A DNA stretch of 64,000 nucleotides. It comes from Amycolatopsis acidiphila (lineage in GTDB: Bacteria > Actinomycetota > Actinomycetes > Mycobacteriales > Pseudonocardiaceae). The stretch lies in NCBI RefSeq assembly GCF_021391495.1, contig NZ_CP090063.1, forward strand, positions 6,076,001 through 6,140,000, given 5' to 3'. The position numbers were made by a program, and so were the translations under genes. This document shows, piece by piece, positions 1-64,000 of this stretch; the first letter of the stretch is position 1; each line of letters begins with the position of its first letter. The notes under the pieces are model-generated. The model did not search any database and was not told the DNA's origin. It saw nothing but the letters and a program-made list of their open reading frames with translations.

Positions 1-41
1 GCGCCGACGCCGGCCTGGTTGCGATCGCGGAGACGTTTCAC
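1..41 (-). CDS. Mce-family protein, N-terminal fragment (mce4C position)
   Basis: Only the first 13 codons are inside the window. A GTG start overlaps the stop of the preceding mce gene by the GTGA arrangement used throughout this operon. The visible residues read VKRLRDRNQAGVG, like the short basic N-terminus that precedes the membrane anchor in the third Mce protein of actinobacterial operons. Position and spacing make it the mce4C equivalent; the rest lies to the left of the window. Confidence 0.6.
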   Translation of the reverse strand, partial: MKRLRDRNQAGVG

Positions 42-1090
42 GACGGCTTGCACCTCTCCGGCGTCTCGGTGTCCGGGATGGGCAGGAACGGCAGGGTGAT
101 GTCCAGCGAGGAGATGCCGATGGTGCCGGACAGGCCGCAGAGGTAGTAGTTGTACCAGCCGCCGTAGCTCAGGGTCCGGGTGAACTTGTCGAGGTTGCCC
201 GGCATCTTCTGCAGCAGTTCGTCCAGCAGCTGCCCGGAGTCCGACAGGGTGTTCGAGAGCACGCCGAGGTTCGCGATGTCGTCCTTGACCGCGGGGCGCG
301 CGTCGCGCAGCAGCCCGGCGGTGACGTCGGTCAGGTCCCCGAGCGCGGACACCGCGTCGCCGATCGGCTGGCGCTGCTGGGCCAGGCCGGTGACCAGCTG
401 CTGGGTCTGGTCGATCAGGTTCGACAGCTGCGGCCCGTGCTGGTTCACCGTGGCGAGCACGGTGTCGAGGTTGTCGATGACCTGCCCGATCACCTTGTCC
501 TTGTCGGCGATCGCGGAGGTCACCGACGCGGTGTGCGTCAGCAGGCTCTCGATCGTGCCGCCCTCGCCCTGGAACACCTGGATGATCTCGTAGGACAGCT
601 GGTTGACCTGCTGTGGGTCCAGCGCCTGGAACAGCGGTTTGAACCCGTTGAACAGCACCGTCAGGTTGAGTGCGGGCTGGGTCCGCTCGGGCGGGATCAG
701 CCCGCCCACCGACAGCTGGCCGCCACCGTCCACTGTGGTCCCGAGCGAGAGGTAGCGCTGGCCGACGAGGTTGCGGTACTTGACGGTGGCGGTGACCGCG
801 GCGGGCAGGTGGTAGGCCGAGGAGATCGAGAAGTGCACGTCGGCGAGGAAGTTCGAGCTGCCGTCGCCCTCGCTCACCACGTTGATCTTGTCGACCTGCC
901 CGACCTTGACGCCGACGATGCGCACGTCGTCGCCCTCGTGCAGACCGGACGCGTCGGTGAAGCGCGCGGTGTAGTCGGAGGTGACGCCGAAGTTCGTGTT
1001 CGCGATGGTGGCGCCGAGGATCCCGGTGAGCACGACGGTGACCACGGCGAAGACCGAGATCTTGATCAGCGGCGCGAGCAGGCCTCTCAC
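38..1090 (-). CDS. mce4B: Mce-family substrate-binding protein (mce4B position)
   Basis: A 350-residue MlaD/Mce protein, probably a subunit of the hexameric Mce tunnel that passes hydrophobic substrate from the outer envelope to the YrbE permease. Residues 1-30 are a basic start followed by one hydrophobic membrane segment. The MCE/MlaD domain follows at about 35-115 (YTARFTDASGLHEGDDVRIVGV, then a YLSLG-type strand). The middle is long and helical with Gln- and Leu-rich coils, and the C-terminus ends in a Cys-containing tail (NYYLCGLSG). The GTG start overlaps the mce4A stop by 4 bases. It is second in the order YrbE-YrbE-MceA-MceB, as in M. tuberculosis mce4. The cholesterol assignment comes from the neighbouring steroid genes, not from the protein alone. 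Confidence 0.88.
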   Translation of the reverse strand: MRGLLAPLIKISVFAVVTVVLTGILGATIANTNFGVTSDYTARFTDASGLHEGDDVRIVGVKVGQVDKINVVSEGDGSSNFLADVHFSISSAYHLPAAVTATVKYRNLVGQRYLSLGTTVDGGGQLSVGGLIPPERTQPALNLTVLFNGFKPLFQALDPQQVNQLSYEIIQVFQGEGGTIESLLTHTASVTSAIADKDKVIGQVIDNLDTVLATVNQHGPQLSNLIDQTQQLVTGLAQQRQPIGDAVSALGDLTDVTAGLLRDARPAVKDDIANLGVLSNTLSDSGQLLDELLQKMPGNLDKFTRTLSYGGWYNYYLCGLSGTIGISSLDITLPFLPIPDTETPERCKPS

Positions 1091-2418
1091 TGGACGTCCA
1101 CCTCCGCCCCGCGGTAGAGCGGCCCGACGAGCAGGCTCGCCCAGTCCGGCACCTGCTCGGGCGTGGTGTCCAGCTCCGGCGCCAGCAGCGTGCCGATCAG
1201 CTGCTGCTCGGCCGGGGAGTTCGCGACCGAGCCCGTGGTGCCGGAGCCACCCTGGATGATCCCGTTGCTCGGCAGCGGCGTGTTCTCCCCCGGCGGCACG
1301 GCGGGATGGCTCGACCCGTCCTGCAGCGGGCCGCCCGGCGGGTACTGCGGCCACCGTCCCGGCGGCACCACCTGCGGGTAGCAGCGCGGCCCGCGCTTGT
1401 CGGTGTACTTCGGCTCGTCCACGCCCGGCAGGTACTTGGTGCGGTCGGCGATGAACCGGATGGTCACGTGGTTCATCTGGTCGGTGCCGTAGCCGAACGC
1501 CTCGTACGCGCGCGGGACCGAATCGGCGAACTGCTGGAGCATGCAGGGGTACTCGGGCGCGTACTTCGCCAGGACGTCCAAGGTGGACTGCGCGGTGGTG
1601 GTCAGCCGGATGATGTTGTTCTCGTTGACCTCCAGGAAGCTCGTCAGGTCCCCGGACACGTTGCTCACCGACTGGAACACCTGCGAGAGCTGCTGTTGCT
1701 TGTCCACCAGCGTCTTGCTGGTCGTGGTGAGGTCCGACAGCGCCTGCAGGAAGTCCGGTGCGGCCTGGTTGTAGACGTCGGTCACGTTCGCGAAGCTGGA
1801 GATGTCGGCCTTGATGTCGGGCAGCGAGGGGTTCAGCCTGCCGAGGTAGTCCGACAGCTGGTCCAGCGTCTGCCCCAGCTGCTGCCCGCGGCCCTGCAAG
1901 GCCGTGGACACCGCGCTCAGGGTCGCCGAAAGCTTCTGCGGCTGCACCGCCTGCAGCAGCGGCATCACGTCGTCGAGCACCTGCTCCAGCTCGATCGCCG
2001 AGCTGCTGCGATCCTGCGGGATCACGGCACCGGCCTCGAGGTGCCCGGGGGCGGGCCGCGCGGGCATCTGCAGGGCGACGTAGCGTTCGCCGAACAGGGT
2101 CTTGGGCAGCAGCCGGGCGGACACGTTCGCCGGGATCTGCCCGATCTTGTCCGGGTCCAGCGCCAGCTCCACCGCCGCGTGGTCGCCCAGGGAGTTGACC
2201 GAGCGGACCTCGCCGACCTCCACGCCGCGGATCTTGACGTCCGAGCCGGCGCCGAGCTGGTTGCCGACGTGGTCGGTCTCCAGCTGCACCAGCGAAACCG
2301 GCGTGAACTCCTTCTTGTAGATCGCGACCGTGGTGACGAAGAACAACGCGCACACCACGAGGAAGACCAGCCCGAGCAGCTGGTGGCCGAGCCTGCGCCG
2401 CAGGATCGAGGCGTTCAT
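1087..2418 (-). CDS. mce4A: Mce-family substrate-binding protein (mce4A position)
   Basis: A 443-residue Mce protein, first of the Mce subunits in the operon. An N-terminal anchor (about residues 8-33, LLGLVFLVVCALFFVTTVAI) is followed by the MCE/MlaD domain (about 38-115, with GSDVKIRGVEVGEV and LFGERYVALQ), a long helical segment, and a Pro/Gly-rich C-terminal tail. ATG overlaps the yrbE4B stop (ATGA), and its own stop overlaps the mce4B start, so the subunits are probably translationally coupled. By analogy with M. tuberculosis Mce4 it would act in steroid import across the cell envelope. The family cannot be assigned to Mce4 from the domain alone; the flanking hsd4B, fdxD and fadE26/27 homologues supply that. 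Confidence 0.88.
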   Translation of the reverse strand: MNASILRRRLGHQLLGLVFLVVCALFFVTTVAIYKKEFTPVSLVQLETDHVGNQLGAGSDVKIRGVEVGEVRSVNSLGDHAAVELALDPDKIGQIPANVSARLLPKTLFGERYVALQMPARPAPGHLEAGAVIPQDRSSSAIELEQVLDDVMPLLQAVQPQKLSATLSAVSTALQGRGQQLGQTLDQLSDYLGRLNPSLPDIKADISSFANVTDVYNQAAPDFLQALSDLTTTSKTLVDKQQQLSQVFQSVSNVSGDLTSFLEVNENNIIRLTTTAQSTLDVLAKYAPEYPCMLQQFADSVPRAYEAFGYGTDQMNHVTIRFIADRTKYLPGVDEPKYTDKRGPRCYPQVVPPGRWPQYPPGGPLQDGSSHPAVPPGENTPLPSNGIIQGGSGTTGSVANSPAEQQLIGTLLAPELDTTPEQVPDWASLLVGPLYRGAEVDVQ

Positions 2419-3275
2419 CCCGAGATCCTGACTGTCGTGGTCGCACCCCAGATGGCCAGGCTCAGGAAGAAGTCGAGCAGCGAGATGAGGACGATCGAGG
2501 TGCGCACCGCGCGCCCCACGGCGACGCCGACGCCGGCAGGCCCGCCCGAGGCGGTGTAGCCGTAGTAGCAGTGGGACAGGATCACGATCGCGCTGAAGAA
2601 GATCACCTTCAGGAATGACCAGAGCACGTCCTCGGGCGGCAGGAACAGGTTGAAGTAGTGGTCGTAGGTGCCGGCGGACTGCCCGTAGAGCCAGACGGTG
2701 ATCTGCCGGGAGGCCAGATAGGACGACAGCAGTCCGATCGCGTACAGCGGGACCACCGCGGCGATGCCCGCGAGCACCCGGGTGGTGACGAGGTAGGGCA
2801 TGCTCGGCACTGCCATCACCTCGAGCGCGTCGATCTCCTCCGAGATCCGCATCGCGCCCAGCTGCGCGGTGAACCCGCAGCCGACGGTCGCCGAGAGCGC
2901 GAGACCGGCCGCGAGCGGCGCGACCTCGCGGGTGTTGAAGTAGGCCGAGATGAACCCGGTGAGCGCGGCGGTGCCCAGCTGGTTGAGCGCCGCGTAGCCC
3001 TGCATGCCGACGATGAGCCCGGTGAACATCGTCATGCCGATCATCACGCCGAGCGTGCCGCCGATCACGGCGAGCCCGCCGGTGCCGAAGCACACCTCGG
3101 TCAGCAGCCGCGCCGTCTCCTTGAAGTAGCGGCGCAGCGTGCGCGGCGACCAGGCCAGCGCGCGGGCGTAGAACGACAGCTGCTCGCCGAAGCCCTCGAA
3201 GATCGCACCGGGGCGCGCGATCAGCTCCAGCGTCCGGTCCGGGTGCTCGTCGACCTCCAGTGGCTGTGCCGTCAT
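2415..3275 (-). CDS. yrbE4B: MlaE/YrbE-type permease subunit B
   Basis: A 286-residue integral membrane permease of the MlaE/YrbE family. It forms the inner-membrane channel of the Mce ABC-type importer with YrbE4A, normally energised by an MceG ATPase encoded elsewhere. Several hydrophobic segments are visible, and the family signature EEIDALEVMAVPSMPYLVTTRVLA (about 150-172) marks the cytoplasmic loop that contacts the ATPase. ATG shares one base with the stop of yrbE4A (TGATG), and the 3' end overlaps mce4A. No ATPase gene is present in this window. Confidence 0.92.
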   Translation of the reverse strand: MTAQPLEVDEHPDRTLELIARPGAIFEGFGEQLSFYARALAWSPRTLRRYFKETARLLTEVCFGTGGLAVIGGTLGVMIGMTMFTGLIVGMQGYAALNQLGTAALTGFISAYFNTREVAPLAAGLALSATVGCGFTAQLGAMRISEEIDALEVMAVPSMPYLVTTRVLAGIAAVVPLYAIGLLSSYLASRQITVWLYGQSAGTYDHYFNLFLPPEDVLWSFLKVIFFSAIVILSHCYYGYTASGGPAGVGVAVGRAVRTSIVLISLLDFFLSLAIWGATTTVRISG

Positions 3276-4069
3276 CACAACGCCTTCGGCGGCACGACCC
3301 GCAGGTAGACGGCCGTGAGCACCACGTTGATCAGGAACAGCAGGAGGAACGTGATCACGACCGCCTGGTTGACCGCGTCCCCGACGCCCTTCGGCCCGGC
3401 GGCGGGGTGCAGCCCGCGGTAGGCGGCCACGACCCCGGCCACGAACCCGTACAGCAGCGCCTTGATCTCGCTGATGTAGAGGTCCGGCAGCTGCGCGAGC
3501 GCGTTGAAGCTGGCCAGGTACGCACCGGGGGTGCCGCCCTGCATGACGACGTTGAAGAAGTAACCGCCGAGCACGCCGACCACGCTGACCAGGCCGTTGA
3601 GCAGGATCGACACGACCATCGCGGCGAGCACCCTCGGCACGATCAGCCGCTGGATCGGGTTGACCCCGAGCACCTCCATGGCGTCGATCTCTTCGCGGAT
3701 CTTGCGTGCCCCGATGTCCGCGCAGACCGCGCTGCCCCCGGCGCCCGCGACGAGCAGGGCGGTGATCAGCGGCGACGCCTGCTGCACGATCGCGAGCGCG
3801 CTCGCGGCACCGGTGAACGACTGCGCCCCGATCTGCTCGGTGAGCGAGCCCAGCTGCAGCGCGATCACCGCGCCGAACGGGATCGCCACGAGCGCGGTCG
3901 GCAGGATCGTGACGCTGGCGAAGAACCAGCACTGCTGGATCCACTCGCGGAACTGGAAGGGCCGCCGCGGGATCGCGCAGAGCACCTCCCAGCCGAGCGT
4001 GGCCAGCCTGCCGACCTGTGCGAGCGCGGCGGTGCCCGGAACGCCGACCGTGCCACTGCGCGAACCCAT
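3275..4069 (-). CDS. yrbE4A: MlaE/YrbE-type permease subunit A
   Basis: A 264-residue MlaE/YrbE permease, the partner of YrbE4B and first gene of the mce block. The signature REEIDAMEVLGVNPIQRLIVPRVLAAM lies mid-protein and about five hydrophobic segments are visible. The start was set at ATG 4069 (MGSRSG) because a GGAGG motif lies just upstream. In-frame starts at 4147 and 4117 would add up to 26 residues of polar, non-conserved sequence and have weaker ribosome sites. About 150 bases separate it from the upstream SDR gene, so the mce genes may have their own promoter; no KstR-type site was seen there. Confidence 0.88.
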   Translation of the reverse strand: MGSRSGTVGVPGTAALAQVGRLATLGWEVLCAIPRRPFQFREWIQQCWFFASVTILPTALVAIPFGAVIALQLGSLTEQIGAQSFTGAASALAIVQQASPLITALLVAGAGGSAVCADIGARKIREEIDAMEVLGVNPIQRLIVPRVLAAMVVSILLNGLVSVVGVLGGYFFNVVMQGGTPGAYLASFNALAQLPDLYISEIKALLYGFVAGVVAAYRGLHPAAGPKGVGDAVNQAVVITFLLLFLINVVLTAVYLRVVPPKAL

Positions 4070-4222
4070 CACACCTCCGCCGACCCTAGCCTCGTTGCCC
4101 TGAGTCTTGCTCACCATGTGCGCCCGCTTTTCGTTAGCGGTGTTCACGTGATCAAATCGACGGCCTCCAGGTGTTGTCGATCACCCACCCGCCACCCCTC
4201 GAGGAGGCGCTTCGCGCCGCGG

Positions 4223-4978
4223 TCACAGCTTCAACGCGTGTGTCGCGGTCGCGCCACCGTCGGCGACGAACTCGGCGCCCGTACTGTACGAGCTTTCGTC
4301 GCTGGCGAGGAAAACCACCAGGTTCGCGATCTCGACCGGCTGCCCGACCCGGCCCAGTGCGACCTTCTTGCCCACCCAGGAAGTGTCGATCTCGGCGCCC
4401 CCCGCGGCGTCGGAGACCATTTTCGTGTCGATCATCCCCGGATGGACGGAATTGACCCGGATGCCTTTCGGTCCCAGTTCCAGCGCGGCCACCTTCGTCA
4501 TTCCGCGAATCGCGAACTTGCTCGCGGTATAGGCGACCAGGAACGGCATTCCGGCCAGTCCTTCCACTGAGGACACGTTGACGATCGAGCCGGTACCGGC
4601 CCGGGACATGGGTTCAACGACCGAGCGCATCCCGAGAAACGCACCGATCTGGTTCACCCTGATCACGCGCTCGTAGTCCGCGAGCGTGGTCTTGGCGAGC
4701 TCGGAGAAATGCAGGATGCCGGCGTTGTTGACCAGCACCGTCAGGCTGCCGAACTCGTCCACCGCCCGGTCCACCGCCGCGCTCCAGTCGTCCTCGCTGC
4801 TCACGTCGAGATGCTGGTACAGCGCGCCGAGCTCGTCGGCGAGCGCCTTGCCCTCGTCGTCGAGGACGTCGGCGATCACGACCTTCGCGCCCTCTTCGGT
4901 GAACCGCCGCGCGGCCGCCGCGCCCTGTCCGCGCGCCGCCCCGGTGAGCAGCGCGACCTTCCCGGCCAGCCTGCCCAT
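4223..4978 (-). CDS. Short-chain dehydrogenase, hydroxysteroid-dehydrogenase-like
   Basis: A 251-residue classical SDR with the Rossmann motif TGAARGQG near residue 12, NNAG near 84, a catalytic Ser (VSSVEG) and YTASK near 151-155, and the late motif SYSTGAEFVADGG. The overall pattern closely resembles mycobacterial Rv2002-type 3-alpha/20-beta-hydroxysteroid dehydrogenase, so oxidation or reduction of a steroid hydroxyl with NAD(H) is a reasonable guess. Its ATG follows directly on the stop codon of the aldehyde dehydrogenase gene with no spacer, so the two are cotranscribed. A small GGCGC/GCGCC hairpin lies just beyond its stop (4206-4218). Neither this gene nor the ALDH is part of the M. 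tuberculosis mce4 arrangement. Confidence 0.85.
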   Translation of the reverse strand: MGRLAGKVALLTGAARGQGAAAARRFTEEGAKVVIADVLDDEGKALADELGALYQHLDVSSEDDWSAAVDRAVDEFGSLTVLVNNAGILHFSELAKTTLADYERVIRVNQIGAFLGMRSVVEPMSRAGTGSIVNVSSVEGLAGMPFLVAYTASKFAIRGMTKVAALELGPKGIRVNSVHPGMIDTKMVSDAAGGAEIDTSWVGKKVALGRVGQPVEIANLVVFLASDESSYSTGAEFVADGGATATHALKL

Positions 4979-6493
4979 CTACATCATCTCGTCGGTCAGT
5001 GGCAGGTACACGGACTTGAGCTCGGTGAACGCCTCGATCGAGGACAACCCGCCCTCGCGGCCGAGCCCCGACTGTTTGAACCCGCCGAACGGCAGATGTG
5101 GTTCGATCTGGAACCCGTTGACGCCGATCGTGCCGGCCCGCAGCTTGCGCGCGACCCGGAACGCGCGCTGGGCGTCCGCGCTGAACACGCTCGCACCCAG
5201 GCCGTACTCGGTGTCGTTCGCGAGCCGGATCGCCTCCTCCTCGTCGGAGAACGGGACGACGGCGAGCACCGGGCCGAAGATCTCCTCCTGCGCGATGGTC
5301 GCGTCGTTGGTCACGTCGGCGAAGATCGTGGGGGCGACGAAGTTGCCGTCCGCCAGTTCGCCGCCGAGGCGTTCGCCGCCGGTGACCAGTCGCGCGCCCT
5401 CCTGGACGCCCTTCTCGATGTAGCCGAGCACGCGCTCCAGCTGACGCTCGTTGATCAGCGGGCAGGAGAGCACGCCCGGGTCGAACGGGTCGCCGTAGGT
5501 GATCGCGGCCGCCATGCCCTGCGCGGCGGCGATGAACTCGTCATACACCTCGCGGTGCACGAGCGCGCGGGTGTTGGCCACGCAGGCCTGACCGGACAGC
5601 CCCATGGTGACCGCGCCGATCGTCGTCGCGGCCGCGAGGCCGACGTTGGGCGCGTCGGCGAACACCAGCGCCGGGCTCTTGCCGCCCAGCTCCAGCGAGA
5701 CGCGTTTGAGGGTGCCCGCCGAGGCCTCGACGATCCGTTTGCCGATCGCGCGGCTACCGGTGAAGCTGATCTTGTCGACGTCCTTGTGCGTGATCAGCGC
5801 TTCGCCGACCGGGTCGCCGGGACCGGTCACCACGTTCAGCGTGCCCGGCGGCAGCCCGGCGTCGGCCAGCAGCTCGACCATGCGCAGCACGGTGAACGTG
5901 CAGTACTCCGACGGCTTGAGCACGACCGTGCAGCCCGCCCCGAGCGCCGGGGCGACCTTCTGCGCGAACAGCAGGAAGGGCGCGTTCCACGGCAGGATCG
6001 CGGCGACGACGCCGACCGGCTCGCGGAAGGTCATCGCGAGGTGGTCGCCGCCCTGGTACGGCGGCAGGGTCTGGCCGCCGAGCTTGTCGATCCAGCCGGC
6101 GTGGTGGTCGAACACGTCGGCCGCGGCCTCGACCGAGGTCGCGTAGATGTTCTCGCTGAACGACAACGGCACCGAGTTGTCCAGCGCCTGCAAGGCACGC
6201 AGCTCGGCGGCGTGCTCGCGCAGGAGGTCGCCGTAGCGGTGCAGGACCTTGATCCGCGTGCCGGCCCGCGCGTTGGACCACGCCCCCGAGTCGAAGGCCC
6301 GGCGCGCGGCCCCGACCGCGGCGTCCACGTCGCCCGCGGTCGCGACGGCGAACTCGCCGATGGCCTCGCCCGTCGCCGGGTGGTGGTGCGTCCAGGTGGC
6401 CCCGCCCGCACCCGGCCCCCACTGCCCGTCGACGAGCAGCTGACCCGCCTTGAGACCGACGGATTCGCGATGCGGTTGCACGGTGAGCGTCAT
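4979..6493 (-). CDS. NAD(P)-dependent aldehyde dehydrogenase
   Basis: A 504-residue enzyme of the usual ALDH length. It contains ILPWNAPF (about 163-170), VVLKPSEY, the FTGS dinucleotide-binding turn, the catalytic glutamate in LELGGKSP, the catalytic cysteine in GLSGQACVANTR, and a late EIFGPVLAV motif. All key residues are intact. It would oxidise an aldehyde to an acid; in this setting an aldehyde from sterol side-chain oxidation is plausible but not shown. ATG overlaps the stop of the upstream SDR by ATGA, and the downstream SDR starts immediately after its stop. The gene therefore sits in one transcript between hsd4B and the mce genes. Confidence 0.9.
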   Translation of the reverse strand: MTLTVQPHRESVGLKAGQLLVDGQWGPGAGGATWTHHHPATGEAIGEFAVATAGDVDAAVGAARRAFDSGAWSNARAGTRIKVLHRYGDLLREHAAELRALQALDNSVPLSFSENIYATSVEAAADVFDHHAGWIDKLGGQTLPPYQGGDHLAMTFREPVGVVAAILPWNAPFLLFAQKVAPALGAGCTVVLKPSEYCTFTVLRMVELLADAGLPPGTLNVVTGPGDPVGEALITHKDVDKISFTGSRAIGKRIVEASAGTLKRVSLELGGKSPALVFADAPNVGLAAATTIGAVTMGLSGQACVANTRALVHREVYDEFIAAAQGMAAAITYGDPFDPGVLSCPLINERQLERVLGYIEKGVQEGARLVTGGERLGGELADGNFVAPTIFADVTNDATIAQEEIFGPVLAVVPFSDEEEAIRLANDTEYGLGASVFSADAQRAFRVARKLRAGTIGVNGFQIEPHLPFGGFKQSGLGREGGLSSIEAFTELKSVYLPLTDEMM

Positions 6494-7317
6494 AGCAACT
6501 CCTGACTGGCGAACATCTGCTCGCGGCCGCTGAAGTAACCGGGCAATGCGGACAGTTCGGCGAGGTCCCAGGTCTGTTCGAGCGTGGGCGGGCGCACGAG
6601 CGCGACCTTTCCGCCGTGCACGACGAAGACCTGGCCGGTGATCTCGTCGGCCTCGGGCGAGGCGAGGAACGCGACGAACGGCGCCACGTGTTCCACGGAC
6701 AACGGATCGTCCCCTTCGGGCGCTTCGCCGAAGACGTTCTCGGTCATCCCGGTGCGCGCCCGCGGGCAGATCGCGTTCGCCCGCACGCCGTAGCGCGCGC
6801 AGCCGCGAGCGGTCGCGACGGTGAGGGCGGCGATCCCGGCCTTGGCCGCGGCGTAGTTGGGCTGTCCCGCGGAGCCGAAGAGGAAGGCTTCGGACGCGGT
6901 GTTGACGATCCGCGCGTACACCGGTTTCCCTTCCACTTTGGATTGTTGCCGCCAGTGCGCGGTGGCGTTGCGGGACAACAGGAAGTGCCCACGCAGGTGC
7001 ACCCGCAGGACGGTGTCCCACTCCTCGTCGGACATCGAGAAGAGCATCCGGTCCCGCAGCACGCCGGCGTTGTTCACCACCACGTGCAGCCCGCCGAAGT
7101 GCTCCAGCGCGGCCGCCAGCAGCGCGTCCGCGGTCTCCCGCTCGCCGACGTCACCCTTGACCAGGAGCGCCTTGCCGCCCGCGGCCTCGATCTCGGCCAC
7201 GACGTCGGTGTCGGCCACGTCGTTCACCACGACAGCCGCGCCACCGCGGGCCAGCGCCAGCGCCTCCGCGCGGCCCAGCCCGGCCCCGGCACCCGTGACG
7301 ATGGCGACCCTGTCCAC
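6490..7317 (-). CDS. hsd4B: Short-chain dehydrogenase of the Hsd4B type
   Basis: A 275-residue SDR resembling the dehydrogenase part of peroxisomal multifunctional enzyme 2, the type called Hsd4B in mycobacterial steroid catabolism. Visible motifs are TGAGAGLGRAEA, NNAGVLRD, NTASEAFLFGS with the catalytic Ser, and NYAAAKAG with the Tyr-Lys pair. It probably oxidises the 3-hydroxyacyl-CoA of the steroid side chain. The start was set at GTG 7317 because a GAGGAGG ribosome site lies 7 bases upstream. The next gene upstream is the ferredoxin, the order found at Rv3502c-Rv3503c. A degenerate KstR-like site (7378-7391) lies in the leader. Confidence 0.85.
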   Translation of the reverse strand: MDRVAIVTGAGAGLGRAEALALARGGAAVVVNDVADTDVVAEIEAAGGKALLVKGDVGERETADALLAAALEHFGGLHVVVNNAGVLRDRMLFSMSDEEWDTVLRVHLRGHFLLSRNATAHWRQQSKVEGKPVYARIVNTASEAFLFGSAGQPNYAAAKAGIAALTVATARGCARYGVRANAICPRARTGMTENVFGEAPEGDDPLSVEHVAPFVAFLASPEADEITGQVFVVHGGKVALVRPPTLEQTWDLAELSALPGYFSGREQMFASQELL

Positions 7318-7377
7318 CCGGCAGCCTCCTCGCTGGCACGGCAAGCCAGGGATCGGCCCGCCTCTCACCGCACAGAC

Positions 7378-7391
7378 TAGAATCTGTTCTC
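7378..7391. promoter_or_regulatory. Degenerate KstR-like site upstream of hsd4B
   Basis: TAGAATCTGTTCTC resembles the KstR pattern TnnAACnnGTTnnA with two deviations (AAT for AAC, and a final C). It lies about 60 bases upstream of hsd4B and just after fdxD. It could be a weak operator for the hsd4B-ALDH-mce part of the operon, or chance. Confidence 0.3.
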
Positions 7392-7409
7392 GTATTGAGC
7401 AAGCACCAA

Positions 7410-7601
7410 TTAATCCCGGATGAACAGGGCATTCCGTGGACAAGCGGCCACAGCTTGAGTAACACGTTCTACTTCTTCCTGAGGTACCTCCGGCTGCTTG
7501 ACGAGCAACTCGTCCTCGTCGTCCAGCTCGAACACGGCGGGCGCGAACGCGGCACACAGCTCGTTCGCCTCGCACAGGTCGCGGTCGACGTCGACGCGCA
7601 T
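7410..7601 (-). CDS. fdxD: 3Fe-4S-type small ferredoxin
   Basis: A 63-residue ferredoxin, the size of those that feed electrons to cytochromes P450 in actinobacteria. The cysteine pattern is DLCEANELC near residues 9-16 and AACPRNAL near 52-58. The second position of the usual CxxxxxC cluster is replaced by Ala/Asn residues, which fits a 3Fe-4S cluster. It starts the leftward transcript from the intergenic KstR operator, in the position of Rv3503c (fdxD) in M. tuberculosis. The partner would be a steroid hydroxylase P450, not encoded in this window. Confidence 0.85.
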   Translation of the reverse strand: MRVDVDRDLCEANELCAAFAPAVFELDDEDELLVKQPEVPQEEVERVTQAVAACPRNALFIRD

Positions 7602-7633
7602 GGCTTCCTCCTGTCCGGAACAGCTGGTAGAAC

Positions 7634-7647
7634 TAGAACAGGTTCTA
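7634..7647. promoter_or_regulatory. KstR-type operator between fdxD and fadE26
   Basis: TAGAACAGGTTCTA matches the published KstR consensus TnnAACnnGTTnnA exactly, and the palindrome extends to CTAGAAC-AG-GTTCTAG (7633-7648). It sits midway in the 104-base divergent gap, 32 bases from the fdxD start and about 60 from the fadE26 start, so one repressor dimer could control both transcripts. KstR is de-repressed by a cholesterol-derived CoA thioester in mycobacteria and rhodococci; the regulator gene is not in this window. Confidence 0.85.
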
Positions 7648-7705
7648 GACTAGCGCCGCGCCCGGTTCGCCACCAGGAACGAGCGGGACGCGGTGGAGGT
7701 GACGC

Positions 7706-8878
<1,173 letters not shown>

Positions 8879-8887
8879 GAGGAAGCC

Positions 8888-9895
8888 ATGGATTTCACGG
8901 TGAGCGAGGCACAACAGGAGCTGGCGGGACTGACCAGGCGCATCCTGGCCGACCGGGTCGCGCCGGAACCACACGGCGAAGGCGGGTTCGACCCGGCGCT
9001 GTGGCGGGAGCTGGTCAAGGCCGGGCTCGTCGACGCCGACCTCGGCCTGCTCGAGCAGTGCACCGTGCTGACCGAGATCGGCCGTGCGGTCGCACCGGTC
9101 CCGTACCTGCCGTCGGTGACGATGGCCGCGGCCGCGATCTTCGCCTTCGGCACGCCCGAACAGATCGAGCGCTGGGCCATGCCCGCGGTCCGGGGTGAGC
9201 GCGTACTCGCGGTCGCGTTGCCGGACGTCGGGTCCGCCGGCGGGTTCACCGTGGAGAACGGCCGGATCTCGGGCGCGCAGACCGCGGTGCCGTTCGGTGC
9301 GTTCGCCGACGGGTTCCTGATCCCCGCCGACAGCGGCGTGTACCTCGTCGACAGCGCGGACGTGCGGCCCCAGCGCGTCATCGACCACGCGGACGCCGCG
9401 CTGGTGCAGCTGACCGACGTGCCCGGCGAACTGCTGGGCACTGGTGTCGACGAGTGGTTGCGGCTGCGCGGGACCGTCGGGCTGTGCGCGGTGCAGCTGG
9501 GCGTGCTGGAGAGCGCGCTGCACCGGACCGCCGAGTACGCCAAGGAACGCCGGCAGTTCGACCATCCGCTGGCCGGTTTCCAGGCGGTCCGGCAACGGCT
9601 CGCGGACGCCTACATCGATGTCGAAGCCGTACGCCTGACGATGTGGCAGGCGGGCTGGCGGCTGTCCGAGGGCCTGCCCGCGGCGGAAGAGGTCGCGACG
9701 GCCAAGTACTGGGCCGCCGAAGCCGGGCACCGGGTCGCCCACACCGCGGTGCACCTGCACGGCGGTGTGGGCATCGACGTCGAACATCCGGTGCACCGGT
9801 ACTTCGCGGCCGCCAAGCGGATCGAGTTCACCCTCGGCGGCGCCACGGCGCACCTGCGGGCGCTCGGCGAGCTGCTGGCCGCCGAACCGGCATGA
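8888..9895 (+). CDS. fadE27: Acyl-CoA dehydrogenase, FadE27 (ChsE5)-type subunit
   Basis: A 335-residue acyl-CoA-dehydrogenase-like protein, shorter than a stand-alone enzyme, as expected for the non-catalytic partner in a heteromeric FadE. The middle beta domain is reduced. The C-terminal helical domain is intact (AEYAKERRQFDHPLAGFQAVRQRLAD and HLHGGVGIDVEHPVHRYF, a flavin-contact region). An AGGAGG ribosome site lies between the fadE26 stop and this ATG, and the 3' end overlaps fadD17 by ATGA. It is expected to complete the FAD site of FadE26. Confidence 0.88.
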   Translation: MDFTVSEAQQELAGLTRRILADRVAPEPHGEGGFDPALWRELVKAGLVDADLGLLEQCTVLTEIGRAVAPVPYLPSVTMAAAAIFAFGTPEQIERWAMPAVRGERVLAVALPDVGSAGGFTVENGRISGAQTAVPFGAFADGFLIPADSGVYLVDSADVRPQRVIDHADAALVQLTDVPGELLGTGVDEWLRLRGTVGLCAVQLGVLESALHRTAEYAKERRQFDHPLAGFQAVRQRLADAYIDVEAVRLTMWQAGWRLSEGLPAAEEVATAKYWAAEAGHRVAHTAVHLHGGVGIDVEHPVHRYFAAAKRIEFTLGGATAHLRALGELLAAEPA

Positions 9896-11397
9896 CCCTC
9901 ACCGACCTGCTGCTCGCCCGCGCCGCGGACCCGCGGCCGGGGGTCCGGTTCGAGGACGAGTGTCACACGTGGGCCGAGCACGTGCGGGAGTGCGCCGGGC
10001 AGGCCGCGTCGCTGCGGCGGATGCTGCGCCCGGACGCGCCGCCGCACGTCGGGATCCTCGCGGACAACGTGCCCGCGTTCTCGTCCCTGCTCGGCGGTTG
10101 CGCGCTGTCCGGATCGGTGCTGGTGGGCCTGAACCCGACCCGCCGCGGCGAGGCGCTGGCCCGCGATGTGCGGCTGTCGGACTGCCAGTTCGTGTTCGCC
10201 GAGCCGCGGTACGCCCCGCTGCTCGCCGGGCTCGACGTGCCGGTGCATCCGCTCGGGAACCCCGAACCCGCGCCGCTGGAGCCGGTTCCCGTCTCGCCGG
10301 ACGACCTGCTGATGCTGATCTTCACCTCGGGCACCAGCGGTGACCCGAAGGCGGTGCGCTGCACGCACGAGAAGATCGCCTATCCCGGCCGGATGCTCGC
10401 CTCGCGCTTCGGACTGTCCTCTTCGGACACCGTGTACGTGTCGATGCCGATGTTCCACTCCAACGCGATCATGGCGGGCTGGGCGGTCGGCCTCGCCGCG
10501 GGCGCGACGATCGCGCTGCGGCGGAGGTTCTCCGCGTCCGGTTTCCTCCCCGACGTCCGGAAGTTCGGCGCGACGTACGCGAACTACGTCGGCAAGCCGC
10601 TGTCGTACGTGGTCGCGACACCGCCGAAGCCCGACGACGCGGACAACCCGCTGCGGCTCGTCTACGGCAACGAAGGCGCCGAAGCGGACCTCGCCGAGTT
10701 CGGCCGGCGGTTCGGCTGTCACGTCGTCGACGCCTTCGGCTCGACGGAAGGCGGCATCGGGTTCTCCCGCACGCCCGATTCGCCGCCCGGCTCGCTCGGC
10801 CGTCCCGCCGAAGGCGTCCGCATCGTCGACCCGGAGACCGGAAAGCCCTGTCCGCCACACCAGGTCGGCGAACTGGTCAACACCACCGGGCCCGGCGCGT
10901 TCGCGGGCTACTACCGCAACCCCGAGGCCGACGCGGAACGGATGCGCGAGGGCAGGTACCACACCGGCGACCTCGCATACGCCGACGAGGACGGGTTCTA
11001 CTACTTCGCCGGACGCCTGGGCGACTGGTTGCGCGTCGACGGCGAGAACCTCGGCACGGCACCGATCGAGCGCGTCCTTTTGCGGCATCCGAGCGTGGCC
11101 GAAGCGGCCGTATACGGGGTGCCCGACCCGGTCACCGGCGACCAGGTGATGGCCGCGCTCGTCCTCTCCGGCCCACTCGATCCGGCCGGTTTCGGCGAGT
11201 TCCTCGCCCACCAGCCCGACCTCGGGCCGAAACAGCTGCCACGCCACGTGCGAATTGCCGACGAACTACCGCGCACATCCACGTACAAGGTGGTCAAACG
11301 GAAGTTGGCGGGCGAGGGTACGCACTGCTCCGATCCGGTATGGTTCCGCGCCGGGGCGAAAACTTCCTACGAACTCCTCGTCCGGCCCCTAGCCTGA
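9892..11397 (+). CDS. fadD17: Acyl-CoA synthetase, FadD17-type
   Basis: A 501-residue adenylate-forming CoA ligase with the P-loop-like motif LIFTSGTSGDPKAV (about 140-153), the adenine motif DAFGSTEGG, YHTGDLAYADEDGFYYFAGR with the hinge aspartate, and the C-terminal lysine region TSTYKVVKR. It activates a carboxylate, here probably a steroid side-chain acid, through an acyl-AMP. ATG overlaps the fadE27 stop. In M. tuberculosis the gene in this position is fadD17. Exact chain-length preference cannot be read from the sequence. Confidence 0.87.
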   Translation: MTLTDLLLARAADPRPGVRFEDECHTWAEHVRECAGQAASLRRMLRPDAPPHVGILADNVPAFSSLLGGCALSGSVLVGLNPTRRGEALARDVRLSDCQFVFAEPRYAPLLAGLDVPVHPLGNPEPAPLEPVPVSPDDLLMLIFTSGTSGDPKAVRCTHEKIAYPGRMLASRFGLSSSDTVYVSMPMFHSNAIMAGWAVGLAAGATIALRRRFSASGFLPDVRKFGATYANYVGKPLSYVVATPPKPDDADNPLRLVYGNEGAEADLAEFGRRFGCHVVDAFGSTEGGIGFSRTPDSPPGSLGRPAEGVRIVDPETGKPCPPHQVGELVNTTGPGAFAGYYRNPEADAERMREGRYHTGDLAYADEDGFYYFAGRLGDWLRVDGENLGTAPIERVLLRHPSVAEAAVYGVPDPVTGDQVMAALVLSGPLDPAGFGEFLAHQPDLGPKQLPRHVRIADELPRTSTYKVVKRKLAGEGTHCSDPVWFRAGAKTSYELLVRPLA

Positions 11398-11402
11398 CGC
11401 TC

Positions 11403-12554
11403 ATGCGCAGAGCCGTCGCCGCACTGTTCGCCCTCCTGCTCGCCTCCGTGTTCCTCGCGCCCGCGGCCGAGGCCGCCCCGGGCAAGCTGACCGCGAGCGA
11501 CTTCCGGTTGAGGGAAAGCGCTTACAACCCGGTGATCAGCAAGCTCGACGGGATACTCGGCACCGTGCCGGTCTCCGCGGTGCTCGACAGCGCCAACCGC
11601 ACCGGCGTGTCGTGCAACCCCGGCGCGACGCACCAGGCGGCTGCGTTCTGCTGGAACTCCGGCGACAACGACACCACCGACTGGTACCCGCAGGGCATCA
11701 GCACCACCGCCGACGCCTACGACAACGGCCAGTACGAGGGCCGCACCGCGCTGTTCACCAGCTGGTACTACGCCGGGACCGGCACGAACAAGGGCGTTCG
11801 CGTGTCCTTTGTGGACTACTCGACGCCGAGCACGCCGCAGTACCGGCACGTCCTGCTCGTCGAGCCGTACACGAACTCCGCGGGACAGCCCGACTACCGG
11901 CCGGTCGCGATCCACGCCGGCGGCATCTTCACCTACGGCTACTACCTCTACGTCGCCGACACCTCCGGCGGCTTCCGCACGTTCGACCTGCGGCACATCT
12001 GGTCGGTGAAGACCGGCGACAACACGAAGATCGGCCGCCAGTCCGACGGCAGCTACCAGGCCTTCGACTACGCGTACGTGCTGCCGCAGGCGCAGACTTT
12101 CACCGACTCGACCACGAACGGCCTTGCCCAGCTGCGGTTCTCGGCCGCGTCGCTGGACCGCACGAGCACGCCGGACAGCGTGGTCGTGCCGGAGTACAAC
12201 ACCGACGGCACCGGCACCCGCGTGGTCCGGTTCCCGATCGACTACACCGACCGCAAGTTCGCCGAGTCGTCCGACGGCTACACGCACGCGACCGAGGCGT
12301 ACCAGGTCAACATCCCGAGCATGCAGGGCGCGACGGCGATCAACGGCACCTTCTACGTCTCCGCGAGCGCCGGCTCGGGCACCCGCGGCTCGCTGTGGAC
12401 CTTCACGTCGTCGTCGGGGCCCACCAAGCACGCGACGGTGTTCCCCATCGGCAACGAGGACCTGTCCTACCGCGGGCCGCAGAACCAGCTGTGGACGCTG
12501 AGCGAGTACCCGGGCTCCCGCTACGTCGTCGCGGTCACTCCGTCGTCGTTCTAG
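11403..12554 (+). CDS. Secreted protein of unknown function
   Basis: A 383-residue protein with a clear Sec signal peptide (MRRAVAALFALLLASVFLAPAAEAAPG, cleavage likely after AEA). The mature part is rich in Tyr, Thr, Ser and aromatic-Gly pairs (TSWYYAGTGTNKGVRVSFVDY, IFTYGYYLYVADTSGGFRTFDLRHIWSV). Several repeats have the spacing of beta-propeller blades. Only a few Cys are present. No catalytic motif was recognised. The start was taken at ATG 11403, the first codon of the signal peptide; the frame is open further upstream but that part overlaps fadD17. It lies 5 bases after fadD17, so it may be read from the KstR-controlled transcript, but nothing in the protein suggests steroid metabolism. 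Confidence 0.85.
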   Translation: MRRAVAALFALLLASVFLAPAAEAAPGKLTASDFRLRESAYNPVISKLDGILGTVPVSAVLDSANRTGVSCNPGATHQAAAFCWNSGDNDTTDWYPQGISTTADAYDNGQYEGRTALFTSWYYAGTGTNKGVRVSFVDYSTPSTPQYRHVLLVEPYTNSAGQPDYRPVAIHAGGIFTYGYYLYVADTSGGFRTFDLRHIWSVKTGDNTKIGRQSDGSYQAFDYAYVLPQAQTFTDSTTNGLAQLRFSAASLDRTSTPDSVVVPEYNTDGTGTRVVRFPIDYTDRKFAESSDGYTHATEAYQVNIPSMQGATAINGTFYVSASAGSGTRGSLWTFTSSSGPTKHATVFPIGNEDLSYRGPQNQLWTLSEYPGSRYVVAVTPSSF

Positions 12555-12586
12555 CGCACCCGCCGGACGCGCTTCGCTCGGCTTGC

Positions 12587-15295
<2,709 letters not shown>

Positions 15296-16246
15296 TGCCG
15301 TCTGCCACCCACTTCGCCGATGCTCATCGCCCTCTACCCCTCATTCCGTCCTGCTCGACGTTGCCGGAAACCCGCCATGCCTCGCGGCGCCGGCGGGTGC
15401 GCCCGCCCGCGGCCGCGTGTCATCCCGGGCCCTGCTTGCGGAGGCGCTGAGTGAGGCCAGGTTGCCACGCCGCGGCAGCTCTGCCGAGTCGGCGAGTCGC
15501 CGGTCGCTGACTCGCCGGTCGCTCGCTGCCCGGGCCGCCGCCCCGCCACCCGCGGACTCGCCGGTCGCTCGTTGCCCTGCCCGCGGACTCGCCACCACGA
15601 CGATCGGTCGCTGCTTCCCCGCCGACCCGCCACCCACGGACTTCGCCACCCCGCCAACTCACGCCAGCCACCGCGCCAATCGGCGGGCGCCCGCCCGTCG
15701 ACTCGCCACCGCACCAGCTCACGCGGGCCACCGCGCCAGTTGCTCGCTGCCGCCCAGCCGACCCGCCATCCACGGACTCGCCACCGCTCCAGTCGGTCGC
15801 TGGCTGCCCGCACCGCCCCAGCCGCCCCAACAAGTCGCCATCGCGCCAGTCGGCCGCCGCACTCCCCGCCACTCGGCCACGCCGACCCAGCTCACACCAG
15901 CCACCCCGCCACTCGGCGGCCGCCCGCCCCGCCACTCGGCCACGCCGACCCAGCTCACACCAGCCACCGCGCCACTCGGCGGCCGCCCGATCAGCCGCCC
16001 CGCCGCCCACGGACTCCACCGCGCCGGTCGGCCGCTGGCTGTCCCGCCACTTGGCCACGCCGCCCCAGTTCACAGCAGCGGCCGCGCCGATCGCCACCGC
16101 GACCTCGCCGGGTCGCCGGCCATCCCCGGCCGTCCCGGTCCACCACCCCACTTCGCCGCCACCCCAGCCAGCGTGGTCTCCACCGGGTCGGCGCAGCCGC
16201 CGGGACCGCCTCGTGCAGTCCGGGCCAGGCGCGCGGGTGCCCATCG
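15296..16246. other. Gene-free, C-rich degenerate repeat spacer
   Basis: About 950 bases with no convincing gene. Open frames exist on both strands but encode only low-complexity Arg/Pro/His or Trp/Arg/Gly-rich strings with no ribosome sites. The plus strand is strongly C-rich. Many short degenerate repeats of the type CGCCACTCGGC or CCACCGCGCCA recur from about 15480 to 16110. The spacer separates the Pat-type and AcuC-type genes, both on the minus strand. Confidence 0.7.
15869..15994. repeat. 63-bp tandem repeat, two copies
   Basis: A 63-base unit beginning CCACTCGGCCACGCCGACCC occurs at 15869-15931 and again at 15932-15994. The copies are nearly identical until the last few bases of the second. 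It is the best-preserved part of the wider degenerate repeat tract and is consistent with recent slippage. Confidence 0.8.
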
Positions 16247-17419
16247 TCAGTCCCTCGGGTCGTCCGGGTCCAGGCCGTGCAGGGGGAACACCGCCCGGCG
16301 CGTGTCGCGGATCGCGATGTCCACCGGGTCGTCGTCGCCGTCGCCCCAGGGGCGGTAGGCGGTGTCGGCGCCGTCGGACATCTCCGTCGGGAGCTCCGCA
16401 CGCGGCGCGGCCTTGCGCACCATGTCCGCCCACCCTGGCGGGATCGGCGTCTCCGGCTTCACGTCGCGGTCGAGAACGGTCGCCAGCAGATGCGTCCACG
16501 ACCGCGGCACCACGCGGATCAGCTGGTACCCGCCACCACCGACGGCGAGCCACTTGCCGCCCGCGTAGCGCTCCGCGAGCTCGCGCAGGGCCGTGTAGAT
16601 CGTGCGGTGCCCGTCGACCGAGAGCGACAGGTCCGCCAGCGGGTCCTCCTCGTGCGAGTCGACACCGCATTGGGTGACCAGCAGCTGCGGCTCGAACGCC
16701 TCGACCAGCGACGGCACCACCGCGTGGAAGGCCCGCAGCCAACCCGGGTCATGCGTGCGGGGCGGGAGCGGGATGTTCACCGCCGTGCCGTCGGCGGCGC
16801 CGTTCCCGGTCTCCGAGGAGTAGCCGGTGCCGGGCCAGAGCGTGAAGGGGTGCTGATGCAGTGAGACGGTGAGCACCCTCGGGTCGTCGTAGAAGGCGGC
16901 CTGCACGCCGTCCCCGTGGTGGACGTCGGTGTCGATGTACGCGATCCGTTCGAACCCGTGGTCGAGCAGCCAGGAGATCGCGACTGCGCAGTCGTTGTAC
17001 ACGCAGAAGCCGGCGGCGTGGTCGCGCATCGCGTGATGCAGGCCTCCGGCGATGTTCACCGCGCGGCGCGCCTCCCCTTCGGCGATCTTGCGCGCGCCGA
17101 GCAACGTCGAGCCGACGACCAGGGCCGACGCGTCGTGCATGCCACTGAACACGGGGTTGTCGGAGGTGCCCAGGCCGTGGCCGACGTCCCAGCCCGCCAT
17201 GGGCGCCTGTTTGACCGCTTCGAGGTACTCGCCGGCGTGAATGCGCAGCAACTCGGTGTCGCTCGCGGGCTCCGGGACTAGCAGGGGTACACCCTCGAGA
17301 ACACCCAGTTCGGTGGCGAGCCGGATGGTCAGCTGCAGCCGTACGGGGTTGAACGGATGTTCGCCGCCGAGGTCGTAGCCGAGCAGTGCGGGGTCCCAGA
17401 CGACGGCGGGCTGCTCCAT
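16247..17419 (-). CDS. acuC: AcuC-type deacetylase (histone deacetylase family)
   Basis: A 390-residue class I HDAC-like protein. The catalytic His-His pair is in [14 protein letters not shown], zinc ligands are in DTDVHHGDG and in [15 protein letters not shown], and the GGGGY loop is present. AcuC removes acetyl groups from lysines, classically reactivating acetyl-CoA synthetase. Its neighbour downstream on the same strand is a Pat-type acetyltransferase, so this window holds a probable write/erase pair. It is divergent from ideR across about 106 bases. The C-terminal 50 residues are acidic ([12 protein letters not shown]) and beyond the fold. Confidence 0.92.
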
Positions 17420-17525
17420 GCAGCCCGATGGTAGCCGGGGTCAGCCGCGTTTTCGCGGCCCGATCACCCCGGCTGACTGTCGGTGCCAGCGACTACCATG
17501 GATTCCTGCGGACGAAGGGGACATC

Positions 17526-18221
17526 GTGAACGATCTCATCGACACCACAGAGATGTACTTGAAAACCATCTTCGAGCTTGAAGAAGAGGGTGTCGTGCCG
17601 CTCCGCGCCCGCATTGCCGAGCGACTGGAGCAGAGCGGGCCGACGGTGAGCCAGACCGTGGCCCGCATGGAGCGGGACGGCCTGGTGCGTGTCGCCGACG
17701 ACAGGCATCTGCAGCTGACCGACCACGGTCGCGAGCTGGCCACGGCCGTCATGCGCAAGCACCGGCTGGCCGAGCGCCTGCTGCTCGACGTCATCGGGCT
17801 CGAGTGGGAGCAGGTGCACACCGAGGCGTGCCACTGGGAGCACGTGATGAGCGAGGCGGTGGAGCGCAAGCTGATCAAGCTGCTGGACCACCCGACCACG
17901 TCCCCGTACGGCAACCCCATCCCGGGTCTGGACAAGCTGGACCACGCGAGCCAGCCGGCCCCGCCGGCGGAGGCCGACCTCATCCGGCTGGACGAGTTCG
18001 CCCGGACAGGTGGCGGCTCGGTGGAGATCCGGCGGATCGCCGAGCACGTCCAGCTGGACGAGAAGCTGATGGTGGATCTCAAGCAGGCGGGCGTCGTGCC
18101 CGGCCGGACGGTGAAGGTCGGCCGCGCGGCGGGCGGCGGCACGGTCGAGGTGACCGGCGAGATGGCGGCCGTGCAGGTGCCGATGTCGGTGCTGCACGCG
18201 GTGCTGGCGCAGGCTCGCTGA
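17526..18221 (+). CDS. ideR: Iron-dependent repressor IdeR (DtxR family)
   Basis: A 231-residue DtxR-family metalloregulator. The N-terminal winged helix runs over about 5-70 ([27 protein letters not shown]). The dimerisation and metal-binding domain includes [11 protein letters not shown] and [13 protein letters not shown], with the Cys, Glu and His that match metal ligands of IdeR. An SH3-like C-terminal domain begins near 150. With Fe(II) it represses siderophore genes and controls iron storage. GTG 17526 was chosen over longer in-frame starts because an AAGGGG site precedes it and the protein then begins [12 protein letters not shown], as in IdeR proteins. Its 3' end is echoed in degenerate repeats immediately downstream. 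Confidence 0.95.
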
Positions 18222-18502
18222 GCGGCTCGTTCTGGGGGTGGCCTTCGCGCTGACGGGCGCTAGGCGCGGCGCTTACGCACGCTCGCTGAGCGGCGGTTCG
18301 CGCCGACGTCGCCGCGCGCAGCGCTGGCGCACGCCCGCTGAGCGGCTGGTTCTGGGGGGTGGCGTTGGCGCTGACGTCGCTGCACGCGGTGCTTGTGCGA
18401 GCTCGCTGAGCGGCTCGTTCTGAGGGGTGGCCTTCGCGCTGACGGCGCTGCGCGCGGCGCTTGCGGCTCGTCGAACGGCTGGTTCTGGGGGGTGGCGTTG
18501 GC
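18191..18502. repeat. Degenerate tandem repeat derived from the ideR 3' end
   Basis: About five units of 54-68 bases begin near 18191, 18257, 18311, 18379 and 18446. Unit 1 is the last 31 bases of ideR including its stop, plus GCGGCTCGTTCTGGGGGTGG and a GCGCTGACG tail. Later units keep the pattern GCTGCACGCGGTGCT...GCTCGCTGAGCGGCT...TTCTGGGGGGTGGC. Unit 4 is closest to unit 1. The gene end itself is therefore one unit of a repeat array. Confidence 0.8.
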
Positions 18503-18917
18503 CGCACTCGCTGGCGCCGTGTCGTAGAGGTTCACGAGGGCTTGCCGTGGCCCGTCGAATGTCCGCGATGCGATTGTTCCGGCCCGTGACCAGGGGCTTA
18601 CTAGCTATGGAAGCGCATGGCGCCGGAGTGGATCGCGGACGTGTTCAGCTGAGGGTGCGGGTGTGTTGGCAGCCGGGGCCGGCTTGAGAACCCGTTCGAG
18701 CACTCGATTTGCGATGGGGAAGCGGCAGTCTGCGGTCGCCACACGGTCCGGCTTCGCGAGGCGAGAGGATTCCGGCACACTGGGTAGGCGGTCCCGGCGG
18801 GACGGGACCGCGGGAACCCGAACCTCGCGGCAGGGCGAGCCAGGGTTCCGGTGGAAAACGGGAGTGTGAGCTCCTGGCAGTGGTGGGGACAGGCGTCCCG
18901 GCAGAAATGGGTGAGGG
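18503..18917. other. Intergenic region upstream of galK, no gene seen
   Basis: About 415 bases between the ideR repeat tract and galK. Open frames on both strands lack ribosome sites and recognisable content. Base composition is less GC-biased than in the genes, so the galK promoter probably lies here, but no clear -10/-35 pair or operator stood out. Confidence 0.5.
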
Positions 18918-20126
18918 TTGAACGAGAGGCAGAGCCGGGGAGCCGCGGGGTTCCAGGCACACGTAGCAGCCGCCGAGGCGTTCCGTTCGGTGCACGACCG
19001 GGCGCCCGCCGGCGTGTGGTCCGCACCGGGACGGGTCAACCTGATCGGCGAGCACACCGACTACAACGACGGCTTCGTCCTGCCCTTCGCCCTCCCGCAC
19101 CGGCTCGCCGCAGCCGCGTCGCCGCGTGACGACCAGGTGCTGACGGTTGCGACGCTCGGCTCCGACGGGCGCATCCAGCAGGCCGACCCCGTCGAGATCC
19201 CGTCACTGAAGCCAGGTTCCGTCGAGGGCTGGGCCGCCTACCCCGCCGGGGTCGCGTGGGTGCTGCGCGACCAGGGCATCGACCGCGGTGCAGACGTCGT
19301 GCTGGCCGGCGACGTGCCGACCGGCGCGGGACTGTCCTCCTCTCATGCGCTCGAGTGCGCGGTGTCGCTCTCCCTGCTCGGCCTGCACGGGCAGGAGCTC
19401 GACCAGCCCGGCACGCCGGACCGGATGCAGATCGCACGCTGGGTGCAGCGCTCCGAGAACGACTTCGTCGGGGCGCCGACCGGCCTGCTCGACCAGACCG
19501 CGTCCCTGTGCTGCACCGAGTCGCACGTGTTGTTCCTCGACGTGCGTTCGGGCGAGACCGAGCAGGTGCCGTTCGACACCGCCGCTGTCGGGCTGCGCAT
19601 CGTCGTCATCGACACCCGAACGAAGCATTCGCACAGCGAGTCCGGCTACGGCGACCGCCGCCGCGGCACCGAGCGTGCGGCCGACCTGCTCGGCATCAAG
19701 GCGCTGCGGGATGTTCCGATGGCCGACCTGGACGCCACGCTCGGCCGCCTGCCCGCCGAACTGGCACCGCTGGTGCGGCACGTCGTGACCGAAAACCAGC
19801 GAGTGCTCGACGTGGTCGATCTGCTGCACGCCGGCCGGCTCGAGGACATCGGCCCGTCCCTGGACGCCTCGCACACCAGCATGCGTGACGACTACCGAAT
19901 CTCCACGGTCGAGTTGGACACCGCGGTCGAAGCCGCCCGCGAAGCCGGTGCCCTCGGCGCACGCATGACCGGCGGCGGCTTCGGCGGTTCGGCGATCGCC
20001 CTGGTGCCCGAGTCGAAGGTCGACGCCGTCGAGGCCGGAGTCACGGCGGCTTACGAACGCGAGGGCTGGCGTGCCCCGCGCACGTTCGTCGCGGTGCCGT
20101 CCGCCGGGGCGGGACGCGACGTCTGA
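18918..20126 (+). CDS. galK: Galactokinase
   Basis: A 402-residue GHMP kinase that phosphorylates galactose at C1 in the Leloir pathway. The galactokinase signature GRVNLIGEHTDYNDG lies at about 36-50, the ATP loop PTGAGLSSSHALE at about 135, and the C-terminal GHMP motif GGGFGGSAIAL near 355. The start was placed at TTG 18918, which gives the usual spacing to the signature. A GAGGG run abuts it, so the ribosome site is unusually close. A GTG at about residue 25 would remove part of the conserved N-terminus. galE follows after 111 bases on the same strand. Confidence 0.9.
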   Translation: MNERQSRGAAGFQAHVAAAEAFRSVHDRAPAGVWSAPGRVNLIGEHTDYNDGFVLPFALPHRLAAAASPRDDQVLTVATLGSDGRIQQADPVEIPSLKPGSVEGWAAYPAGVAWVLRDQGIDRGADVVLAGDVPTGAGLSSSHALECAVSLSLLGLHGQELDQPGTPDRMQIARWVQRSENDFVGAPTGLLDQTASLCCTESHVLFLDVRSGETEQVPFDTAAVGLRIVVIDTRTKHSHSESGYGDRRRGTERAADLLGIKALRDVPMADLDATLGRLPAELAPLVRHVVTENQRVLDVVDLLHAGRLEDIGPSLDASHTSMRDDYRISTVELDTAVEAAREAGALGARMTGGGFGGSAIALVPESKVDAVEAGVTAAYEREGWRAPRTFVAVPSAGAGRDV

Positions 20127-20237
20127 CGCGCTGTTCGTGCGGGAGTGCATCCTGTGCGGGGCTCACAGCTCGGTGGTCCACACTGGGCGCCACCACCACC
20201 TCCTTCAGCAGTCTCCGAGAAAGGCTCCCGACAACTC

Positions 20238-21206
20238 ATGGCCCTCAAACTGATCGTCACCGGCGGCGCCGGGTACGTCGGCAGCGTCTGCACGGCCAAG
20301 CTCCTGGAAGCCGGGCACGAGGTCGTCGTGGTGGACGACCTGTCGACCGGTCACGCCGACGCTGTGCCGGACGGCGCCCGGCTCGTCGAGGGCGACGCCG
20401 CGGACGCGACGGCGTCGCTGCTCGGCGAGGGTTTTGACGGCGTGCTGCACTTCGCCGCCAAGTCGCTCGTGGGCGAGTCCATGAGCGACCCCGGGAAGTA
20501 CTGGCACGGCAACGTAGTCACCGCCATCCGGCTGCTCGACGCGATGCGCGAGCACGGCACGCCGCGACTGGTGTTCTCCTCCACCGCCGCGACCTACGGT
20601 GAGCCCGAGAGCTCCCCGATCCGCGAAACCGCGCCCACACGTCCGACCAACACCTACGGCGCGTCGAAGCTGGCGATCGACCACGCCATCACCAGCTACG
20701 CCCGAGCGCACGGCCTGGCCGCGGTGAGCCTGCGGTACTTCAATGTCGCAGGCGCATATGGCCAGTACGGCGAGCGGCACACGACCGAGACCCACCTGAT
20801 CCCGCTCGTCCTGCAGGTCGCCACCGGCGACCGGGAGCAGGTGCAGATCTTCGGCGAGGACTACCCCACCGAGGACGGCACCGCGGTGCGTGACTACATC
20901 CACGTCGCCGACCTGGCCGACGCGCACCTGCTCGCACTGCAGCACGCCGCCGCCGGTGAGCACCGCATCTACAACCTCGGCAACGGCACCGGCTTCTCCG
21001 TGCGGCAGGTGATCGAGACCTGTCGCCAGGTGACCGGCCACGAGATTCCGGCAGCCGTCGCGCCCCGCCGCGCAGGCGATCCCGCCGTGCTGGTCGCCGC
21101 GAGCGATCGCGCCCGCGAGGACCTCGGCTGGAAGCCCGAACGCGCGGACCTGCACGGAATCGTCAGTGACGCCTGGCGGTTCACTCAGCAGCGGCGCGCG
21201 GCCTGA
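20238..21206 (+). CDS. galE: UDP-glucose 4-epimerase
   Basis: A 322-residue extended SDR that interconverts UDP-galactose and UDP-glucose. Visible motifs are GGAGYVGS at residues 9-16, the catalytic Ser-Thr in [16 protein letters not shown] (Tyr-Lys pair), the substrate loop [14 protein letters not shown], and [21 protein letters not shown] 20238 gives the normal N-terminus ([15 protein letters not shown]); the frame is open for 31 more codons upstream but without similarity. The ribosome site is weak (GAAAGG about 14 bases away). With galK it forms a Leloir gene pair; galT was not found in the window. Confidence 0.93.
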
Positions 21207-21249
21207 GTGTTCCGGCCGGCTCAGCTGTTTGCCCGGGAACCCGTCGCGG

Positions 21250-21870
21250 GCGGCCGGGAAGCGGCGGGCTGCGCCGCGTGGCCGGTCTTGGGCGCTGCCC
21301 GGTTTAGGCCGGTCTTGTCGAGGGTCGCTGGCTGTCCCTACGGGGAGTGGCGACCCACTGCCCAGTGGCGTGCCTTCGGCGCTGCTCGATTCATGCGGGT
21401 CTCGCCGAGGACACTTCCGCGGTTGACGGGCGGGTAGGAAACGTTGCCCATCGGCGGGACCGCACTGGAGTGAACCCAACGGTGGTGTACTCGGAGACGC
21501 CGCAGACGGGGCTGATCGCGGCCCGAGCGTGGCGGAAACGTCCGCGGGACGCCCATCGCTGCCGACCGGGAGCGGCCGGGAAGCGGCGGGCTGCGCCGCG
21601 TGGCCGGTCTTGGGCGCTGCCCGGTTTAGGCCGGTCTTGTCGAGGGTCGCTGGCTGTCCCTACGGGGAGTGGCGACCCACTGCCCAGTGGCGTGCCTTCG
21701 GCGCTGCTCGATTCATGCGGGTCTCGCCGAGGACACTTCCGCGGTTGACGGGCGGGTAGGAAACGTTGCCCATCGGCGGGACCGCTCGAACTGAACCGGA
21801 CGGCGGTGTACTCGGAGACGCCGCAGACGGGGCTGATCGCGGCCGGAGGTGGCGGAAACGTCCGGGAGAA
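21250..21870. repeat. 322-bp tandem duplication downstream of galE
   Basis: The stretch 21250-21463 recurs at 21572-21785 essentially without change (offset 322), and similarity continues imperfectly to about 21550 and 21870. Inside the unit, GGCCGGTCTTG appears twice. Short frames in the unit (for example one encoding SPVCGVSEYT on the minus strand) occur in both copies, but without ribosome sites or longer context. Sequence 21207-22004 contains no convincing gene. Confidence 0.9.
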
Positions 21871-22004
21871 TGCTCGTCGCGTCGGGATCGGCGAGGCATT
21901 CACCGGGCGCTCCGCCGCCGAGGGCCGTCTGGCCCAGGCCGGTTAGGGCGAAGGACCACCGTCTCCAGCTGACAGAGGTCTGCGGGAGTGCTTCGCGTCG
22001 ATGC

Positions 22005-23078
22005 TCACGACGTAGCTCGCGGAGTGTCCGGCGGGCAGAGGGCTCCCAGGTGGTCGGTCTCGGCAAGAGCGGTGAGGCGATCGGGCGGGAAGGCTGTCCT
22101 GAGGCAGCGCGAGAGCAGTCCGGCGAGGACGTTCGCCGGATTGGCCTCCAGGGCGTTGTCCGCGGCGATGCCGGCCAGGGCGCCTTCACCGCGGAGGTAC
22201 GCCGAGTACGTCAGCAGCACCGCCGGCTCGGTTCGTTCGGGGGCTGGAGTGCGCCGGACCAGCTCCAGCCACAGACGTTCCGCCTGGCGGCTCGCGTAGG
22301 GGACGGTGGCCAGGGCCAGGCAGGCATCTCGGACCGCGGTGTTGGACAACGCCAGGGCCAGGTCGACGACCTCCTTGTCCGAAAAGGACAAATCGCCTCG
22401 GCGAACACGGCCGAGCGCGGAGCGGACGAGCGCCAGGCCGTGGTCCCGCCGGCGCTCCGCGGTGACGGAGGGGTCCAGCGCATCAACGGCCGCATTCATC
22501 AGCTCGGCACGGCGTCGCACCGCCGCCTCATCGTCCGGGGCGAGCTGGTCGGCCAACTCCTCGCGGCTGTCGAACGTGACGTGCCCGCTCGCTGCGAAAA
22601 CCGCGGCCGTGACGGTGCTGTTCTCATCGGGCAACACGCCTTCGCAATCTTTCTCGAGATAGCAATGCCAAGGTGCGCCTGCGCGGATTTCCGAAGCCCA
22701 GGTGGCGTGCTGCACCTTCGGACCCAGTACGGCAAAGGCCGCGCACAAGAGCTCGACGAGCCTTCGGTGCGGTGGCGTTGTCGGCGGTGGCTGCGATGGA
22801 TGTCGGCCGACGACGACGATGTTGACTGCCCTCACCGCACTGTCGGCGAAGATTTCCATCAGGGCCTGCACTATGTCCGGCTCGTGTTCGGCCGCGGGCA
22901 GGTCCAGGCGCACCGCCGGGCACACCTGGCCGCCGTCGGGACCGCCGAGCCCGAGCACGACGAGCGAATCCGCGGGCCGGAAGCCCAGCAGTGGAGGCAG
23001 GGAGGCGATCAACTGTGCAGGTTCGCGGACGCTGACGCCGGTCCTGCCGTCGGCGAGGATTTTCGTGGTGGTGGTCAC
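22005..23078 (-). CDS. DUF4192 protein of unknown function
   Basis: A 357-residue protein of the actinobacterial DUF4192 family, recognised by the N-terminus SVREPAQLIASLPPLLGFRPADSLVVLGL and the later ALVRSALGRVRRGDLSFSDKEVVDLALAL and DNALEANPANVLAGLLSRCL regions. Its biochemical role is not known. GTG 23078 (VTTTTKILADG) was used as start because the sequence upstream is low-complexity Pro/Arg and repetitive at DNA level. It stands alone on the minus strand between the galE duplication and another repeat tract. Confidence 0.82.
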   Translation of the reverse strand: MTTTTKILADGRTGVSVREPAQLIASLPPLLGFRPADSLVVLGLGGPDGGQVCPAVRLDLPAAEHEPDIVQALMEIFADSAVRAVNIVVVGRHPSQPPPTTPPHRRLVELLCAAFAVLGPKVQHATWASEIRAGAPWHCYLEKDCEGVLPDENSTVTAAVFAASGHVTFDSREELADQLAPDDEAAVRRRAELMNAAVDALDPSVTAERRRDHGLALVRSALGRVRRGDLSFSDKEVVDLALALSNTAVRDACLALATVPYASRQAERLWLELVRRTPAPERTEPAVLLTYSAYLRGEGALAGIAADNALEANPANVLAGLLSRCLRTAFPPDRLTALAETDHLGALCPPDTPRATS

Positions 23079-23275
23079 GACTCCACGATGGCGGATGGCG
23101 GGGCGGTGGTGGGAAAAAGTTGGTTCGGGTGTGGACAACCGGGGTGGTGTGGACAAGTTGTGCACATGCGGGCGCGGTGTTGGGCGGGAGGTGGCGAATT
23201 GGAGCGTGTTGGGCGACAGCTCGGGGCTTGGACGGGGTGGGGTGGCGCTGGAGCGGAGGCCGCGGGGTGGCGGAT

Positions 23276-23450
23276 GCGCGGGTGGGATCTGCGGGCGTGG
23301 GATACGTGGCGGCGCGGGACGCGTGAGAGGCGCGAAGCGCGAGGCGCCCGGACACGCGAGCGCGGGTGGGATCTGCGGACGTGCGATGCGCGTCAGTGCC
23401 GGAGGCGTGAGGCGTGAGAGGGGCGAGGCGCCCAGACACGCGAGCGCGGG
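23276..23450. repeat. 84-bp degenerate tandem repeat
   Basis: GCGCGGGTGGGATCTGCGG occurs at 23276 and again 84 bases later at 23360. The unit ends (GCGAGGCGCCCGGACACGCG) recur near 23340 and 23424 with small changes, giving about two and a half units. It lies in the roughly 890-base gap between the DUF4192 gene and the next gene. The plus strand is strongly G-rich here. Confidence 0.75.
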
Positions 23451-23649
23451 ACGGGCCGAGCTCCGGAGGGGCGGAGGGCTGGGTCTGCCCGCAGGGTCGA
23501 TCGCCGGACGAGACCGGAGGCCCGCGGAGCATGAGCCCCCTCTTGTCCACATCGGACGTGACAGGGTTCGACGACGCCGCTGCAGGGGTTCGAGGTGGTG
23601 GAATCCCCGACGGAGCCGCCCCGCGGCCAGGTCGCCGTGGCGACAACCC

Positions 23650-23816
23650 GGGCCCGGCCACAGCAGGCCCCGCCACAGCAGCACAGGCCCCGCCACACCA
23701 GAGCAGGGCCCGGCCACAGCAGGGCCCGACCACACCACAGCCCCGCCACAGCAGGGCCCGACCACACCACAGCAGGGCACGGCCACACCACAGCCCCGCC
23801 ACAGCAGGGCCCGACC
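23650..23816. repeat. CACAGCAGG-type tandem repeats
   Basis: A C/A-rich tract built from CCCCGCCACAGCAGGGCCCG and close variants. The longest exact repeat is 33 bases, at 23731-23763 and 23784-23816 (period 53). It lacks the constant unit length and unique spacers of a CRISPR array. It lies 150 bases upstream of the membrane-protein gene. The rest of 23079-23964 holds no gene that could be supported. Confidence 0.8.
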
Positions 23817-23964
23817 GAAAGGACGCCGGCACCAAAGACCGCGATCCGCACCAAACCCCTCCACCCACGGGTTGAGACCCGGATCAACCCGGAAGCCACC
23901 TGCGCACTGACGCGCCCCGGCGCGAGGGAGCAGAAGCTGGACGGGAACCGAAAGGAGAACCGGG

Positions 23965-24471
23965 ATGGATCCCGTCGAGGTCCTGCTCTACCTAGTCATC
24001 GCCGCCCTGGTCATCTGGCGCGTGGTGTTCCGGCAGCTGCGCGGCAGCACCATCACGGTGCGCGGGCTGATCATCATCCCGGGCATCCTGCTGGTGCTCG
24101 GGCTCGAGAACTGCGCCCGCGCGCTACCCAAGGCCACCGGCGGCGAGATCGCCCTCCTCGCGGTCGACCTCGCGGTGCTGCTCGTCCTCGGCGTCGCCCG
24201 CGCCGCGAGCGCCCACCTCGACGTCCGCGACGGGTACGCGTTCCAGAAGGGCACCACCCTGACCCTCGTGCTCTGGCTGGTGACGATCGCGATCCGCATC
24301 GGGTTCGGTGTCGCCGGTGCGCGGACGGGGCTCGCGGGGCCACTCACGTCCTCGTCGGTCCTGCTCTCGATGGGCCTGAGCATCGGGGTGCAGAACGTCC
24401 TCGTCTACAGCCGGGCACGCCGCCGCGAGCTGCCGATCGCGACGAGCAGGTCCACCGTCGCCCGGGGTTGA
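23965..24471 (+). CDS. Small integral membrane protein next to a two-component system
   Basis: A 168-residue protein with four to five hydrophobic segments (VLLYLVIAALVIWRVVF, LIIIPGILLVLGL, ALLAVDLAVLLVLGVA, LTLVLWLVTIAIRIGFGV, SVLLSMGLSIGVQNVLVY). It ends in a basic tail RARRREL. An AAAGGAG site lies 7 bases before ATG. The histidine kinase gene begins 15 bases after its stop, so the three genes are probably cotranscribed and the protein may be a sensor partner or the cargo of that system. The layout recalls DUF1453/CcdC-like proteins; the function is unknown. Confidence 0.82.
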   Translation: MDPVEVLLYLVIAALVIWRVVFRQLRGSTITVRGLIIIPGILLVLGLENCARALPKATGGEIALLAVDLAVLLVLGVARAASAHLDVRDGYAFQKGTTLTLVLWLVTIAIRIGFGVAGARTGLAGPLTSSSVLLSMGLSIGVQNVLVYSRARRRELPIATSRSTVARG

Positions 24472-24486
24472 GGCATTCTGAACGGC

Positions 24487-25605
24487 ATGACGCTGGACAT
24501 CCGGCGAACACGGGTCTCGCTGGCGCTCGACTCGATGCGCTGGCTGCTCGTGCTGATCCCGCTGGTCAGCTTGTCACCCCAGTTCACCCGGTGGACCTGG
24601 CCGGTGGCGGTGGTGGCGCTGGCCGGGTCGCTGCCGATGATGTGGCTGCCGACGCGCCCCGGCTGGCTGCTGCCCGGTGGCCTGATCGTCCTCGCCACCG
24701 CGAGCGGAATCCTGTGGGTGCTGCATCCGGCCAGCCTGATCTCGGTGGTCGTGTTCACCACGATCTTCTACGCGGCACGCTTCCTGCCGCTGCGGGCCGC
24801 GCTCGTGATCGGCGTCGTGATGGCCGCCGCCATGACGGCCCAGTTCCTGCGCTACCACGTGAGCCTGCGCAGCGCCCTGCTCGACTTCTCGATGACCGCC
24901 GTCGTGATCCTGCTCGGGCTCGTCCGGCGCGGGCGGGCCGCGAGGCTGGAACAGACCGAGCTCGCCCTCGCCCGGGCACGCACCGCAGCCGAGGAGCACG
25001 CCGTCGCCGCGGCGCTCGCCGAACGGGCACGGATCGCGCGGGAGCTGCACGACGTGCTCGCCCACTCGCTGTCCGGGCTCGCCCTGAACCTGCAGGGTGC
25101 CCGCCTGATGCTGGTGCGGGACGGCGCGAGCCCGGAAGCGCTCGCGCAGATCGAGCGTGCGCAGCAGCTCGCGGGCGACGGGCTGGCCGAGGCACGCAAG
25201 GCGGTCGCCGCGCTGCGCGAGGACCCGGTCCCGCTGGAGCGGGCGATCGACGACCTGCTCGCGGGCTACCGGCTCGACACGAGGGCGGCCGCGGAGCTGA
25301 CCGTGCGGGGCGAACCCCGCCCGGTCGACGCGGCGACCGGCACGACCCTGCTGCGGGCCGTGCAGGAGGCGCTGTCCAACAGCCGCAAGCACGCACCGGG
25401 CGCCCGCGTGCAGGTCGAACTGGTCTACTCGGCCGACGAGGTCGAGGTCACCGTGCTCGACCACCAGGGCAGGCGGCCGACGCCGGGCGCGGTGCCGGGC
25501 TACGGTTTGCGCGGGATGCGCGAACGCGCCGAACTGCTCGGCGGGCGGCTCGCGACGGGCCCGGGGGAGGACGGATGGCGGGTACAGCTGACGGTGCCGG
25601 CGTGA
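24487..25605 (+). CDS. Sensor histidine kinase, NarL/DesK class
   Basis: A 372-residue kinase with five or six N-terminal membrane segments (to about residue 146) and almost no extracellular loop, so it probably senses the membrane or a membrane partner. The HisKA_3 motif ERARIARELHDVLAHSLS carries the phospho-acceptor His188. The HATPase region has EALSNSRKHAPGA (N box) and GYGLRGMRERAELLGG (G box). Its stop overlaps the regulator start by GTGA. Confidence 0.92.
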   Translation: MTLDIRRTRVSLALDSMRWLLVLIPLVSLSPQFTRWTWPVAVVALAGSLPMMWLPTRPGWLLPGGLIVLATASGILWVLHPASLISVVVFTTIFYAARFLPLRAALVIGVVMAAAMTAQFLRYHVSLRSALLDFSMTAVVILLGLVRRGRAARLEQTELALARARTAAEEHAVAAALAERARIARELHDVLAHSLSGLALNLQGARLMLVRDGASPEALAQIERAQQLAGDGLAEARKAVAALREDPVPLERAIDDLLAGYRLDTRAAAELTVRGEPRPVDAATGTTLLRAVQEALSNSRKHAPGARVQVELVYSADEVEVTVLDHQGRRPTPGAVPGYGLRGMRERAELLGGRLATGPGEDGWRVQLTVPA

Positions 25606-26249
25606 AGCCGCTGCGCGTGGTCCTCGCCGACGACCAGGCGGTCGTCCGCGAGGGCCTGGTGACGCTGCTCGGCCTACTGCCGGAGGTCGACGTCGTGGGG
25701 GCCGCGGCCGACGGGATGGAGGCGGTCGAACTGGTCGCCGAGCACGAACCGGACGTGCTGCTGGTGGATCTGCGGATGCCGCGCTGCGACGGGGTGGAGG
25801 CGACGGCGCGGGTGCGCGCGGAACACCCCGGCACCGAGGTGGTGGTCCTGACCACCTACGCCGACGACGAGTCCCTGCTGTCCGCGTTGCGCGCCGGGGC
25901 GCGGGGCTACCTGACGAAGGACGCCGACGCGGAGTCGATCGCGCGGGCACTGCGCTCGGCCGCGAACGGGATGTCCACTGTGGATTCCGAGCTGCAGCGG
26001 CGGCTCGTCGAGGCCGCGAGCCGGGCACAGGCGCCGCGCACCCGCGAGGTCGAAGGCCTCACCGCGCGTGAGATCGAGGTCCTCCGGCTGATCGCGGGTG
26101 GACTGTCCAACACGGAGATCTCCCGCACGCTCGTCATCAGCGAGGCAACGGTGAAGACGCACGTCAACCACCTGTTCGCGAAGGCGGGGCTGCGGGACCG
26201 GGCGCAGGCAGTGGCCTTCGCGTACCGGACCGGACTGGTGCAGCATTAA
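25602..26249 (+). CDS. LuxR/NarL-type response regulator
   Basis: A 215-residue regulator. The receiver domain has acidic residues in VVLADDQAVVREG, phospho-acceptor Asp56 in LLVDLRMP, a TT switch region and the Lys of YLTKDAD. The C-terminal LuxR helix-turn-helix reads LTAREIEVLRLIAGGLSNTEISRTLVISEATVKTHVNHLFAK. GTG start overlaps the kinase stop. It is the cognate partner of the upstream kinase; the likely first target is its own operon, but no operator could be assigned. Confidence 0.93.
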   Translation: MKPLRVVLADDQAVVREGLVTLLGLLPEVDVVGAAADGMEAVELVAEHEPDVLLVDLRMPRCDGVEATARVRAEHPGTEVVVLTTYADDESLLSALRAGARGYLTKDADAESIARALRSAANGMSTVDSELQRRLVEAASRAQAPRTREVEGLTAREIEVLRLIAGGLSNTEISRTLVISEATVKTHVNHLFAKAGLRDRAQAVAFAYRTGLVQH

Positions 26250-26303
26250 TCGAATCTTTACCGCGACGTGCTCGATCGGGCAATAGACGGCACCCTTGCT
26301 GGG

Positions 26304-26965
26304 ATGATGCTCTGGCGAGTCGTCTCACAACCTGTTCCGGTGACCACCACCGTCACCACGACCACGCCCCCGCCGGAACCGTCGTTCGACCCGGCCGCCC
26401 TCGCCCGATCGGTCGGTGGCGCGGTCAACCGCGTCGGCGGACGGTGGCCTCGCTCGGCGCGGACGAATCGTTCTACACCGCCTCCCTGGTCAAGCTGCTG
26501 ATCGCGCTCGACGCCCTGCACACCGGTGGCTGGCACGCGCCGAGCGCACGCCTGGACGCGAGCCTCACCGAGATGATCTCGGCCAGTCACGACGGGGTCG
26601 CCGATGCCCTGTGGGACTCGGGTGGCCGCTCCGCCATCGTCACCGTCTACAGGTCCCTCACCCAGCAGGTGCCGCCCGAGGCGAGCGGCCCCATCCTCGA
26701 CGCGCTGGCCGCCGCGACCAATCCCGCCGCGGACGGCTTCCCGCAGTACTTCGGCATCCCCGACGGCCTGCCGGGCGGGCCCTGGGCGGCCAAGCAGGGC
26801 TGGATGAAGATCCGGCGTGCGGTCGTGCTGAACACGAGCGGGCTGGTCGCCTCGAGGTACGTCGTGGTGCTGCTGGCGGAGTTTCCGCTGAGCACGAGCC
26901 ACGGGCGGGCACGGGCGGCGCTCACCGCCGGTGCGGCCGCCGTGGCACCCGGGCTCGCGTCCTAG
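26304..26965 (+). pseudogene. Beta-lactamase-like serine hydrolase, probably frameshifted
   Basis: Two adjoining frames together make one protein. Frame 1 from ATG 26304 gives a short hydrophobic start, a Thr/Pro linker (VTTTVTTTTPPPEPSFDPAALA) and ends in RVGG near 26440. From 26444 another frame continues VASLGADESFYTASLVKLLIALDALH, with the SxxK motif (SLVK) of class A beta-lactamase-like hydrolases, and runs to 26965. The expected strand before VASLG is missing at the joint, so a small deletion with frameshift is likely. If GTG 26444 is used as start, the product is 173 residues and lacks its export signal. A sequencing error cannot be excluded. Confidence 0.55.
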
Positions 26966-26976
26966 ACTGCTCAGCC

Positions 26977-28032
26977 GTGTCCGATCAACCCAAGCTGCGG
27001 CGCCGGGTCGCCGATGCCGCGGAAGCCGTGCTGCGCAAGCAGAAGTACGTCGCGCCGGTGGACGTACTCGTGGGGCTGCGGTGGCTGAAGCCGGCCGGTG
27101 TCGAGGACTGGCGGCTCGGCCGTCGGGGTCCGCTGCTGGACGCCCTGCCCGTGGACGGCGTGAAGGTGCTCACCGCGTTCGAGCACCTGCACGACTGGGC
27201 CCGCGAGCGGGGACTGCGGCCGAGCGAGGCCGTGTACCTGGCGGGCACGCGGGACAGGCGACCGCTCGTGTTCGCGGAAGACGAGGCGCTGCAACGGGTT
27301 TTCCGCACGCACTGGGTCTCCCCGGAGTTGTCGGACAAGCAGCGCGAAAAGCTCGAAGCCCGGCAGAACCAGGCGCCGGACCTGGTCGTGCTCTCCCCGC
27401 ACACCGACTGGACGTGCACCGGCTGTGGTATCCGGTCCGCCGCGGGCGAGTTCCAGTACCCCGAGGACGACCGGCCGCTCTGCCTGTCGTGCGCGGACTT
27501 CGACCATCTGGTGTTCCTGCCCTCGGGCAACGCCGCGCTGTCACGGCGCGCGAAGAAGGAGAGCACGCTCGCCGTGCTCGTGACCCGCTTCAACAAACGC
27601 CGGAAACGCTATGAGCGGCAAGGAATCCTGGTCGAGGAGGCCGCGCTCGAACGGGCGGAGGGCCAATGCCTCGCCGACGAGGACGTGCGGGCCCGCCGGC
27701 GGGAACGGGACGCGGTGCGCCGCGCCGCACAGGACGTCGAGTTCCAGGCCGCGATGGCCGGTGAGATCCGCCGGCTGTTCCCCGGCTGTGGTGCCGAACG
27801 CGCGCAGGCCATCGCCGAGCACGCCGGCACCCGGGGCAGCGGCCGGGTCGGCCGGTCCGCGGCGGGCCGCGCGCTCGACGACGAGGCGGTGCGGCTCGCC
27901 GTGGTCGCCTCGATCCGACACGAGGACACGGACTACGACGCGATGCTCATGGCCGGGGTGCCCCGGGCGGAGGCACGCGACCGGATCCGGCCGGGCATCG
28001 ACCGGGTGCTGGCGCGGTGGGAGCGCGGCTAG
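26977..28032 (+). CDS. DUF2293 protein with a zinc-ribbon-like centre
   Basis: A 351-residue protein. The C-terminal domain (about 255-350, RLFPGCGAERAQAIAEHAGTRGSGRVGRSAAGRALDDEAVRLAVVASIRHEDTDYDAMLMAGVPR) is DUF2293. The centre has two Cys pairs (CTGCG near 149 and CLSC near 171) that probably bind zinc. The region around 205-235 is very basic (RFNKRRKRYERQ). This composition would suit nucleic-acid binding, but no function is known. GTG 26977 begins VSDQPKLRRRVAD, 11 bases after the hydrolase stop. Confidence 0.82.
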   Translation: MSDQPKLRRRVADAAEAVLRKQKYVAPVDVLVGLRWLKPAGVEDWRLGRRGPLLDALPVDGVKVLTAFEHLHDWARERGLRPSEAVYLAGTRDRRPLVFAEDEALQRVFRTHWVSPELSDKQREKLEARQNQAPDLVVLSPHTDWTCTGCGIRSAAGEFQYPEDDRPLCLSCADFDHLVFLPSGNAALSRRAKKESTLAVLVTRFNKRRKRYERQGILVEEAALERAEGQCLADEDVRARRRERDAVRRAAQDVEFQAAMAGEIRRLFPGCGAERAQAIAEHAGTRGSGRVGRSAAGRALDDEAVRLAVVASIRHEDTDYDAMLMAGVPRAEARDRIRPGIDRVLARWERG

Positions 28033-28053
28033 GTCTGTTTCCCAAGCGGCGGC

Positions 28054-28075
28054 CGCCTGCCCACGCCGGCAGGCG
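28054..28075. terminator. Hairpin between convergent genes
   Basis: CGCCTGCC (28054-28061) and GGCAGGCG (28068-28075) form an 8-bp stem with a 6-base loop. It lies between the ends of the DUF2293 gene (plus) and the CBS gene (minus) and could end both. There is no U-tract, as is common in high-GC actinobacteria. Confidence 0.6.
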
Positions 28076-28085
28076 AACGTGGTCG

Positions 28086-28514
28086 CTAGCCGTGCGCGAT
28101 GTAGGCCTGGAGCTGCTCTTGGCTGGTCTCGAGCTCCTCCATCCGGGTCTTCACCACGTCACCGATGCTGACGATGCCGGCCAGCCTGCCCCCGTCGAGC
28201 ACGGGGACGTGCCGGACGCGGCGCTGGGTCATCAGCACGCTCAGGTCGTCCACCGAGTCCCGCGGTGTGCAGGTGGCGACGACGGTGGTCATGATCTCCG
28301 AGACCGGGCACGACAGCAGCGCTTCCCCGCGTTCGTGCAGCTTCCGCACGACATCCCGCTCGGAGACGATGCCCGCGACGCCATCCGGGCCGAGCACGGG
28401 CATGGCGCCGATGTTGTGCTCGGCGAGCCCGGCCAGCAGCTCTCTGACCGTGGTCTCCGGAGAGACGGTGGCCACCGACGTGCCCTTGTTGCGCAAGACG
28501 TCCGCGATCCTCAT
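28086..28514 (-). CDS. Tandem CBS-domain protein
   Basis: A 142-residue protein made of two CBS domains (about 7-60 and 73-125), each ending in the typical GIVSERDVVRKL or GIVSIGDVVKTRMEEL. Such stand-alone pairs bind adenine nucleotides or S-adenosylmethionine and act as sensors; the ligand and target cannot be read from the sequence. ATG 28514 was chosen because GGGAGGT lies 6 bases upstream; an ATG ten codons earlier lacks a site. It is similar in size to the dormancy-type CBS proteins of mycobacteria. Confidence 0.87.
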   Translation of the reverse strand: MRIADVLRNKGTSVATVSPETTVRELLAGLAEHNIGAMPVLGPDGVAGIVSERDVVRKLHERGEALLSCPVSEIMTTVVATCTPRDSVDDLSVLMTQRRVRHVPVLDGGRLAGIVSIGDVVKTRMEELETSQEQLQAYIAHG

Positions 28515-28691
28515 CCGGCACCTCCCGGTCGTGATCTGGTTCACATCAGGTTAGGGGGCATCGCTCGATCACGAAAGCCACGATCCGGGCGAACCACCGC
28601 GGGTGACGTTCCCGATCCGGGCACTTTCCGTGCCCGAACGGCGGTAATCGGACCGGCACTGTAAACGCTCCTCCCCTGGCAGACTGGTCGC

Positions 28692-30698
28692 ATGGCTGAC
28701 GAAGACCCGTTTCTGTGGCTCGAGGACGTGACCGGCGAAGCGGCACTGGGGTGGGTGCGTGCCCGCAATGCGGAGACCCTGGAAGAGATCACCGGTGGCG
28801 AGCGGTTCGAGCGGTTGCGCAAGGAGATCCGCGAGGTACTCGACGCCGACGACCGGATCCCCTACATCCGCAGGCGCGGCGAATACTTCTACAACTTCTG
28901 GCAGGACGCCGCCAACCCACGCGGGCTGTGGCGGCGCACCACACTGGAGGAATACCGCAAGGACCGTCCCAACTGGGAGGTTCTGCTCGACGTCGACGCG
29001 CTGGCCGAGGCCGAAGGCGAGAACTGGGTCTGGCAGGGCGCGACCGTGCTGCGCCCCGGCTTCCGTCTCGGGCTGGTCGAGCTGTCGCGTGGCGGCGCGG
29101 ACGCGACAGTGGTCCGCGAGTTCGACCTCGACCGGCGCGCATTCGTCGAGGACGGCTTCGAGCTGCCCGAAGCCAAGAGCCGGGTCGGCTGGATCAACGA
29201 GGACCTCATCTACGTCGGCACCGATTTCGGCGAGGGATCGCTGACCACATCGGGATATCCGCGGGTCATCAAGGAATGGCGCCGAGGCACTCCGCTGTCG
29301 GCGGCGAGCACGGTCTACGAAGGCAAGCTCGAGGACGTTTCGGCGTTCGCCTACCACGACGCCACCCCGGGTTTCGAACGCGATTTCGTCGGCAGCTCAC
29401 CGGATTTCTACCGGGTCGAGAAATTCCTTCGCACCGAGGACGAGCTGGTGCGCATCGACGTGCCCGAGGACTCGCAGACGACGGTGCACCGCGAGTGGCT
29501 GCTCATCCGCACCCGCTCGCCGTGGACGGTCAACGGCCGCGACTACGACGCCGGCACCCTGCTCGCCGCCCCCTTCGACGACTACCTCGCGGGCTCACGC
29601 GAGCTGACGGTGCTGTTCGAGCCGGACGTCCGCACCTCGCTCGAGGCGTACGACTGGACGCGGAACCACCTCGTGCTCACGACGCTGTCCGACGTGCGCA
29701 CCCAACTGCACGTGCTGACCCCGGCCGAGGGCTGGCGCCGGGAGCCGATGCCGGCGGGCCCCGAGCTGGGCATCGCGCAGGTCCTCGACACCGATCCGGA
29801 CACCAGCGACGAGTACCTGCTGGGCACCAGCGGTTTCACCGAACCGCCGACGTTGAGATACGGCCATCTCGGCGAAGAGACCGAGGTACTGAAGCAGTCC
29901 CCGGCGCGGTTCGACGCCGAGGGCGTGACCGTCGACCAGTACTTCGCGACCTCGCCCGACGGGACGCAGATCCCGTACTTCGTGGTGCGGCCGCAGGCGG
30001 CAGGCGGGCCGACGATGCTCACCGGCTACGGCGGCTTCGAGGTTTCGCGGCTGCCGGACTACAGCGGTGTCCTCGGCCGCGGCTGGCTCGCCCGCGGCGG
30101 GACGTACGTGCTCGCGAACATCCGCGGTGGCGGCGAGTACGGCCCGTCGTGGCACACCCGGGCGATGAAGGAGAACCGGTACCTGGTGTACGAGGACTTC
30201 GCCGCCGTGGCGAGGGATCTGGTCGACCGTGGGATCACGACGCGGGAGAAGCTCGGCACGCACGGCGGCAGCAACGGCGGGTTGTTGATGGGCGTCATGC
30301 TCACCCGGTACCCGGAACTGTTCGGCGCGATCGTGTGCCAGGTCCCGCTGCTGGACATGCGCCGCTACCACCTGCTGCTCGCGGGCGCGTCCTGGATGGC
30401 CGAGTACGGCGACCCGGACGACCCGGCGCAGTGGGACTACATCGGGAAGTACTCCCCGTACCAGAACGTCCACAGTGGACGCGACTACCCGCCCACGCTG
30501 TTCATGACGTCCACCCGGGACGACCGGGTGCACCCGGCGCACGCGCGCAAGATGGTCGCGAAGATGCGCGAGCTGGGTTACGGCGTGCGCTACCACGAGA
30601 ACATCGAGGGCGGGCACGGCGCGGCCGCGGACAACGAGCAGCTGGCGCAGAAGTGGGCGCTGCTGTTCGAGTTCCTGTGGTCGCAGCTCGAGTACTAG
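28692..30698 (+). CDS. Prolyl oligopeptidase family serine peptidase (S9)
   Basis: A 668-residue cytoplasmic peptidase without signal peptide. The N-terminal beta-propeller runs to about residue 400. The alpha/beta-hydrolase domain carries the nucleophile Ser527 in THGGSNGGLLMG, the acid in TSTRDDRVHP and the His in IEGGHGAA. It cleaves short peptides, often after proline. No strong ribosome site precedes ATG. Its stop codon and that of the convergent reductase share the four bases CTAG (30695-30698). Confidence 0.9.
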   Translation: MADEDPFLWLEDVTGEAALGWVRARNAETLEEITGGERFERLRKEIREVLDADDRIPYIRRRGEYFYNFWQDAANPRGLWRRTTLEEYRKDRPNWEVLLDVDALAEAEGENWVWQGATVLRPGFRLGLVELSRGGADATVVREFDLDRRAFVEDGFELPEAKSRVGWINEDLIYVGTDFGEGSLTTSGYPRVIKEWRRGTPLSAASTVYEGKLEDVSAFAYHDATPGFERDFVGSSPDFYRVEKFLRTEDELVRIDVPEDSQTTVHREWLLIRTRSPWTVNGRDYDAGTLLAAPFDDYLAGSRELTVLFEPDVRTSLEAYDWTRNHLVLTTLSDVRTQLHVLTPAEGWRREPMPAGPELGIAQVLDTDPDTSDEYLLGTSGFTEPPTLRYGHLGEETEVLKQSPARFDAEGVTVDQYFATSPDGTQIPYFVVRPQAAGGPTMLTGYGGFEVSRLPDYSGVLGRGWLARGGTYVLANIRGGGEYGPSWHTRAMKENRYLVYEDFAAVARDLVDRGITTREKLGTHGGSNGGLLMGVMLTRYPELFGAIVCQVPLLDMRRYHLLLAGASWMAEYGDPDDPAQWDYIGKYSPYQNVHSGRDYPPTLFMTSTRDDRVHPAHARKMVAKMRELGYGVRYHENIEGGHGAAADNEQLAQKWALLFEFLWSQLEY

Positions 30699-31447
30699 CT
30701 GCCACGCTCGGCCAGGTACCGCTCGAAGGTGACCTTGCCGACGGCGTGCTCCGGGGCGAGGTTGGCGCCGGCCCGGAACGCGCGCGCCGCCTTGCCCGGC
30801 AAGGAGACCGGCACGACGGGACGGCTCCGGCCCACGGCGGCGAGGTAAGCCCTGGCCAGCTCGGCGGAGTCGCGGACCTCGGGGCCGCCCATGTCCGGCA
30901 CCCGGCCGGCGGGTTGTCCCAGCGCGAGCTCGACCAGCCGGTCGGCGACCTCACGGACGTCGACCGGCTGGAACCGGCCCTTGAGGGTGAAGGTGACGGG
31001 CAGCCGTAGCTGGGCCTTGGTGAAACCGAGGACGAGGTCGTGGAACTGGGTGGCCCGCAGGATCGTCCACGGCAGGCCGGAACCTTCGATGAGCCGTTCG
31101 GTCTCGAGCTTCGCCTTGTAGTAGAAGAAGGGGATCTTGTCGATCCCGACGATCGAGATGTAGACCAGGTGCGCGCCGCGGGTGGTCTCGATGAGCTTCC
31201 GCGTGGCGGCGACGTCTCCCCCGCCCGTGCTGTTGCTGGCGCAGTGCACGATCGTGTCCACGCCCTCGGTGGCTTCGGCGATACCGGCGCCGGTCTTGAG
31301 GTCGCCGGTGCGCCAGGCGTAGGGCGTACGGGCGGGCGCGGGCCTGCGGCTGAGCACCCGCACCGCACGGCCGTCGCCCAGCAGCCGCTCGGCCACGACG
31401 CTGCCGAGCGTGCCGGTGCCGCCCGTGACCAGGATCGTCTCGCTCAC
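30695..31447 (-). CDS. NAD(P)-binding reductase, NmrA/atypical SDR type
   Basis: A 250-residue atypical SDR with the nucleotide motif VTGGTGTLGSVVAERL at residues 7-22, basic RVLSRRP after the second strand (NADP preference likely), and THE-type features HCASNSTGGGDVAATRKLIE, YISIVGID and PWTILRATQFHDLV. The Tyr-Lys pair is in FFYYKAKLETERL. Members act on quinones, flavins or small electrophiles, and the substrate is not known. It converges on the peptidase gene with overlapping stops. Confidence 0.82.
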   Translation of the reverse strand: MSETILVTGGTGTLGSVVAERLLGDGRAVRVLSRRPAPARTPYAWRTGDLKTGAGIAEATEGVDTIVHCASNSTGGGDVAATRKLIETTRGAHLVYISIVGIDKIPFFYYKAKLETERLIEGSGLPWTILRATQFHDLVLGFTKAQLRLPVTFTLKGRFQPVDVREVADRLVELALGQPAGRVPDMGGPEVRDSAELARAYLAAVGRSRPVVPVSLPGKAARAFRAGANLAPEHAVGKVTFERYLAERGS

Positions 31448-31518
31448 TGCTGCTCCTTCTGCCGGTGGTTTCCACGTTCCCGCATGAAGGACGAGACGGC
31501 GAGTGAGAAGGTGACAAG

Positions 31519-31560
31519 CGAAAGGGCCGGAAGCCGCCGAGACGACTTCCGGCCCTTTCG
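31519..31560. terminator. 15-bp perfect inverted repeat downstream of nrdJ
   Basis: Arms CGAAAGGGCCGGAAG (31519-31533) and its exact complement (31546-31560) flank a 12-base loop. The hairpin is 9 bases past the nrdJ stop on the minus strand and upstream of the reductase gene. It is the strongest stem in this part of the window and almost certainly ends nrdJ transcription. It has no U-run. Confidence 0.8.
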
Positions 31561-31568
31561 GTGGCCGA

Positions 31569-34376
31569 TCAGCTGCAGCCGGAGGTGGCGCCGCAGCCCT
31601 CGCAGGCGTAGCAGGAGCCCGCGGGACGCATCTTCGTGCCGCAGGTCATGCACAGCGGCGCGTCATTCGCCTTGCCGAGGTGCAGGTCCATCAGCTCGGC
31701 GGTGCTGTGCGCCACCTCGGTTTCCACCCCTCGGCTCGACTCGACGGTGCTGCGCAGCTCCTCGAGGTCCACGCTCTCCGGCTCCGCCGCGGGGGCGTTG
31801 CCGTAGTCCGACGCCTCGACCTGGGCGGTGCGCTCCTCGGCGGTGAAGATGCCCAGCTGCGCCCGCTTCTCGTACGGCAGGTAGTCCAGCGCGAGCCGCC
31901 GGAACAGGTAGTCCAGCACGCTGGTGGCGATCCGGATGTCCGGGTCGTCGGTCATGCCGGCCGGCTCGAAGCGCAGGTTGGAGAACTTCGAGACGTAGAA
32001 CTCCAGGGGGATCCCGTACTGCAGGCCCACCGAGATCGACATCGAGAAGGCGTCCATCACGCCGGCCAGGGTCGAACCCTGCTTGCCGAGCTTGACGAAG
32101 ATCTCGCCGAGGCCGTCGTCCGGGTAGGAACCCGCGTGCAGGTAGCCCTCGGCGCCACCGACGGTGAACGACAGGGTCTGGCTCGGGCGCTTCTTGGGCA
32201 GGCGCTTGCGCACCGGCTTGTACTCGACGACCTTCTCCGGCTCCGGGGTCGCCGCCTTCGCGTCCTTCTTCCCGCTGGACAGCGGCTGGCCGACCTTGCA
32301 GTTGTCGCGGTAGATCGCGAGCGCCTTCAGGCCGAGCTTCCAGCCCTCGTAGTAGATCTCCTCGACCTCCTCGACGGTCGCCGACTCCGGCATGTTGACC
32401 GTCTTCGAGATCGCGCCCGAGATGAACGGCTGCACCGCGGCCATCATCCGCACGTGGCCGATCGGCTTGATCGAACGCTCGCCGATCGCGCAGTCGAACA
32501 CCTCGTAGTGCTCCGGCCGCAGCCCGGGGGCGTCCACGACGTGGCCGTGCTGGGCGATGTACTCGACGATCGCCTCGACCTGCTCGTCCTGGTAGCCCAG
32601 CGCCTTCAGCGCCCGCGGCACGGTCTGGTTGACGATCTGCATGGAGCCGCCGCCGACCAGCTTCTTGAACTTGACCAGCGAGAAGTCCGGCTCGATGCCG
32701 GTGGTGTCGCAGTCCATCATGAAGCCGATGGTGCCGGTGGGGGCGAGCACACTGGCCTGCGCGTTGCGCCAGCCGTTCTTCACGCCGATCTCGATGCCGC
32801 GCTGCCATTCCCGCGTCGCAAGGTCGCGCACCGCGACGTCGTTGGCGTGCATCGTGCGGATCGCGTCGTTGGCGCCCGCGTGCTTGCGCATGACGCGCTG
32901 GTGCGCCTCGGCGTTGCGGGCATAGCCCTCGTACGCACCGACGACACCGGCGAGCTCCGCCGAGCGACGGTAGGAGGTGCCGGTCATCAGCGAGGTGATC
33001 GCCGCCGCCAGGGCGCGGCCGCCGTCGGAGTCGTACGCGTGGCCGGTGGCCATCAGCAGCGCGCCGAGGTTGGCGTAGCCGATGCCCAGCTGGCGGAACT
33101 TGCGGGTGGTGTCGCCGATCGCCTCGGTCGGGAAGTCCGCGAAGCAGATCGAGATGTCCATCGCGGTGATGACGAACTCGACGGCCTTGACGAACAGCTG
33201 CGCGTCGAAGGTGCCGTCGCCGGAGAGGAACTTCAGCAGGTTCAGCGACGCGAGGTTGCAGCTGGAGTTGTCCAGGTGCATGTACTCGCTGCACGGGTTG
33301 GACGCGGTGATCCGGCCCGACTCGGGGCAGGTGTGCCAGTCGTTGATCGTGTCGTCGTACTGCACGCCCGGGTCGGCGCAGTCCCACGCCGCCTGCGCCA
33401 TCGAGCGGAACAGCTTCTTGGCGTCGACGTGCTCGATCACCTCGCCGGTGAGCCGGGCACGCAGGCCGAACTCGCTCTTCGCCTCGACCGAGCGCATGAA
33501 CTCGTCGCTGACGCGGACCGAGTTGTTGGCGTTCTGGTACTGCACCGAGTGGATGTCGGCACCGGAGAGGTCCATGTCGAACCCGGCGTCGCGCAGGACC
33601 TTGATCTTCTCTTCCTCGCGCGCCTTGGTGGTGATGAACTCCTCGATGTCGGGGTGGTCGACGTCGAGCACGACCATCTTCGCCGCGCGGCGGGTGGCGC
33701 CGCCGGACTTGATGGTGCCCGCGGACGCGTCGGCGCCGCGCATGAAGGAGACCGGGCCGGAGGCGGTGCCGCCGGAGGAGAGCAGCTCCTTGGAGGAGCG
33801 GATGCGGGAGAGGTTCAGCCCGGCGCCGGAGCCGCCCTTGAAGATCAGGCCCTCTTCCTTGTACCAGTTGAGGATCGAGTCCATGTTGTCGTCGACCGCC
33901 AGGATGAAGCAGGCGCTGACCTGCTGCTTGGAGGTCGTGCCGACGTTGAACCAGACCGGGGAGTTGAAGCTGAACACCTGGTGCAGCAGCATCCAGGTCA
34001 GCTCGTGCTCGAAGACCTCGGCGTCGACGCCGGTGGCGAAGTAGCCGTTGTCCGTGCCCGCCTTGACGTAGGTCTTCACGACCCGGTCGATGAGCTGCTT
34101 GAGGCTGCGCTCGCGCTGCGGGCTGCCCACCGCGCCGCGGAAGTACTTGCTGGTGACGATGTTGGTCGCGTTGACCGACCAGAACTCGGGGAACTCGACC
34201 CCACGCTGCTCGAAGTTGATCGAACCGTCGCGCCAGTTGGTCATCACGACGTCGCGCTTTTCCCAGTTCACCTCGTCGTAGGGGTGCACGCCCTCGGTGG
34301 TGAACACGCGCTCGACGGTGAGCCCGCGCTTGCCCCTCTTCGCGCTTTTACTGCCTGTCGCCACGGTCTCCGTCAT
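31569..34376 (-). CDS. nrdJ: Adenosylcobalamin-dependent ribonucleotide reductase (class II)
   Basis: A 935-residue class II reductase that makes deoxyribonucleotides with a cobalamin-derived radical and therefore works with or without oxygen. Key cysteines are visible: the first redox Cys in SACFILAV, the thiyl-radical Cys in NPCSEYMHLDNSSC, and the second redox Cys at the end of that motif. The C-terminal tail MTCGTKMRPAGSCYACEGCGATSGCS carries CxxC pairs for re-reduction and probably binds zinc. The start was set at ATG 34376, preceded by GAGAGGG; a GTG 11 codons earlier would overlap nrdR. It lies 29 bases after nrdR and shares its promoter. Confidence 0.95.
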   Translation of the reverse strand: MTETVATGSKSAKRGKRGLTVERVFTTEGVHPYDEVNWEKRDVVMTNWRDGSINFEQRGVEFPEFWSVNATNIVTSKYFRGAVGSPQRERSLKQLIDRVVKTYVKAGTDNGYFATGVDAEVFEHELTWMLLHQVFSFNSPVWFNVGTTSKQQVSACFILAVDDNMDSILNWYKEEGLIFKGGSGAGLNLSRIRSSKELLSSGGTASGPVSFMRGADASAGTIKSGGATRRAAKMVVLDVDHPDIEEFITTKAREEEKIKVLRDAGFDMDLSGADIHSVQYQNANNSVRVSDEFMRSVEAKSEFGLRARLTGEVIEHVDAKKLFRSMAQAAWDCADPGVQYDDTINDWHTCPESGRITASNPCSEYMHLDNSSCNLASLNLLKFLSGDGTFDAQLFVKAVEFVITAMDISICFADFPTEAIGDTTRKFRQLGIGYANLGALLMATGHAYDSDGGRALAAAITSLMTGTSYRRSAELAGVVGAYEGYARNAEAHQRVMRKHAGANDAIRTMHANDVAVRDLATREWQRGIEIGVKNGWRNAQASVLAPTGTIGFMMDCDTTGIEPDFSLVKFKKLVGGGSMQIVNQTVPRALKALGYQDEQVEAIVEYIAQHGHVVDAPGLRPEHYEVFDCAIGERSIKPIGHVRMMAAVQPFISGAISKTVNMPESATVEEVEEIYYEGWKLGLKALAIYRDNCKVGQPLSSGKKDAKAATPEPEKVVEYKPVRKRLPKKRPSQTLSFTVGGAEGYLHAGSYPDDGLGEIFVKLGKQGSTLAGVMDAFSMSISVGLQYGIPLEFYVSKFSNLRFEPAGMTDDPDIRIATSVLDYLFRRLALDYLPYEKRAQLGIFTAEERTAQVEASDYGNAPAAEPESVDLEELRSTVESSRGVETEVAHSTAELMDLHLGKANDAPLCMTCGTKMRPAGSCYACEGCGATSGCS

Positions 34377-34405
34377 GGACTTGTCCCTCTCCCGCCGGCC
34401 GAGTA

Positions 34406-34900
34406 TCACTCGCCGTCCGCGCTCCTGTCGCCGTCCTGCGGCGCTGCCGAATCCGCCATGGCCGCACGTAGGTCCGCGATCTCCTTCTCGAAGTCCTCCA
34501 CGGACGAGAAGGAGCGGTAGACGCTGGCGAACCGGAGGTACGCGACCTCGTCGAGCTCACGGAGCGGACCGAGGATCGCGAGGCCCACCTCGTGACTCGG
34601 GATCTCCGCGACACCAGCCGAGCGGATCGACTCCTCGACCCGCTGTGCGAGTTGCTGCAGGGCGTCGTCGTCGACCGGCCTGCCCTGGCAGGCCCGGCGC
34701 ACGCCCCGGACCACCTTGTCCCTGCTGAACTGCTCGGTGACCCCGGACCGCTTGACGACGGCGAGCACCATCGTCTCCGAGGTGGTGAACCGGCGCCCGC
34801 ATGCCGAGCACGACCTGCGGCGGCGGATCGCCTGTCCTTCGTCCACCTCACGGGAGTCGACGACCCGGGAATCGGCATGGCGGCAGAACGGGCACCGCAC
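34406..34900 (-). CDS. nrdR: Transcriptional repressor NrdR
   Basis: A 164-residue regulator of ribonucleotide reductase genes. The zinc ribbon has Cys3, Cys6, Cys31 and Cys34 (RCPFC and CSACG), and the ATP-cone domain at about 50-140 ([24 protein letters not shown]) senses ATP/dATP. With dATP bound it represses nrd operons. GTG start. It heads the nrdR-nrdJ transcript, so the operon is probably autoregulated. In M. tuberculosis nrdR also neighbours the lexA-LysM locus. Confidence 0.94.
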
Positions 34901-34999
34901 GACCGATCACCTTTCCTTTCACGTCTGTTCCCCCGGCTATCCGCGCCCTCCGGCCCGCCACGCAACGGCCCGGTCCAGGCGATGACCTGGTGATCAACT

Positions 35000-35073
35000 T
35001 GTGGATATCCGGTGGGTGAACACCGACCAGCTGTGGACAACTCGTGTTTCAGTCTACCCCAACTTGTGGACCA
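35000..35073. promoter_or_regulatory. Three phased DnaA-box-like sites upstream of nrdR
   Basis: Three 9-mers in the same orientation: TGTGGATAT (35000-35008), TGTGGACAA (35032-35040) and TGTGGACCA (35065-35073). The middle one is the exact complement of the actinobacterial DnaA box TTGTCCACA; the others differ from TTATCCACA or TTGTCCACA by one base. They are spaced 32 and 33 bases apart, three helical turns, and lie 100-173 bases upstream of the nrdR start. DnaA binding here would link dNTP supply to replication initiation. Confidence 0.5.
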
Positions 35074-35088
35074 ACTACAGCCATGTAA

Positions 35089-35104
35089 CTACTAGATATA
35101 GCGG
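35089..35104. promoter_or_regulatory. Possible NrdR-box-like AT-rich site
   Basis: CTAGATATAG (35092-35101) fits the core of the NrdR consensus CwAtATaTwG with one mismatch, but the flanking ACA/TGT parts are not kept and no second box at the usual spacing was found. It is the only AT-rich patch between the LysM gene and nrdR. Confidence 0.3.
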
Positions 35105-35186
35105 TCGACCTTAGATCGCGCATCAGCGGGGCGCAAGCGACCCGGCCGGGTGAAGCGCGTGTCGCGCGGCACTTCTCGGCGGAAGG

Positions 35187-35657
35187 TCACCGGCCCGCGC
35201 CGAGCGGCTGGGCGTCCACGGGAACGGTGAGCGGCAGACCGGGCACGACGGTGGCGTCCCCGAAGTTGTTGAGCTGCTTGATCCGGGCCACGACCGCGTC
35301 GGCGTCCGAGGCCGGCGCGTAGTGGTGCGCGACGTCCCACAACGTCTCCCCGCTGCCGACCGTGACCGTGGCGGTCCGCTCGGGCACGGCGGCCGACATC
35401 CCGTCGGCAAAAACACCCAGACCGGTGACGAACAGACCCGCCGCGACCGCGATCGCCGCGAGCCACGGCCAGCGCGGCACGACCCGCCGCGGCGTGCAGG
35501 CGGGCACGGCGCTCCGGCCGCGGCCCGCCACGACACGGGCACGCGTCGGCGGCCGGCGCGTCTCGCCTGCCCGTCGCGGCCGGACCGGCAGCTGCGGCCC
35601 AGTCCTGCTCTCGGCGGCATTCCCGGCGGCCGGGCTTCCATCCAGCAGTACCGACAT
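35187..35657 (-). CDS. LysM protein, probable SOS-induced division suppressor
   Basis: A 156-residue protein with a Pro/Arg-rich cytoplasmic start, one membrane segment (about 64-85, WPWLAAIAVAAGLFVTGLGVFADG) and a C-terminal LysM domain (about 97-145, TVGSGETLWDVAHHYAP and VVARIKQLN). ATG 35657 has a GAGGAGG site 7 bases before it. It is divergent from lexA across a gap with two SOS boxes. This is the arrangement of Rv2719c in M. tuberculosis, divS in Corynebacterium and yneA in Bacillus, small LysM or membrane proteins that halt division after DNA damage. That role is inferred from context. Confidence 0.85.
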   Translation of the reverse strand: MSVLLDGSPAAGNAAESRTGPQLPVRPRRAGETRRPPTRARVVAGRGRSAVPACTPRRVVPRWPWLAAIAVAAGLFVTGLGVFADGMSAAVPERTATVTVGSGETLWDVAHHYAPASDADAVVARIKQLNNFGDATVVPGLPLTVPVDAQPLGAGR

Positions 35658-35703
35658 CGCGAACCTCCTCGCGGCTTCTGACCTGGCCCGGCGGGCGTCA
35701 GGT

Positions 35704-35717
35704 CGAACACTCGTTCT
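35704..35717. promoter_or_regulatory. LexA (SOS) box 1
   Basis: CGAACACTCGTTCT fits the actinobacterial SOS box CGAAC-N4-GTTCG with one mismatch at the end. It lies 47 bases upstream of the LysM gene start and probably controls that gene. A further GAAC follows 3 bases on. Confidence 0.75.
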
Positions 35718-35784
35718 ATCGAACCTCTGCGCGAATGTGTACCACCAGGGTCTGACAAAATCGAGAGACACCCGGCGTGTCGCT

Positions 35785-35798
35785 CGAACAGTTGTTTG
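35785..35798. promoter_or_regulatory. LexA (SOS) box 2
   Basis: CGAACAGTTGTTTG fits the SOS consensus CGAACRNRYGTTYG except for one position in the centre. It lies 118 bases upstream of lexA and probably gives lexA autoregulation. Confidence 0.75.
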
Positions 35799-35915
35799 AT
35801 GTTCCCGGTCCGGTGCACTACCGTGGGTGACCAGGACAAGGCGAAACGCGCCGGTCGCTCTGAACTCTGCGGCCCGGCAGGTACGAAGTGAGCAACGCGG
35901 CTGGGAGGCGGCACC

Positions 35916-36641
35916 ATGACAGACACCGACGAGACTGCGGACATTCCCCGCAGGCCGGGCGGCCGGTTCGGCGACGTCCACCCGCTCCCCGATCCCGAGG
36001 ACGTGGAGGAGGGGCTGAGCCCGCGGCAGCAGCAGGTGCTGGAGGTCATCCGCGCCTGGGTCGACCGCTTCGGCTACCCGCCCAGCGTGCGCGAGATCGG
36101 TGAGGCCGTCGGCCTCACCTCGACGTCGTCGGTGTCGCACCAGCTGCGCACCCTGCAGCGCAAGGGCTACCTGCGCCGCGACGCCAACCGGCCTCGTGCC
36201 GTCGGCGTGCTCACCGCCGCGGCCGAGCACGCCGCGCGGATCGGGCGTACCGAGAGTGACATGCCGAAGCCGGCGTACGTGCCGGTGGTCGGCCGGATCG
36301 CCGCCGGCGGGCCGGTGCTCGCCGAGCAGTCCATCGAGGACGTGTTCCCGCTGCCGAAGGACATCGTCGGCGAGGGCGAGGTGTTCCTGCTGAAGGTCAC
36401 CGGTGACTCGATGATCGAGGCGGCCATCACCGACGGCGACTGGGTCGCGGTGCGCCAGCAGCCGACCGCCAACAACGGGGAGATCGTCGCCGCGATGATC
36501 GACGGCGAGGCGACGGTGAAGACGTTCAAGCGCAAGAGCGGGCACGTGTGGCTGATGCCGCACAACGAGGCCTACGAGCCCATCAACGGTGACGACGCCA
36601 GCATCCTCGGCAAGGTCGTGGCCGTGCTGCGCCGGTTGTAG
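35916..36641 (+). CDS. lexA: SOS repressor LexA
   Basis: A 241-residue LexA. The winged helix is at about 35-100 ([27 protein letters not shown]), the self-cleavage site is Ala130-Gly131 in GRIAAGGP, the catalytic Ser165 is in [10 protein letters not shown] and Lys202 in ATVKTFKR. RecA filaments trigger cleavage after DNA damage and release the SOS regulon. The first 30 residues are an extra acidic/Pro-rich tail common in actinobacteria. GGGAGG lies 7 bases before ATG. Confidence 0.97.
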
Positions 36642-36652
36642 CGAGTGGACGG

Positions 36653-36679
36653 CGGGCCCGGACTCCAGGTCCGGGCCCG
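36653..36679. terminator. 11-bp hairpin downstream of lexA
   Basis: CGGGCCCGGAC (36653-36663) and GTCCGGGCCCG (36669-36679) form a perfect stem with a 5-base loop. It sits 11 bases after the lexA stop and 20 bases before the end of the convergent secreted-protein gene, so it may stop transcription from both sides. Confidence 0.8.
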
Positions 36680-36699
36680 GGTACCCCTCGAGGCGCCGG

Positions 36700-37722
36700 T
36701 TACTTGCGCGAGAACCGGCGACGGAGCTTGGTCAGCGCGAACAGGCCGCCGGCCGCGATGCAGACCGCCAGCACCAGCGCCGGGGCGCCCCCCATGCCGG
36801 ACGAACCGCCCGCGCCGGTGCCCGTCTCGCCACCCGCGGCGGCCGGAGTGCGGTCGTTCGTAGCGGGTTTGGCCATGGACGTCGCGTCCTTCACGGCTCG
36901 GATCGGTTGCCTGGTGCCCTCCCCGCCGGACAGCAACGTGCCGTCGGGCTCGAACGCCAGCGCTTCGCCCTGCTGCTCGTCCGGCAGTGGCACCCGCACC
37001 GGGTCGCGCTTCAGGGCCGCGGACACGTCGCCGTCGGGCGCGGAGTACAGGTAGGCGTCGGTATAGGTGCGCAGGGCGACCACGGTGCCGTCCGCACTGG
37101 TCGCCGCGCCCGTCACGAGCACGGACCCGAAGCCGGCCACCGGACCGCCCGGGGTGTTCGTGGGTTTGAACTCGAGCGTGCCGACCTTCTCCAGCGGAGT
37201 CGGGCCGGGGCTCTTGAGCGCCGAGACGGGCCGGTAGATCCCGGAGTCGCCGAATGGCGTCTTGGTCACCAGGTACGGCGTGCCATGACGGTCCAGCAGC
37301 AACGCCTCCACGTCGTGCTGGCCGTCGGGATAGGTGAGCCGGTACAGCGTCGCCTTGCCCTGGGGCGTCAGGGCGACCAGGGCCACCGTCTCGCGCTTCT
37401 TGTCGTTGTCACCGGTGTCCGACAGCCAGAGCGTGCCATCGGCGGCGCGCGCCAGGTCCTCCACGTCGTACGGGTCCAGCGAGTTGGTGATCACCCGCTG
37501 CACCGCGCAGTCGCGTCCCAGCACGAACACCTGGATCTTGCTGCCGCCGTCGTTGATCGCGTACCAGCGCTGCCCGTCGCTGACCAGGCCGGACAGCTCG
37601 GTGATCCGCTTGTCCGAAACCGTGCACACCGAGGCCGGTGCCTGCGCCGCCGCGGCCGGAGCCGCGGACAGCGCGAGGACGAACGAGAACACGGCGAGCA
37701 CGGCACCCCAGCGCAAGGTCAC
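36700..37722 (-). CDS. Secreted, C-terminally anchored protein, probable beta-propeller
   Basis: A 340-residue protein: signal peptide (VTLRWGAVLAVFSFVLALSAAPAAAA), a domain of about 240 residues with repeated strands of the ADGTLWLSDTGDND and VEALLLDRHGTPYLV type, then a Gly/Thr-rich linker (about 288-312), a membrane segment (ALVLAVCIAAGGLFAL) and a basic end KLRRRFSRK. It should therefore sit on the outer face of the membrane. The repeats suggest a six- or seven-bladed propeller; no enzyme motif was found. GTG start; the hflX stop lies 20 bases upstream, so it may be read with hflX. Confidence 0.85.
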   Translation of the reverse strand: MTLRWGAVLAVFSFVLALSAAPAAAAQAPASVCTVSDKRITELSGLVSDGQRWYAINDGGSKIQVFVLGRDCAVQRVITNSLDPYDVEDLARAADGTLWLSDTGDNDKKRETVALVALTPQGKATLYRLTYPDGQHDVEALLLDRHGTPYLVTKTPFGDSGIYRPVSALKSPGPTPLEKVGTLEFKPTNTPGGPVAGFGSVLVTGAATSADGTVVALRTYTDAYLYSAPDGDVSAALKRDPVRVPLPDEQQGEALAFEPDGTLLSGGEGTRQPIRAVKDATSMAKPATNDRTPAAAGGETGTGAGGSSGMGGAPALVLAVCIAAGGLFALTKLRRRFSRK

Positions 37723-37741
37723 CGCGCCGACGTTACCGAGA

Positions 37742-39172
37742 TCAGGCCCGCGAACCGTCCACGACATACGACTCCAGCGCGGAAGCCAGGTCCGGGCGGA
37801 CCCGGGCGCACAGCCGCGTGCCCTCGGGCAGGTGCTCCTCGGCGAGGACCTCACCGTCGTCGTGCACGCGTGCGACGAGCTCGCCACGGGTGTACGGGAC
37901 CAGCGCCTCGACGGTGACCTCCGCCCGCGGCAACCGCTCGGCGACCGTCTCGACCAGCTCGGCCACACCCGCACCCGTACGGGCGGAGACCACCACGGCG
38001 TCGGGCAGCAGGTGGCGCAGGCGGACCAGGGACAGCTCGTCCGCGGCGTCGGCCTTGTTGATCACGATCAGCTCGGGCGGCAACGGCTCGGACCGGCGCT
38101 CGTTGATCTCCGCGAGCACTTCGCGCACCGCGTTGACCTGCTCCTCGGGCGCCGGGTCGGACCCGTCCACCACGTGCAGCAGCAGGTCGGCGTCCGCCGC
38201 CTCGTCCAGCGTCGAGCGGAACGCGTCGACCAGCTGGTGCGGCAGGTGCCGCACGAACCCGACGGTGTCGGTCAGCGTGTACGTGCGCCCGTCCGGCGTG
38301 GCGCTGCGCCGCGTGGTCGGGTCGAGGGTGGCGAACAACGCGTTCTCGACGAGCACGCCCGCGCCGGTGATGGCGTTGAGCAGGCTCGACTTCCCGGCGT
38401 TGGTGTAGCCGACGATCGCGACGCTCGGGACCTCGTTGGCGACCCGGCGGCCGCGCTTGGTCACCCGGATCGTGTCCATCGCGGCGATCTCGCGGCGCAG
38501 CTTGGCCACCCGCTTGTTGATCCGCCGCCGGTCGGTCTCCAGCTTCGTCTCACCGGGACCACGCAGGCCCACGCCGCCGTTCGCGCCACCGGCACGGCCA
38601 CCGGCCTGCCGGGACAGCGACTCGCCCCAGCCGCGCAGCCGCGGGATGAGGTACTGCAGCTGGGCCAGCTCGACCTGCGCCTTGCCCTCCTTGGAGCGCG
38701 CGTGCTGGGCGAAGATGTCCAGGATCAGCGCCGTCCGGTCGATCACCTTGACCTTGAGCTTGGCCTCCAGCTGACGCAGCTGGCCCGGCGAGAGCTCGCC
38801 GTCGCAGATCACCGTGTCGGCGCCGGTCGCAATGACGACGTCGGACAGCTCGCGAACCTTGCCCGAGCCGATGTAGGTGGCCGGGTCCGGCTTGTCACGG
38901 CGCTGCACAAGACCCTCCAGCACCTCCGAGCCCGCCGTCTCGGCCAGCAGGGCCAGCTCGGCCAGCGAGGCCTCGGACTGGGCCGCGGTGCCTTCGGTCC
39001 ACACGCCGACCAACACCACCCGTTCCAGGCGAAGCTGCCGGTACTCGACCTCGGTGATGTCCGCCAGCTCGGTGGACAGTCCGGCGACGCGCCGCAATGA
39101 GGCGCGTGCCTCCAGGTCCAGCTCACCGGTCGACGGGTCTTCGAGGAAGTTGCTGTGTGTCAGTTCTGTCAT
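37742..39172 (-). CDS. hflX: GTPase HflX
   Basis: A 476-residue ribosome-associated GTPase that splits stalled 70S ribosomes. The N-terminal HflX domain includes DPATYIGSGKV and the Gly-rich linker GGRAGGANGGVGLRGPGETKLETDRRR. The G domain has GYTNAGKSSLLNAI (G1), DTVGF (G3) and NKAD (G4). GAAGGA precedes ATG at 39172. A C-terminal domain of about 90 residues follows. Its place near lexA and dapF is as in mycobacteria (Rv2725c). Confidence 0.95.
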   Translation of the reverse strand: MTELTHSNFLEDPSTGELDLEARASLRRVAGLSTELADITEVEYRQLRLERVVLVGVWTEGTAAQSEASLAELALLAETAGSEVLEGLVQRRDKPDPATYIGSGKVRELSDVVIATGADTVICDGELSPGQLRQLEAKLKVKVIDRTALILDIFAQHARSKEGKAQVELAQLQYLIPRLRGWGESLSRQAGGRAGGANGGVGLRGPGETKLETDRRRINKRVAKLRREIAAMDTIRVTKRGRRVANEVPSVAIVGYTNAGKSSLLNAITGAGVLVENALFATLDPTTRRSATPDGRTYTLTDTVGFVRHLPHQLVDAFRSTLDEAADADLLLHVVDGSDPAPEEQVNAVREVLAEINERRSEPLPPELIVINKADAADELSLVRLRHLLPDAVVVSARTGAGVAELVETVAERLPRAEVTVEALVPYTRGELVARVHDDGEVLAEEHLPEGTRLCARVRPDLASALESYVVDGSRA

Positions 39173-39215
39173 CGTCCTTCCATGGTCCCACGATTCGTGG
39201 GAGAAACCGAGCGCA

Positions 39216-39719
39216 TTACCGGCTCGGGTAAGTCGCGATGTAGATCGCGGTACGGTCGCCGCCGCCGGTCTCGGACCGGGCCTTGAACTCCTCGAGCAGG
39301 GCGTGGAGCCTGTCTTCGAACTCCGTCCGGTCCGCCGGCGAGACCTGCACGACCAGCCGCGTCTGGCGCAGCTCGGCCGACGGTACCTCGGCGATCTCGC
39401 CGAGGTACGCCTCGAGCATGGCCTGTCCGACCTGCTCGTGCAGGCCGACCTCGTCGAGGTACCAGGACAGCCCTGTCGACAGGTAAGGAATCTCTTTCGC
39501 TCCCCGGTTGCCGCGCCGAGCCGGCTGAGGAGCCAGAAAACCCGTGTCGACCAGCTTGCGCACGTGGTGCAGCACCGTCGCCGGGTCACGACCCAGACGC
39601 TCGGCCAGCTCCTTGTTGGTCAACGCGTCCGCATAGGTCAACCGGATGATGCGCAGCCGTATTCCGGAGGCGAGCGCGTTGGCCTCGGCCTCGGTCGCTT
39701 CCCGTCGCGTATGGGGCAC
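39216..39719 (-). CDS. ArsR-like winged-helix regulator
   Basis: A 167-residue protein with an N-terminal winged helix (about 10-75, ALTNKELAERLGRDPATVLHHVRKLVDTGFL) of the ArsR type and a C-terminal region likely to bind an effector or dimerise (VVQVSPADRTEFEDRLHALLEEFKAR). No metal-binding cysteines are present, so a non-metal ligand is likely. GTG 39719 was used as start; longer frames would run through the operator. It is divergent from an MFS transporter gene over a perfect palindrome, a common layout for a local repressor of an efflux pump. Confidence 0.83.
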   Translation of the reverse strand: MPHTRREATEAEANALASGIRLRIIRLTYADALTNKELAERLGRDPATVLHHVRKLVDTGFLAPQPARRGNRGAKEIPYLSTGLSWYLDEVGLHEQVGQAMLEAYLGEIAEVPSAELRQTRLVVQVSPADRTEFEDRLHALLEEFKARSETGGGDRTAIYIATYPSR

Positions 39720-39736
39720 CCCCCGAGTGTAGGGAT

Positions 39737-39762
39737 AAGTGATTGACTCTTTCCAATCACTT
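39737..39762. promoter_or_regulatory. Palindromic operator between ArsR-like and MFS genes
   Basis: AAGTGATTG (39737-39745) and its exact complement CAATCACTT (39754-39762) flank an 8-base spacer. TTGACT within it could serve as a -35 element. It lies 18 bases before the regulator start and 17 before the transporter start, so bound repressor would block both. Confidence 0.75.
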
Positions 39763-39778
39763 GCGCGAAGCTTGCCGC

Positions 39779-41020
39779 ATGCGGCGCGACACACTGTGGT
39801 TCCACCCGGACTTCCGGCGGCTGTGGGCGGGCGACACGATCAGCCAGGCGGGCAACTTCGTCGGCCAGGCCGTGATCCCGCTGCTCGCGGCGACCGTGCT
39901 GGCCGCGACCCCGTTCCAGATGGGCCTGCTCACCGCCGCCGAGAACGCCGCGTTCCTGCTCATCGGGCTGCCCGCCGGGGTGTGGGTCGACCGGATGCGG
40001 CGTCGGCCGCTGATGCTGCGGGCCGACTTCGCCCGCGCCGCACTCCTGCTGACCGTGCCGATCGCCTGGTGGGCGGGCGTGCTCACGCTGGCGCAGCTGA
40101 TCGTCGTCGCGCTGCTCGTCAGCGTCGGCACCGTGTTCTTCGACGTCGCCTACCAGTCGTACCTGCCGTCGCTGGCCGGGCGGGAACACCTGCTCGAAGG
40201 CAACGCGAAGCTGCAGGCCAGCCAGTCGACGGCACAGGTCGTCGGGCCCGGCCTCGGCGGCGGCCTCGCCCAGCTCGCGGGCGCGGCGAACGCGGTGCTG
40301 GCGACCGGCCTCGGCTACCTCGCGTCGGGGCTGTTCCTGTTGCGCATCAAGACCGTCGAGCCGGAGCCGGAACCGCACAACGGCATCCCGCTGCACACCC
40401 GGATCGCCGAGGGGATGCGGTTCGTCTTCCACAACCCCACCCTGCGGCCGATCACGCTGTGCACGGCGACGGCGAACCTGGGGAACACGGTCTTCCAGGC
40501 GATGCTGATCCTGTTCCTCACCCGCGACCTCGGCCTCGGCGCGGCCGCCGTCGGCGCGCTGCTGACCACGATGGGGATCGGCGGGGTGCTCGGCGCGCTC
40601 ACCGCGGGCTGGTGGACCCGGCGCATCGGCCAGGCCCGCGCGATCTGGCTCGTCCCGCTCCTGACCTGGCCGTTCCAGGTGCTGGTCCCGCTCGCCGCGC
40701 CGGGCCGGCGGGTCGGGCTCGTGGCGGTGGGGATGACGGTGATGACCTTCGGGGTGATCGTCTACAACGTCGCACAGGTCAGCTACCGCCAGGCCATCTG
40801 CCCGGACCGGCTGCTCGGCCGGATGAACGCGACCGTGCGGTTCGTGGTGTGGGGCACGATGCCGGTCGGCGGCCTCATCGGCGGCGGGCTCGGCGAATGG
40901 CTCGGCGTGCGCGGCACGCTGTGGGCCGGCTGCGCCGGGCTGGCCGTGCCCACCGCGTTGCTGGTGTTCTCACCGCTGCGCCGGATGCGGGACGTGCCGA
41001 AGGAGGCCGTCTACTCCTGA
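39779..41020 (+). CDS. MFS transporter, enterobactin-exporter-like (EntS/MdtG type)
   Basis: A 413-residue major facilitator with about twelve hydrophobic segments. Between segments 2 and 3 lies the family loop [13 protein letters not shown]. The region [37 protein letters not shown] is typical of the MFS_3 drug/siderophore exporters. ATG 39779 ([22 protein letters not shown]) is preferred because earlier starts fall within the operator. It is probably under control of the divergent ArsR-like gene. Its end overlaps dapF by 10 bases on the opposite strand. The substrate is not known. Confidence 0.87.
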
Positions 41021-41832
41021 GCGGCCCACCACTCGTCGACCAGCTCGCCGCGCGCCACGAACTCCGCGGGGCCGGTCAGGGTGGACTCGCCGCGCTTCAT
41101 GGTGACCGTGACCCTGCCGCCAGGAACATCCACAGTGGACTCACCGGTGTCGGTGCCCGCCAGGTGCAGCGCGGCGGCGACCGCGGCGACGGTGCCCGTA
41201 CCGCAGGAGCGGGTCTCGCCGACCCCGCGCTCGTAGACCCGCATGCGCAACGCGCCTTCGCCCAACGGGTTGACGAACTCCAGGTTCACGCCCTCGGGAA
41301 AGAAGTCCTCGTCGTAGCGCGGCTCCTCGCGCAGGTCCAGCTCCGCGACGTCACCGTCCACAACGGACACCAGGTGCGGGTTGCCCACGTTCACCGCGAC
41401 CCCGGAGAAGTCCCGGCCGTCGACGATCGCCACGGACGCCCCGGTGACCGAGGCGGGCCCCATGTGCACGGTGACCGTGCCGTCCGGGTGCACCACCACG
41501 GGCTTGTCCCCGGCCCGGCTGCCCACGAGGAACTCCGGCCCCTCGGCCAGCCCCCGCTCGGCCAGGTAACGCGCGAACACGCGCATCCCGTTGCCGCACA
41601 TCTCCGCGACCGACCCGTCGGCGTTGCGGTAGTCCATGAACCACTCGCCCTCGGATGGCAGCCCGAGCGCGGTGGACCGGACCACTCGCAGCACGCCGTC
41701 GGCACCGAGCCCGCGCCGGCGGTCGCACAGCGCGGCGACCCGGCCCGGCGTCAACTCCAGCCGGCCGTCCGGGTCGGGCAGCAGCACGAAGTCGTTCTGT
41801 GTGCCATGCCCTTTGAGAAACTCGATCGCCAC
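41011..41832 (-). CDS. dapF: Diaminopimelate epimerase
   Basis: A 273-residue epimerase that makes meso-diaminopimelate for peptidoglycan and lysine. The two catalytic cysteines are in [14 protein letters not shown] and [11 protein letters not shown]. The N-terminus [16 protein letters not shown] is typical. GTG start at 41832. miaA ends 9 bases upstream, so it belongs to the same leftward transcript. Confidence 0.96.
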
Positions 41833-41841
41833 TGGATCAGC

Positions 41842-42741
41842 TTACTGGGCAGCCACCGACAGCACTCGCGCGGCCAAGTCGGAATCCGTAGCCGGGAACC
41901 ACCGGATCCTGGCGTCCCGGCGGAACCAGGATCGTTGTCTGCGAACGAATCGGCGCGTCGCCTGTTTCGTGGCCGCCACGGCGGCCGCGAAGTCGCCGTC
42001 ACCGTCGAGCGCGGCCAGCACCTGCTGGTACCCCAGCGCCCGCGAAGCGGTCTTTCCCTCGCGCAGGCCACGCTCGGCGAGCGCACGCACCTCGTCGACG
42101 AGCCCGGCCGCGAACATGCGCTCGACGCGCAGTTCGACCCGTTCGTCGAGTTCCGGGGCCTCACGATCGATTCCGATGAGCACCGCGGCGTACCGCGGCG
42201 GCCCCGGCACGGGCATGTTGGCCGAGAACGGTTCGCCGGTGAGCTCGATGACCTCCAGCGCGCGGACGATCCGGCGGGCGTTGGACGGCAGGATCGCCGC
42301 GGCCGCGTCGGGGTCGAGGCGCGCGAGCCGTTCGTGCATCGCCGCCGCCCCCGCTTCGGCCGCTTCCGCCTCCAGGCGGGCGCGGACGGCGGGGTCGGTG
42401 CCCGGGAAACGCAGGTCGTCGAGCACCGCCTGCACGTACAGGCCCGAGCCGCCGACCAGCACCGGTACCTTGCCCTCGCCGAGCAGGCGTTCGACGACCG
42501 CCCTGGCGTCGCGCTGGTAGGCGGCGACCGACGCCGTCTCCGTCACGTCGAGCACGTCGAGCAGGTGGTGCGGGACGCCGCGGCGTTCCTCTTCGGTCAC
42601 CTTCGCGGTCCCGATGTCCATCCCGCGGTAGAGCTGCATGGCATCGGCGTTGACGACCTCGCCGCCCAGCTCCTCGGCGAGGCGGATCGCGAGGTCCGAC
42701 TTCCCGGTCGCGGTGGGCCCGACGACGGCGATCGGCCTCAT
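41842..42741 (-). CDS. miaA: tRNA dimethylallyltransferase
   Basis: A 299-residue enzyme that adds the dimethylallyl group to A37 of tRNAs reading UNN codons. The P-loop [12 protein letters not shown] is at residues 7-18, [15 protein letters not shown] and [13 protein letters not shown] follow, and the C-terminal zinc-finger-like part of eukaryotic forms is absent as expected. ATG overlaps the stop of the next upstream gene. miaB, which methylthiolates the product, lies 20 kb away in this window at 61597, beyond the inserted island. Confidence 0.96.
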
Positions 42742-43406
42742 CGCCGGAGTTCCCAGACCGCGACGTGGTAGCCGACGCCGAAGGGCGCCGCGGAGTACAG
42801 GAGTTCCGCACGCCAGTCGCCGCCCGCGCCGGCGAGCACCTGCCACGGCACCCGGCCACCCGCACCGAGCTCCTCGGCCAGCATGGGGTCGAGCTCCAGC
42901 AGCGCCTGGGTGTCGGCCTTGGCCAGGGCTTTCGCGACCGCGTCGTCGAACGCGGGCGCGCGCACGTCCTCGCCGCCGGGGGCGCCGGGACCGTGCCGGT
43001 TCGAGCCGTCGCCGAGGATCAGCAGGTCACCGGTCAGCTGCTTGCCCAAACGGGCACAATCCGCCGGTGCCGTGCTTCCGGCGACCAGGCGCACCTCGAC
43101 CGACTCGGCGCCCGCCTGCTCGCGCAGCCACCCGGCGACCAGGGCGGGCAGCGGCAGCGTCCGCCGGACGCCGTTCGCGGAGAGCCGAACGCGCTCGTCG
43201 ACCCCGTAGCCGCGGAAGCTGCCGGCCGCATCGGGACCGATGACCTGGTCTTCCGGATGCGCGCCGACGGCCGTCCAGACCGGGCCGAGCCTGCCCGCGG
43301 CGGCCACGCAGGCCTCGCGCAGGGCGGCCAGCTCGGGGTTGGGTCCAGGGGAGAGCCGCGGTACCAGCAACGGGGGGTGTGGCACCACGACGGCACGCGT
43401 GATCAC
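42738..43406 (-). CDS. Rv2728c-like protein with extradiol-dioxygenase-like fold
   Basis: A 222-residue protein whose N-terminus ([13 protein letters not shown]) and strand order recall class III extradiol dioxygenases, but without a full set of recognisable metal ligands. It is found next to miaA in many actinobacteria (Rv2728c in M. tuberculosis). GTG start; the end overlaps miaA by ATGA, so the genes are translationally coupled. The function is unknown. Confidence 0.8.
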
Positions 43407-43619
43407 ACTGGTCGAGGTTACCGGGCGGGTGCGATAACACTGCTCCCACAGCCGACCACAGTAGAATCACCCGCTCCGACCACCGCACCGAGTACCACAA
43501 GCCGTGCTGAACTGCTTGAATGCGGCGTGGGGGTCGAAGCGCTCCCCCGCACGACCCGGCCCCACCTCGGTGGGGCGCCCGCCCACGAGGCGGGCCCGAC
43601 AGGCGATAAGGAGCCTGCG

Positions 43620-44930
43620 ATGGCCGACGAGATCACGCCCGGCGCACCCGCGCCGCACAAGATGCCGCTCCCGCACGCGCCGGCAGGCCAGGACCGGCCG
43701 GTTCCCCCGGCCGAGCCGAACCCGTCCCGCTGGGGCCGGGTGGACGACGAGGGCAACGTCTACGTTCGGACCGCGGACGGCGAACGCGCGGTGGGCGTCT
43801 GGCAGGCGGGCACACCCGACGAGGGCTTGCTGCACTACGCGCGGCGCTTCGACGACCTGCGCACCGAGGTCGAGCTGCTGGCGACCCGGTTGAGCTCGGG
43901 CGCGGGCGACCCGAAGCAGGCGCTGACGACCGCGACCCAGCTGCGCGGCGGGCTGGCCGAGGCCGCCGTGGTCGGCGACCTCGCGGCGCTCGGCAGCCGG
44001 CTGGACCGCATCGTCGAGAAGGCCGAGGGCGCGCTCGCGAACGCGAAGCAGGAGCGCGAGGTGGCGCGGTCGGCCGCGATCGGGCGCAAGCAGGCGCTGG
44101 CCGAGGAGGCCGAGCAGATCGCCGCGGAGTCCACCCAGTGGAAGGTCGCAGGCGACCGGTTGCGCGCGATCCTCGACGAGTGGAAGACGATCAAGGGCGT
44201 CGACCGCAAGACCGACGACGAGTTGTGGAAGCGCTTCTCGAAGGCGCGCGAGGCGTTCAACCGCCGTCGCGGGTCGCACTTCGCGGAGCTGGACAAGCAG
44301 CGTGCGGTGGCGAAGTCGCGCAAGGAGGAGCTGATCGGGGAGGCCGAGTCGCTCGTCGACTCGGACGACTGGGGCCCGACGGCCGGGCGGTACAAGGACC
44401 TGATGGCCGAGTGGAAGGCCGCCGGCCGCGCGCCGAAGGAGACCGACGACGCGCTGTGGCAGCGCTTCCGGGCGGCACAGGACAAGTTCTTCGCGCGCCG
44501 CTCCGCGGTGTTCTCCGAGCGGGACGCGGAGTTCGCCACGAACGCGACGCAGAAGGAAGAGCTGCTGACCGAGGCGGAGAAGATCGACCCGGCGGCGAAC
44601 CTGGACGCCGCGAAGGCGCACCTGCGCCGGATCCAGGAGCAGTGGGACGAGATCGGCAAGGTGCCGCGGGAACGGATCCGGGAGCTGGACGGTCGGCTCA
44701 AGGCGGTGCAGGACCGGATCCGGGAGGTCGAGGACAACCGCTGGCGGCGCACCGATCCGGAGGCACAGGCGAGGGTCGAGCAGTTCCGCGAGCGGGTGCA
44801 CCAGTTCGAGACACAGGCCGAAAAGGCCCGCGCCGCGGGCGACGACCGCCGTGCGAAGAAGGCCGAAGAGCAGGCCGCCCAGTGGCGGGAGTGGATGGAA
44901 GCCGCGGAGCGCGCCGTCGCGGACCGCTGA
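43620..44930 (+). CDS. DUF349 coiled-coil protein
   Basis: A 436-residue protein. The N-terminal 60 residues are Pro-rich, followed by WGRVDDEGNVYVRTADGERAVG. The rest is almost wholly helical with about three DUF349 repeats (LWKRFSKAREAFNRRRGSHFAELDKQ and LWQRFRAAQDKFFARRSAVFSERDAE). Charged coiled coil continues to the end. AAGGAG lies 7 bases before ATG 43620. It is the counterpart of Rv2731. In M. tuberculosis the next genes are Rv2732c and miaB; here about 16 kb intervene. Confidence 0.88.
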   Translation: MADEITPGAPAPHKMPLPHAPAGQDRPVPPAEPNPSRWGRVDDEGNVYVRTADGERAVGVWQAGTPDEGLLHYARRFDDLRTEVELLATRLSSGAGDPKQALTTATQLRGGLAEAAVVGDLAALGSRLDRIVEKAEGALANAKQEREVARSAAIGRKQALAEEAEQIAAESTQWKVAGDRLRAILDEWKTIKGVDRKTDDELWKRFSKAREAFNRRRGSHFAELDKQRAVAKSRKEELIGEAESLVDSDDWGPTAGRYKDLMAEWKAAGRAPKETDDALWQRFRAAQDKFFARRSAVFSERDAEFATNATQKEELLTEAEKIDPAANLDAAKAHLRRIQEQWDEIGKVPRERIRELDGRLKAVQDRIREVEDNRWRRTDPEAQARVEQFRERVHQFETQAEKARAAGDDRRAKKAEEQAAQWREWMEAAERAVADR

Positions 44931-45092
44931 CCGGTCTCGGGCGGTGACCGGGTGACGCCCCCCGGTAGGGCATGTCCAGGGGCAGCCGCAGCTTCGCGGC
45001 GGCCTCCTGGTCGTGGCCGAACGGCGTCCTGAGCAGGGCGGGCCGCCTGGTCCGAAGGACAGGACAGCTGGCCCAACCACCCCGGAAGGCAC

Positions 45093-45124
45093 CCCGCGCC
45101 GCCGCCGGGGCAGCGGCGCGGGGC
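45093..45124. terminator. GC-rich hairpin at the left edge of the island
   Basis: CCCCGCGCCGC (45093-45103) and GCGGCGCGGGG (45114-45124) form an 11-bp perfect stem with a 10-base loop. It lies 4 bases past the end of the minus-strand ALDH-like gene and downstream of the plus-strand DUF349 gene, so it can serve both. The 160 bases before it hold no gene. Confidence 0.75.
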
Positions 45125-45128
45125 GGCG

Positions 45129-46472
45129 CTAACGGACGGGCGTCCCGAGATGGGTCTCCGCAGTGGCCTGGATCGGTAGCTCCACACCGGCGGCCTGCCC
45201 GTCGAGGCGCTGCGGGCCGTGAACCGGCCCTCGCAGGGCCGCGGCGAGCCGCTCGGCGGTCGGCTCCTCGTCGCACATGAAGGACGGTGAGCCGTTGCCG
45301 GCATGCATCGCGGCCAGCAGCTCGGCCTCGGTGTCCACCAGCACGACGCTGTCCACCGGGCCGAACGGCTCCGCCTGGTGCAGCGGCGACGTCGCCGGCG
45401 CCTTCAGGATCGCGATCGGCGCGAAGTACGCCGCCGTGTCCTGGTCCGGCACGAACCGACCCTCGTCGAGGGAGCCGCGGTGCAACAGCACCGCGCCCTG
45501 ACCGAGCGCATCATCGACTATGTCGTGCAGTTCCTGCACCCTGCCATCGTTGACCATCGGCCCGAAATCCAGCTCGGGCAACGGATCGGCCGGATCCGCG
45601 ACAGCCAGCGGATGGCCGAAGCGCAGGTCTCGCACCGCGGGCAGGTACGCGGCGAGAAAGTCGTCGAACAGGGAACGCTGCACCACGAACCGCTGCCTGT
45701 CTTGCCCGAGCGACGCTCGAACGCGAGGGGTCAGCTTAGGCCAGTCGCTGAATCCCCAGACACCCCAGCAACTCACGCCATGTTGGTCCAAATAGGACGT
45801 CCGGCCGAGCATAGGTGAGGTCGACAGCTCCGCCTCGCCGCCGCTCACCAATGTCACCGGTACCCCGTGCCGGGCGGCGAGCGACGTGGCCAGTGTCAGG
45901 CAGTTCACTCCCCCCTCGGCCGGCGCGTTCGCGATCGCCGCGTTGCCCGTCAGCGCCTGCACGAGCATCGCGTGCATCAGCACGCCCATCGGATGCCGCC
46001 AGCTCGCGAGATTGCCGACCGGTCCCCGCAGTGGGTCACACGGCTCGAGCATGTGCTCGGCGTACCAACGGACTCCCTCGACGCAGCCGTCCACATCGGA
46101 CCGCGCCGCCTGCCACGTCCTGCCGGTCTCCCACACCAGCAGCAATGCCAGCAGCTCACCATGCTCGGCGAAGTCGTCGAGCGCGGCGAGCACCCGGGCC
46201 TTTCGCTCGGGCAGGGACGCGAACGACCAGGTGCGATGTTCGTTCAGGCTCGCCCGCACCGCACGCTTCACGTCGATCGGCGCCAGCGGCGCCGGCCCCG
46301 TGAGCACGGTGCCGTCGATCGGTGACCTCAGCTCGCCCGGTGTGCCTTCCAGGCGCCGGCGACCGCCCCAGAAGTTGAGCAGCCTGCCCTCGCCGAACGC
46401 ATCCGGCGCCACGGACCAGCATCGGCTGTAAACGCTTTCCCACTCGGTTCCCGGCTTGACGAAAAGGCTCAT
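45129..46472 (-). CDS. Aldehyde-dehydrogenase-fold protein lacking the catalytic cysteine segment
   Basis: A 447-residue ALDH-superfamily protein. The coenzyme part is recognisable (LPERKARVLAALDDFAEHGELLALLLVWETGRTW, HPMGVLMHAMLVQALTGNAAIANAPAEGG). Where the family has a GQ-x-C or KQRCTAYPR-type stretch before the VVQRSLFDDF strand, this protein reads GQDRQRFVVQRSLFDDF. The residues that would include the nucleophilic Cys are missing. A dead enzyme, a different chemistry or a regulatory role is possible. ATG overlaps the stop of the ketopantoate-reductase-like gene (ATGA). The pair lies behind the operator at 47475-47495. Confidence 0.75.
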   Translation of the reverse strand: MSLFVKPGTEWESVYSRCWSVAPDAFGEGRLLNFWGGRRRLEGTPGELRSPIDGTVLTGPAPLAPIDVKRAVRASLNEHRTWSFASLPERKARVLAALDDFAEHGELLALLLVWETGRTWQAARSDVDGCVEGVRWYAEHMLEPCDPLRGPVGNLASWRHPMGVLMHAMLVQALTGNAAIANAPAEGGVNCLTLATSLAARHGVPVTLVSGGEAELSTSPMLGRTSYLDQHGVSCWGVWGFSDWPKLTPRVRASLGQDRQRFVVQRSLFDDFLAAYLPAVRDLRFGHPLAVADPADPLPELDFGPMVNDGRVQELHDIVDDALGQGAVLLHRGSLDEGRFVPDQDTAAYFAPIAILKAPATSPLHQAEPFGPVDSVVLVDTEAELLAAMHAGNGSPSFMCDEEPTAERLAAALRGPVHGPQRLDGQAAGVELPIQATAETHLGTPVR

Positions 46473-47449
46473 ACCGCCTCCTTCAGCACCTGCTCGTTCA
46501 GCAGTCCGGCCAGTGCGTTGACCACGCGCAGGGTCGGCACCGGCGCACCCGTCAGATCGGCCAGCTCCACCACGGCGGCCAGAATGGCGTCGAGCTCGAG
46601 CGGCTTGCCCTTTTCCAGGTCCTGCAACGTGGACGTCTTGTGCTCGCCGGTCCGCTCGGCGCCCGCCAGGCGCCGGTCGATGGACACGTCGGGATGCACG
46701 CCGAGCCGGGCGGCGACGTCCAGCGTCTCCCGCATCATCCGCACGACCACCGACCGCGTGCCGGGGTGCTTGCAGATGCCCAGCATGGTCGCGCGGGTGA
46801 GTGCGCTGATCGGGTTGAACGCGATGTTGCCCATCAGCTTGATCCAGATGTCGCGGCGCAGGTCCGGCTCCACAGGGCACTTGAGCCCGCCGGCGACCAT
46901 CGCGTCCGCGAACTCGCGGCAGCGCGCGGAGATCGAGCCGTCCGGCTCGCCGATCGAGAGCCGGGTGCCTTCGAGATGACGGATCTCGCCGGGAGCCGAG
47001 ATCTCCGTCGCCGCGTAGACGACGCAACCGATCGCCCGGTGCATCGGCAGCACGGCGGTGACCGCGCCGTCCGGGTCCACCGTTTCGACGCGGCGGCCCT
47101 GGTAGGGGCCGGACAGCCCGTGGAAGTACCACCACGGGATGCCGTTCTGCGCGGCGATGACGGAGGTCCGCTCGTGCAGCAGCGGCTCGATCAACGGCCC
47201 GCAGGTGGCGTAGGAGTTGGCCTTCAGGCCGAGGAACACGTGGTCGACCGGGCCGACCTCGGCCGGGTCGTCGGTCGCGTGCGGGTGGGCGGTGAAATCG
47301 CCCCGGTCACTCAGGACCCGCACGCCGGATTCGCGGATGGCCTTCAGATGAGGACCGCGGGCGATGAGATGCACTTCAGCACCCGCCCGGTGGAGGCTTG
47401 CGCCGACATACGCGCCGATGGCGCCGGCACCGAGAACAGCGACTTTCAC
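46469..47449 (-). CDS. Ketopantoate-reductase-like dehydrogenase (PanE/ApbA family)
   Basis: A 326-residue NADP-type reductase with the motif VAVLGAGAIGAYVGASLHRAG at residues 3-23, VFLGLKANSY, and the C-terminal helical domain with the catalytic Lys and Asn in IWIKLMGNIAFNPISALT. In PanE these residues reduce ketopantoate; many relatives act on other 2-oxo acids. In this cluster of CoA-thioester genes, a 2-hydroxy/2-oxo acid other than pantoate seems more likely. It starts 29 bases from one copy of the shared operator and is divergent from the ThDP enzyme. Confidence 0.83.
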   Translation of the reverse strand: MKVAVLGAGAIGAYVGASLHRAGAEVHLIARGPHLKAIRESGVRVLSDRGDFTAHPHATDDPAEVGPVDHVFLGLKANSYATCGPLIEPLLHERTSVIAAQNGIPWWYFHGLSGPYQGRRVETVDPDGAVTAVLPMHRAIGCVVYAATEISAPGEIRHLEGTRLSIGEPDGSISARCREFADAMVAGGLKCPVEPDLRRDIWIKLMGNIAFNPISALTRATMLGICKHPGTRSVVVRMMRETLDVAARLGVHPDVSIDRRLAGAERTGEHKTSTLQDLEKGKPLELDAILAAVVELADLTGAPVPTLRVVNALAGLLNEQVLKEAV

Positions 47450-47474
47450 GGTGTCTCCTCAATGTTGCGTCACC

Positions 47475-47495
47475 ATTGTATGCAGTATACGGTAT
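47475..47495. promoter_or_regulatory. Shared operator, site 1 (upstream of panE-like gene)
   Basis: The core GTATGCAGTATAC (47478-47490) has GTAT/ATAC arms, followed by GGTAT. It is a GntR/FCD-type palindrome and the best copy of the motif found five times between 47.4 and 57.8 kb. Confidence 0.7.
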
Positions 47496-47564
47496 GAGCT
47501 GTTCTGGTCAATGGCTTCGAAGCTCTGGACAAGCGCGGCGATCGAGGGTCACCATGACTCCATA

Positions 47565-47585
47565 TCGTATGCAGTATTCGGTAGC
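47565..47585. promoter_or_regulatory. Shared operator, site 2 (upstream of ThDP enzyme gene)
   Basis: GTATGCAGTATTCGGTA at 47568-47584 matches site 1 at all but one base. It is 30 bases upstream of the ThDP-enzyme start and 90 bases from site 1, so the two could be bound by one regulator to control both divergent transcripts. Confidence 0.7.
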
Positions 47586-47609
47586 CACAAAGTTGTGAGG
47601 AGATGGCGC

Positions 47610-49289
47610 ATGTCAGGCGAACCCGGGTTGATCTCCGGCGGGCATCTCGTGGCGAAAGCACTGAAGGCGGAGGGCGTCGAGGTCGTCTTCACCCTGTGCG
47701 GCGGCCACATCATCGACATCTACGACGGCTGCGTGGACGAGGGCATCGATGTGATCGACGTCCGCCACGAGCAGGTGGCGGCCCACGCCGCCGACGGTTA
47801 CGCGCGCGTCACCGGCAAACCCGGCTGCGCCGTCGTCACGGCGGGCCCCGGCACCACCGACGCGGTGACCGGCGTCGCGAACGCGCTGCGCGCGGAGAGT
47901 CCCATGCTGCTCATCGGCGGCCAGGGCGCGCTCAGCCAGCACAAGATGGGGTCGCTGCAGGACCTGCCGCACGTCGACATGATGTCGCCGATCACCAAGT
48001 TCGCCGCGACCGTGCCGTCCACGGAACGCGCCGCGGACCTGGTCTCGATGGCGTTCCGCGAGTGCTACCACGGCGCACCGGGGCCGTCGTTCCTGGAGAT
48101 CCCGCGCGACGTGCTGGACGCGAAGGTGCCGATCGAGAAGGCCCGCGTGCCGAAGGCAGGCGGCTACCGCGCCTCCACCCGCACCGCGGGCGACCCGGAG
48201 GCGATCGAGCGGCTGGCGGACCTCGTCGTGCACGCGGAGAAGCCGTGCGTCCTGCTGGGCAGCCAGGTGTGGACCTGCCGCGCGACCGACGCGGCGATCG
48301 AGTTCGTGCGCGAGCTGAACGTGCCGGCCTTCATGAACGGCTCCGGACGCGGGACGCTGGCCCCCGGCGACCCGCACCACCTGCAGCTGGCCCGCCGCTA
48401 CGCGTTCCAGAACGCCGACCTGATCATCATCGTCGGCACGCCGTTCGACTTCCGGATGGGCTACGGCAAGCGGCTCTCCCCCGACGCGACGGTCGTGCAG
48501 ATCGACCTCGACTACCGCACGGTGGGCAAGAACCGCGACGTCGACCTCGGCATCGTCGGTGACGCGGGGCTCGTGCTCTCGTCGGTCACCCAGGCCGCGT
48601 CCGGTCGCATCGACAACGGTGCCACCGGTCGCAAGGAGTGGCTGGAGGAGCTGCGCACGGTGGAGACGCAGGCGTACGAGAAGCGCCTGCCGCGTCAGCA
48701 TTCCGACGCCAACCCGATCGACCCGTACCGGCTGGTCCACGAGATCAACGAGTTCCTCACCCCGGACTCGATCTACGTCGGCGACGGCGGCGACATCGTC
48801 ACCTTCTCCGGCCAGGTGGTGCAGCCGAAGGCGCCGGGGCACTGGATGGACCCGGGTCCGCTGGGCACCCTCGGCGTCGGCGTGCCGTTCGTGCTCGCCG
48901 CGAAGTACGCCCGGCCCGACCAGGAGGTGGTGGCGCTGTTCGGCGACGGCGCGTTCAGCCTCACCGGCTGGGACTTCGAGACGCTGGTGCGGTTCAACCT
49001 GCCGTTCGTCGGCATCGTCGGCAACAACTCGTCGATGAACCAGATCCGCTACGGCCAGATCCAGAAGTACGGCGACGACCGCGGCCGGGTCGGCAACACG
49101 CTCGGCGACGTGCCCTACAGCGAGTTCGCCAAGATGCTCGGCGGCTACGGCGAAGAGGTGCGCGACCCCGCCGACATCCAGCCCGCGTTGCAACGCGCCC
49201 GCGAGTCGGGGAAGCCGTCACTGATCAACGTGTGGGTGGACCCGGACGTGTACGCGCCGGGGACCATGAACCAGACCATGTACAAGTAA
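47610..49289 (+). CDS. ThDP-dependent oxalyl-CoA decarboxylase / 2-hydroxyacyl-CoA lyase-like enzyme
   Basis: A 559-residue enzyme of the acetolactate-synthase superfamily. The ThDP-activating Glu is in [16 protein letters not shown], and the ThDP/Mg motif [13 protein letters not shown]...NN lies near 449-475. The three domains are complete. The next gene is a formyl-CoA:oxalate CoA-transferase-like gene, the usual partner of oxalyl-CoA decarboxylase, so conversion of oxalyl-CoA to formyl-CoA plus CO2 is the leading guess. A 2-hydroxyacyl-CoA lyase remains possible, because the C-terminus ([12 protein letters not shown]) differs from that of Oxalobacter Oxc. GAGGAG is 8 bases before ATG 47610. 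Confidence 0.8.
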
Positions 49290-49300
49290 GGGGAAACGTC

Positions 49301-50527
49301 ATGGGAAAGGCACTCGAGGGCGTGCGCGTCCTGGACATGACGCATGTCCAATCAGGACCGTCCTGCACCCAGATCCTGGCCTGGCTCGGCGCCGACGTGG
49401 TGAAGCTGGAGGCGCCCGGCGGGGACATCACGCGCAAGCAGCTGCGGGATCTGCCCGATGTGGACAGTCTCTACTTCACGATGCTCAACTGCAACAAGCG
49501 CAGCATCACGCTCAACATGAAGAGCGAGGAGGGCAAGCGGATCTTCACCGACCTGCTGCCCCGCTTCGACATCCTCGCGGAGAACTTCGGGCCCGGTGCG
49601 ATCGACCGGATGGGCTTCACCTGGGACCGGCTGCAGGAGATCAACCCGCGGCTGATCTTCGCCTCCATCAAGGGTTTCGGCGACGGCCCGTACACGCATT
49701 TCAAGGCGTACGAGGTGGTCGCGCAGGCGATGGGCGGGTCGATGAGCACGACCGGCTTCGCGGACGGGCCGCCGCTGGCGACCGGGGCGCAGATCGGCGA
49801 CTCGGGCACCGGGATCCACACGGTGGCGGGCATCCTCGCCGCGTTGTACCAGCGGGAGCACACCGGCCGCGGGCAGCGGGTCACCGTCGCGATGCAGCAC
49901 GCCGTGCTGAACCTGGCCCGCGTCAAGCTGCGTGACCAGCAGCGGCTGACCCACGGGCCGCTCAAGGAGTACCCGAACAAGGAGTTCGGCGACACCGTGC
50001 CGCGGTCGGGCAACGCCTCGGGCGGCGGCCAGCCGGGCTGGGCGGTCAAATGCGCGCCGGGCGGCCCGAACGACTACATCTACGTCATCGTCCAGCCCGT
50101 CGGCTGGGAGCCGATCACGAAGCTGATCGGCCGTCCCGAGCTGGCCGAGGACCCCGAGTGGTCGACGCCGGAGGCACGGCTGAACAAGCTCGACAAGATG
50201 TTCCAGCTGATCGAGGACTGGAGCATCGACCACGGCAAGTGGGAGGTGCTGGCGAAGCTCAACGCGCAGAACATCCCCTGCGGGCCGATCCTGTCCACCA
50301 AGGAGATCATCGAGGACGAGTCGCTGGCGGCCAACGACATGGTCGTGAAGGTCGAGCACCCGGAGCGCGGTCAGTTCAGCACGGTCGGCTGCCCGATCAA
50401 GCTGTCCGACTCTCCGGTCGACGTCGAGCGGTCCCCGTTGCTGGGCGAGCACAACGAAGAGGTCTACGCGCGCGAGCTCGGCCTTGGCGAGCAGCTCGCG
50501 GGACTCAAGGCCAAGGGAGTCATCTGA
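49301..50527 (+). CDS. frc: Class III CoA-transferase, formyl-CoA:oxalate CoA-transferase (Frc)-like
   Basis: A 408-residue class III CoA-transferase. The N-terminus [30 protein letters not shown] is strongly Frc-like. The catalytic Asp is present in [11 protein letters not shown], where Oxalobacter Frc has Asp169 in ALGDSNSGMH. The glycine loop reads [10 protein letters not shown], against NAGGGGQPGW in Frc. It would move CoA between formyl-CoA (or another donor) and oxalate. AAGGGG precedes ATG by 7 bases. Its stop shares a base with the next start (TGATG), so the ThDP enzyme, Frc and ligase genes form one operon. Confidence 0.86.
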
Positions 50528-52650
50528 TGGACCAGAGCATCGTGCGCGAGATCCTGGACAAGGTCCGCGCCGAGGGCCGGGACTCGCTCACCGCACCGGA
50601 GGGCAAGCAGATCTGCGACGCCTACGGCATTCCCACCCCGCGCGAGGGCCTCGCCACGACCGCGGACGAGGCCGCCGCGCTCGCCGGGGAGATCGGCGGC
50701 CCGGTCGCGTGCAAGATCGTCTCGCCGGACATCCTGCACAAGACCGAGGCCGGTGGCGTGCTCGTGGGCGTGCAGGGCGCGGACGCGGTCCGCGAGGCGT
50801 TCGACAAGATCATCGCGAATGCCAAGGCGCACAACGCCTCCGCGAGCATCACCGGCATCCAGGTACAGCAGATGCTCAGTGGTGGCCAGGAGGTCATCGT
50901 CGGCGCGACCACCGAACCGACGTTCGGCAAGGTCGTCGCGTTCGGTCTCGGCGGCGTGCTCGTCGAGGTGCTCAAGGACGTGACGTTCCGCCTGGCGCCG
51001 CTCGACCGCGCCGCGGCGAGGTCGATGATCGACGGGATCAAGGCGGCGGAGGTGCTGCGCGGGGTCCGGGGCGCGGAGGGGGTGGACCGCGACGCGCTCG
51101 CCGACGTCATCCAGAAGGTGTCCACTTTGGTCACCGACTTCCCGGAGATCCGCGAGTTCGACCTGAACCCGGTGTTCGCCACCGCGGACGGGGCCTGCGC
51201 GGCGGACGTGCGGATCCTGGTCGAGACGGGTGAGGTGAGCGAGCCGGTCCGGCCGTCGCGCGAAGAGATCCTGCGGGTGATGAACCGGCTGATGAACCCG
51301 CGGTCGGTCGCGGTCATCGGGGCGTCCGACGCCGAGGGCAAGATCGGCAACTCGGTGATGAAGAACCTCATCAACGGCGGCTACGCGGGCGAGATCTACC
51401 CGATCAACCCGAAGGCCGACGAGATAATGGGGCGCAAGGCGTACGCCGCAATCGGGGACATCCCGGGCGAGGTGGACGTCGCGGTGTTCGCGATCCCGGC
51501 GAAGTTCGTGGCGGCCGCGCTCACCGAATGCGGCGAGAAGGGCGTCCCGGCGGCGGTGCTCATCCCGTCCGGGTTCGCCGAGACCGGCAACCAGGAGCTG
51601 CAGGACGAGATCGTCGAGATCGGCAAGCGGTACGGCGTGCGGATGCTGGGGCCAAACATCTACGGCTACTACTACACGCCGCGGAACCTGTGCGCCACGT
51701 TCTGCACCCCGTACGACGTGCGGGGCGGGGTCGCGCTGACTTCGCAGAGCGGCGGGATCGGCATGGCGATCCTCGGGTTCAGCCGGACCACGAAGATGGG
51801 CGTGTCGGCCATCGTCGGCCTCGGTAACAAGTCCGATGTGGACGAGGACGACCTGCTGACGTTCTTCGAGGAGGACGCCAACACCCAGTGCGTCGCGATG
51901 CACCTGGAGGATCTCAAGGACGGGCGCGCGTTCGTCTCCGCGGCGCAGCGGATCACGAAGAAGAAGCCCGTCGTGGTGCTCAAGGCCGGTCGCACGGACA
52001 TGGGCGCGCGGGCCGCGGGCTCCCATACCGGCGCGCTCGCCGGTGACGACAAGGTGTACGACGACATCCTGCGCCAAGCGGGCGTGGTGCGGGCACCGGG
52101 CCTGAACGAGATGCTCGAGTACGCGCGGTCGCTGCCACTGATGCCGACGCCCAAGGGCGAGAACATCGTGATCATCACCGGCGCCGGTGGCTCGGGTGTG
52201 CTGCTCTCGGATGCCTGTGTCGACAACGGACTGTCCCTGATGGACATCCCGCCGGACCTCGACGAGGCGTTCCGGCGGTTCATCCCGCCATTCGGCGCCG
52301 CGGGCAACCCGATCGACATCACCGGTGGCGAGCCGCCGTCCACCTACGAGGCCACGATCCGGCTGGGGTTGGAGGACCCGCGGATCCACGCGCTCATCCT
52401 GGGTTACTGGCACACGATCGTCACCCCGCCGATGGTCTTCGCCGAGCTGACCGCACGGGTGGTCGAGGAGTACCGGGCGAAGGGCATCGACAAGCCGGTG
52501 GTGGCTTCACTGGCCGGTGACACCGAGGTCGAGAAGGCGTGCGAGTACCTGTTCGACCACAAGGTGATCGCCTACCCGTACACGACGGAACGCCCGGTTG
52601 CCGTGCTGGGCGCGAAGTACCGGTGGGCGCGGGCGGCGGGCCTGTTGTAG
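50527..52650 (+). CDS. ADP-forming acyl-CoA synthetase, ATP-grasp domain first
   Basis: A 707-residue NDP-forming CoA ligase. The ATP-grasp domain comes first (about 15-235, PVACKIVSPDILHKTEAGGVLVGV), then the CoA-binding domain (about 257-350, PRSVAVIGASDAEGKIGNSVMKNL) and the ligase domains (LTSQSGGIGMAILGF). The phospho-His motif GSHTGALAGDDKVYDDIL is intact, unlike in the Pat-type protein at 12587-15295. It can turn an acyl-CoA into the free acid with ATP formation or run in reverse. Downstream of Frc and the ThDP enzyme, salvage of formyl-CoA energy or activation of the substrate acid would fit. It ends the operon before a strong hairpin. Confidence 0.87.
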   Translation: MDQSIVREILDKVRAEGRDSLTAPEGKQICDAYGIPTPREGLATTADEAAALAGEIGGPVACKIVSPDILHKTEAGGVLVGVQGADAVREAFDKIIANAKAHNASASITGIQVQQMLSGGQEVIVGATTEPTFGKVVAFGLGGVLVEVLKDVTFRLAPLDRAAARSMIDGIKAAEVLRGVRGAEGVDRDALADVIQKVSTLVTDFPEIREFDLNPVFATADGACAADVRILVETGEVSEPVRPSREEILRVMNRLMNPRSVAVIGASDAEGKIGNSVMKNLINGGYAGEIYPINPKADEIMGRKAYAAIGDIPGEVDVAVFAIPAKFVAAALTECGEKGVPAAVLIPSGFAETGNQELQDEIVEIGKRYGVRMLGPNIYGYYYTPRNLCATFCTPYDVRGGVALTSQSGGIGMAILGFSRTTKMGVSAIVGLGNKSDVDEDDLLTFFEEDANTQCVAMHLEDLKDGRAFVSAAQRITKKKPVVVLKAGRTDMGARAAGSHTGALAGDDKVYDDILRQAGVVRAPGLNEMLEYARSLPLMPTPKGENIVIITGAGGSGVLLSDACVDNGLSLMDIPPDLDEAFRRFIPPFGAAGNPIDITGGEPPSTYEATIRLGLEDPRIHALILGYWHTIVTPPMVFAELTARVVEEYRAKGIDKPVVASLAGDTEVEKACEYLFDHKVIAYPYTTERPVAVLGAKYRWARAAGLL

Positions 52651-52666
52651 GAACACGAGCACTGCA

Positions 52667-52704
52667 GTCCGGCCGGTGACGAAAGAAATCGTCACCGGCC
52701 GGAC
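52667..52704. terminator. 14-bp hairpin ending the CoA-ligase operon
   Basis: GTCCGGCCGGTGAC (52667-52680) and GTCACCGGCCGGAC (52691-52704) form a perfect stem around the A-rich loop GAAAGAAATC. It is 17 bases after the ligase stop and also faces the end of the convergent gntR gene. Confidence 0.85.
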
Positions 52705-52757
52705 AGTTCTGTCAGGAGCTGTTTGACGGGCTGGGTTCGAGCCCTGCCGTCCGAGGG

Positions 52758-53495
52758 TCAGGCGCGCGGGGTGCGGCGGCGCCGGGTGTGCAGGGCGACG
52801 GGCTCCTCGGCCGGCTTGTTCTGCCGCTCTTCGAGGTAGGACTGGCGGGTGCGGCCGGTGTGCTCGCGCATGATCTGGGCGGCCTTGTCGGCGTCCCCGC
52901 GCTCGATGGCGTCGATCAGCCTCGCGTGTTCCTGCCAGGACTTCTTGCCGCGCTGACGGGCGATGGGCGTGTAGTACCAGCGGACGCGGCGGTCCACCTG
53001 CATGACGAAGTCGAGCAGCACCTGGTTGCCCGACAGCTCCGTCACCGCGCGGTGCAGCTCGGCGTTCGCGGCGACCATGCCGTCGATGTCGTCGGAGGCC
53101 AGGGCCGCTTCGCCGGCCGCGCAGATCTGGCGCAGGCGCCCGACGCTCGCGTCGTCGGCGTGCTCGGCGGCGAGGCGGGCGGACTCGCTCTCCAGGATGG
53201 ACCGGACCGCCAGCAGCTGGTCCACCTCGGTGTCGGCCGGGGCGTGCACGAAGGCGCCGTAGCCAGGGCGCAGGTCCACCCAGCCCTCGGAGTTCAGCAG
53301 CTGCAGCGCTTCCCGGATCGGCTGGCGGGAGACGCCGAGCATCTCGGCCAGCTCGCTTTCCACGAGGTGCTGGCCGGGAGCCAGCTGGCGGGAGATGATC
53401 AGCTCCTGCATCGCCTGGTACACGCGTTCGCGCAACGGCACGGGTCGATCGATCCGGCGCGCCGCCATGTCCTGCGGCAACTCACTCGGCGGCAT
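52758..53495 (-). CDS. GntR-family regulator, FCD subfamily
   Basis: A 245-residue regulator. The N-terminal winged helix is at about 20-80 (LRERVYQAMQELIISRQLAPGQHLVESELAEMLGVSRQPIREALQLLNSEGWVDLRPGYGAFV). The all-helical FCD domain has likely metal/ligand His residues in NAELHRAV, QEHARLI and MREHTGRT. ATG 53495 has GGGAG 6 bases upstream; ATG 53510 lacks a site. One copy of the shared operator lies just upstream of its start, so autoregulation is likely. It is the natural candidate to bind all five sites. The last 25 residues are basic and disordered. Confidence 0.92.
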   Translation of the reverse strand: MPPSELPQDMAARRIDRPVPLRERVYQAMQELIISRQLAPGQHLVESELAEMLGVSRQPIREALQLLNSEGWVDLRPGYGAFVHAPADTEVDQLLAVRSILESESARLAAEHADDASVGRLRQICAAGEAALASDDIDGMVAANAELHRAVTELSGNQVLLDFVMQVDRRVRWYYTPIARQRGKKSWQEHARLIDAIERGDADKAAQIMREHTGRTRQSYLEERQNKPAEEPVALHTRRRRTPRA

Positions 53496-53520
53496 GCGAA
53501 CTCCCAGCATTTGGTCGACT

Positions 53521-53538
53521 GACTACAGCATACAATGG
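53521..53538. promoter_or_regulatory. Shared operator, site 3 (upstream of gntR)
   Basis: On the minus strand this reads CCATTGTATGCTGTAGTC. The first eleven bases are identical to the start of site 1 (CCATTGTATGC at 47473) and the rest is close. It is 26 bases upstream of the gntR start. Confidence 0.65.
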
Positions 53539-53990
53539 ACCGTTCTCCTCTATCGCGTGAGCTGGAGCACTACGGCACGAAACCGTCTTTTCGAGGCGGC
53601 GCAACGGAGGGCGCTCTTGAGGAGGTGGGTTCCCGTTCCGGGCGCGGCCGAACGTCGGCGATCGTGTGCGGCCATGGGCGGGTGGCGCGGAATGGAGCCG
53701 GAGCGCCGCGGACCGCCACGGGGCGGAGCGACCCAAGCCCCGGTGGACGCCGCCGAGTCGACCCGGCCCGAGCCGCCGATGGGCGCCACGGGCCGGCCCC
53801 TTCCATGCCGCCCAATGAGCGCCGGAGCTGAGTCTCCGAGGTACCGGTGACCGCCCCCGAGCCGAAGCAGTCCATCCGGCCCAAAGCGCCGACAAGCGCC
53901 ACCGAACCAACCCTCCGGAGCCAGCCGCAGACCGCCACCGAGCCCCCGCCACCGGCACCACACAAGCCGTCCACCTGCACAAACCCCTTC
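53539..53990. other. Intergenic region between gntR and sucC, no gene seen
   Basis: About 450 bases between divergent promoters. Open frames on both strands are Pro/Arg/Ser-rich with no ribosome sites and no family likeness. Apart from the two operator copies at its ends, no structure was noted. Confidence 0.55.
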
Positions 53991-53993
53991 CAC

Positions 53994-54018
53994 TCATACT
54001 GCATACAGTCTACAATAT
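53994..54018. promoter_or_regulatory. Shared operator, site 4 (upstream of sucC)
   Basis: ATACTGCATAC (53996-54006) is the complement of the core GTATGCAGTAT, and CAGTCTACAAT follows. Eleven of thirteen core bases match site 1. It ends about 16 bases before the sucC ATG, so binding would block transcription. Confidence 0.65.
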
Positions 54019-54022
54019 CCGT

Positions 54023-55192
54023 ATGGACCTCTACGAGTTTCAGGCGAAGGATCTCTTCGCCGCCCATGGTGTGCCGGTTTTGCCCGGTGCCGTTGCGAGT
54101 ACCCCGGAAGAAGCGCAGGCTGCTGCCGAGAGGATCGGTGGTCAGGTTGTGGTGAAGGCTCAGGTGAAGACTGGGGGTCGGGGTAAGGCTGGTGGTGTGA
54201 AGCTGGCCAAGGATCCGGTCGAGGCGAGGGAGAAGGCGGATGCCATCCTCGGGTTGGACATCAAGGGCCATATCACGCGCCGTGTGTTGGTGACCGAGGC
54301 GTCCGATATTGCGGAGGAGTATTACTTTTCCTTCCTGCTGGACCGCACGAACCGCACCTTCCTGGCGATGGCCTCGGCCGAGGGGGGTATGGAGATCGAG
54401 CAGTTGGCTGTGGAGCGGCCGGACGCGCTCGCGAAGGTCCCGGTCGACCCGATCGCGGGGGTGGATAAGGCGAAGGCGTTGGAGATCCTGACCGAGGGCC
54501 GCTTCCCCGGGGTGATCAAGGAGCGGGCCGCGGACGCGGTGGTGAAGCTGTGGGAGACCTTCGTCGCCGAGGACGCCACTCTGGTGGAGGTCAACCCGCT
54601 GGTCCGCGATCCGCAGGACAGGATCGTCGCCCTGGATGGCAAGGTCACCCTGGATGAGAACGCTTCCTTCCGCCACCCGGGGCACGAGGAGTTGGTGGAC
54701 AAGCAGGCCGAGGACCCGTTGGAGGCCAAGGCCAAGGCGAAGGACCTCAACTATGTCAAGCTCGACGGTGAGGTCGGCATCATCGGTAACGGTGCCGGGC
54801 TGGTGATGTCCACTCTGGATGTGGTCGCCTACGCCGGGGAGCGCCATGGTGGGGTGAAGCCGGCGAACTTCCTCGACATCGGTGGCGGTGCGTCGGCGGA
54901 GGTGATGGCCGCGGGGCTGGACGTCATCCTCAACGACCCGGCCGTGAAGAGCGTGTTCGTGAACGTGTTCGGCGGTATCACCGCTTGTGACGCGGTCGCG
55001 ACCGGCATTGTGGAGGCGTTGAAGATCCTGGGTGACGAGGCCACCAAACCGTTGGTCGTCCGGCTCGATGGCAACAACGTCGACGAAGGCCGCCGGATCC
55101 TCAACGACGCCAACCACCCGCTGGTCACCCAGGTGGACACCATGGACAACGCGGCGGACAAGGCTGCCGAGCTCGCGGCGGCAGGAGCGTAA
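54023..55192 (+). CDS. sucC: Succinate-CoA ligase beta subunit (ADP/GDP-forming)
   Basis: A 389-residue ATP-grasp subunit. The N-terminus [42 protein letters not shown], the nucleotide and Mg region [21 protein letters not shown], and the C-terminal CoA-ligase part [22 protein letters not shown] are all intact. With SucD it interconverts succinate and succinyl-CoA. Codon use in the first third is rich in G- and T-ending codons, unlike its neighbours. A GntR-type operator lies at its promoter, unusual for a housekeeping TCA gene. It may serve the neighbouring CoA-transfer pathway, and a second sucCD elsewhere in the genome would support that. Confidence 0.92.
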
Positions 55193-55196
55193 GACA

Positions 55197-56081
55197 ATGT
55201 CGATTTTCCTTGACTCCCACAGCAAGATCATCGTGCAGGGCATCACCGGGTCCGAGGGCACCAAACACGCGACCAAGATGCTGCAGGCCGGGGCGAACAT
55301 CGTCGGCGGGGTGAACGCCCGCAAGGCCGGGCAGACCGTCACCATCGCCGGTAAGGACCTCACCGTGTTCGGCACGGTCGAGGAAGCCATCAAGGAGACC
55401 GGCGCCGACGTGTCGGTCATTTTCGTGCCGCCGAAGTTCGCCAAGGACGCCGTGATCGAGGCCATCGACGCCGAGATCCCGCTGGCCGTGGTGATCACCG
55501 AGGGCATCCCGGTGCACGACTCCGCCTACTTCTGGGCGCACGCCGTGGCGAAGGGCAACACCACCCGCATCATCGGCCCGAACTGCCCCGGCGTCATCTC
55601 CCCCGGCAAGTCCAACGCCGGCATCATCCCAGCCGACATCACCGGCCCCGGCAAGATCGGCCTGGTGTCCAAGTCCGGCACCCTGACCTACCAGATGATG
55701 TACGAACTACGTGACATCGGGTTCTCCACCGCGGTCGGGATCGGCGGGGACCCGGTCATCGGCACCACCCACATCGACGCCCTCGAAGCCTTCCAGAACG
55801 ACCCCGACACCGAGGTCATCGTCATGATCGGCGAGATCGGCGGCGACGCCGAAGAACGCGCCGCCACCTACATCAACCAGAACGTGACCAAACCCGTCGT
55901 CGGATACGTCGCGGGCTTCACCGCCCCCGAAGGCAAAACCATGGGCCACGCCGGCGCCATCGTCTCCGGCTCCGCCGGCACCGCCCAAGCCAAAAAAGAA
56001 GCCCTCGAAGCCGCAGGCGTCAAAGTCGGCAAAACACCCTCCGAAACCGCCGACCTCGCCCGCAAGGCCATTCAGGTGTAG
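55197..56081 (+). CDS. sucD: Succinate-CoA ligase alpha subunit
   Basis: A 294-residue subunit with the CoA-binding start [20 protein letters not shown], the motif [13 protein letters not shown], and the phospho-histidine His251 in [20 protein letters not shown] within the sucC end serves as ribosome site; four bases separate the genes. The last third uses A- and C-ending codons (AAA, GAA, CCC) heavily, the reverse of the start of sucC. Its end overlaps the convergent DinB-like gene by 10 bases. Confidence 0.93.
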
Positions 56082-56512
56082 AGGTCGCGCAGCAACGCCG
56101 CTTCGGCGGTGTGGTGGATGAACTCATCCACGATGTGCAGAGCGAAGGACCGCCGGGTCGCGTGACCGTAGCGCCCGGCGGTCTTTCCTATGGGCGAGGC
56201 CAGCGACTCCTCGGTCACCGACGAGAGATGGCCGCGCCAAGTCGCGTACGCCTCCTCCACCGATGCGAGAGCCGTTGTGGCGTCGACGACTTCGCGCACC
56301 GGGTTCGGCGACGGGGCGAGGCCGAGCCACCGGGCGTTGCGCTCCTCGCGGAGAGTGTCGGCGATATGCGTCAGCCGCCACCGCAACGTGACCCGGTCGT
56401 CCGCGCCGGGCTGCCAACGCCATTCTTCGTCGGTCAACCCGTCCATCCGCGTCCGGAAACGCTGCCAGCAGTAGTCGAACAGCTCGAGGATGTCGTCGCG
56501 CGAGGACTTCAC
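56072..56512 (-). CDS. DinB-like four-helix protein
   Basis: A 146-residue protein of the DinB/mycothiol-transferase fold. A His in RLTHIADTL and two in [17 protein letters not shown] are placed like the metal-binding triad of this fold. Such proteins transfer low-molecular thiols or hydrolyse small substrates. GTG start overlaps the stop of the upstream transporter gene, so the two are cotranscribed. Its job next to the transporter is unclear. Confidence 0.8.
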
Positions 56513-57729
56513 ATCCGCCAGAGTGCCAGAACCGGCCGCCCGGGCTGGCGCAACGAGGCCAGCAGCGCGGCGGCGGCGATGCCCAGCACCGCGGTCACCA
56601 CGAAGCCGGTGGCACCGACGTACGCGGCGAGCAGCACGCCGATCAGTCCGCCCGCGGCCTTCGCCCCGTAGAAGAGCCCGAAGTTCGGCAGTCCGAGCCG
56701 CTCACCGAAATGTCCTTCGACGACACCCGGCAGCAGCGCGTAACACGCCCCGCACGCAGCGCCGGCGAGACAGGCACCGAAGACCACGAGCGAGCCCACC
56801 ACCAGCAACTGCGCCAGTCCGCCGGCCGCCAGCGCTCCACAAAGGACGGTTTGGCGGCCGAACCGCGCGCCCGCCCAGCCGGCCCCCGCCCGGGCGACCC
56901 CGCTCGCGCCCGCGAACAACGCCGCCGCCAGGATCCCCTTGAACGCCGCCAGATAGGCGATGTCGAACAAGGAGATCGCCGCGGCACAGGAAACCGCGAA
57001 GTACAGCTGACGCGAAGCCGGGCAGCGCACGACCTCCGCGATGGAGTACTGCCGGATCGGCGGACGGTTGCGGCGCAGGCTCGGGTTGACCGTCTTGTCC
57101 AGCGCCCACCGCTGCGGGTCGACGTGCTGGGGCCACCAGTCCTCCGGCGGGTTGCGCAGCACGAGTGCGCTCGCCCCGGCCAGCACCACCACGACGATGG
57201 CCGCGGCCCCGAAGCCGAGCAGCAGGAACGGAAGCGCGCCGTAGGCGAAGGCACCTGTCACCAAGGCGACTCGCGACGACCGCTCGGGATACCAGCGGGT
57301 CACGACTCGTACGCAGGTGCCGTAGACGAGTCCGGCGCCGAGACCGCCGAGTACCGCGTGGCTGACGAGCACCACCACGAAATCGCCGGACCCGGCCAGC
57401 GCGACGAACCCGGACGCGCACAGCACGGCGCCCACCAGCAGCGTGGCGGCCGGGGTGAACCGCGCCCGCGCCGCCGGATAGACGCTCGCGCTCTGGCAGA
57501 CCGTCCACAGCGCGAGGACCCAGCATCCCTGCTGCCAGGTCCAGCCCCGGTCCGCCACGATCGCGGGCAGCAGTGCGCCGTACCCGTACTGCCCGGCACC
57601 GGCCGCGAGCATCGCGGCCCAGGTCGCGCCGAGCATCCAGGCCCGAGGCCTGCCGAGCAGGGCCCGGTCGCTCTCGCCGATCCGGTAGCGCCTGCCGTAG
57701 AAGTCGCGAATCACTCCGGCTTTCTGCAT
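56509..57729 (-). CDS. MFS transporter, oxalate/formate antiporter (OFA)-like
   Basis: A 406-residue transporter with about twelve hydrophobic segments. The N-terminus DFYGRRYRIGESDRALLGRPRAWMLGATWAAMLAAGAGQYGYGALLP and the late region LPGVVEGHFGERLGLPNFGLFYGAKAAGGLIG resemble the OFA family that includes OxlT. This fits oxalate or a related dicarboxylate as cargo and ties the gene to the ThDP enzyme/Frc operon 7 kb away. ATG 57729 lies inside a copy of the shared operator. No upstream ribosome site is seen, so translation may be leaderless or begin a little later. The DinB-like gene follows with overlap. Confidence 0.8.
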   Translation of the reverse strand: MQKAGVIRDFYGRRYRIGESDRALLGRPRAWMLGATWAAMLAAGAGQYGYGALLPAIVADRGWTWQQGCWVLALWTVCQSASVYPAARARFTPAATLLVGAVLCASGFVALAGSGDFVVVLVSHAVLGGLGAGLVYGTCVRVVTRWYPERSSRVALVTGAFAYGALPFLLLGFGAAAIVVVVLAGASALVLRNPPEDWWPQHVDPQRWALDKTVNPSLRRNRPPIRQYSIAEVVRCPASRQLYFAVSCAAAISLFDIAYLAAFKGILAAALFAGASGVARAGAGWAGARFGRQTVLCGALAAGGLAQLLVVGSLVVFGACLAGAACGACYALLPGVVEGHFGERLGLPNFGLFYGAKAAGGLIGVLLAAYVGATGFVVTAVLGIAAAALLASLRQPGRPVLALWRM

Positions 57730-57745
57730 ACAGTATGTAGTATGC
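57725..57745. promoter_or_regulatory. Shared operator, site 5 (upstream of OFA-like transporter)
   Basis: TGCATACAGTATGTAGTATGC contains the palindrome CATACAGTATG and an extra GTATG half. The central AT-x-CAGTAT of the shared motif is kept; the arms are weaker than in sites 1-2. It overlaps the transporter ATG. Confidence 0.5.
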
Positions 57746-57787
57746 CCTTCGGGTCACTTCTCGGTCGCGGCCAGGACTCGAAAGGGT

Positions 57788-57813
57788 GTACCGACCGACT
57801 ACTTGGTCGGTAC
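57788..57813. promoter_or_regulatory. Perfect palindrome upstream of GH3 gene, probable TetR operator
   Basis: GTACCGACC (57788-57796) and GGTCGGTAC (57805-57813) flank an 8-base spacer. It ends 9 bases before the glucosidase ATG. The TetR gene downstream of the glucosidase is the likely ligand, giving a self-regulated two-gene unit. Confidence 0.78.
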
Positions 57814-57822
57814 GCTCGGTCG

Positions 57823-60165
57823 ATGACCGAGGTCGACAAAGCGATAGCGACACTCCCCCTCCCCGCGAAGGTCCGCCTGCTGACGGGCGCGGCGCTGTTC
57901 AGCCTCCATCCCGAACCCGAGATCGGCCTGGCCGCGCTGGTGCTGTCCGACGGGCCCACCGGCGTCCGCGGCACCGAGTTCACCGGCGGCCGGATCGCCT
58001 GCCTGCTGCCGAACGCCACCCTGCTCGCGCAGCACTGGGACCCCGCGACCGCGGCGGAGGTCGGCGCCCTGCTGGCCGACGAGGCCGCGGCGCAGGGCGT
58101 GCACGTGGTGCTCGGCCCGACGATCAACCTCCACCGCAGCCCGCTCGGTGGCCGGCTGTTCGAGGCGTTCAGCGAGGACCCGCTGCTGACCGGCGCGCTC
58201 GCCGTCGCGTACGTCAAAGGCCTGCAGGACAAGGGCGTCGCGGCGACGCCGAAGCATTTCCTGGCGAACGAGTCCGAGACCGAACGAACGAGTGTCAGCT
58301 CCGTGGTCGACGAGCGCACGCTGCGCGAGGTGTACCTGCTGCCGTTCGAGATGGCGGTGCACGACGCGGGTCCGTGGGCGGTCATGGCCTCCTACAACCG
58401 GATCAACGGCGTCACCGCGACCGAGCACGAGCAGCTGATCGAGGGCCTGCTCAAGGGCGAATGGGCCTACGACGGCCTGGTGATGTCCGACTGGTTCGCC
58501 ACCACCTCCACCGCCGCCAGCGCGAACGGCGGGCTGGACCTCGTCATGCCGGGGCCGGACGGGCCGTGGGGCGGCGAGCTGGTGGCGGCGGTCGAGGCCG
58601 GCGAGGTCTCCGAGTCCACTGTGGACGAGCACCTGCGCAGGCTGCTCCGGCTGGCCGACCGGGTCGGCGCCTTCGGCCCGCCCCAGGTTCCGGACGGCTT
58701 GCCCGCGCCCGACAGCCCGCAGCGGCGCGAGCAGCTGCGGCGGATGGCGGCCAGGGGCATGACGGTGCTGGTCAACCGCGACTCGACGCTTCCCCTTGCC
58801 GGCCAGGGAAAGGTGGTCGTCATCGGCCGCCACGCGATCGAGACCATCGGGCAGGGCGGGGGTTCCGCTCGAGTCCGGCCCCCGCACATCGTCGGTATCG
58901 GTGATGCGCTGCGCGAGGCGCTGGGCGCGACGGTCGTCGACGGCGTCGAAGTGCGGGCCGAGCCACTGCCCGCGGCGCCCGGAGTGCTGCGCGACCCGGT
59001 GACCGGCGGCTTCGGCATGCGGGTGACAGCGCGGGACGGGTCCGGCGTGGTGCTCGAATCCCGGCTCATCGACACGTCCGAGGTCAGCGCGGGCGACGGC
59101 GGCTGGCTCGACGGCGCCGCGACCATCGAACTGGCCGCCGAGATCGTGTCGCCGCACCCCATGGAGATCGGGCTGCGCGGCACCGGTGAGTGGACCTTCG
59201 AGGCCGGAGACCGGCAGGAGACGGTCCGGCTCGAGGAGCCGAAGGCGCTCGGCGGCAGCGTGCTGCATCCGCCGAGCTGGACGATCGATGGCCGACTGGA
59301 GCCTGGCGCGCGGGTGCGCGCGGTGACGGCGGCCCAACCCGGAATGCGCACGCTCGGCCTGATCGCGCGGCTCTCACCGAGGCCCGACACCGACGGGATC
59401 AGCGAAGCGACCGAAGCCGCGCGTGGCGCGGACCTCGCCGTGGTCGTCGTCGGGCTGACGCAGGAGCAGGAGACGGAAGGCGCGGACAAGAGCACGCTCG
59501 CGTTGCCGGGCGCGCAGGACGCGCTCGTCAGCGCCGTCGCCGCCGCGGCGAGGCGGACGGTCGTCGTGGTGAACGCGGCGACACCGGTACTCATGCCGTG
59601 GCTCGACGAGGTCGGCGCGGTGCTGTGGGCGGGCCTGCCCGGTCAGGAGGCCGGGGACGCCGTCGCCGCGGCGCTCACCGGCGAGATCGAACCGGCCGGG
59701 CGGCTCGTCACGACGTTTCCCGAACGGGATGGAGAAGGTCCGGCCTGGTCGACCACACCGGTCGAGGGCGAGCTCGCCTACACCGAAGGCACGGCGGTCG
59801 GCTACCGCGGCTGGACGACCGAGCCGTTGTTCTGGTTCGGGCACGGCCTCGGCTATACGGACTGGAGTTACGGCGACGCCCGGCGTGTCGAGGACGACGG
59901 CGTGGTGCGATCGGTCCGCGTGGAGGTCACCAACGTCGGCGCCCGTACCGGGCGTGAGGTCGTGCAGGTCTACCTTCGACCGGAAGGCGAGCCGGTGCGG
60001 CTCATCGGCTGGGCCGGGGTGGATCTCGACCCGGGCGCGCGAGCCGAGGTCGAGGTTTCCTGCGACCCGCGGGTGCAACGCGTGTGGGACAACGGTTCCT
60101 GGCGGCCGCTGACCGGTGCGGTGCTGATCGCCCGCGGGCTCGGCGACGTCCGCGTCACGGCCTGA
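57823..60165 (+). CDS. Glycoside hydrolase family 3, beta-glucosidase-like
   Basis: A 780-residue GH3 enzyme without signal peptide, so it acts in the cytoplasm on imported glycosides. The N-terminal barrel has KHFLANESETERT and the nucleophile Asp223 in GLVMSDWFA. The second domain follows, with an inserted beta-rich region at about 390-505 and the motif LWAGLPGQEAGDAVAAALTGEIEPAGRL near 602. A fibronectin-III-like end reads VRVEVTNVGARTGREVVQVYL. Likely beta-glucosidase or beta-xylosidase; the sugar is not known. The TetR gene follows after 13 bases. Confidence 0.92.
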   Translation: MTEVDKAIATLPLPAKVRLLTGAALFSLHPEPEIGLAALVLSDGPTGVRGTEFTGGRIACLLPNATLLAQHWDPATAAEVGALLADEAAAQGVHVVLGPTINLHRSPLGGRLFEAFSEDPLLTGALAVAYVKGLQDKGVAATPKHFLANESETERTSVSSVVDERTLREVYLLPFEMAVHDAGPWAVMASYNRINGVTATEHEQLIEGLLKGEWAYDGLVMSDWFATTSTAASANGGLDLVMPGPDGPWGGELVAAVEAGEVSESTVDEHLRRLLRLADRVGAFGPPQVPDGLPAPDSPQRREQLRRMAARGMTVLVNRDSTLPLAGQGKVVVIGRHAIETIGQGGGSARVRPPHIVGIGDALREALGATVVDGVEVRAEPLPAAPGVLRDPVTGGFGMRVTARDGSGVVLESRLIDTSEVSAGDGGWLDGAATIELAAEIVSPHPMEIGLRGTGEWTFEAGDRQETVRLEEPKALGGSVLHPPSWTIDGRLEPGARVRAVTAAQPGMRTLGLIARLSPRPDTDGISEATEAARGADLAVVVVGLTQEQETEGADKSTLALPGAQDALVSAVAAAARRTVVVVNAATPVLMPWLDEVGAVLWAGLPGQEAGDAVAAALTGEIEPAGRLVTTFPERDGEGPAWSTTPVEGELAYTEGTAVGYRGWTTEPLFWFGHGLGYTDWSYGDARRVEDDGVVRSVRVEVTNVGARTGREVVQVYLRPEGEPVRLIGWAGVDLDPGARAEVEVSCDPRVQRVWDNGSWRPLTGAVLIARGLGDVRVTA

Positions 60166-60178
60166 GAGGAGCGCGATC

Positions 60179-60775
60179 ATGGCGAGATCCCGGGGTGAGC
60201 TGTCCGGTGAGGCGTCCCGCGCGAAGGCCGTGCAGGCGGCGGTCGAGTTGTTCGCGACGTCCGGCTACCAGGGGACTTCGATCGCGCGGGTGGCGGAGAA
60301 GACCGGGCTGTCGCAGTCCGGTCTGCTCCACCACTTCCCCAGCAAGACCGCGCTGCTCTCGGCGGTGCTGGCCGAGCGGGACGCCGAGGACAGCAAGTTC
60401 GTTGCCGGCCAAGGTGAACCGGTCGGGTGGAGCGCCTTCGACGCGCTGACCGCGCTCGTCGCCCGCAACGCCGCTCGACCGCAGCTGGTGGGCCTGTTCG
60501 TGCGGGTGACCGCGGAGGGCACCGAGCCGGGACATCCCGCGCACGAGTGGGTCCGGGAGCACTACGCGGGCATCGAGCGCTTCCTGACCGAGGCCGTGCG
60601 CGCCGGTCAGGAGAGCGGCGAGATCCGCGCCGACGCACCGGTCGGCACCCTCGTCCACACGACGATCGCGGTGCTCGACGGTCTGCAGCAGCAGTGGCTG
60701 CTGGACCCGGAGCGGATCTCGATGACCGACGAGTTCCGCGCGTACGTGGACCTGCTGCGAGCGCGGTGGGGTTAG
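60179..60775 (+). CDS. TetR-family regulator
   Basis: A 198-residue repressor. The helix-turn-helix is at about 15-60 (AVQAAVELFATSGYQGTSIARVAEKTGLSQSGLLHHFPSKTALL) and the ligand domain follows (WVREHYAGIERFLTEAVRAGQESGEIRADAPVGTL). GAGGAG lies 8 bases before ATG. Placed directly after the GH3 gene, it probably binds the palindrome at 57788-57813 and responds to a glycoside. Confidence 0.92.
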   Translation: MARSRGELSGEASRAKAVQAAVELFATSGYQGTSIARVAEKTGLSQSGLLHHFPSKTALLSAVLAERDAEDSKFVAGQGEPVGWSAFDALTALVARNAARPQLVGLFVRVTAEGTEPGHPAHEWVREHYAGIERFLTEAVRAGQESGEIRADAPVGTLVHTTIAVLDGLQQQWLLDPERISMTDEFRAYVDLLRARWG

Positions 60776-60915
60776 AGCCGCGGGCCGCCGGTCCAGCGCG
60801 TGCTGGATCAGGTGGGGGGCGGTGGCTGATCTCCCGGGACTCGAACAGCCGCTCCAGCTCGGCGCCCACCGCGAGCAGCTCGCGGCGCGGGCACCGGTCG
60901 GGCGGGTTTTGCCAC

Positions 60916-61070
60916 GCCGTGCCACGGCCCGGTCGGCGTGAAACTGAACCGGATCCGGACTTGCCACACCGCCGCGGCTCGGTCGGCGTGGAACTGGACC
61001 GGATCCAGACTTGCCGGGCCGCCGTGCCACGGCCCGGTCGGCGTGAAACTGAACCGAATCCGGACTTGCC
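60916..61070. repeat. 50-bp tandem repeat, three copies
   Basis: The unit GCCGTGCCACGGCCCGGTCG plus GCGTGAAACTGAACCGGATC plus CGGACTTGCC occurs at 60916-60965, with changes at 60971-61015, and again at 61021-61070. Copies 1 and 3 differ at one base. The tract lies in the 357-base gap after the TetR gene, at the right edge of the island. No gene was found in the gap. Confidence 0.85.
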
Positions 61071-61132
61071 GGGCGGTCGCGGGCTCGGGTGGCCTGGCGG
61101 CGACACTGCCACCGCCGGTGGCGTGCGCGGGG

Positions 61133-61600
61133 TCAGGCGCGGGAGAAGGCGGTGCGCATCCAGTTGCCGGCCAGCAGGATGATCGCGATCAACGCGATGA
61201 TCATGCCGATGCCGGGCCCGCCGCCGACGGCGTTGTTCGCGCCCGAGGACTGTTGCGACCACACGGCCAGCAGGCCGTCCACCGAGGAGAACCAGCCGCC
61301 GATCGCGCACACCCACGTCAGCCACCAGCGCCGGGTGCCGAGCGCGAGCACCGAGCACAGCACGCCGATCACGGTCGAGGTGGCAGCGAACAGCTGCGGG
61401 ATCGCGCCGCCCTGGCCGAACAGCACCTGCCAGCCGACGTGGTCGCCCACCCACGGCAGGATCTGCCCCACGATCAGCACGAACACCAGCACCGAGATGA
61501 CGAATCCCCGCCGCCCCAGTTCGACGGTGCGGGACACCTTCTTGCCGATCGCGTCGACGTCCGCACCCAGCCGGTCGACGTCGGTCTCGTTCTCGTTCAT
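61133..61600 (-). CDS. Conserved membrane protein (Rv2732c-like)
   Basis: A 155-residue protein with a charged coil-like start ([31 protein letters not shown]) and four hydrophobic segments ([77 protein letters not shown]). ATG overlaps the miaB stop (ATGA). Position and size match Rv2732c next to miaB. The function is unknown. Confidence 0.85.
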
Positions 61601-63087
61601 GCCTCGCACCCACTCGTCACCGGCAGCGCCGCGGGGGCACCGAACGACGGCAGCCCCAGGCTGACCCCGTCGGTTTTCGGCCGCAGCCCGGCCTCCACGT
61701 TGTCACCCGCCCGCGTGCGCCGGTGGGTCAGCACCTCCCCATCGGCGACCAGATGGTGCGGGGCGCCGTAGGTGATCACGGTCTCGACGATGTCGCCGGG
61801 ACGCACCTCGCGATCCACCGCCGAACCTGCCGGGGTGAAGTGCACGAGCCTGCCGTCGCGGGCACGGCCGCTCATCCGGTGGGTCTCGGCGTCCTTGCGG
61901 CCCTCACCCGTCGCGACGAGCAGCTCGACCTTGTGCCCGACGAGCTTCTTGTTCTCCTGCCAGGCGATGTCGTTCTGCAGCTCGACCAGCCGGTCGTAGC
62001 GTTCCTGCACGACCTGCTTCGGCAGCTGCCCCGGCATGTCCGCCGCGGGAGTGCCCGGCCGCTTCGAGTACTGGAACGTGAACGCGCTGGAGAACCGCGC
62101 CTGCCGCACGACGTCGAGCGTCGCCTGGAAGTCCTCCTCGGTCTCGCCGGGGAAGCCGATGATGATGTCGGTGGTGATGGCAGCGTCGGGCATCGCCGCG
62201 CGCACCTTGTCCAGAATGGACAGATAGCGGCTCGACCGGTACGACCGGCGCATCTCCTTCAGCACGCGGTCCGAACCCGACTGCAACGGCATGTGCAGCT
62301 GGTGGCACACGTTCGGGGTCTCGGCCATCGCGTCGATCACGTCGTCGGTGAACGCGGCCGGGTGCGGCGAGGTGAACCGGACGCGCTCCAGCCCGTCGAT
62401 CCCGCCGGTGGCCCGCAGCAGCTTCGAGAACGCCTGCCGGTCGCCGAACTCGACGCCGTAGGAGTTGACGTTCTGGCCGAGCAGCGTCACCTCGAGCACG
62501 CCCTCGGCGACGAGCGCCTCGACCTCGGCGAGCACCTCGCCCGGCCGGCGGTCGCGCTCCTTCCCGCGCAGGGAGGGCACGATGCAGAACGTGCACGTGT
62601 TGTTGCAGCCCACCGAGACCGACACCCAGCCCGAATAGGCCGAGTCGCGCCGGGCGGGCAGCGTCGAGGGGAACGTCTCGAGCGACTCGAGGATCTCCAC
62701 CTCCGCCTCGGCGTTGTGCCGGGCGCGCTCGAGCAGCACCGGCAGCGAGCCGAGGTTGTGCGTGCCGAACACGACGTCGACCCACGGCGCCCGCTTGACG
62801 ATCTCGCCGCGGTCCTTCTGCGCGAGGCAGCCCCCGACGGCGATTTGCATGTCCGGGTTCGCGTCCTTCGCCGGGCGCAGGTGCCCGAGGGTGCCGTACA
62901 GCTTGTTGTCGGCGTTCTCCCGCACGGCGCAGGTGTTGAACACGACGAGGTCCGGCGCGCCACCCTCGGCGGCCGGCAGGTAGCCCGCTTCCTCCAGCTG
63001 CCCGGCGAGGCGCTCGGAGTCATGCACGTTCATCTGACAGCCGAACGTGCGTATTTGGTAGGTTTTGCCGACCTCTGTCGTACTCAT
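61597..63087 (-). CDS. miaB: tRNA-2-methylthio-N6-dimethylallyladenosine synthase
   Basis: A 496-residue radical-SAM methylthiotransferase. The N-terminal domain has [14 protein letters not shown] and two more Cys (FNTCAVREN and GGCLAQKD) for the second cluster. The radical-SAM CxxxCxxC is in [17 protein letters not shown], and a C-terminal TRAM domain lies near 370-440. It modifies the A37 prepared by MiaA. The last 50 residues extend past TRAM. Confidence 0.96.
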
Positions 63088-63567
63088 CGCCTACCAGGGT
63101 AAACCTGGTCCGTTCCGGCGCTCACAGCCCCGGACGCAGGCGCGCGAGGCTCCCCCACCGCACGACTGGCGGCGGCCATTTGACACCACGCCCACCTCAC
63201 ACGGCACGCCACACAACCACGCTCGACCACTGCGATCGCGCGGCCCGGCCACACCCGGCCCACGCGGCGCGACCACGCCCACGCCCACGGGACACCACAC
63301 GCACAACCGCGCCCGGCCAGCGGCGCGACCGCACCACCAGCCGCAACCGCGCCCAGCGCAAACGCGCCTGAGTTACCCGCGCACGACCCGCGCCTTGCCA
63401 GCGCGCGACCGCACCCAACCAGCCGCAGCCGCGCCTGGGTTCACCCGCGCACGACCGCGCCAGCGGCAGCCGCGCCTGGGTTCACCCGCGCCCACCAGCC
63501 GCAACCGGCCCTGCCGCAGCCGCGCACCACCCACCCGGGCCGACCCGACCACACCGGAGCGCAGCAG
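63088..63567. other. Gene-free, low-complexity region
   Basis: About 480 bases between miaB and the toxin gene with no supported gene. The sequence is built of short variants of CGCGACCGC, CCGCAACCGC and GCCGCGCCTGGGTTCACCCG; the last occurs twice, about 41 bases apart, near 63430 and 63471. Frames are His/Arg/Thr- or Arg/Gly-rich without ribosome sites. Confidence 0.6.
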
Positions 63568-63915
63568 TCACAGGCCCAGGTGTACCCGCAGCGCCTGGTC
63601 CAGCTTCGCCATCACCGACGCAGGCACCTGCCCCGTCTTGCGTCCGATCCGCTCCACCGCCACCGACCGCACCTGCTCGGCCTGCGCCTTGGAGTCGACC
63701 TTCAGTCCGCACTCCTCTGCCCGAAGGAGCACCTGGAACGGGTACACCCGCGTCACGTTCGTGGTCACCGGCACGACCGTGACCACGCCCCGTCCGAGGC
63801 GGGAAGCGGCCCCGTTGGCCCCGTCGTTGCTGACGATCACCGCCGGACGCGTCTTGCTGGACTCGGCGCCACGCACCGGCTCCAGGTCGACGAGCCGGAT
63901 CTCGGCACGGCGCAT
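63568..63915 (-). CDS. MazF/PemK-type toxin
   Basis: A 115-residue ribonuclease-type toxin. The fold is shown by the first strand RRAEIRLVDLEPVRGAESSKTRPAVIVSND with the conserved basic and Ser/Thr residues, VVTVVPVTTNV, and KAQAEQVRSVAVERIG. Length is normal for MazF. ATG shares one base with the stop of the upstream antitoxin (TGATG), the usual coupled order. It would cut mRNA at short motifs when the antitoxin is lost. Confidence 0.9.
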   Translation of the reverse strand: MRRAEIRLVDLEPVRGAESSKTRPAVIVSNDGANGAASRLGRGVVTVVPVTTNVTRVYPFQVLLRAEECGLKVDSKAQAEQVRSVAVERIGRKTGQVPASVMAKLDQALRVHLGL

Positions 63916-64000
63916 CAGCGGACCGCCAGGCCGTCACCAGTCGTGGCATCCCACAGCTCGCCCTCCTCCACCTCCCATTCCTCCCACGCGGCCTGATAGG
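63915..64000 (-). CDS. Antitoxin of the MazF pair, C-terminal fragment
   Basis: Twenty-seven codons before the TGA at 63917-63915 read YQAAWEEWEVEEGELWDATT and GDGLAVR. The acidic, Trp-rich tail is typical of antitoxins that wrap around MazF. The DNA-binding start lies beyond the window. Confidence 0.65.
   Translation of the reverse strand, partial: YQAAWEEWEVEEGELWDATTGDGLAVR

Follow-up and report, generated by a model that had tools for sequence, protein, structure and literature searches.

Regulons of the FadR (FCD) subfamily of GntR regulators, as described in the accessible part of PMC4494728, combine an FCD-type regulator, an A/T-rich palindrome at the promoter, weaker extra boxes near the site, and autoregulation. 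The gene island described here has the first three features and, as proposed below, probably the fourth; its operator differs in that the subfamily consensus has GT..AC halves, whereas the right half of the island operator is mostly GC. None for oxalate was found in that part of the text. The operators of NanR-type FCD regulators are given there as direct repeats, TGGTATAW; like these systems, the island pairs an FCD protein with GTAT repeats, but its repeats form a palindrome, and its regulator scores 100.5 bits with the NanR model, for which the cut-off is 260.

On the metabolic side, the oxalate pathway of Methylobacterium extorquens and Escherichia coli (Frc, Oxc, PanE2) has a Frc equivalog and a PanE-family gene in common with the island, but the thiamine diphosphate (ThDP) enzyme of the island falls below the Oxc cut-off, and the island regulon adds an ADP-forming ligase and sucCD. 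The lyase cluster of Actinomycetospora chiangmaiensis likewise comes from an actinomycete and contains a ThDP enzyme of the lyase type and a nearby GntR gene; it has an AMP-type ligase where the island has Frc, and neither PanE nor sucCD is named in the accessible portion of its description (PMC7176365). Among the papers listed in searches of the open-licence PMC literature, no account of how actinomycetes control oxalate use was found. By examining a 64,000-nucleotide stretch of the Amycolatopsis acidiphila genome (the window), a soil actinomycete, together with related loci, we show computationally that one conserved operator stands at the panE, thdp-frc-acd, gntR, sucCD and MFS transporter promoters and at the orthologous promoters of relatives. 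This shared operator looks real and so far undescribed, though familiar in its general kind.

Gene content of the island

Table 1. Genes, operators and predicted promoter of the island (positions are those of the window).
Feature	Position	Strand	Basis or remark
aldehyde dehydrogenase-like gene	45129..46472	-	Pfam Aldedh in two stretches
panE (PanE/ApbA family)	46469..47449	-	NCBIfam NF005089 448.7 bits, cut-off 223
operator 1	47473..47494		panE side of panE-thdp spacer; 31.9 bits, relatives-only matrix
predicted thdp promoter	47526..47555	+	TGGACA (47526-47531), 18-bp spacer, CACCAT (47550-47555)
operator 2	47562..47583		thdp promoter; starts 6 bp past the -10-like element; 33.0 bits
thdp	47610..49289	+	ThDP-dependent enzyme, Oxc / 2-hydroxyacyl-CoA lyase / acetolactate synthase superfamily
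frc, formyl-CoA:oxalate CoA-transferase	49301..50527	+	TIGR03253 671 bits, cut-off 504.2 (longer start 49286)
acd, ADP-forming acyl-CoA ligase (ACD type, fused subunits)	50527..52650	+	domains, SHTG segment
gntR, FCD/GntR regulator	52758..53495	-	orthologue alignment; alternative ATG 53510 possible
operator 3	53517..53538		gntR promoter; 18.9 bits, relatives-only matrix; kept in most relatives
operator 4	53990..54018		sucC promoter; matches on the two strands overlap; 21.0-27.5 bits
sucC, succinate-CoA ligase beta subunit	54023..55192	+	NF001913 524.9 bits, cut-off 370
sucD, succinate-CoA ligase alpha subunit	55197..56081	+	NF004230 442.9 bits, cut-off 336 (longer frame)
MFS transporter, weakly OFA/monocarboxylate-like	56509..57729	-	NCBIfam SfMCT 74.2 bits, below cut-off
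operator 5	57715..57749		MFS promoter; matches that overlap, at the first ATG of the gene; 21.4-24.2 bits

The thdp product is a candidate non-canonical oxalyl-CoA decarboxylase. It is not a canonical Oxc, and the view that it is simply this enzyme needs changing: the protein reaches only 237.3 bits with the Oxc equivalog TIGR03254 (cut-off 739.4), and Leu-Gln aligns with the active-site pair Tyr134-Glu135 of Oxc (M. extorquens numbering); identity to E. coli Oxc is 25%. It also stays below the cut-off of the lyase equivalog NF058623 (359.4 bits, cut-off 600), and the closest solved structure is the 2-hydroxyisobutyryl-CoA lyase of A. chiangmaiensis. A canonical Oxc was looked for elsewhere in this genome and not found. 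The thdp product was the best Oxc-like match in all ten regulon genomes examined, and no TIGR03254 match above the cut-off was present in any of the ten.

The island Frc is 57% identical to that of E. coli. The acd product carries ATP-grasp, CoA-binding and ligase domains and a conserved SHTG segment that aligns with solved enzymes, the histidine of which we take to be functional in ADP-forming ligases. The panE product is a probable oxalyl-CoA reductase, presumably like PanE2, the M. extorquens protein given that name in the accessible text of PMC8411744; in Azospirillum ramasamyi a homologue has oxlT and gcl close by, and on a Rhodobacteraceae plasmid one lies next to the gene of an AMP-binding protein. 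In an alignment with four relatives (L014, L035, L097, L105), the aldehyde dehydrogenase-like product lacks a cysteine-bearing segment and two further stretches. That cysteine is presumably the catalytic one, and the gene is probably degenerate.

Pfam places the regulator in the FCD subfamily (GntR 71.1 bits, cut-off 27; FCD 105.1 bits, cut-off 24.3), and we propose that it is a repressor; as the initial annotation had noted, it is the only GntR/FCD gene in the window, which holds one of the 56 FCD matches of the genome. The sucCD genes are a 99.8% copy of another sucCD pair in the genome that has no operator (the second copy of sucC is 99% identical), and provide a clear case of one homogenised enzyme with two promoters. 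Assignment to malate-CoA ligase was considered and rejected, the beta-subunit model giving 352.9 bits, below 604. The MFS transporter scores 59.9 and 54.5 bits with the OFA models TIGR00890 and TIGR04259, against cut-offs of 374.85 and 335, and matches the OxlT structure 8hpj with an E value of 9e-8.

The shared operator and its conservation

The initial annotation had described a 13-base core, GTATGCAGTATAC, recurring at five places in the island. With up to three mismatches it occurs eight times in the window against 1.75 expected, a count of at least eight being reached in none of 100 shuffles, and all eight matches are confined to 47478-47579, 53521-54013 and 57719-57745. The copy at 47478, taken as the reference, is the single exact match in the 8.18-Mb genome. 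With a matrix built from relatives only, 19 hits in the window reached 8 bits or more (0.47 expected), all at island promoters, and 12 reached 16 bits or more, with none in 100 simulated windows; the 414 hits of the matrix in the relatives come from scoring its own training loci and were set aside as evidence. The individual sites required some revision: the second starts at 47567 and not at 47568; the site at 53521, GTATGCTGTAGTC, is present, but it has three mismatches to site 1, one at base 7, instead of sharing its first eleven bases; the site at 53994 was recovered together with a further match that overlaps it, at 54001 (plus strand); and the site near 57725 was wrongly called weaker, overlapping matches at 57719 (minus) and 57733 (plus) scoring up to 24 bits.

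The core is genuine, yet only part of the operator. The matrix from 70 distinct sites of relatives reads ATACTGTATGCAGTATRC with a GTA box after it, and the relatives reveal a longer palindrome, ATACTG-TATG-CAGTAT, with the additional GTA box as the fuller form of the site, so that the 13-mer was rejected as the complete operator. At least three of four bases of the left arm ATAC are kept in 44 of the 70 sites, whereas two control positions gave 7 and 1 of 70; the exact GTA box occurs in 27 of 70 and at none of the 70 controls. The palindrome is present, but in most sites its centre reads GTATGC, whereas GT..AC halves are the mark of FCD subfamily operators. Operator 2 contains GTATGCAGTAT, invariant across 11 relatives, as is CTGGACA in the 11 aligned thdp promoters; we infer that the TGGACA and CACCAT elements form the thdp promoter, the predicted start of which is overlapped by the operator. 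Operator 3 is proposed to serve gntR autoregulation.

The enrichment near homologous clusters predicted by the initial annotation was found in relatives, and the regulon was not refuted: the operator is kept before thdp, sucC, panE, the transporter and most gntR genes. With a matrix from the window alone, it was detected upstream of all 28 thdp and all 23 sucC genes scored in related loci, while 15 of 146 control upstream regions passed; these loci are related and partly redundant, genes truncated at the end of a locus were left out, and L109 and L035, which are the same genome (genes 100% identical), are both counted. Below the 12-bit threshold fell the upstream regions of 7 of 33 gntR, 2 of 22 panE, 3 of 7 fdhA and 1 of 3 MFS_105 genes. 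The eight highest-scoring controls are small open frames (82-91 aa) that apparently lie within the panE-thdp spacer. Genes of the relatives were predicted with a simple caller, for which eight genes of the window served as the training set; L037 (24% identity) was excluded from every comparison, and the wrongly called gntR frame of L150 from the alignment. Among 394 sampled genomes, a gntR match accompanies thdp in 29 of 29 genomes with a thdp match. In Nonomuraea (L035) a single operator precedes sucC-sucD-hyi-tsr-gcl-aldH, and in L105 operators precede panE, fdhA and nuoEF-fdhG-fdhD. More distant gntR relatives (44-47% identical) stand in other operons with 30-bit operators, and the operator alone is thus no proof of oxalate.

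Elsewhere in the A. acidiphila genome, where full-matrix scoring covered the loci from the pattern search (20 of 33 hits, with four outside places left out), two 25-bit sites lie before an OFA-like transporter and before another aldehyde dehydrogenase, and the regulon probably extends to both. The distant transporter is 51% identical to the MFS protein encoded behind acd in L014 and scores 173.3 (TIGR00890) and 149.5 (TIGR04259) bits, against cut-offs of 374.85 and 335. No operator was found at the two best formate dehydrogenase-like loci of this genome or at its gcl locus.

A proposed oxalate regulon and its alternatives

Judging from sequence comparison, we consider it quite probable that the island genes form a regulon for oxalate catabolism, kept under negative control by the local FCD/GntR protein. 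The single regulon of the initial annotation, with sites before the panE-like gene, the thdp operon, gntR, sucCD and the transporter, is supported by matrix hits at each of these promoters, by conservation of the operator, and by the co-occurrence of thdp and gntR. The oxalate reading is strengthened by the Frc equivalog match, by the PanE family membership, and by the finding that in some relatives this operator also governs gcl/tsr/hyi and formate dehydrogenase loci. Counting against this explanation are the failure of the ThDP enzyme with the Oxc model and residues, the lack of an operator at the formate dehydrogenase-like and gcl loci of A. acidiphila itself, the low OFA scores of the island transporter, and the gntR, panE, fdhA and MFS_105 upstream regions under the threshold, together with the controls above it.

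The GntR protein would bind the operator, with extra subunits on overlapping half-sites, and would cover the transcription start until oxalate or a product (oxalyl-CoA, glyoxylate or formate) binds the FCD domain. Oxalate would then be taken up and receive CoA through Frc from formyl-CoA or succinyl-CoA; oxalyl-CoA would be decarboxylated to formyl-CoA by the ThDP enzyme or reduced by the PanE-type enzyme to glyoxylate, feeding the glycerate pathway. SucCD would restore succinyl-CoA as the CoA donor, and the ADP-forming ligase may transfer energy between an acyl-CoA, perhaps formyl-CoA, and ATP. Certain relatives would extend the regulon with formate dehydrogenase and gcl/tsr/hyi.

The same regulon and regulator might instead serve a 2-hydroxy acid, the ThDP enzyme being a 2-hydroxyacyl-CoA lyase that would yield an aldehyde or ketone and formyl-CoA, as in 2-hydroxyisobutyrate degradation by A. 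chiangmaiensis. The nearest solved structure and the Leu-Gln replacement agree with such a lyase, and a GntR gene and induction of formate dehydrogenase are likewise described for the published cluster (PMC7176365, accessible part). We nevertheless regard this as unlikely: the enzyme misses the lyase family model, the Frc score exceeds the cut-off of the oxalate equivalog, oxalyl-CoA and glyoxylate are in keeping with PanE, gcl, tsr and hyi, and searches of the island with domain and family models returned no AMP-forming hydroxyacyl-CoA ligase. Another FCD regulator could own the operator, the local GntR being a mere neighbour; with 56 FCD matches in the genome and this operator type also found beside more distant regulators, candidates exist, but a site ahead of gntR itself and the constant company of gntR and thdp make this very improbable. 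Recurrence of an AT-rich word by chance in a GC-rich genome might seem suggested by the genome-wide search, which, with as many as two mismatches allowed, placed 8 of 12 core copies beyond the island and 4 within it, and in which the reversed control pattern has 16 matches; the shuffles, the simulated windows and the conservation speak against it, and the comparison of relatives refutes it, leaving it practically no probability.

Within the oxalate reading, it is possible, though on balance doubtful, that actinomycetes catabolise oxalate with a second, separately derived oxalyl-CoA decarboxylase, coupled to an ADP-forming ligase that gains ATP from formyl-CoA to formate and, in Amycolatopsis, to a dedicated, gene-converted duplicate of the succinyl-CoA ligase of the TCA cycle, with a single FCD operator governing them all. 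Such a decarboxylase would be lyase/acetolactate-synthase-like and lack the Tyr-Glu pair.

The conversion of formyl-CoA to formate is one of two steps marked as lacking a known gene in the accessible part of PMC10192776, and the ADP-forming ligase is a gene candidate for it. In the ten genomes examined, which lack canonical Oxc, the ThDP enzyme probably takes its place, and the island as a whole supplies a regulator, an operator and a set of genes, all open to testing, for the use of oxalate by actinomycetes.

Form and conservation of the operator

The initial annotation had proposed that one 13-bp core motif recurs across the island (window positions 45129 to 57745), which holds genes for an aldehyde dehydrogenase, PanE, a ThDP enzyme, Frc and an ADP-forming acyl-CoA ligase (thdp-frc-acd), an FCD/GntR regulator (gntR), SucCD and an MFS transporter. 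The proposal held: with up to three mismatches the 13-mer has 8 matches in the window against 1.75 expected, all of them inside the island. Across the genome (a single contig of 8.18 Mb, of which the window covers bases 6,076,001-6,140,000) it has, with up to two mismatches, 12 matches, four of them in the island, against 16 for a reversed control pattern. Two operator sites lie in the divergent panE/thdp spacer, two in the divergent gntR/sucC spacer, and one double site where the MFS gene begins.

A matrix built without the window sites, from 84 sites (70 distinct) collected with up to two mismatches at 32 relatives' loci, reads ATACTGTATGCAGTATRC, then GTA; 82 of the 84 are intergenic or no more than 60 bp from a gene start. 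At least three of four left-arm bases are present in 44 of 70 sites, as against 7 and 1 at two control positions, and since this arm lies outside the seed it supports the palindrome ATACTG-TATG-CAGTAT independently. An exact copy of the extra GTA box occurs in 27 of the 70 (control, 0/70); extra half-sites 7-12 nt off centre are described for GntR operators in PMC4494728. This matrix yields 19 window matches of at least 8 bits (0.47 in simulated windows); each falls in one of the three promoter spacers or at the MFS start. Twelve score 16 bits or more, which no match did in 100 simulations.

In the reverse test, a matrix from six window sites only was scored at a threshold of at least 12 bits on upstream regions of relatives' loci, which are kindred and in part redundant: the operator was found upstream of thdp (28/28), sucC (23/23), panE (20/22), gntR (26/33), fdhA (4/7), homologues of the island MFS gene (4/4), and the transporter genes MFS_N (4/4) and MFS_105 (2/3), as compared with 15 of 146 control regions. 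The enrichment near homologous clusters that the annotation implied is therefore present, and the operator is real and conserved. The closest named loci for gntR (93-94% identical) and thdp (96%) are from Amycolatopsis, which makes the window genome a probable Amycolatopsis.

The proposed regulator and its reach

The gntR product is an FCD-type GntR protein and, as had been claimed, the only one in the window, out of 56 FCD matches in the genome. Its helix-turn-helix region is near-invariant in 13 orthologues (64-93% identity to the island protein). Across 394 genomes of the class, gntR was matched in 52 and thdp in 29 at the thresholds used, and every one of the 29 also has gntR. Among the 23 gntR-only genomes, 11 carry more distant proteins of another family (f22); of nine gntR-only loci examined, eight have an operator scoring 8 bits or more, and six have fdhD nearby. 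Two f22 loci (L142 and L143), with gntR 44-47% identical to the island regulator, have a 30-bit operator upstream of an operon that includes gntR, so that this operator type is common to a wider regulator clade. In the genome family f21, thdp and gntR are separated by 26-30 kb in seven of nine genomes and by 6 kb in an eighth, and are on separate contigs in the ninth; panE adjoins an operator and lies close to gntR in three of the four islands examined.

An alignment of 11 thdp promoters shows no variation in CTGGACA or in GTATGCAGTAT. The window promoter runs TGGACA, 18-bp spacer, CACCAT, 6 bp, operator; because the operator lies 6 bp past CACCAT, a protein bound there would lie over the transcription start, and from this arrangement we infer a promoter at which thdp would be repressed.

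Genome-wide, the 18-mer pattern with up to three mismatches has 33 matches, compared with 14 for the reversed pattern; the island accounts for 13 of the 33, and many of these overlap. Two of the outside loci scored reach 25 bits and a third 18.1 bits, the others being lower (see table). A search for the operator at this genome's own formate dehydrogenase-like and gcl loci found none. The island aldehyde dehydrogenase looks degenerate: it is 65% identical to its A. sp. GM8 counterpart, its neighbours being more than 90% identical, and it lacks a Cys segment that is present in four relatives.

Coordinates of genes and of operator sites outside the island
Feature	Position	Score (bits)	Context
Aldehyde dehydrogenase gene	window 45129-46472		panE operon
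sucCD	window 54021-56062		
DinB-superfamily gene	window 56072-56512		directly 3' of MFS gene; adjoins MFS in A. sp. GM8 too
Second sucCD	G000:C1:733661-735703 (0.734 Mb)		
Operator site	2.100 Mb	25	upstream of MFS gene, 51% identical to MFS behind acd in A. sp. GM8
Operator site	4.208 Mb	25	upstream of succinate-semialdehyde-dehydrogenase-like gene
Operator site	3.480 Mb	18.1	between ClC channel and MarR genes

Duplicated sucCD

sucC occurs twice in the genome, and the two sucCD pairs are 99.76% identical over 2,043 bp, a stretch beginning just ahead of the start codon and running almost to the end of sucD; the identity breaks at the gene borders. Within 20 kb of the second copy there is no operator (best, 4.9 bits). 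The paired copies are 99.27% identical in A. bartoniae and 96.05% in A. sp. GM8; alignments between species give 86-90%. At a threshold of E 1e-60, 15 of 18 other genomes of the genus have one sucC match, two have two and one has none; in 12 genomes further removed, the copies show no such likeness, judged by their identities to the window copy. By these alignments the copies have been homogenised within the genome, and the pairs in this genome, A. bartoniae and A. sp. GM8 point to gene conversion. With sucCD homogenised, the regulon would add a dose of the ordinary enzyme here, not a new enzyme.

In A. bartoniae (loci L217/L218) the flanks of the two copies are swapped relative to the window genome, one copy having the operator, sucCD and housekeeping genes downstream, and the other housekeeping genes upstream, sucCD and an MFS gene with a 21.6-bit operator; recombination across the sucCD repeat would be expected to give this arrangement.

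Probable oxalate branches and the ThDP enzyme

Frc scores above its equivalog cut-off, acd, with complete domains, lies directly 3' of frc, and PanE belongs to the same family as M. extorquens PanE2, termed an oxalyl-CoA reductase in excerpts of PMC8411744 and PMC12686821. Other PanE homologues lie close to oxlT and gcl (Azospirillum ramasamyi), beside a GntR gene (Skermanella rosea), or on a Rhodobacteraceae plasmid, adjoining an AMP-binding protein gene with a FadR-family regulator five genes off. At a Nonomuraea locus (L035), one operator precedes sucC-sucD-hyi-tsr-gcl-aldH, all on the same strand (gcl and tsr above a model cut-off, hyi below); at another relative's locus (L105), operators precede panE, fdhA and nuoEF-fdhG-fdhD, with FdhD above its cut-off and FdhA slightly under (642 vs 666). 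Several relatives' clusters include a moeA-like gene. In many relatives (L016 and L035, for example) thdp-frc-acd is followed, in the same orientation, by genes for Nramp-type and TerC/Alx-type metal transporters, with a possible link to oxalate-bound metals; in the window such genes are absent behind acd.

Three points are unusual here: the ThDP enzyme, the ADP-forming ligase and the sucCD pair. The ThDP enzyme is not a canonical oxalyl-CoA decarboxylase (Oxc): it scores 237 bits against a cut-off of 739, is 25% identical to E. coli Oxc, and has Leu-Gln at the position of the Tyr-Glu pair of Oxc. The A. chiangmaiensis lyase shares this Leu-Gln, and lyase activity is a real rival to decarboxylation. 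None of ten regulon genomes has a match above the Oxc cut-off, and in all ten the best Oxc-like match is the regulon's ThDP enzyme, which is the best candidate for oxalyl-CoA decarboxylation.

Our literature search of open-licence PMC papers found no description of this operator or regulon. The frc and panE genes, together with the gene sets of relatives, fit two oxalate branches, one leading to formate and CO2 and the other to glyoxylate and glycerate. The system is a single regulon, very likely one for oxalate, whose probable regulator is of a known class.
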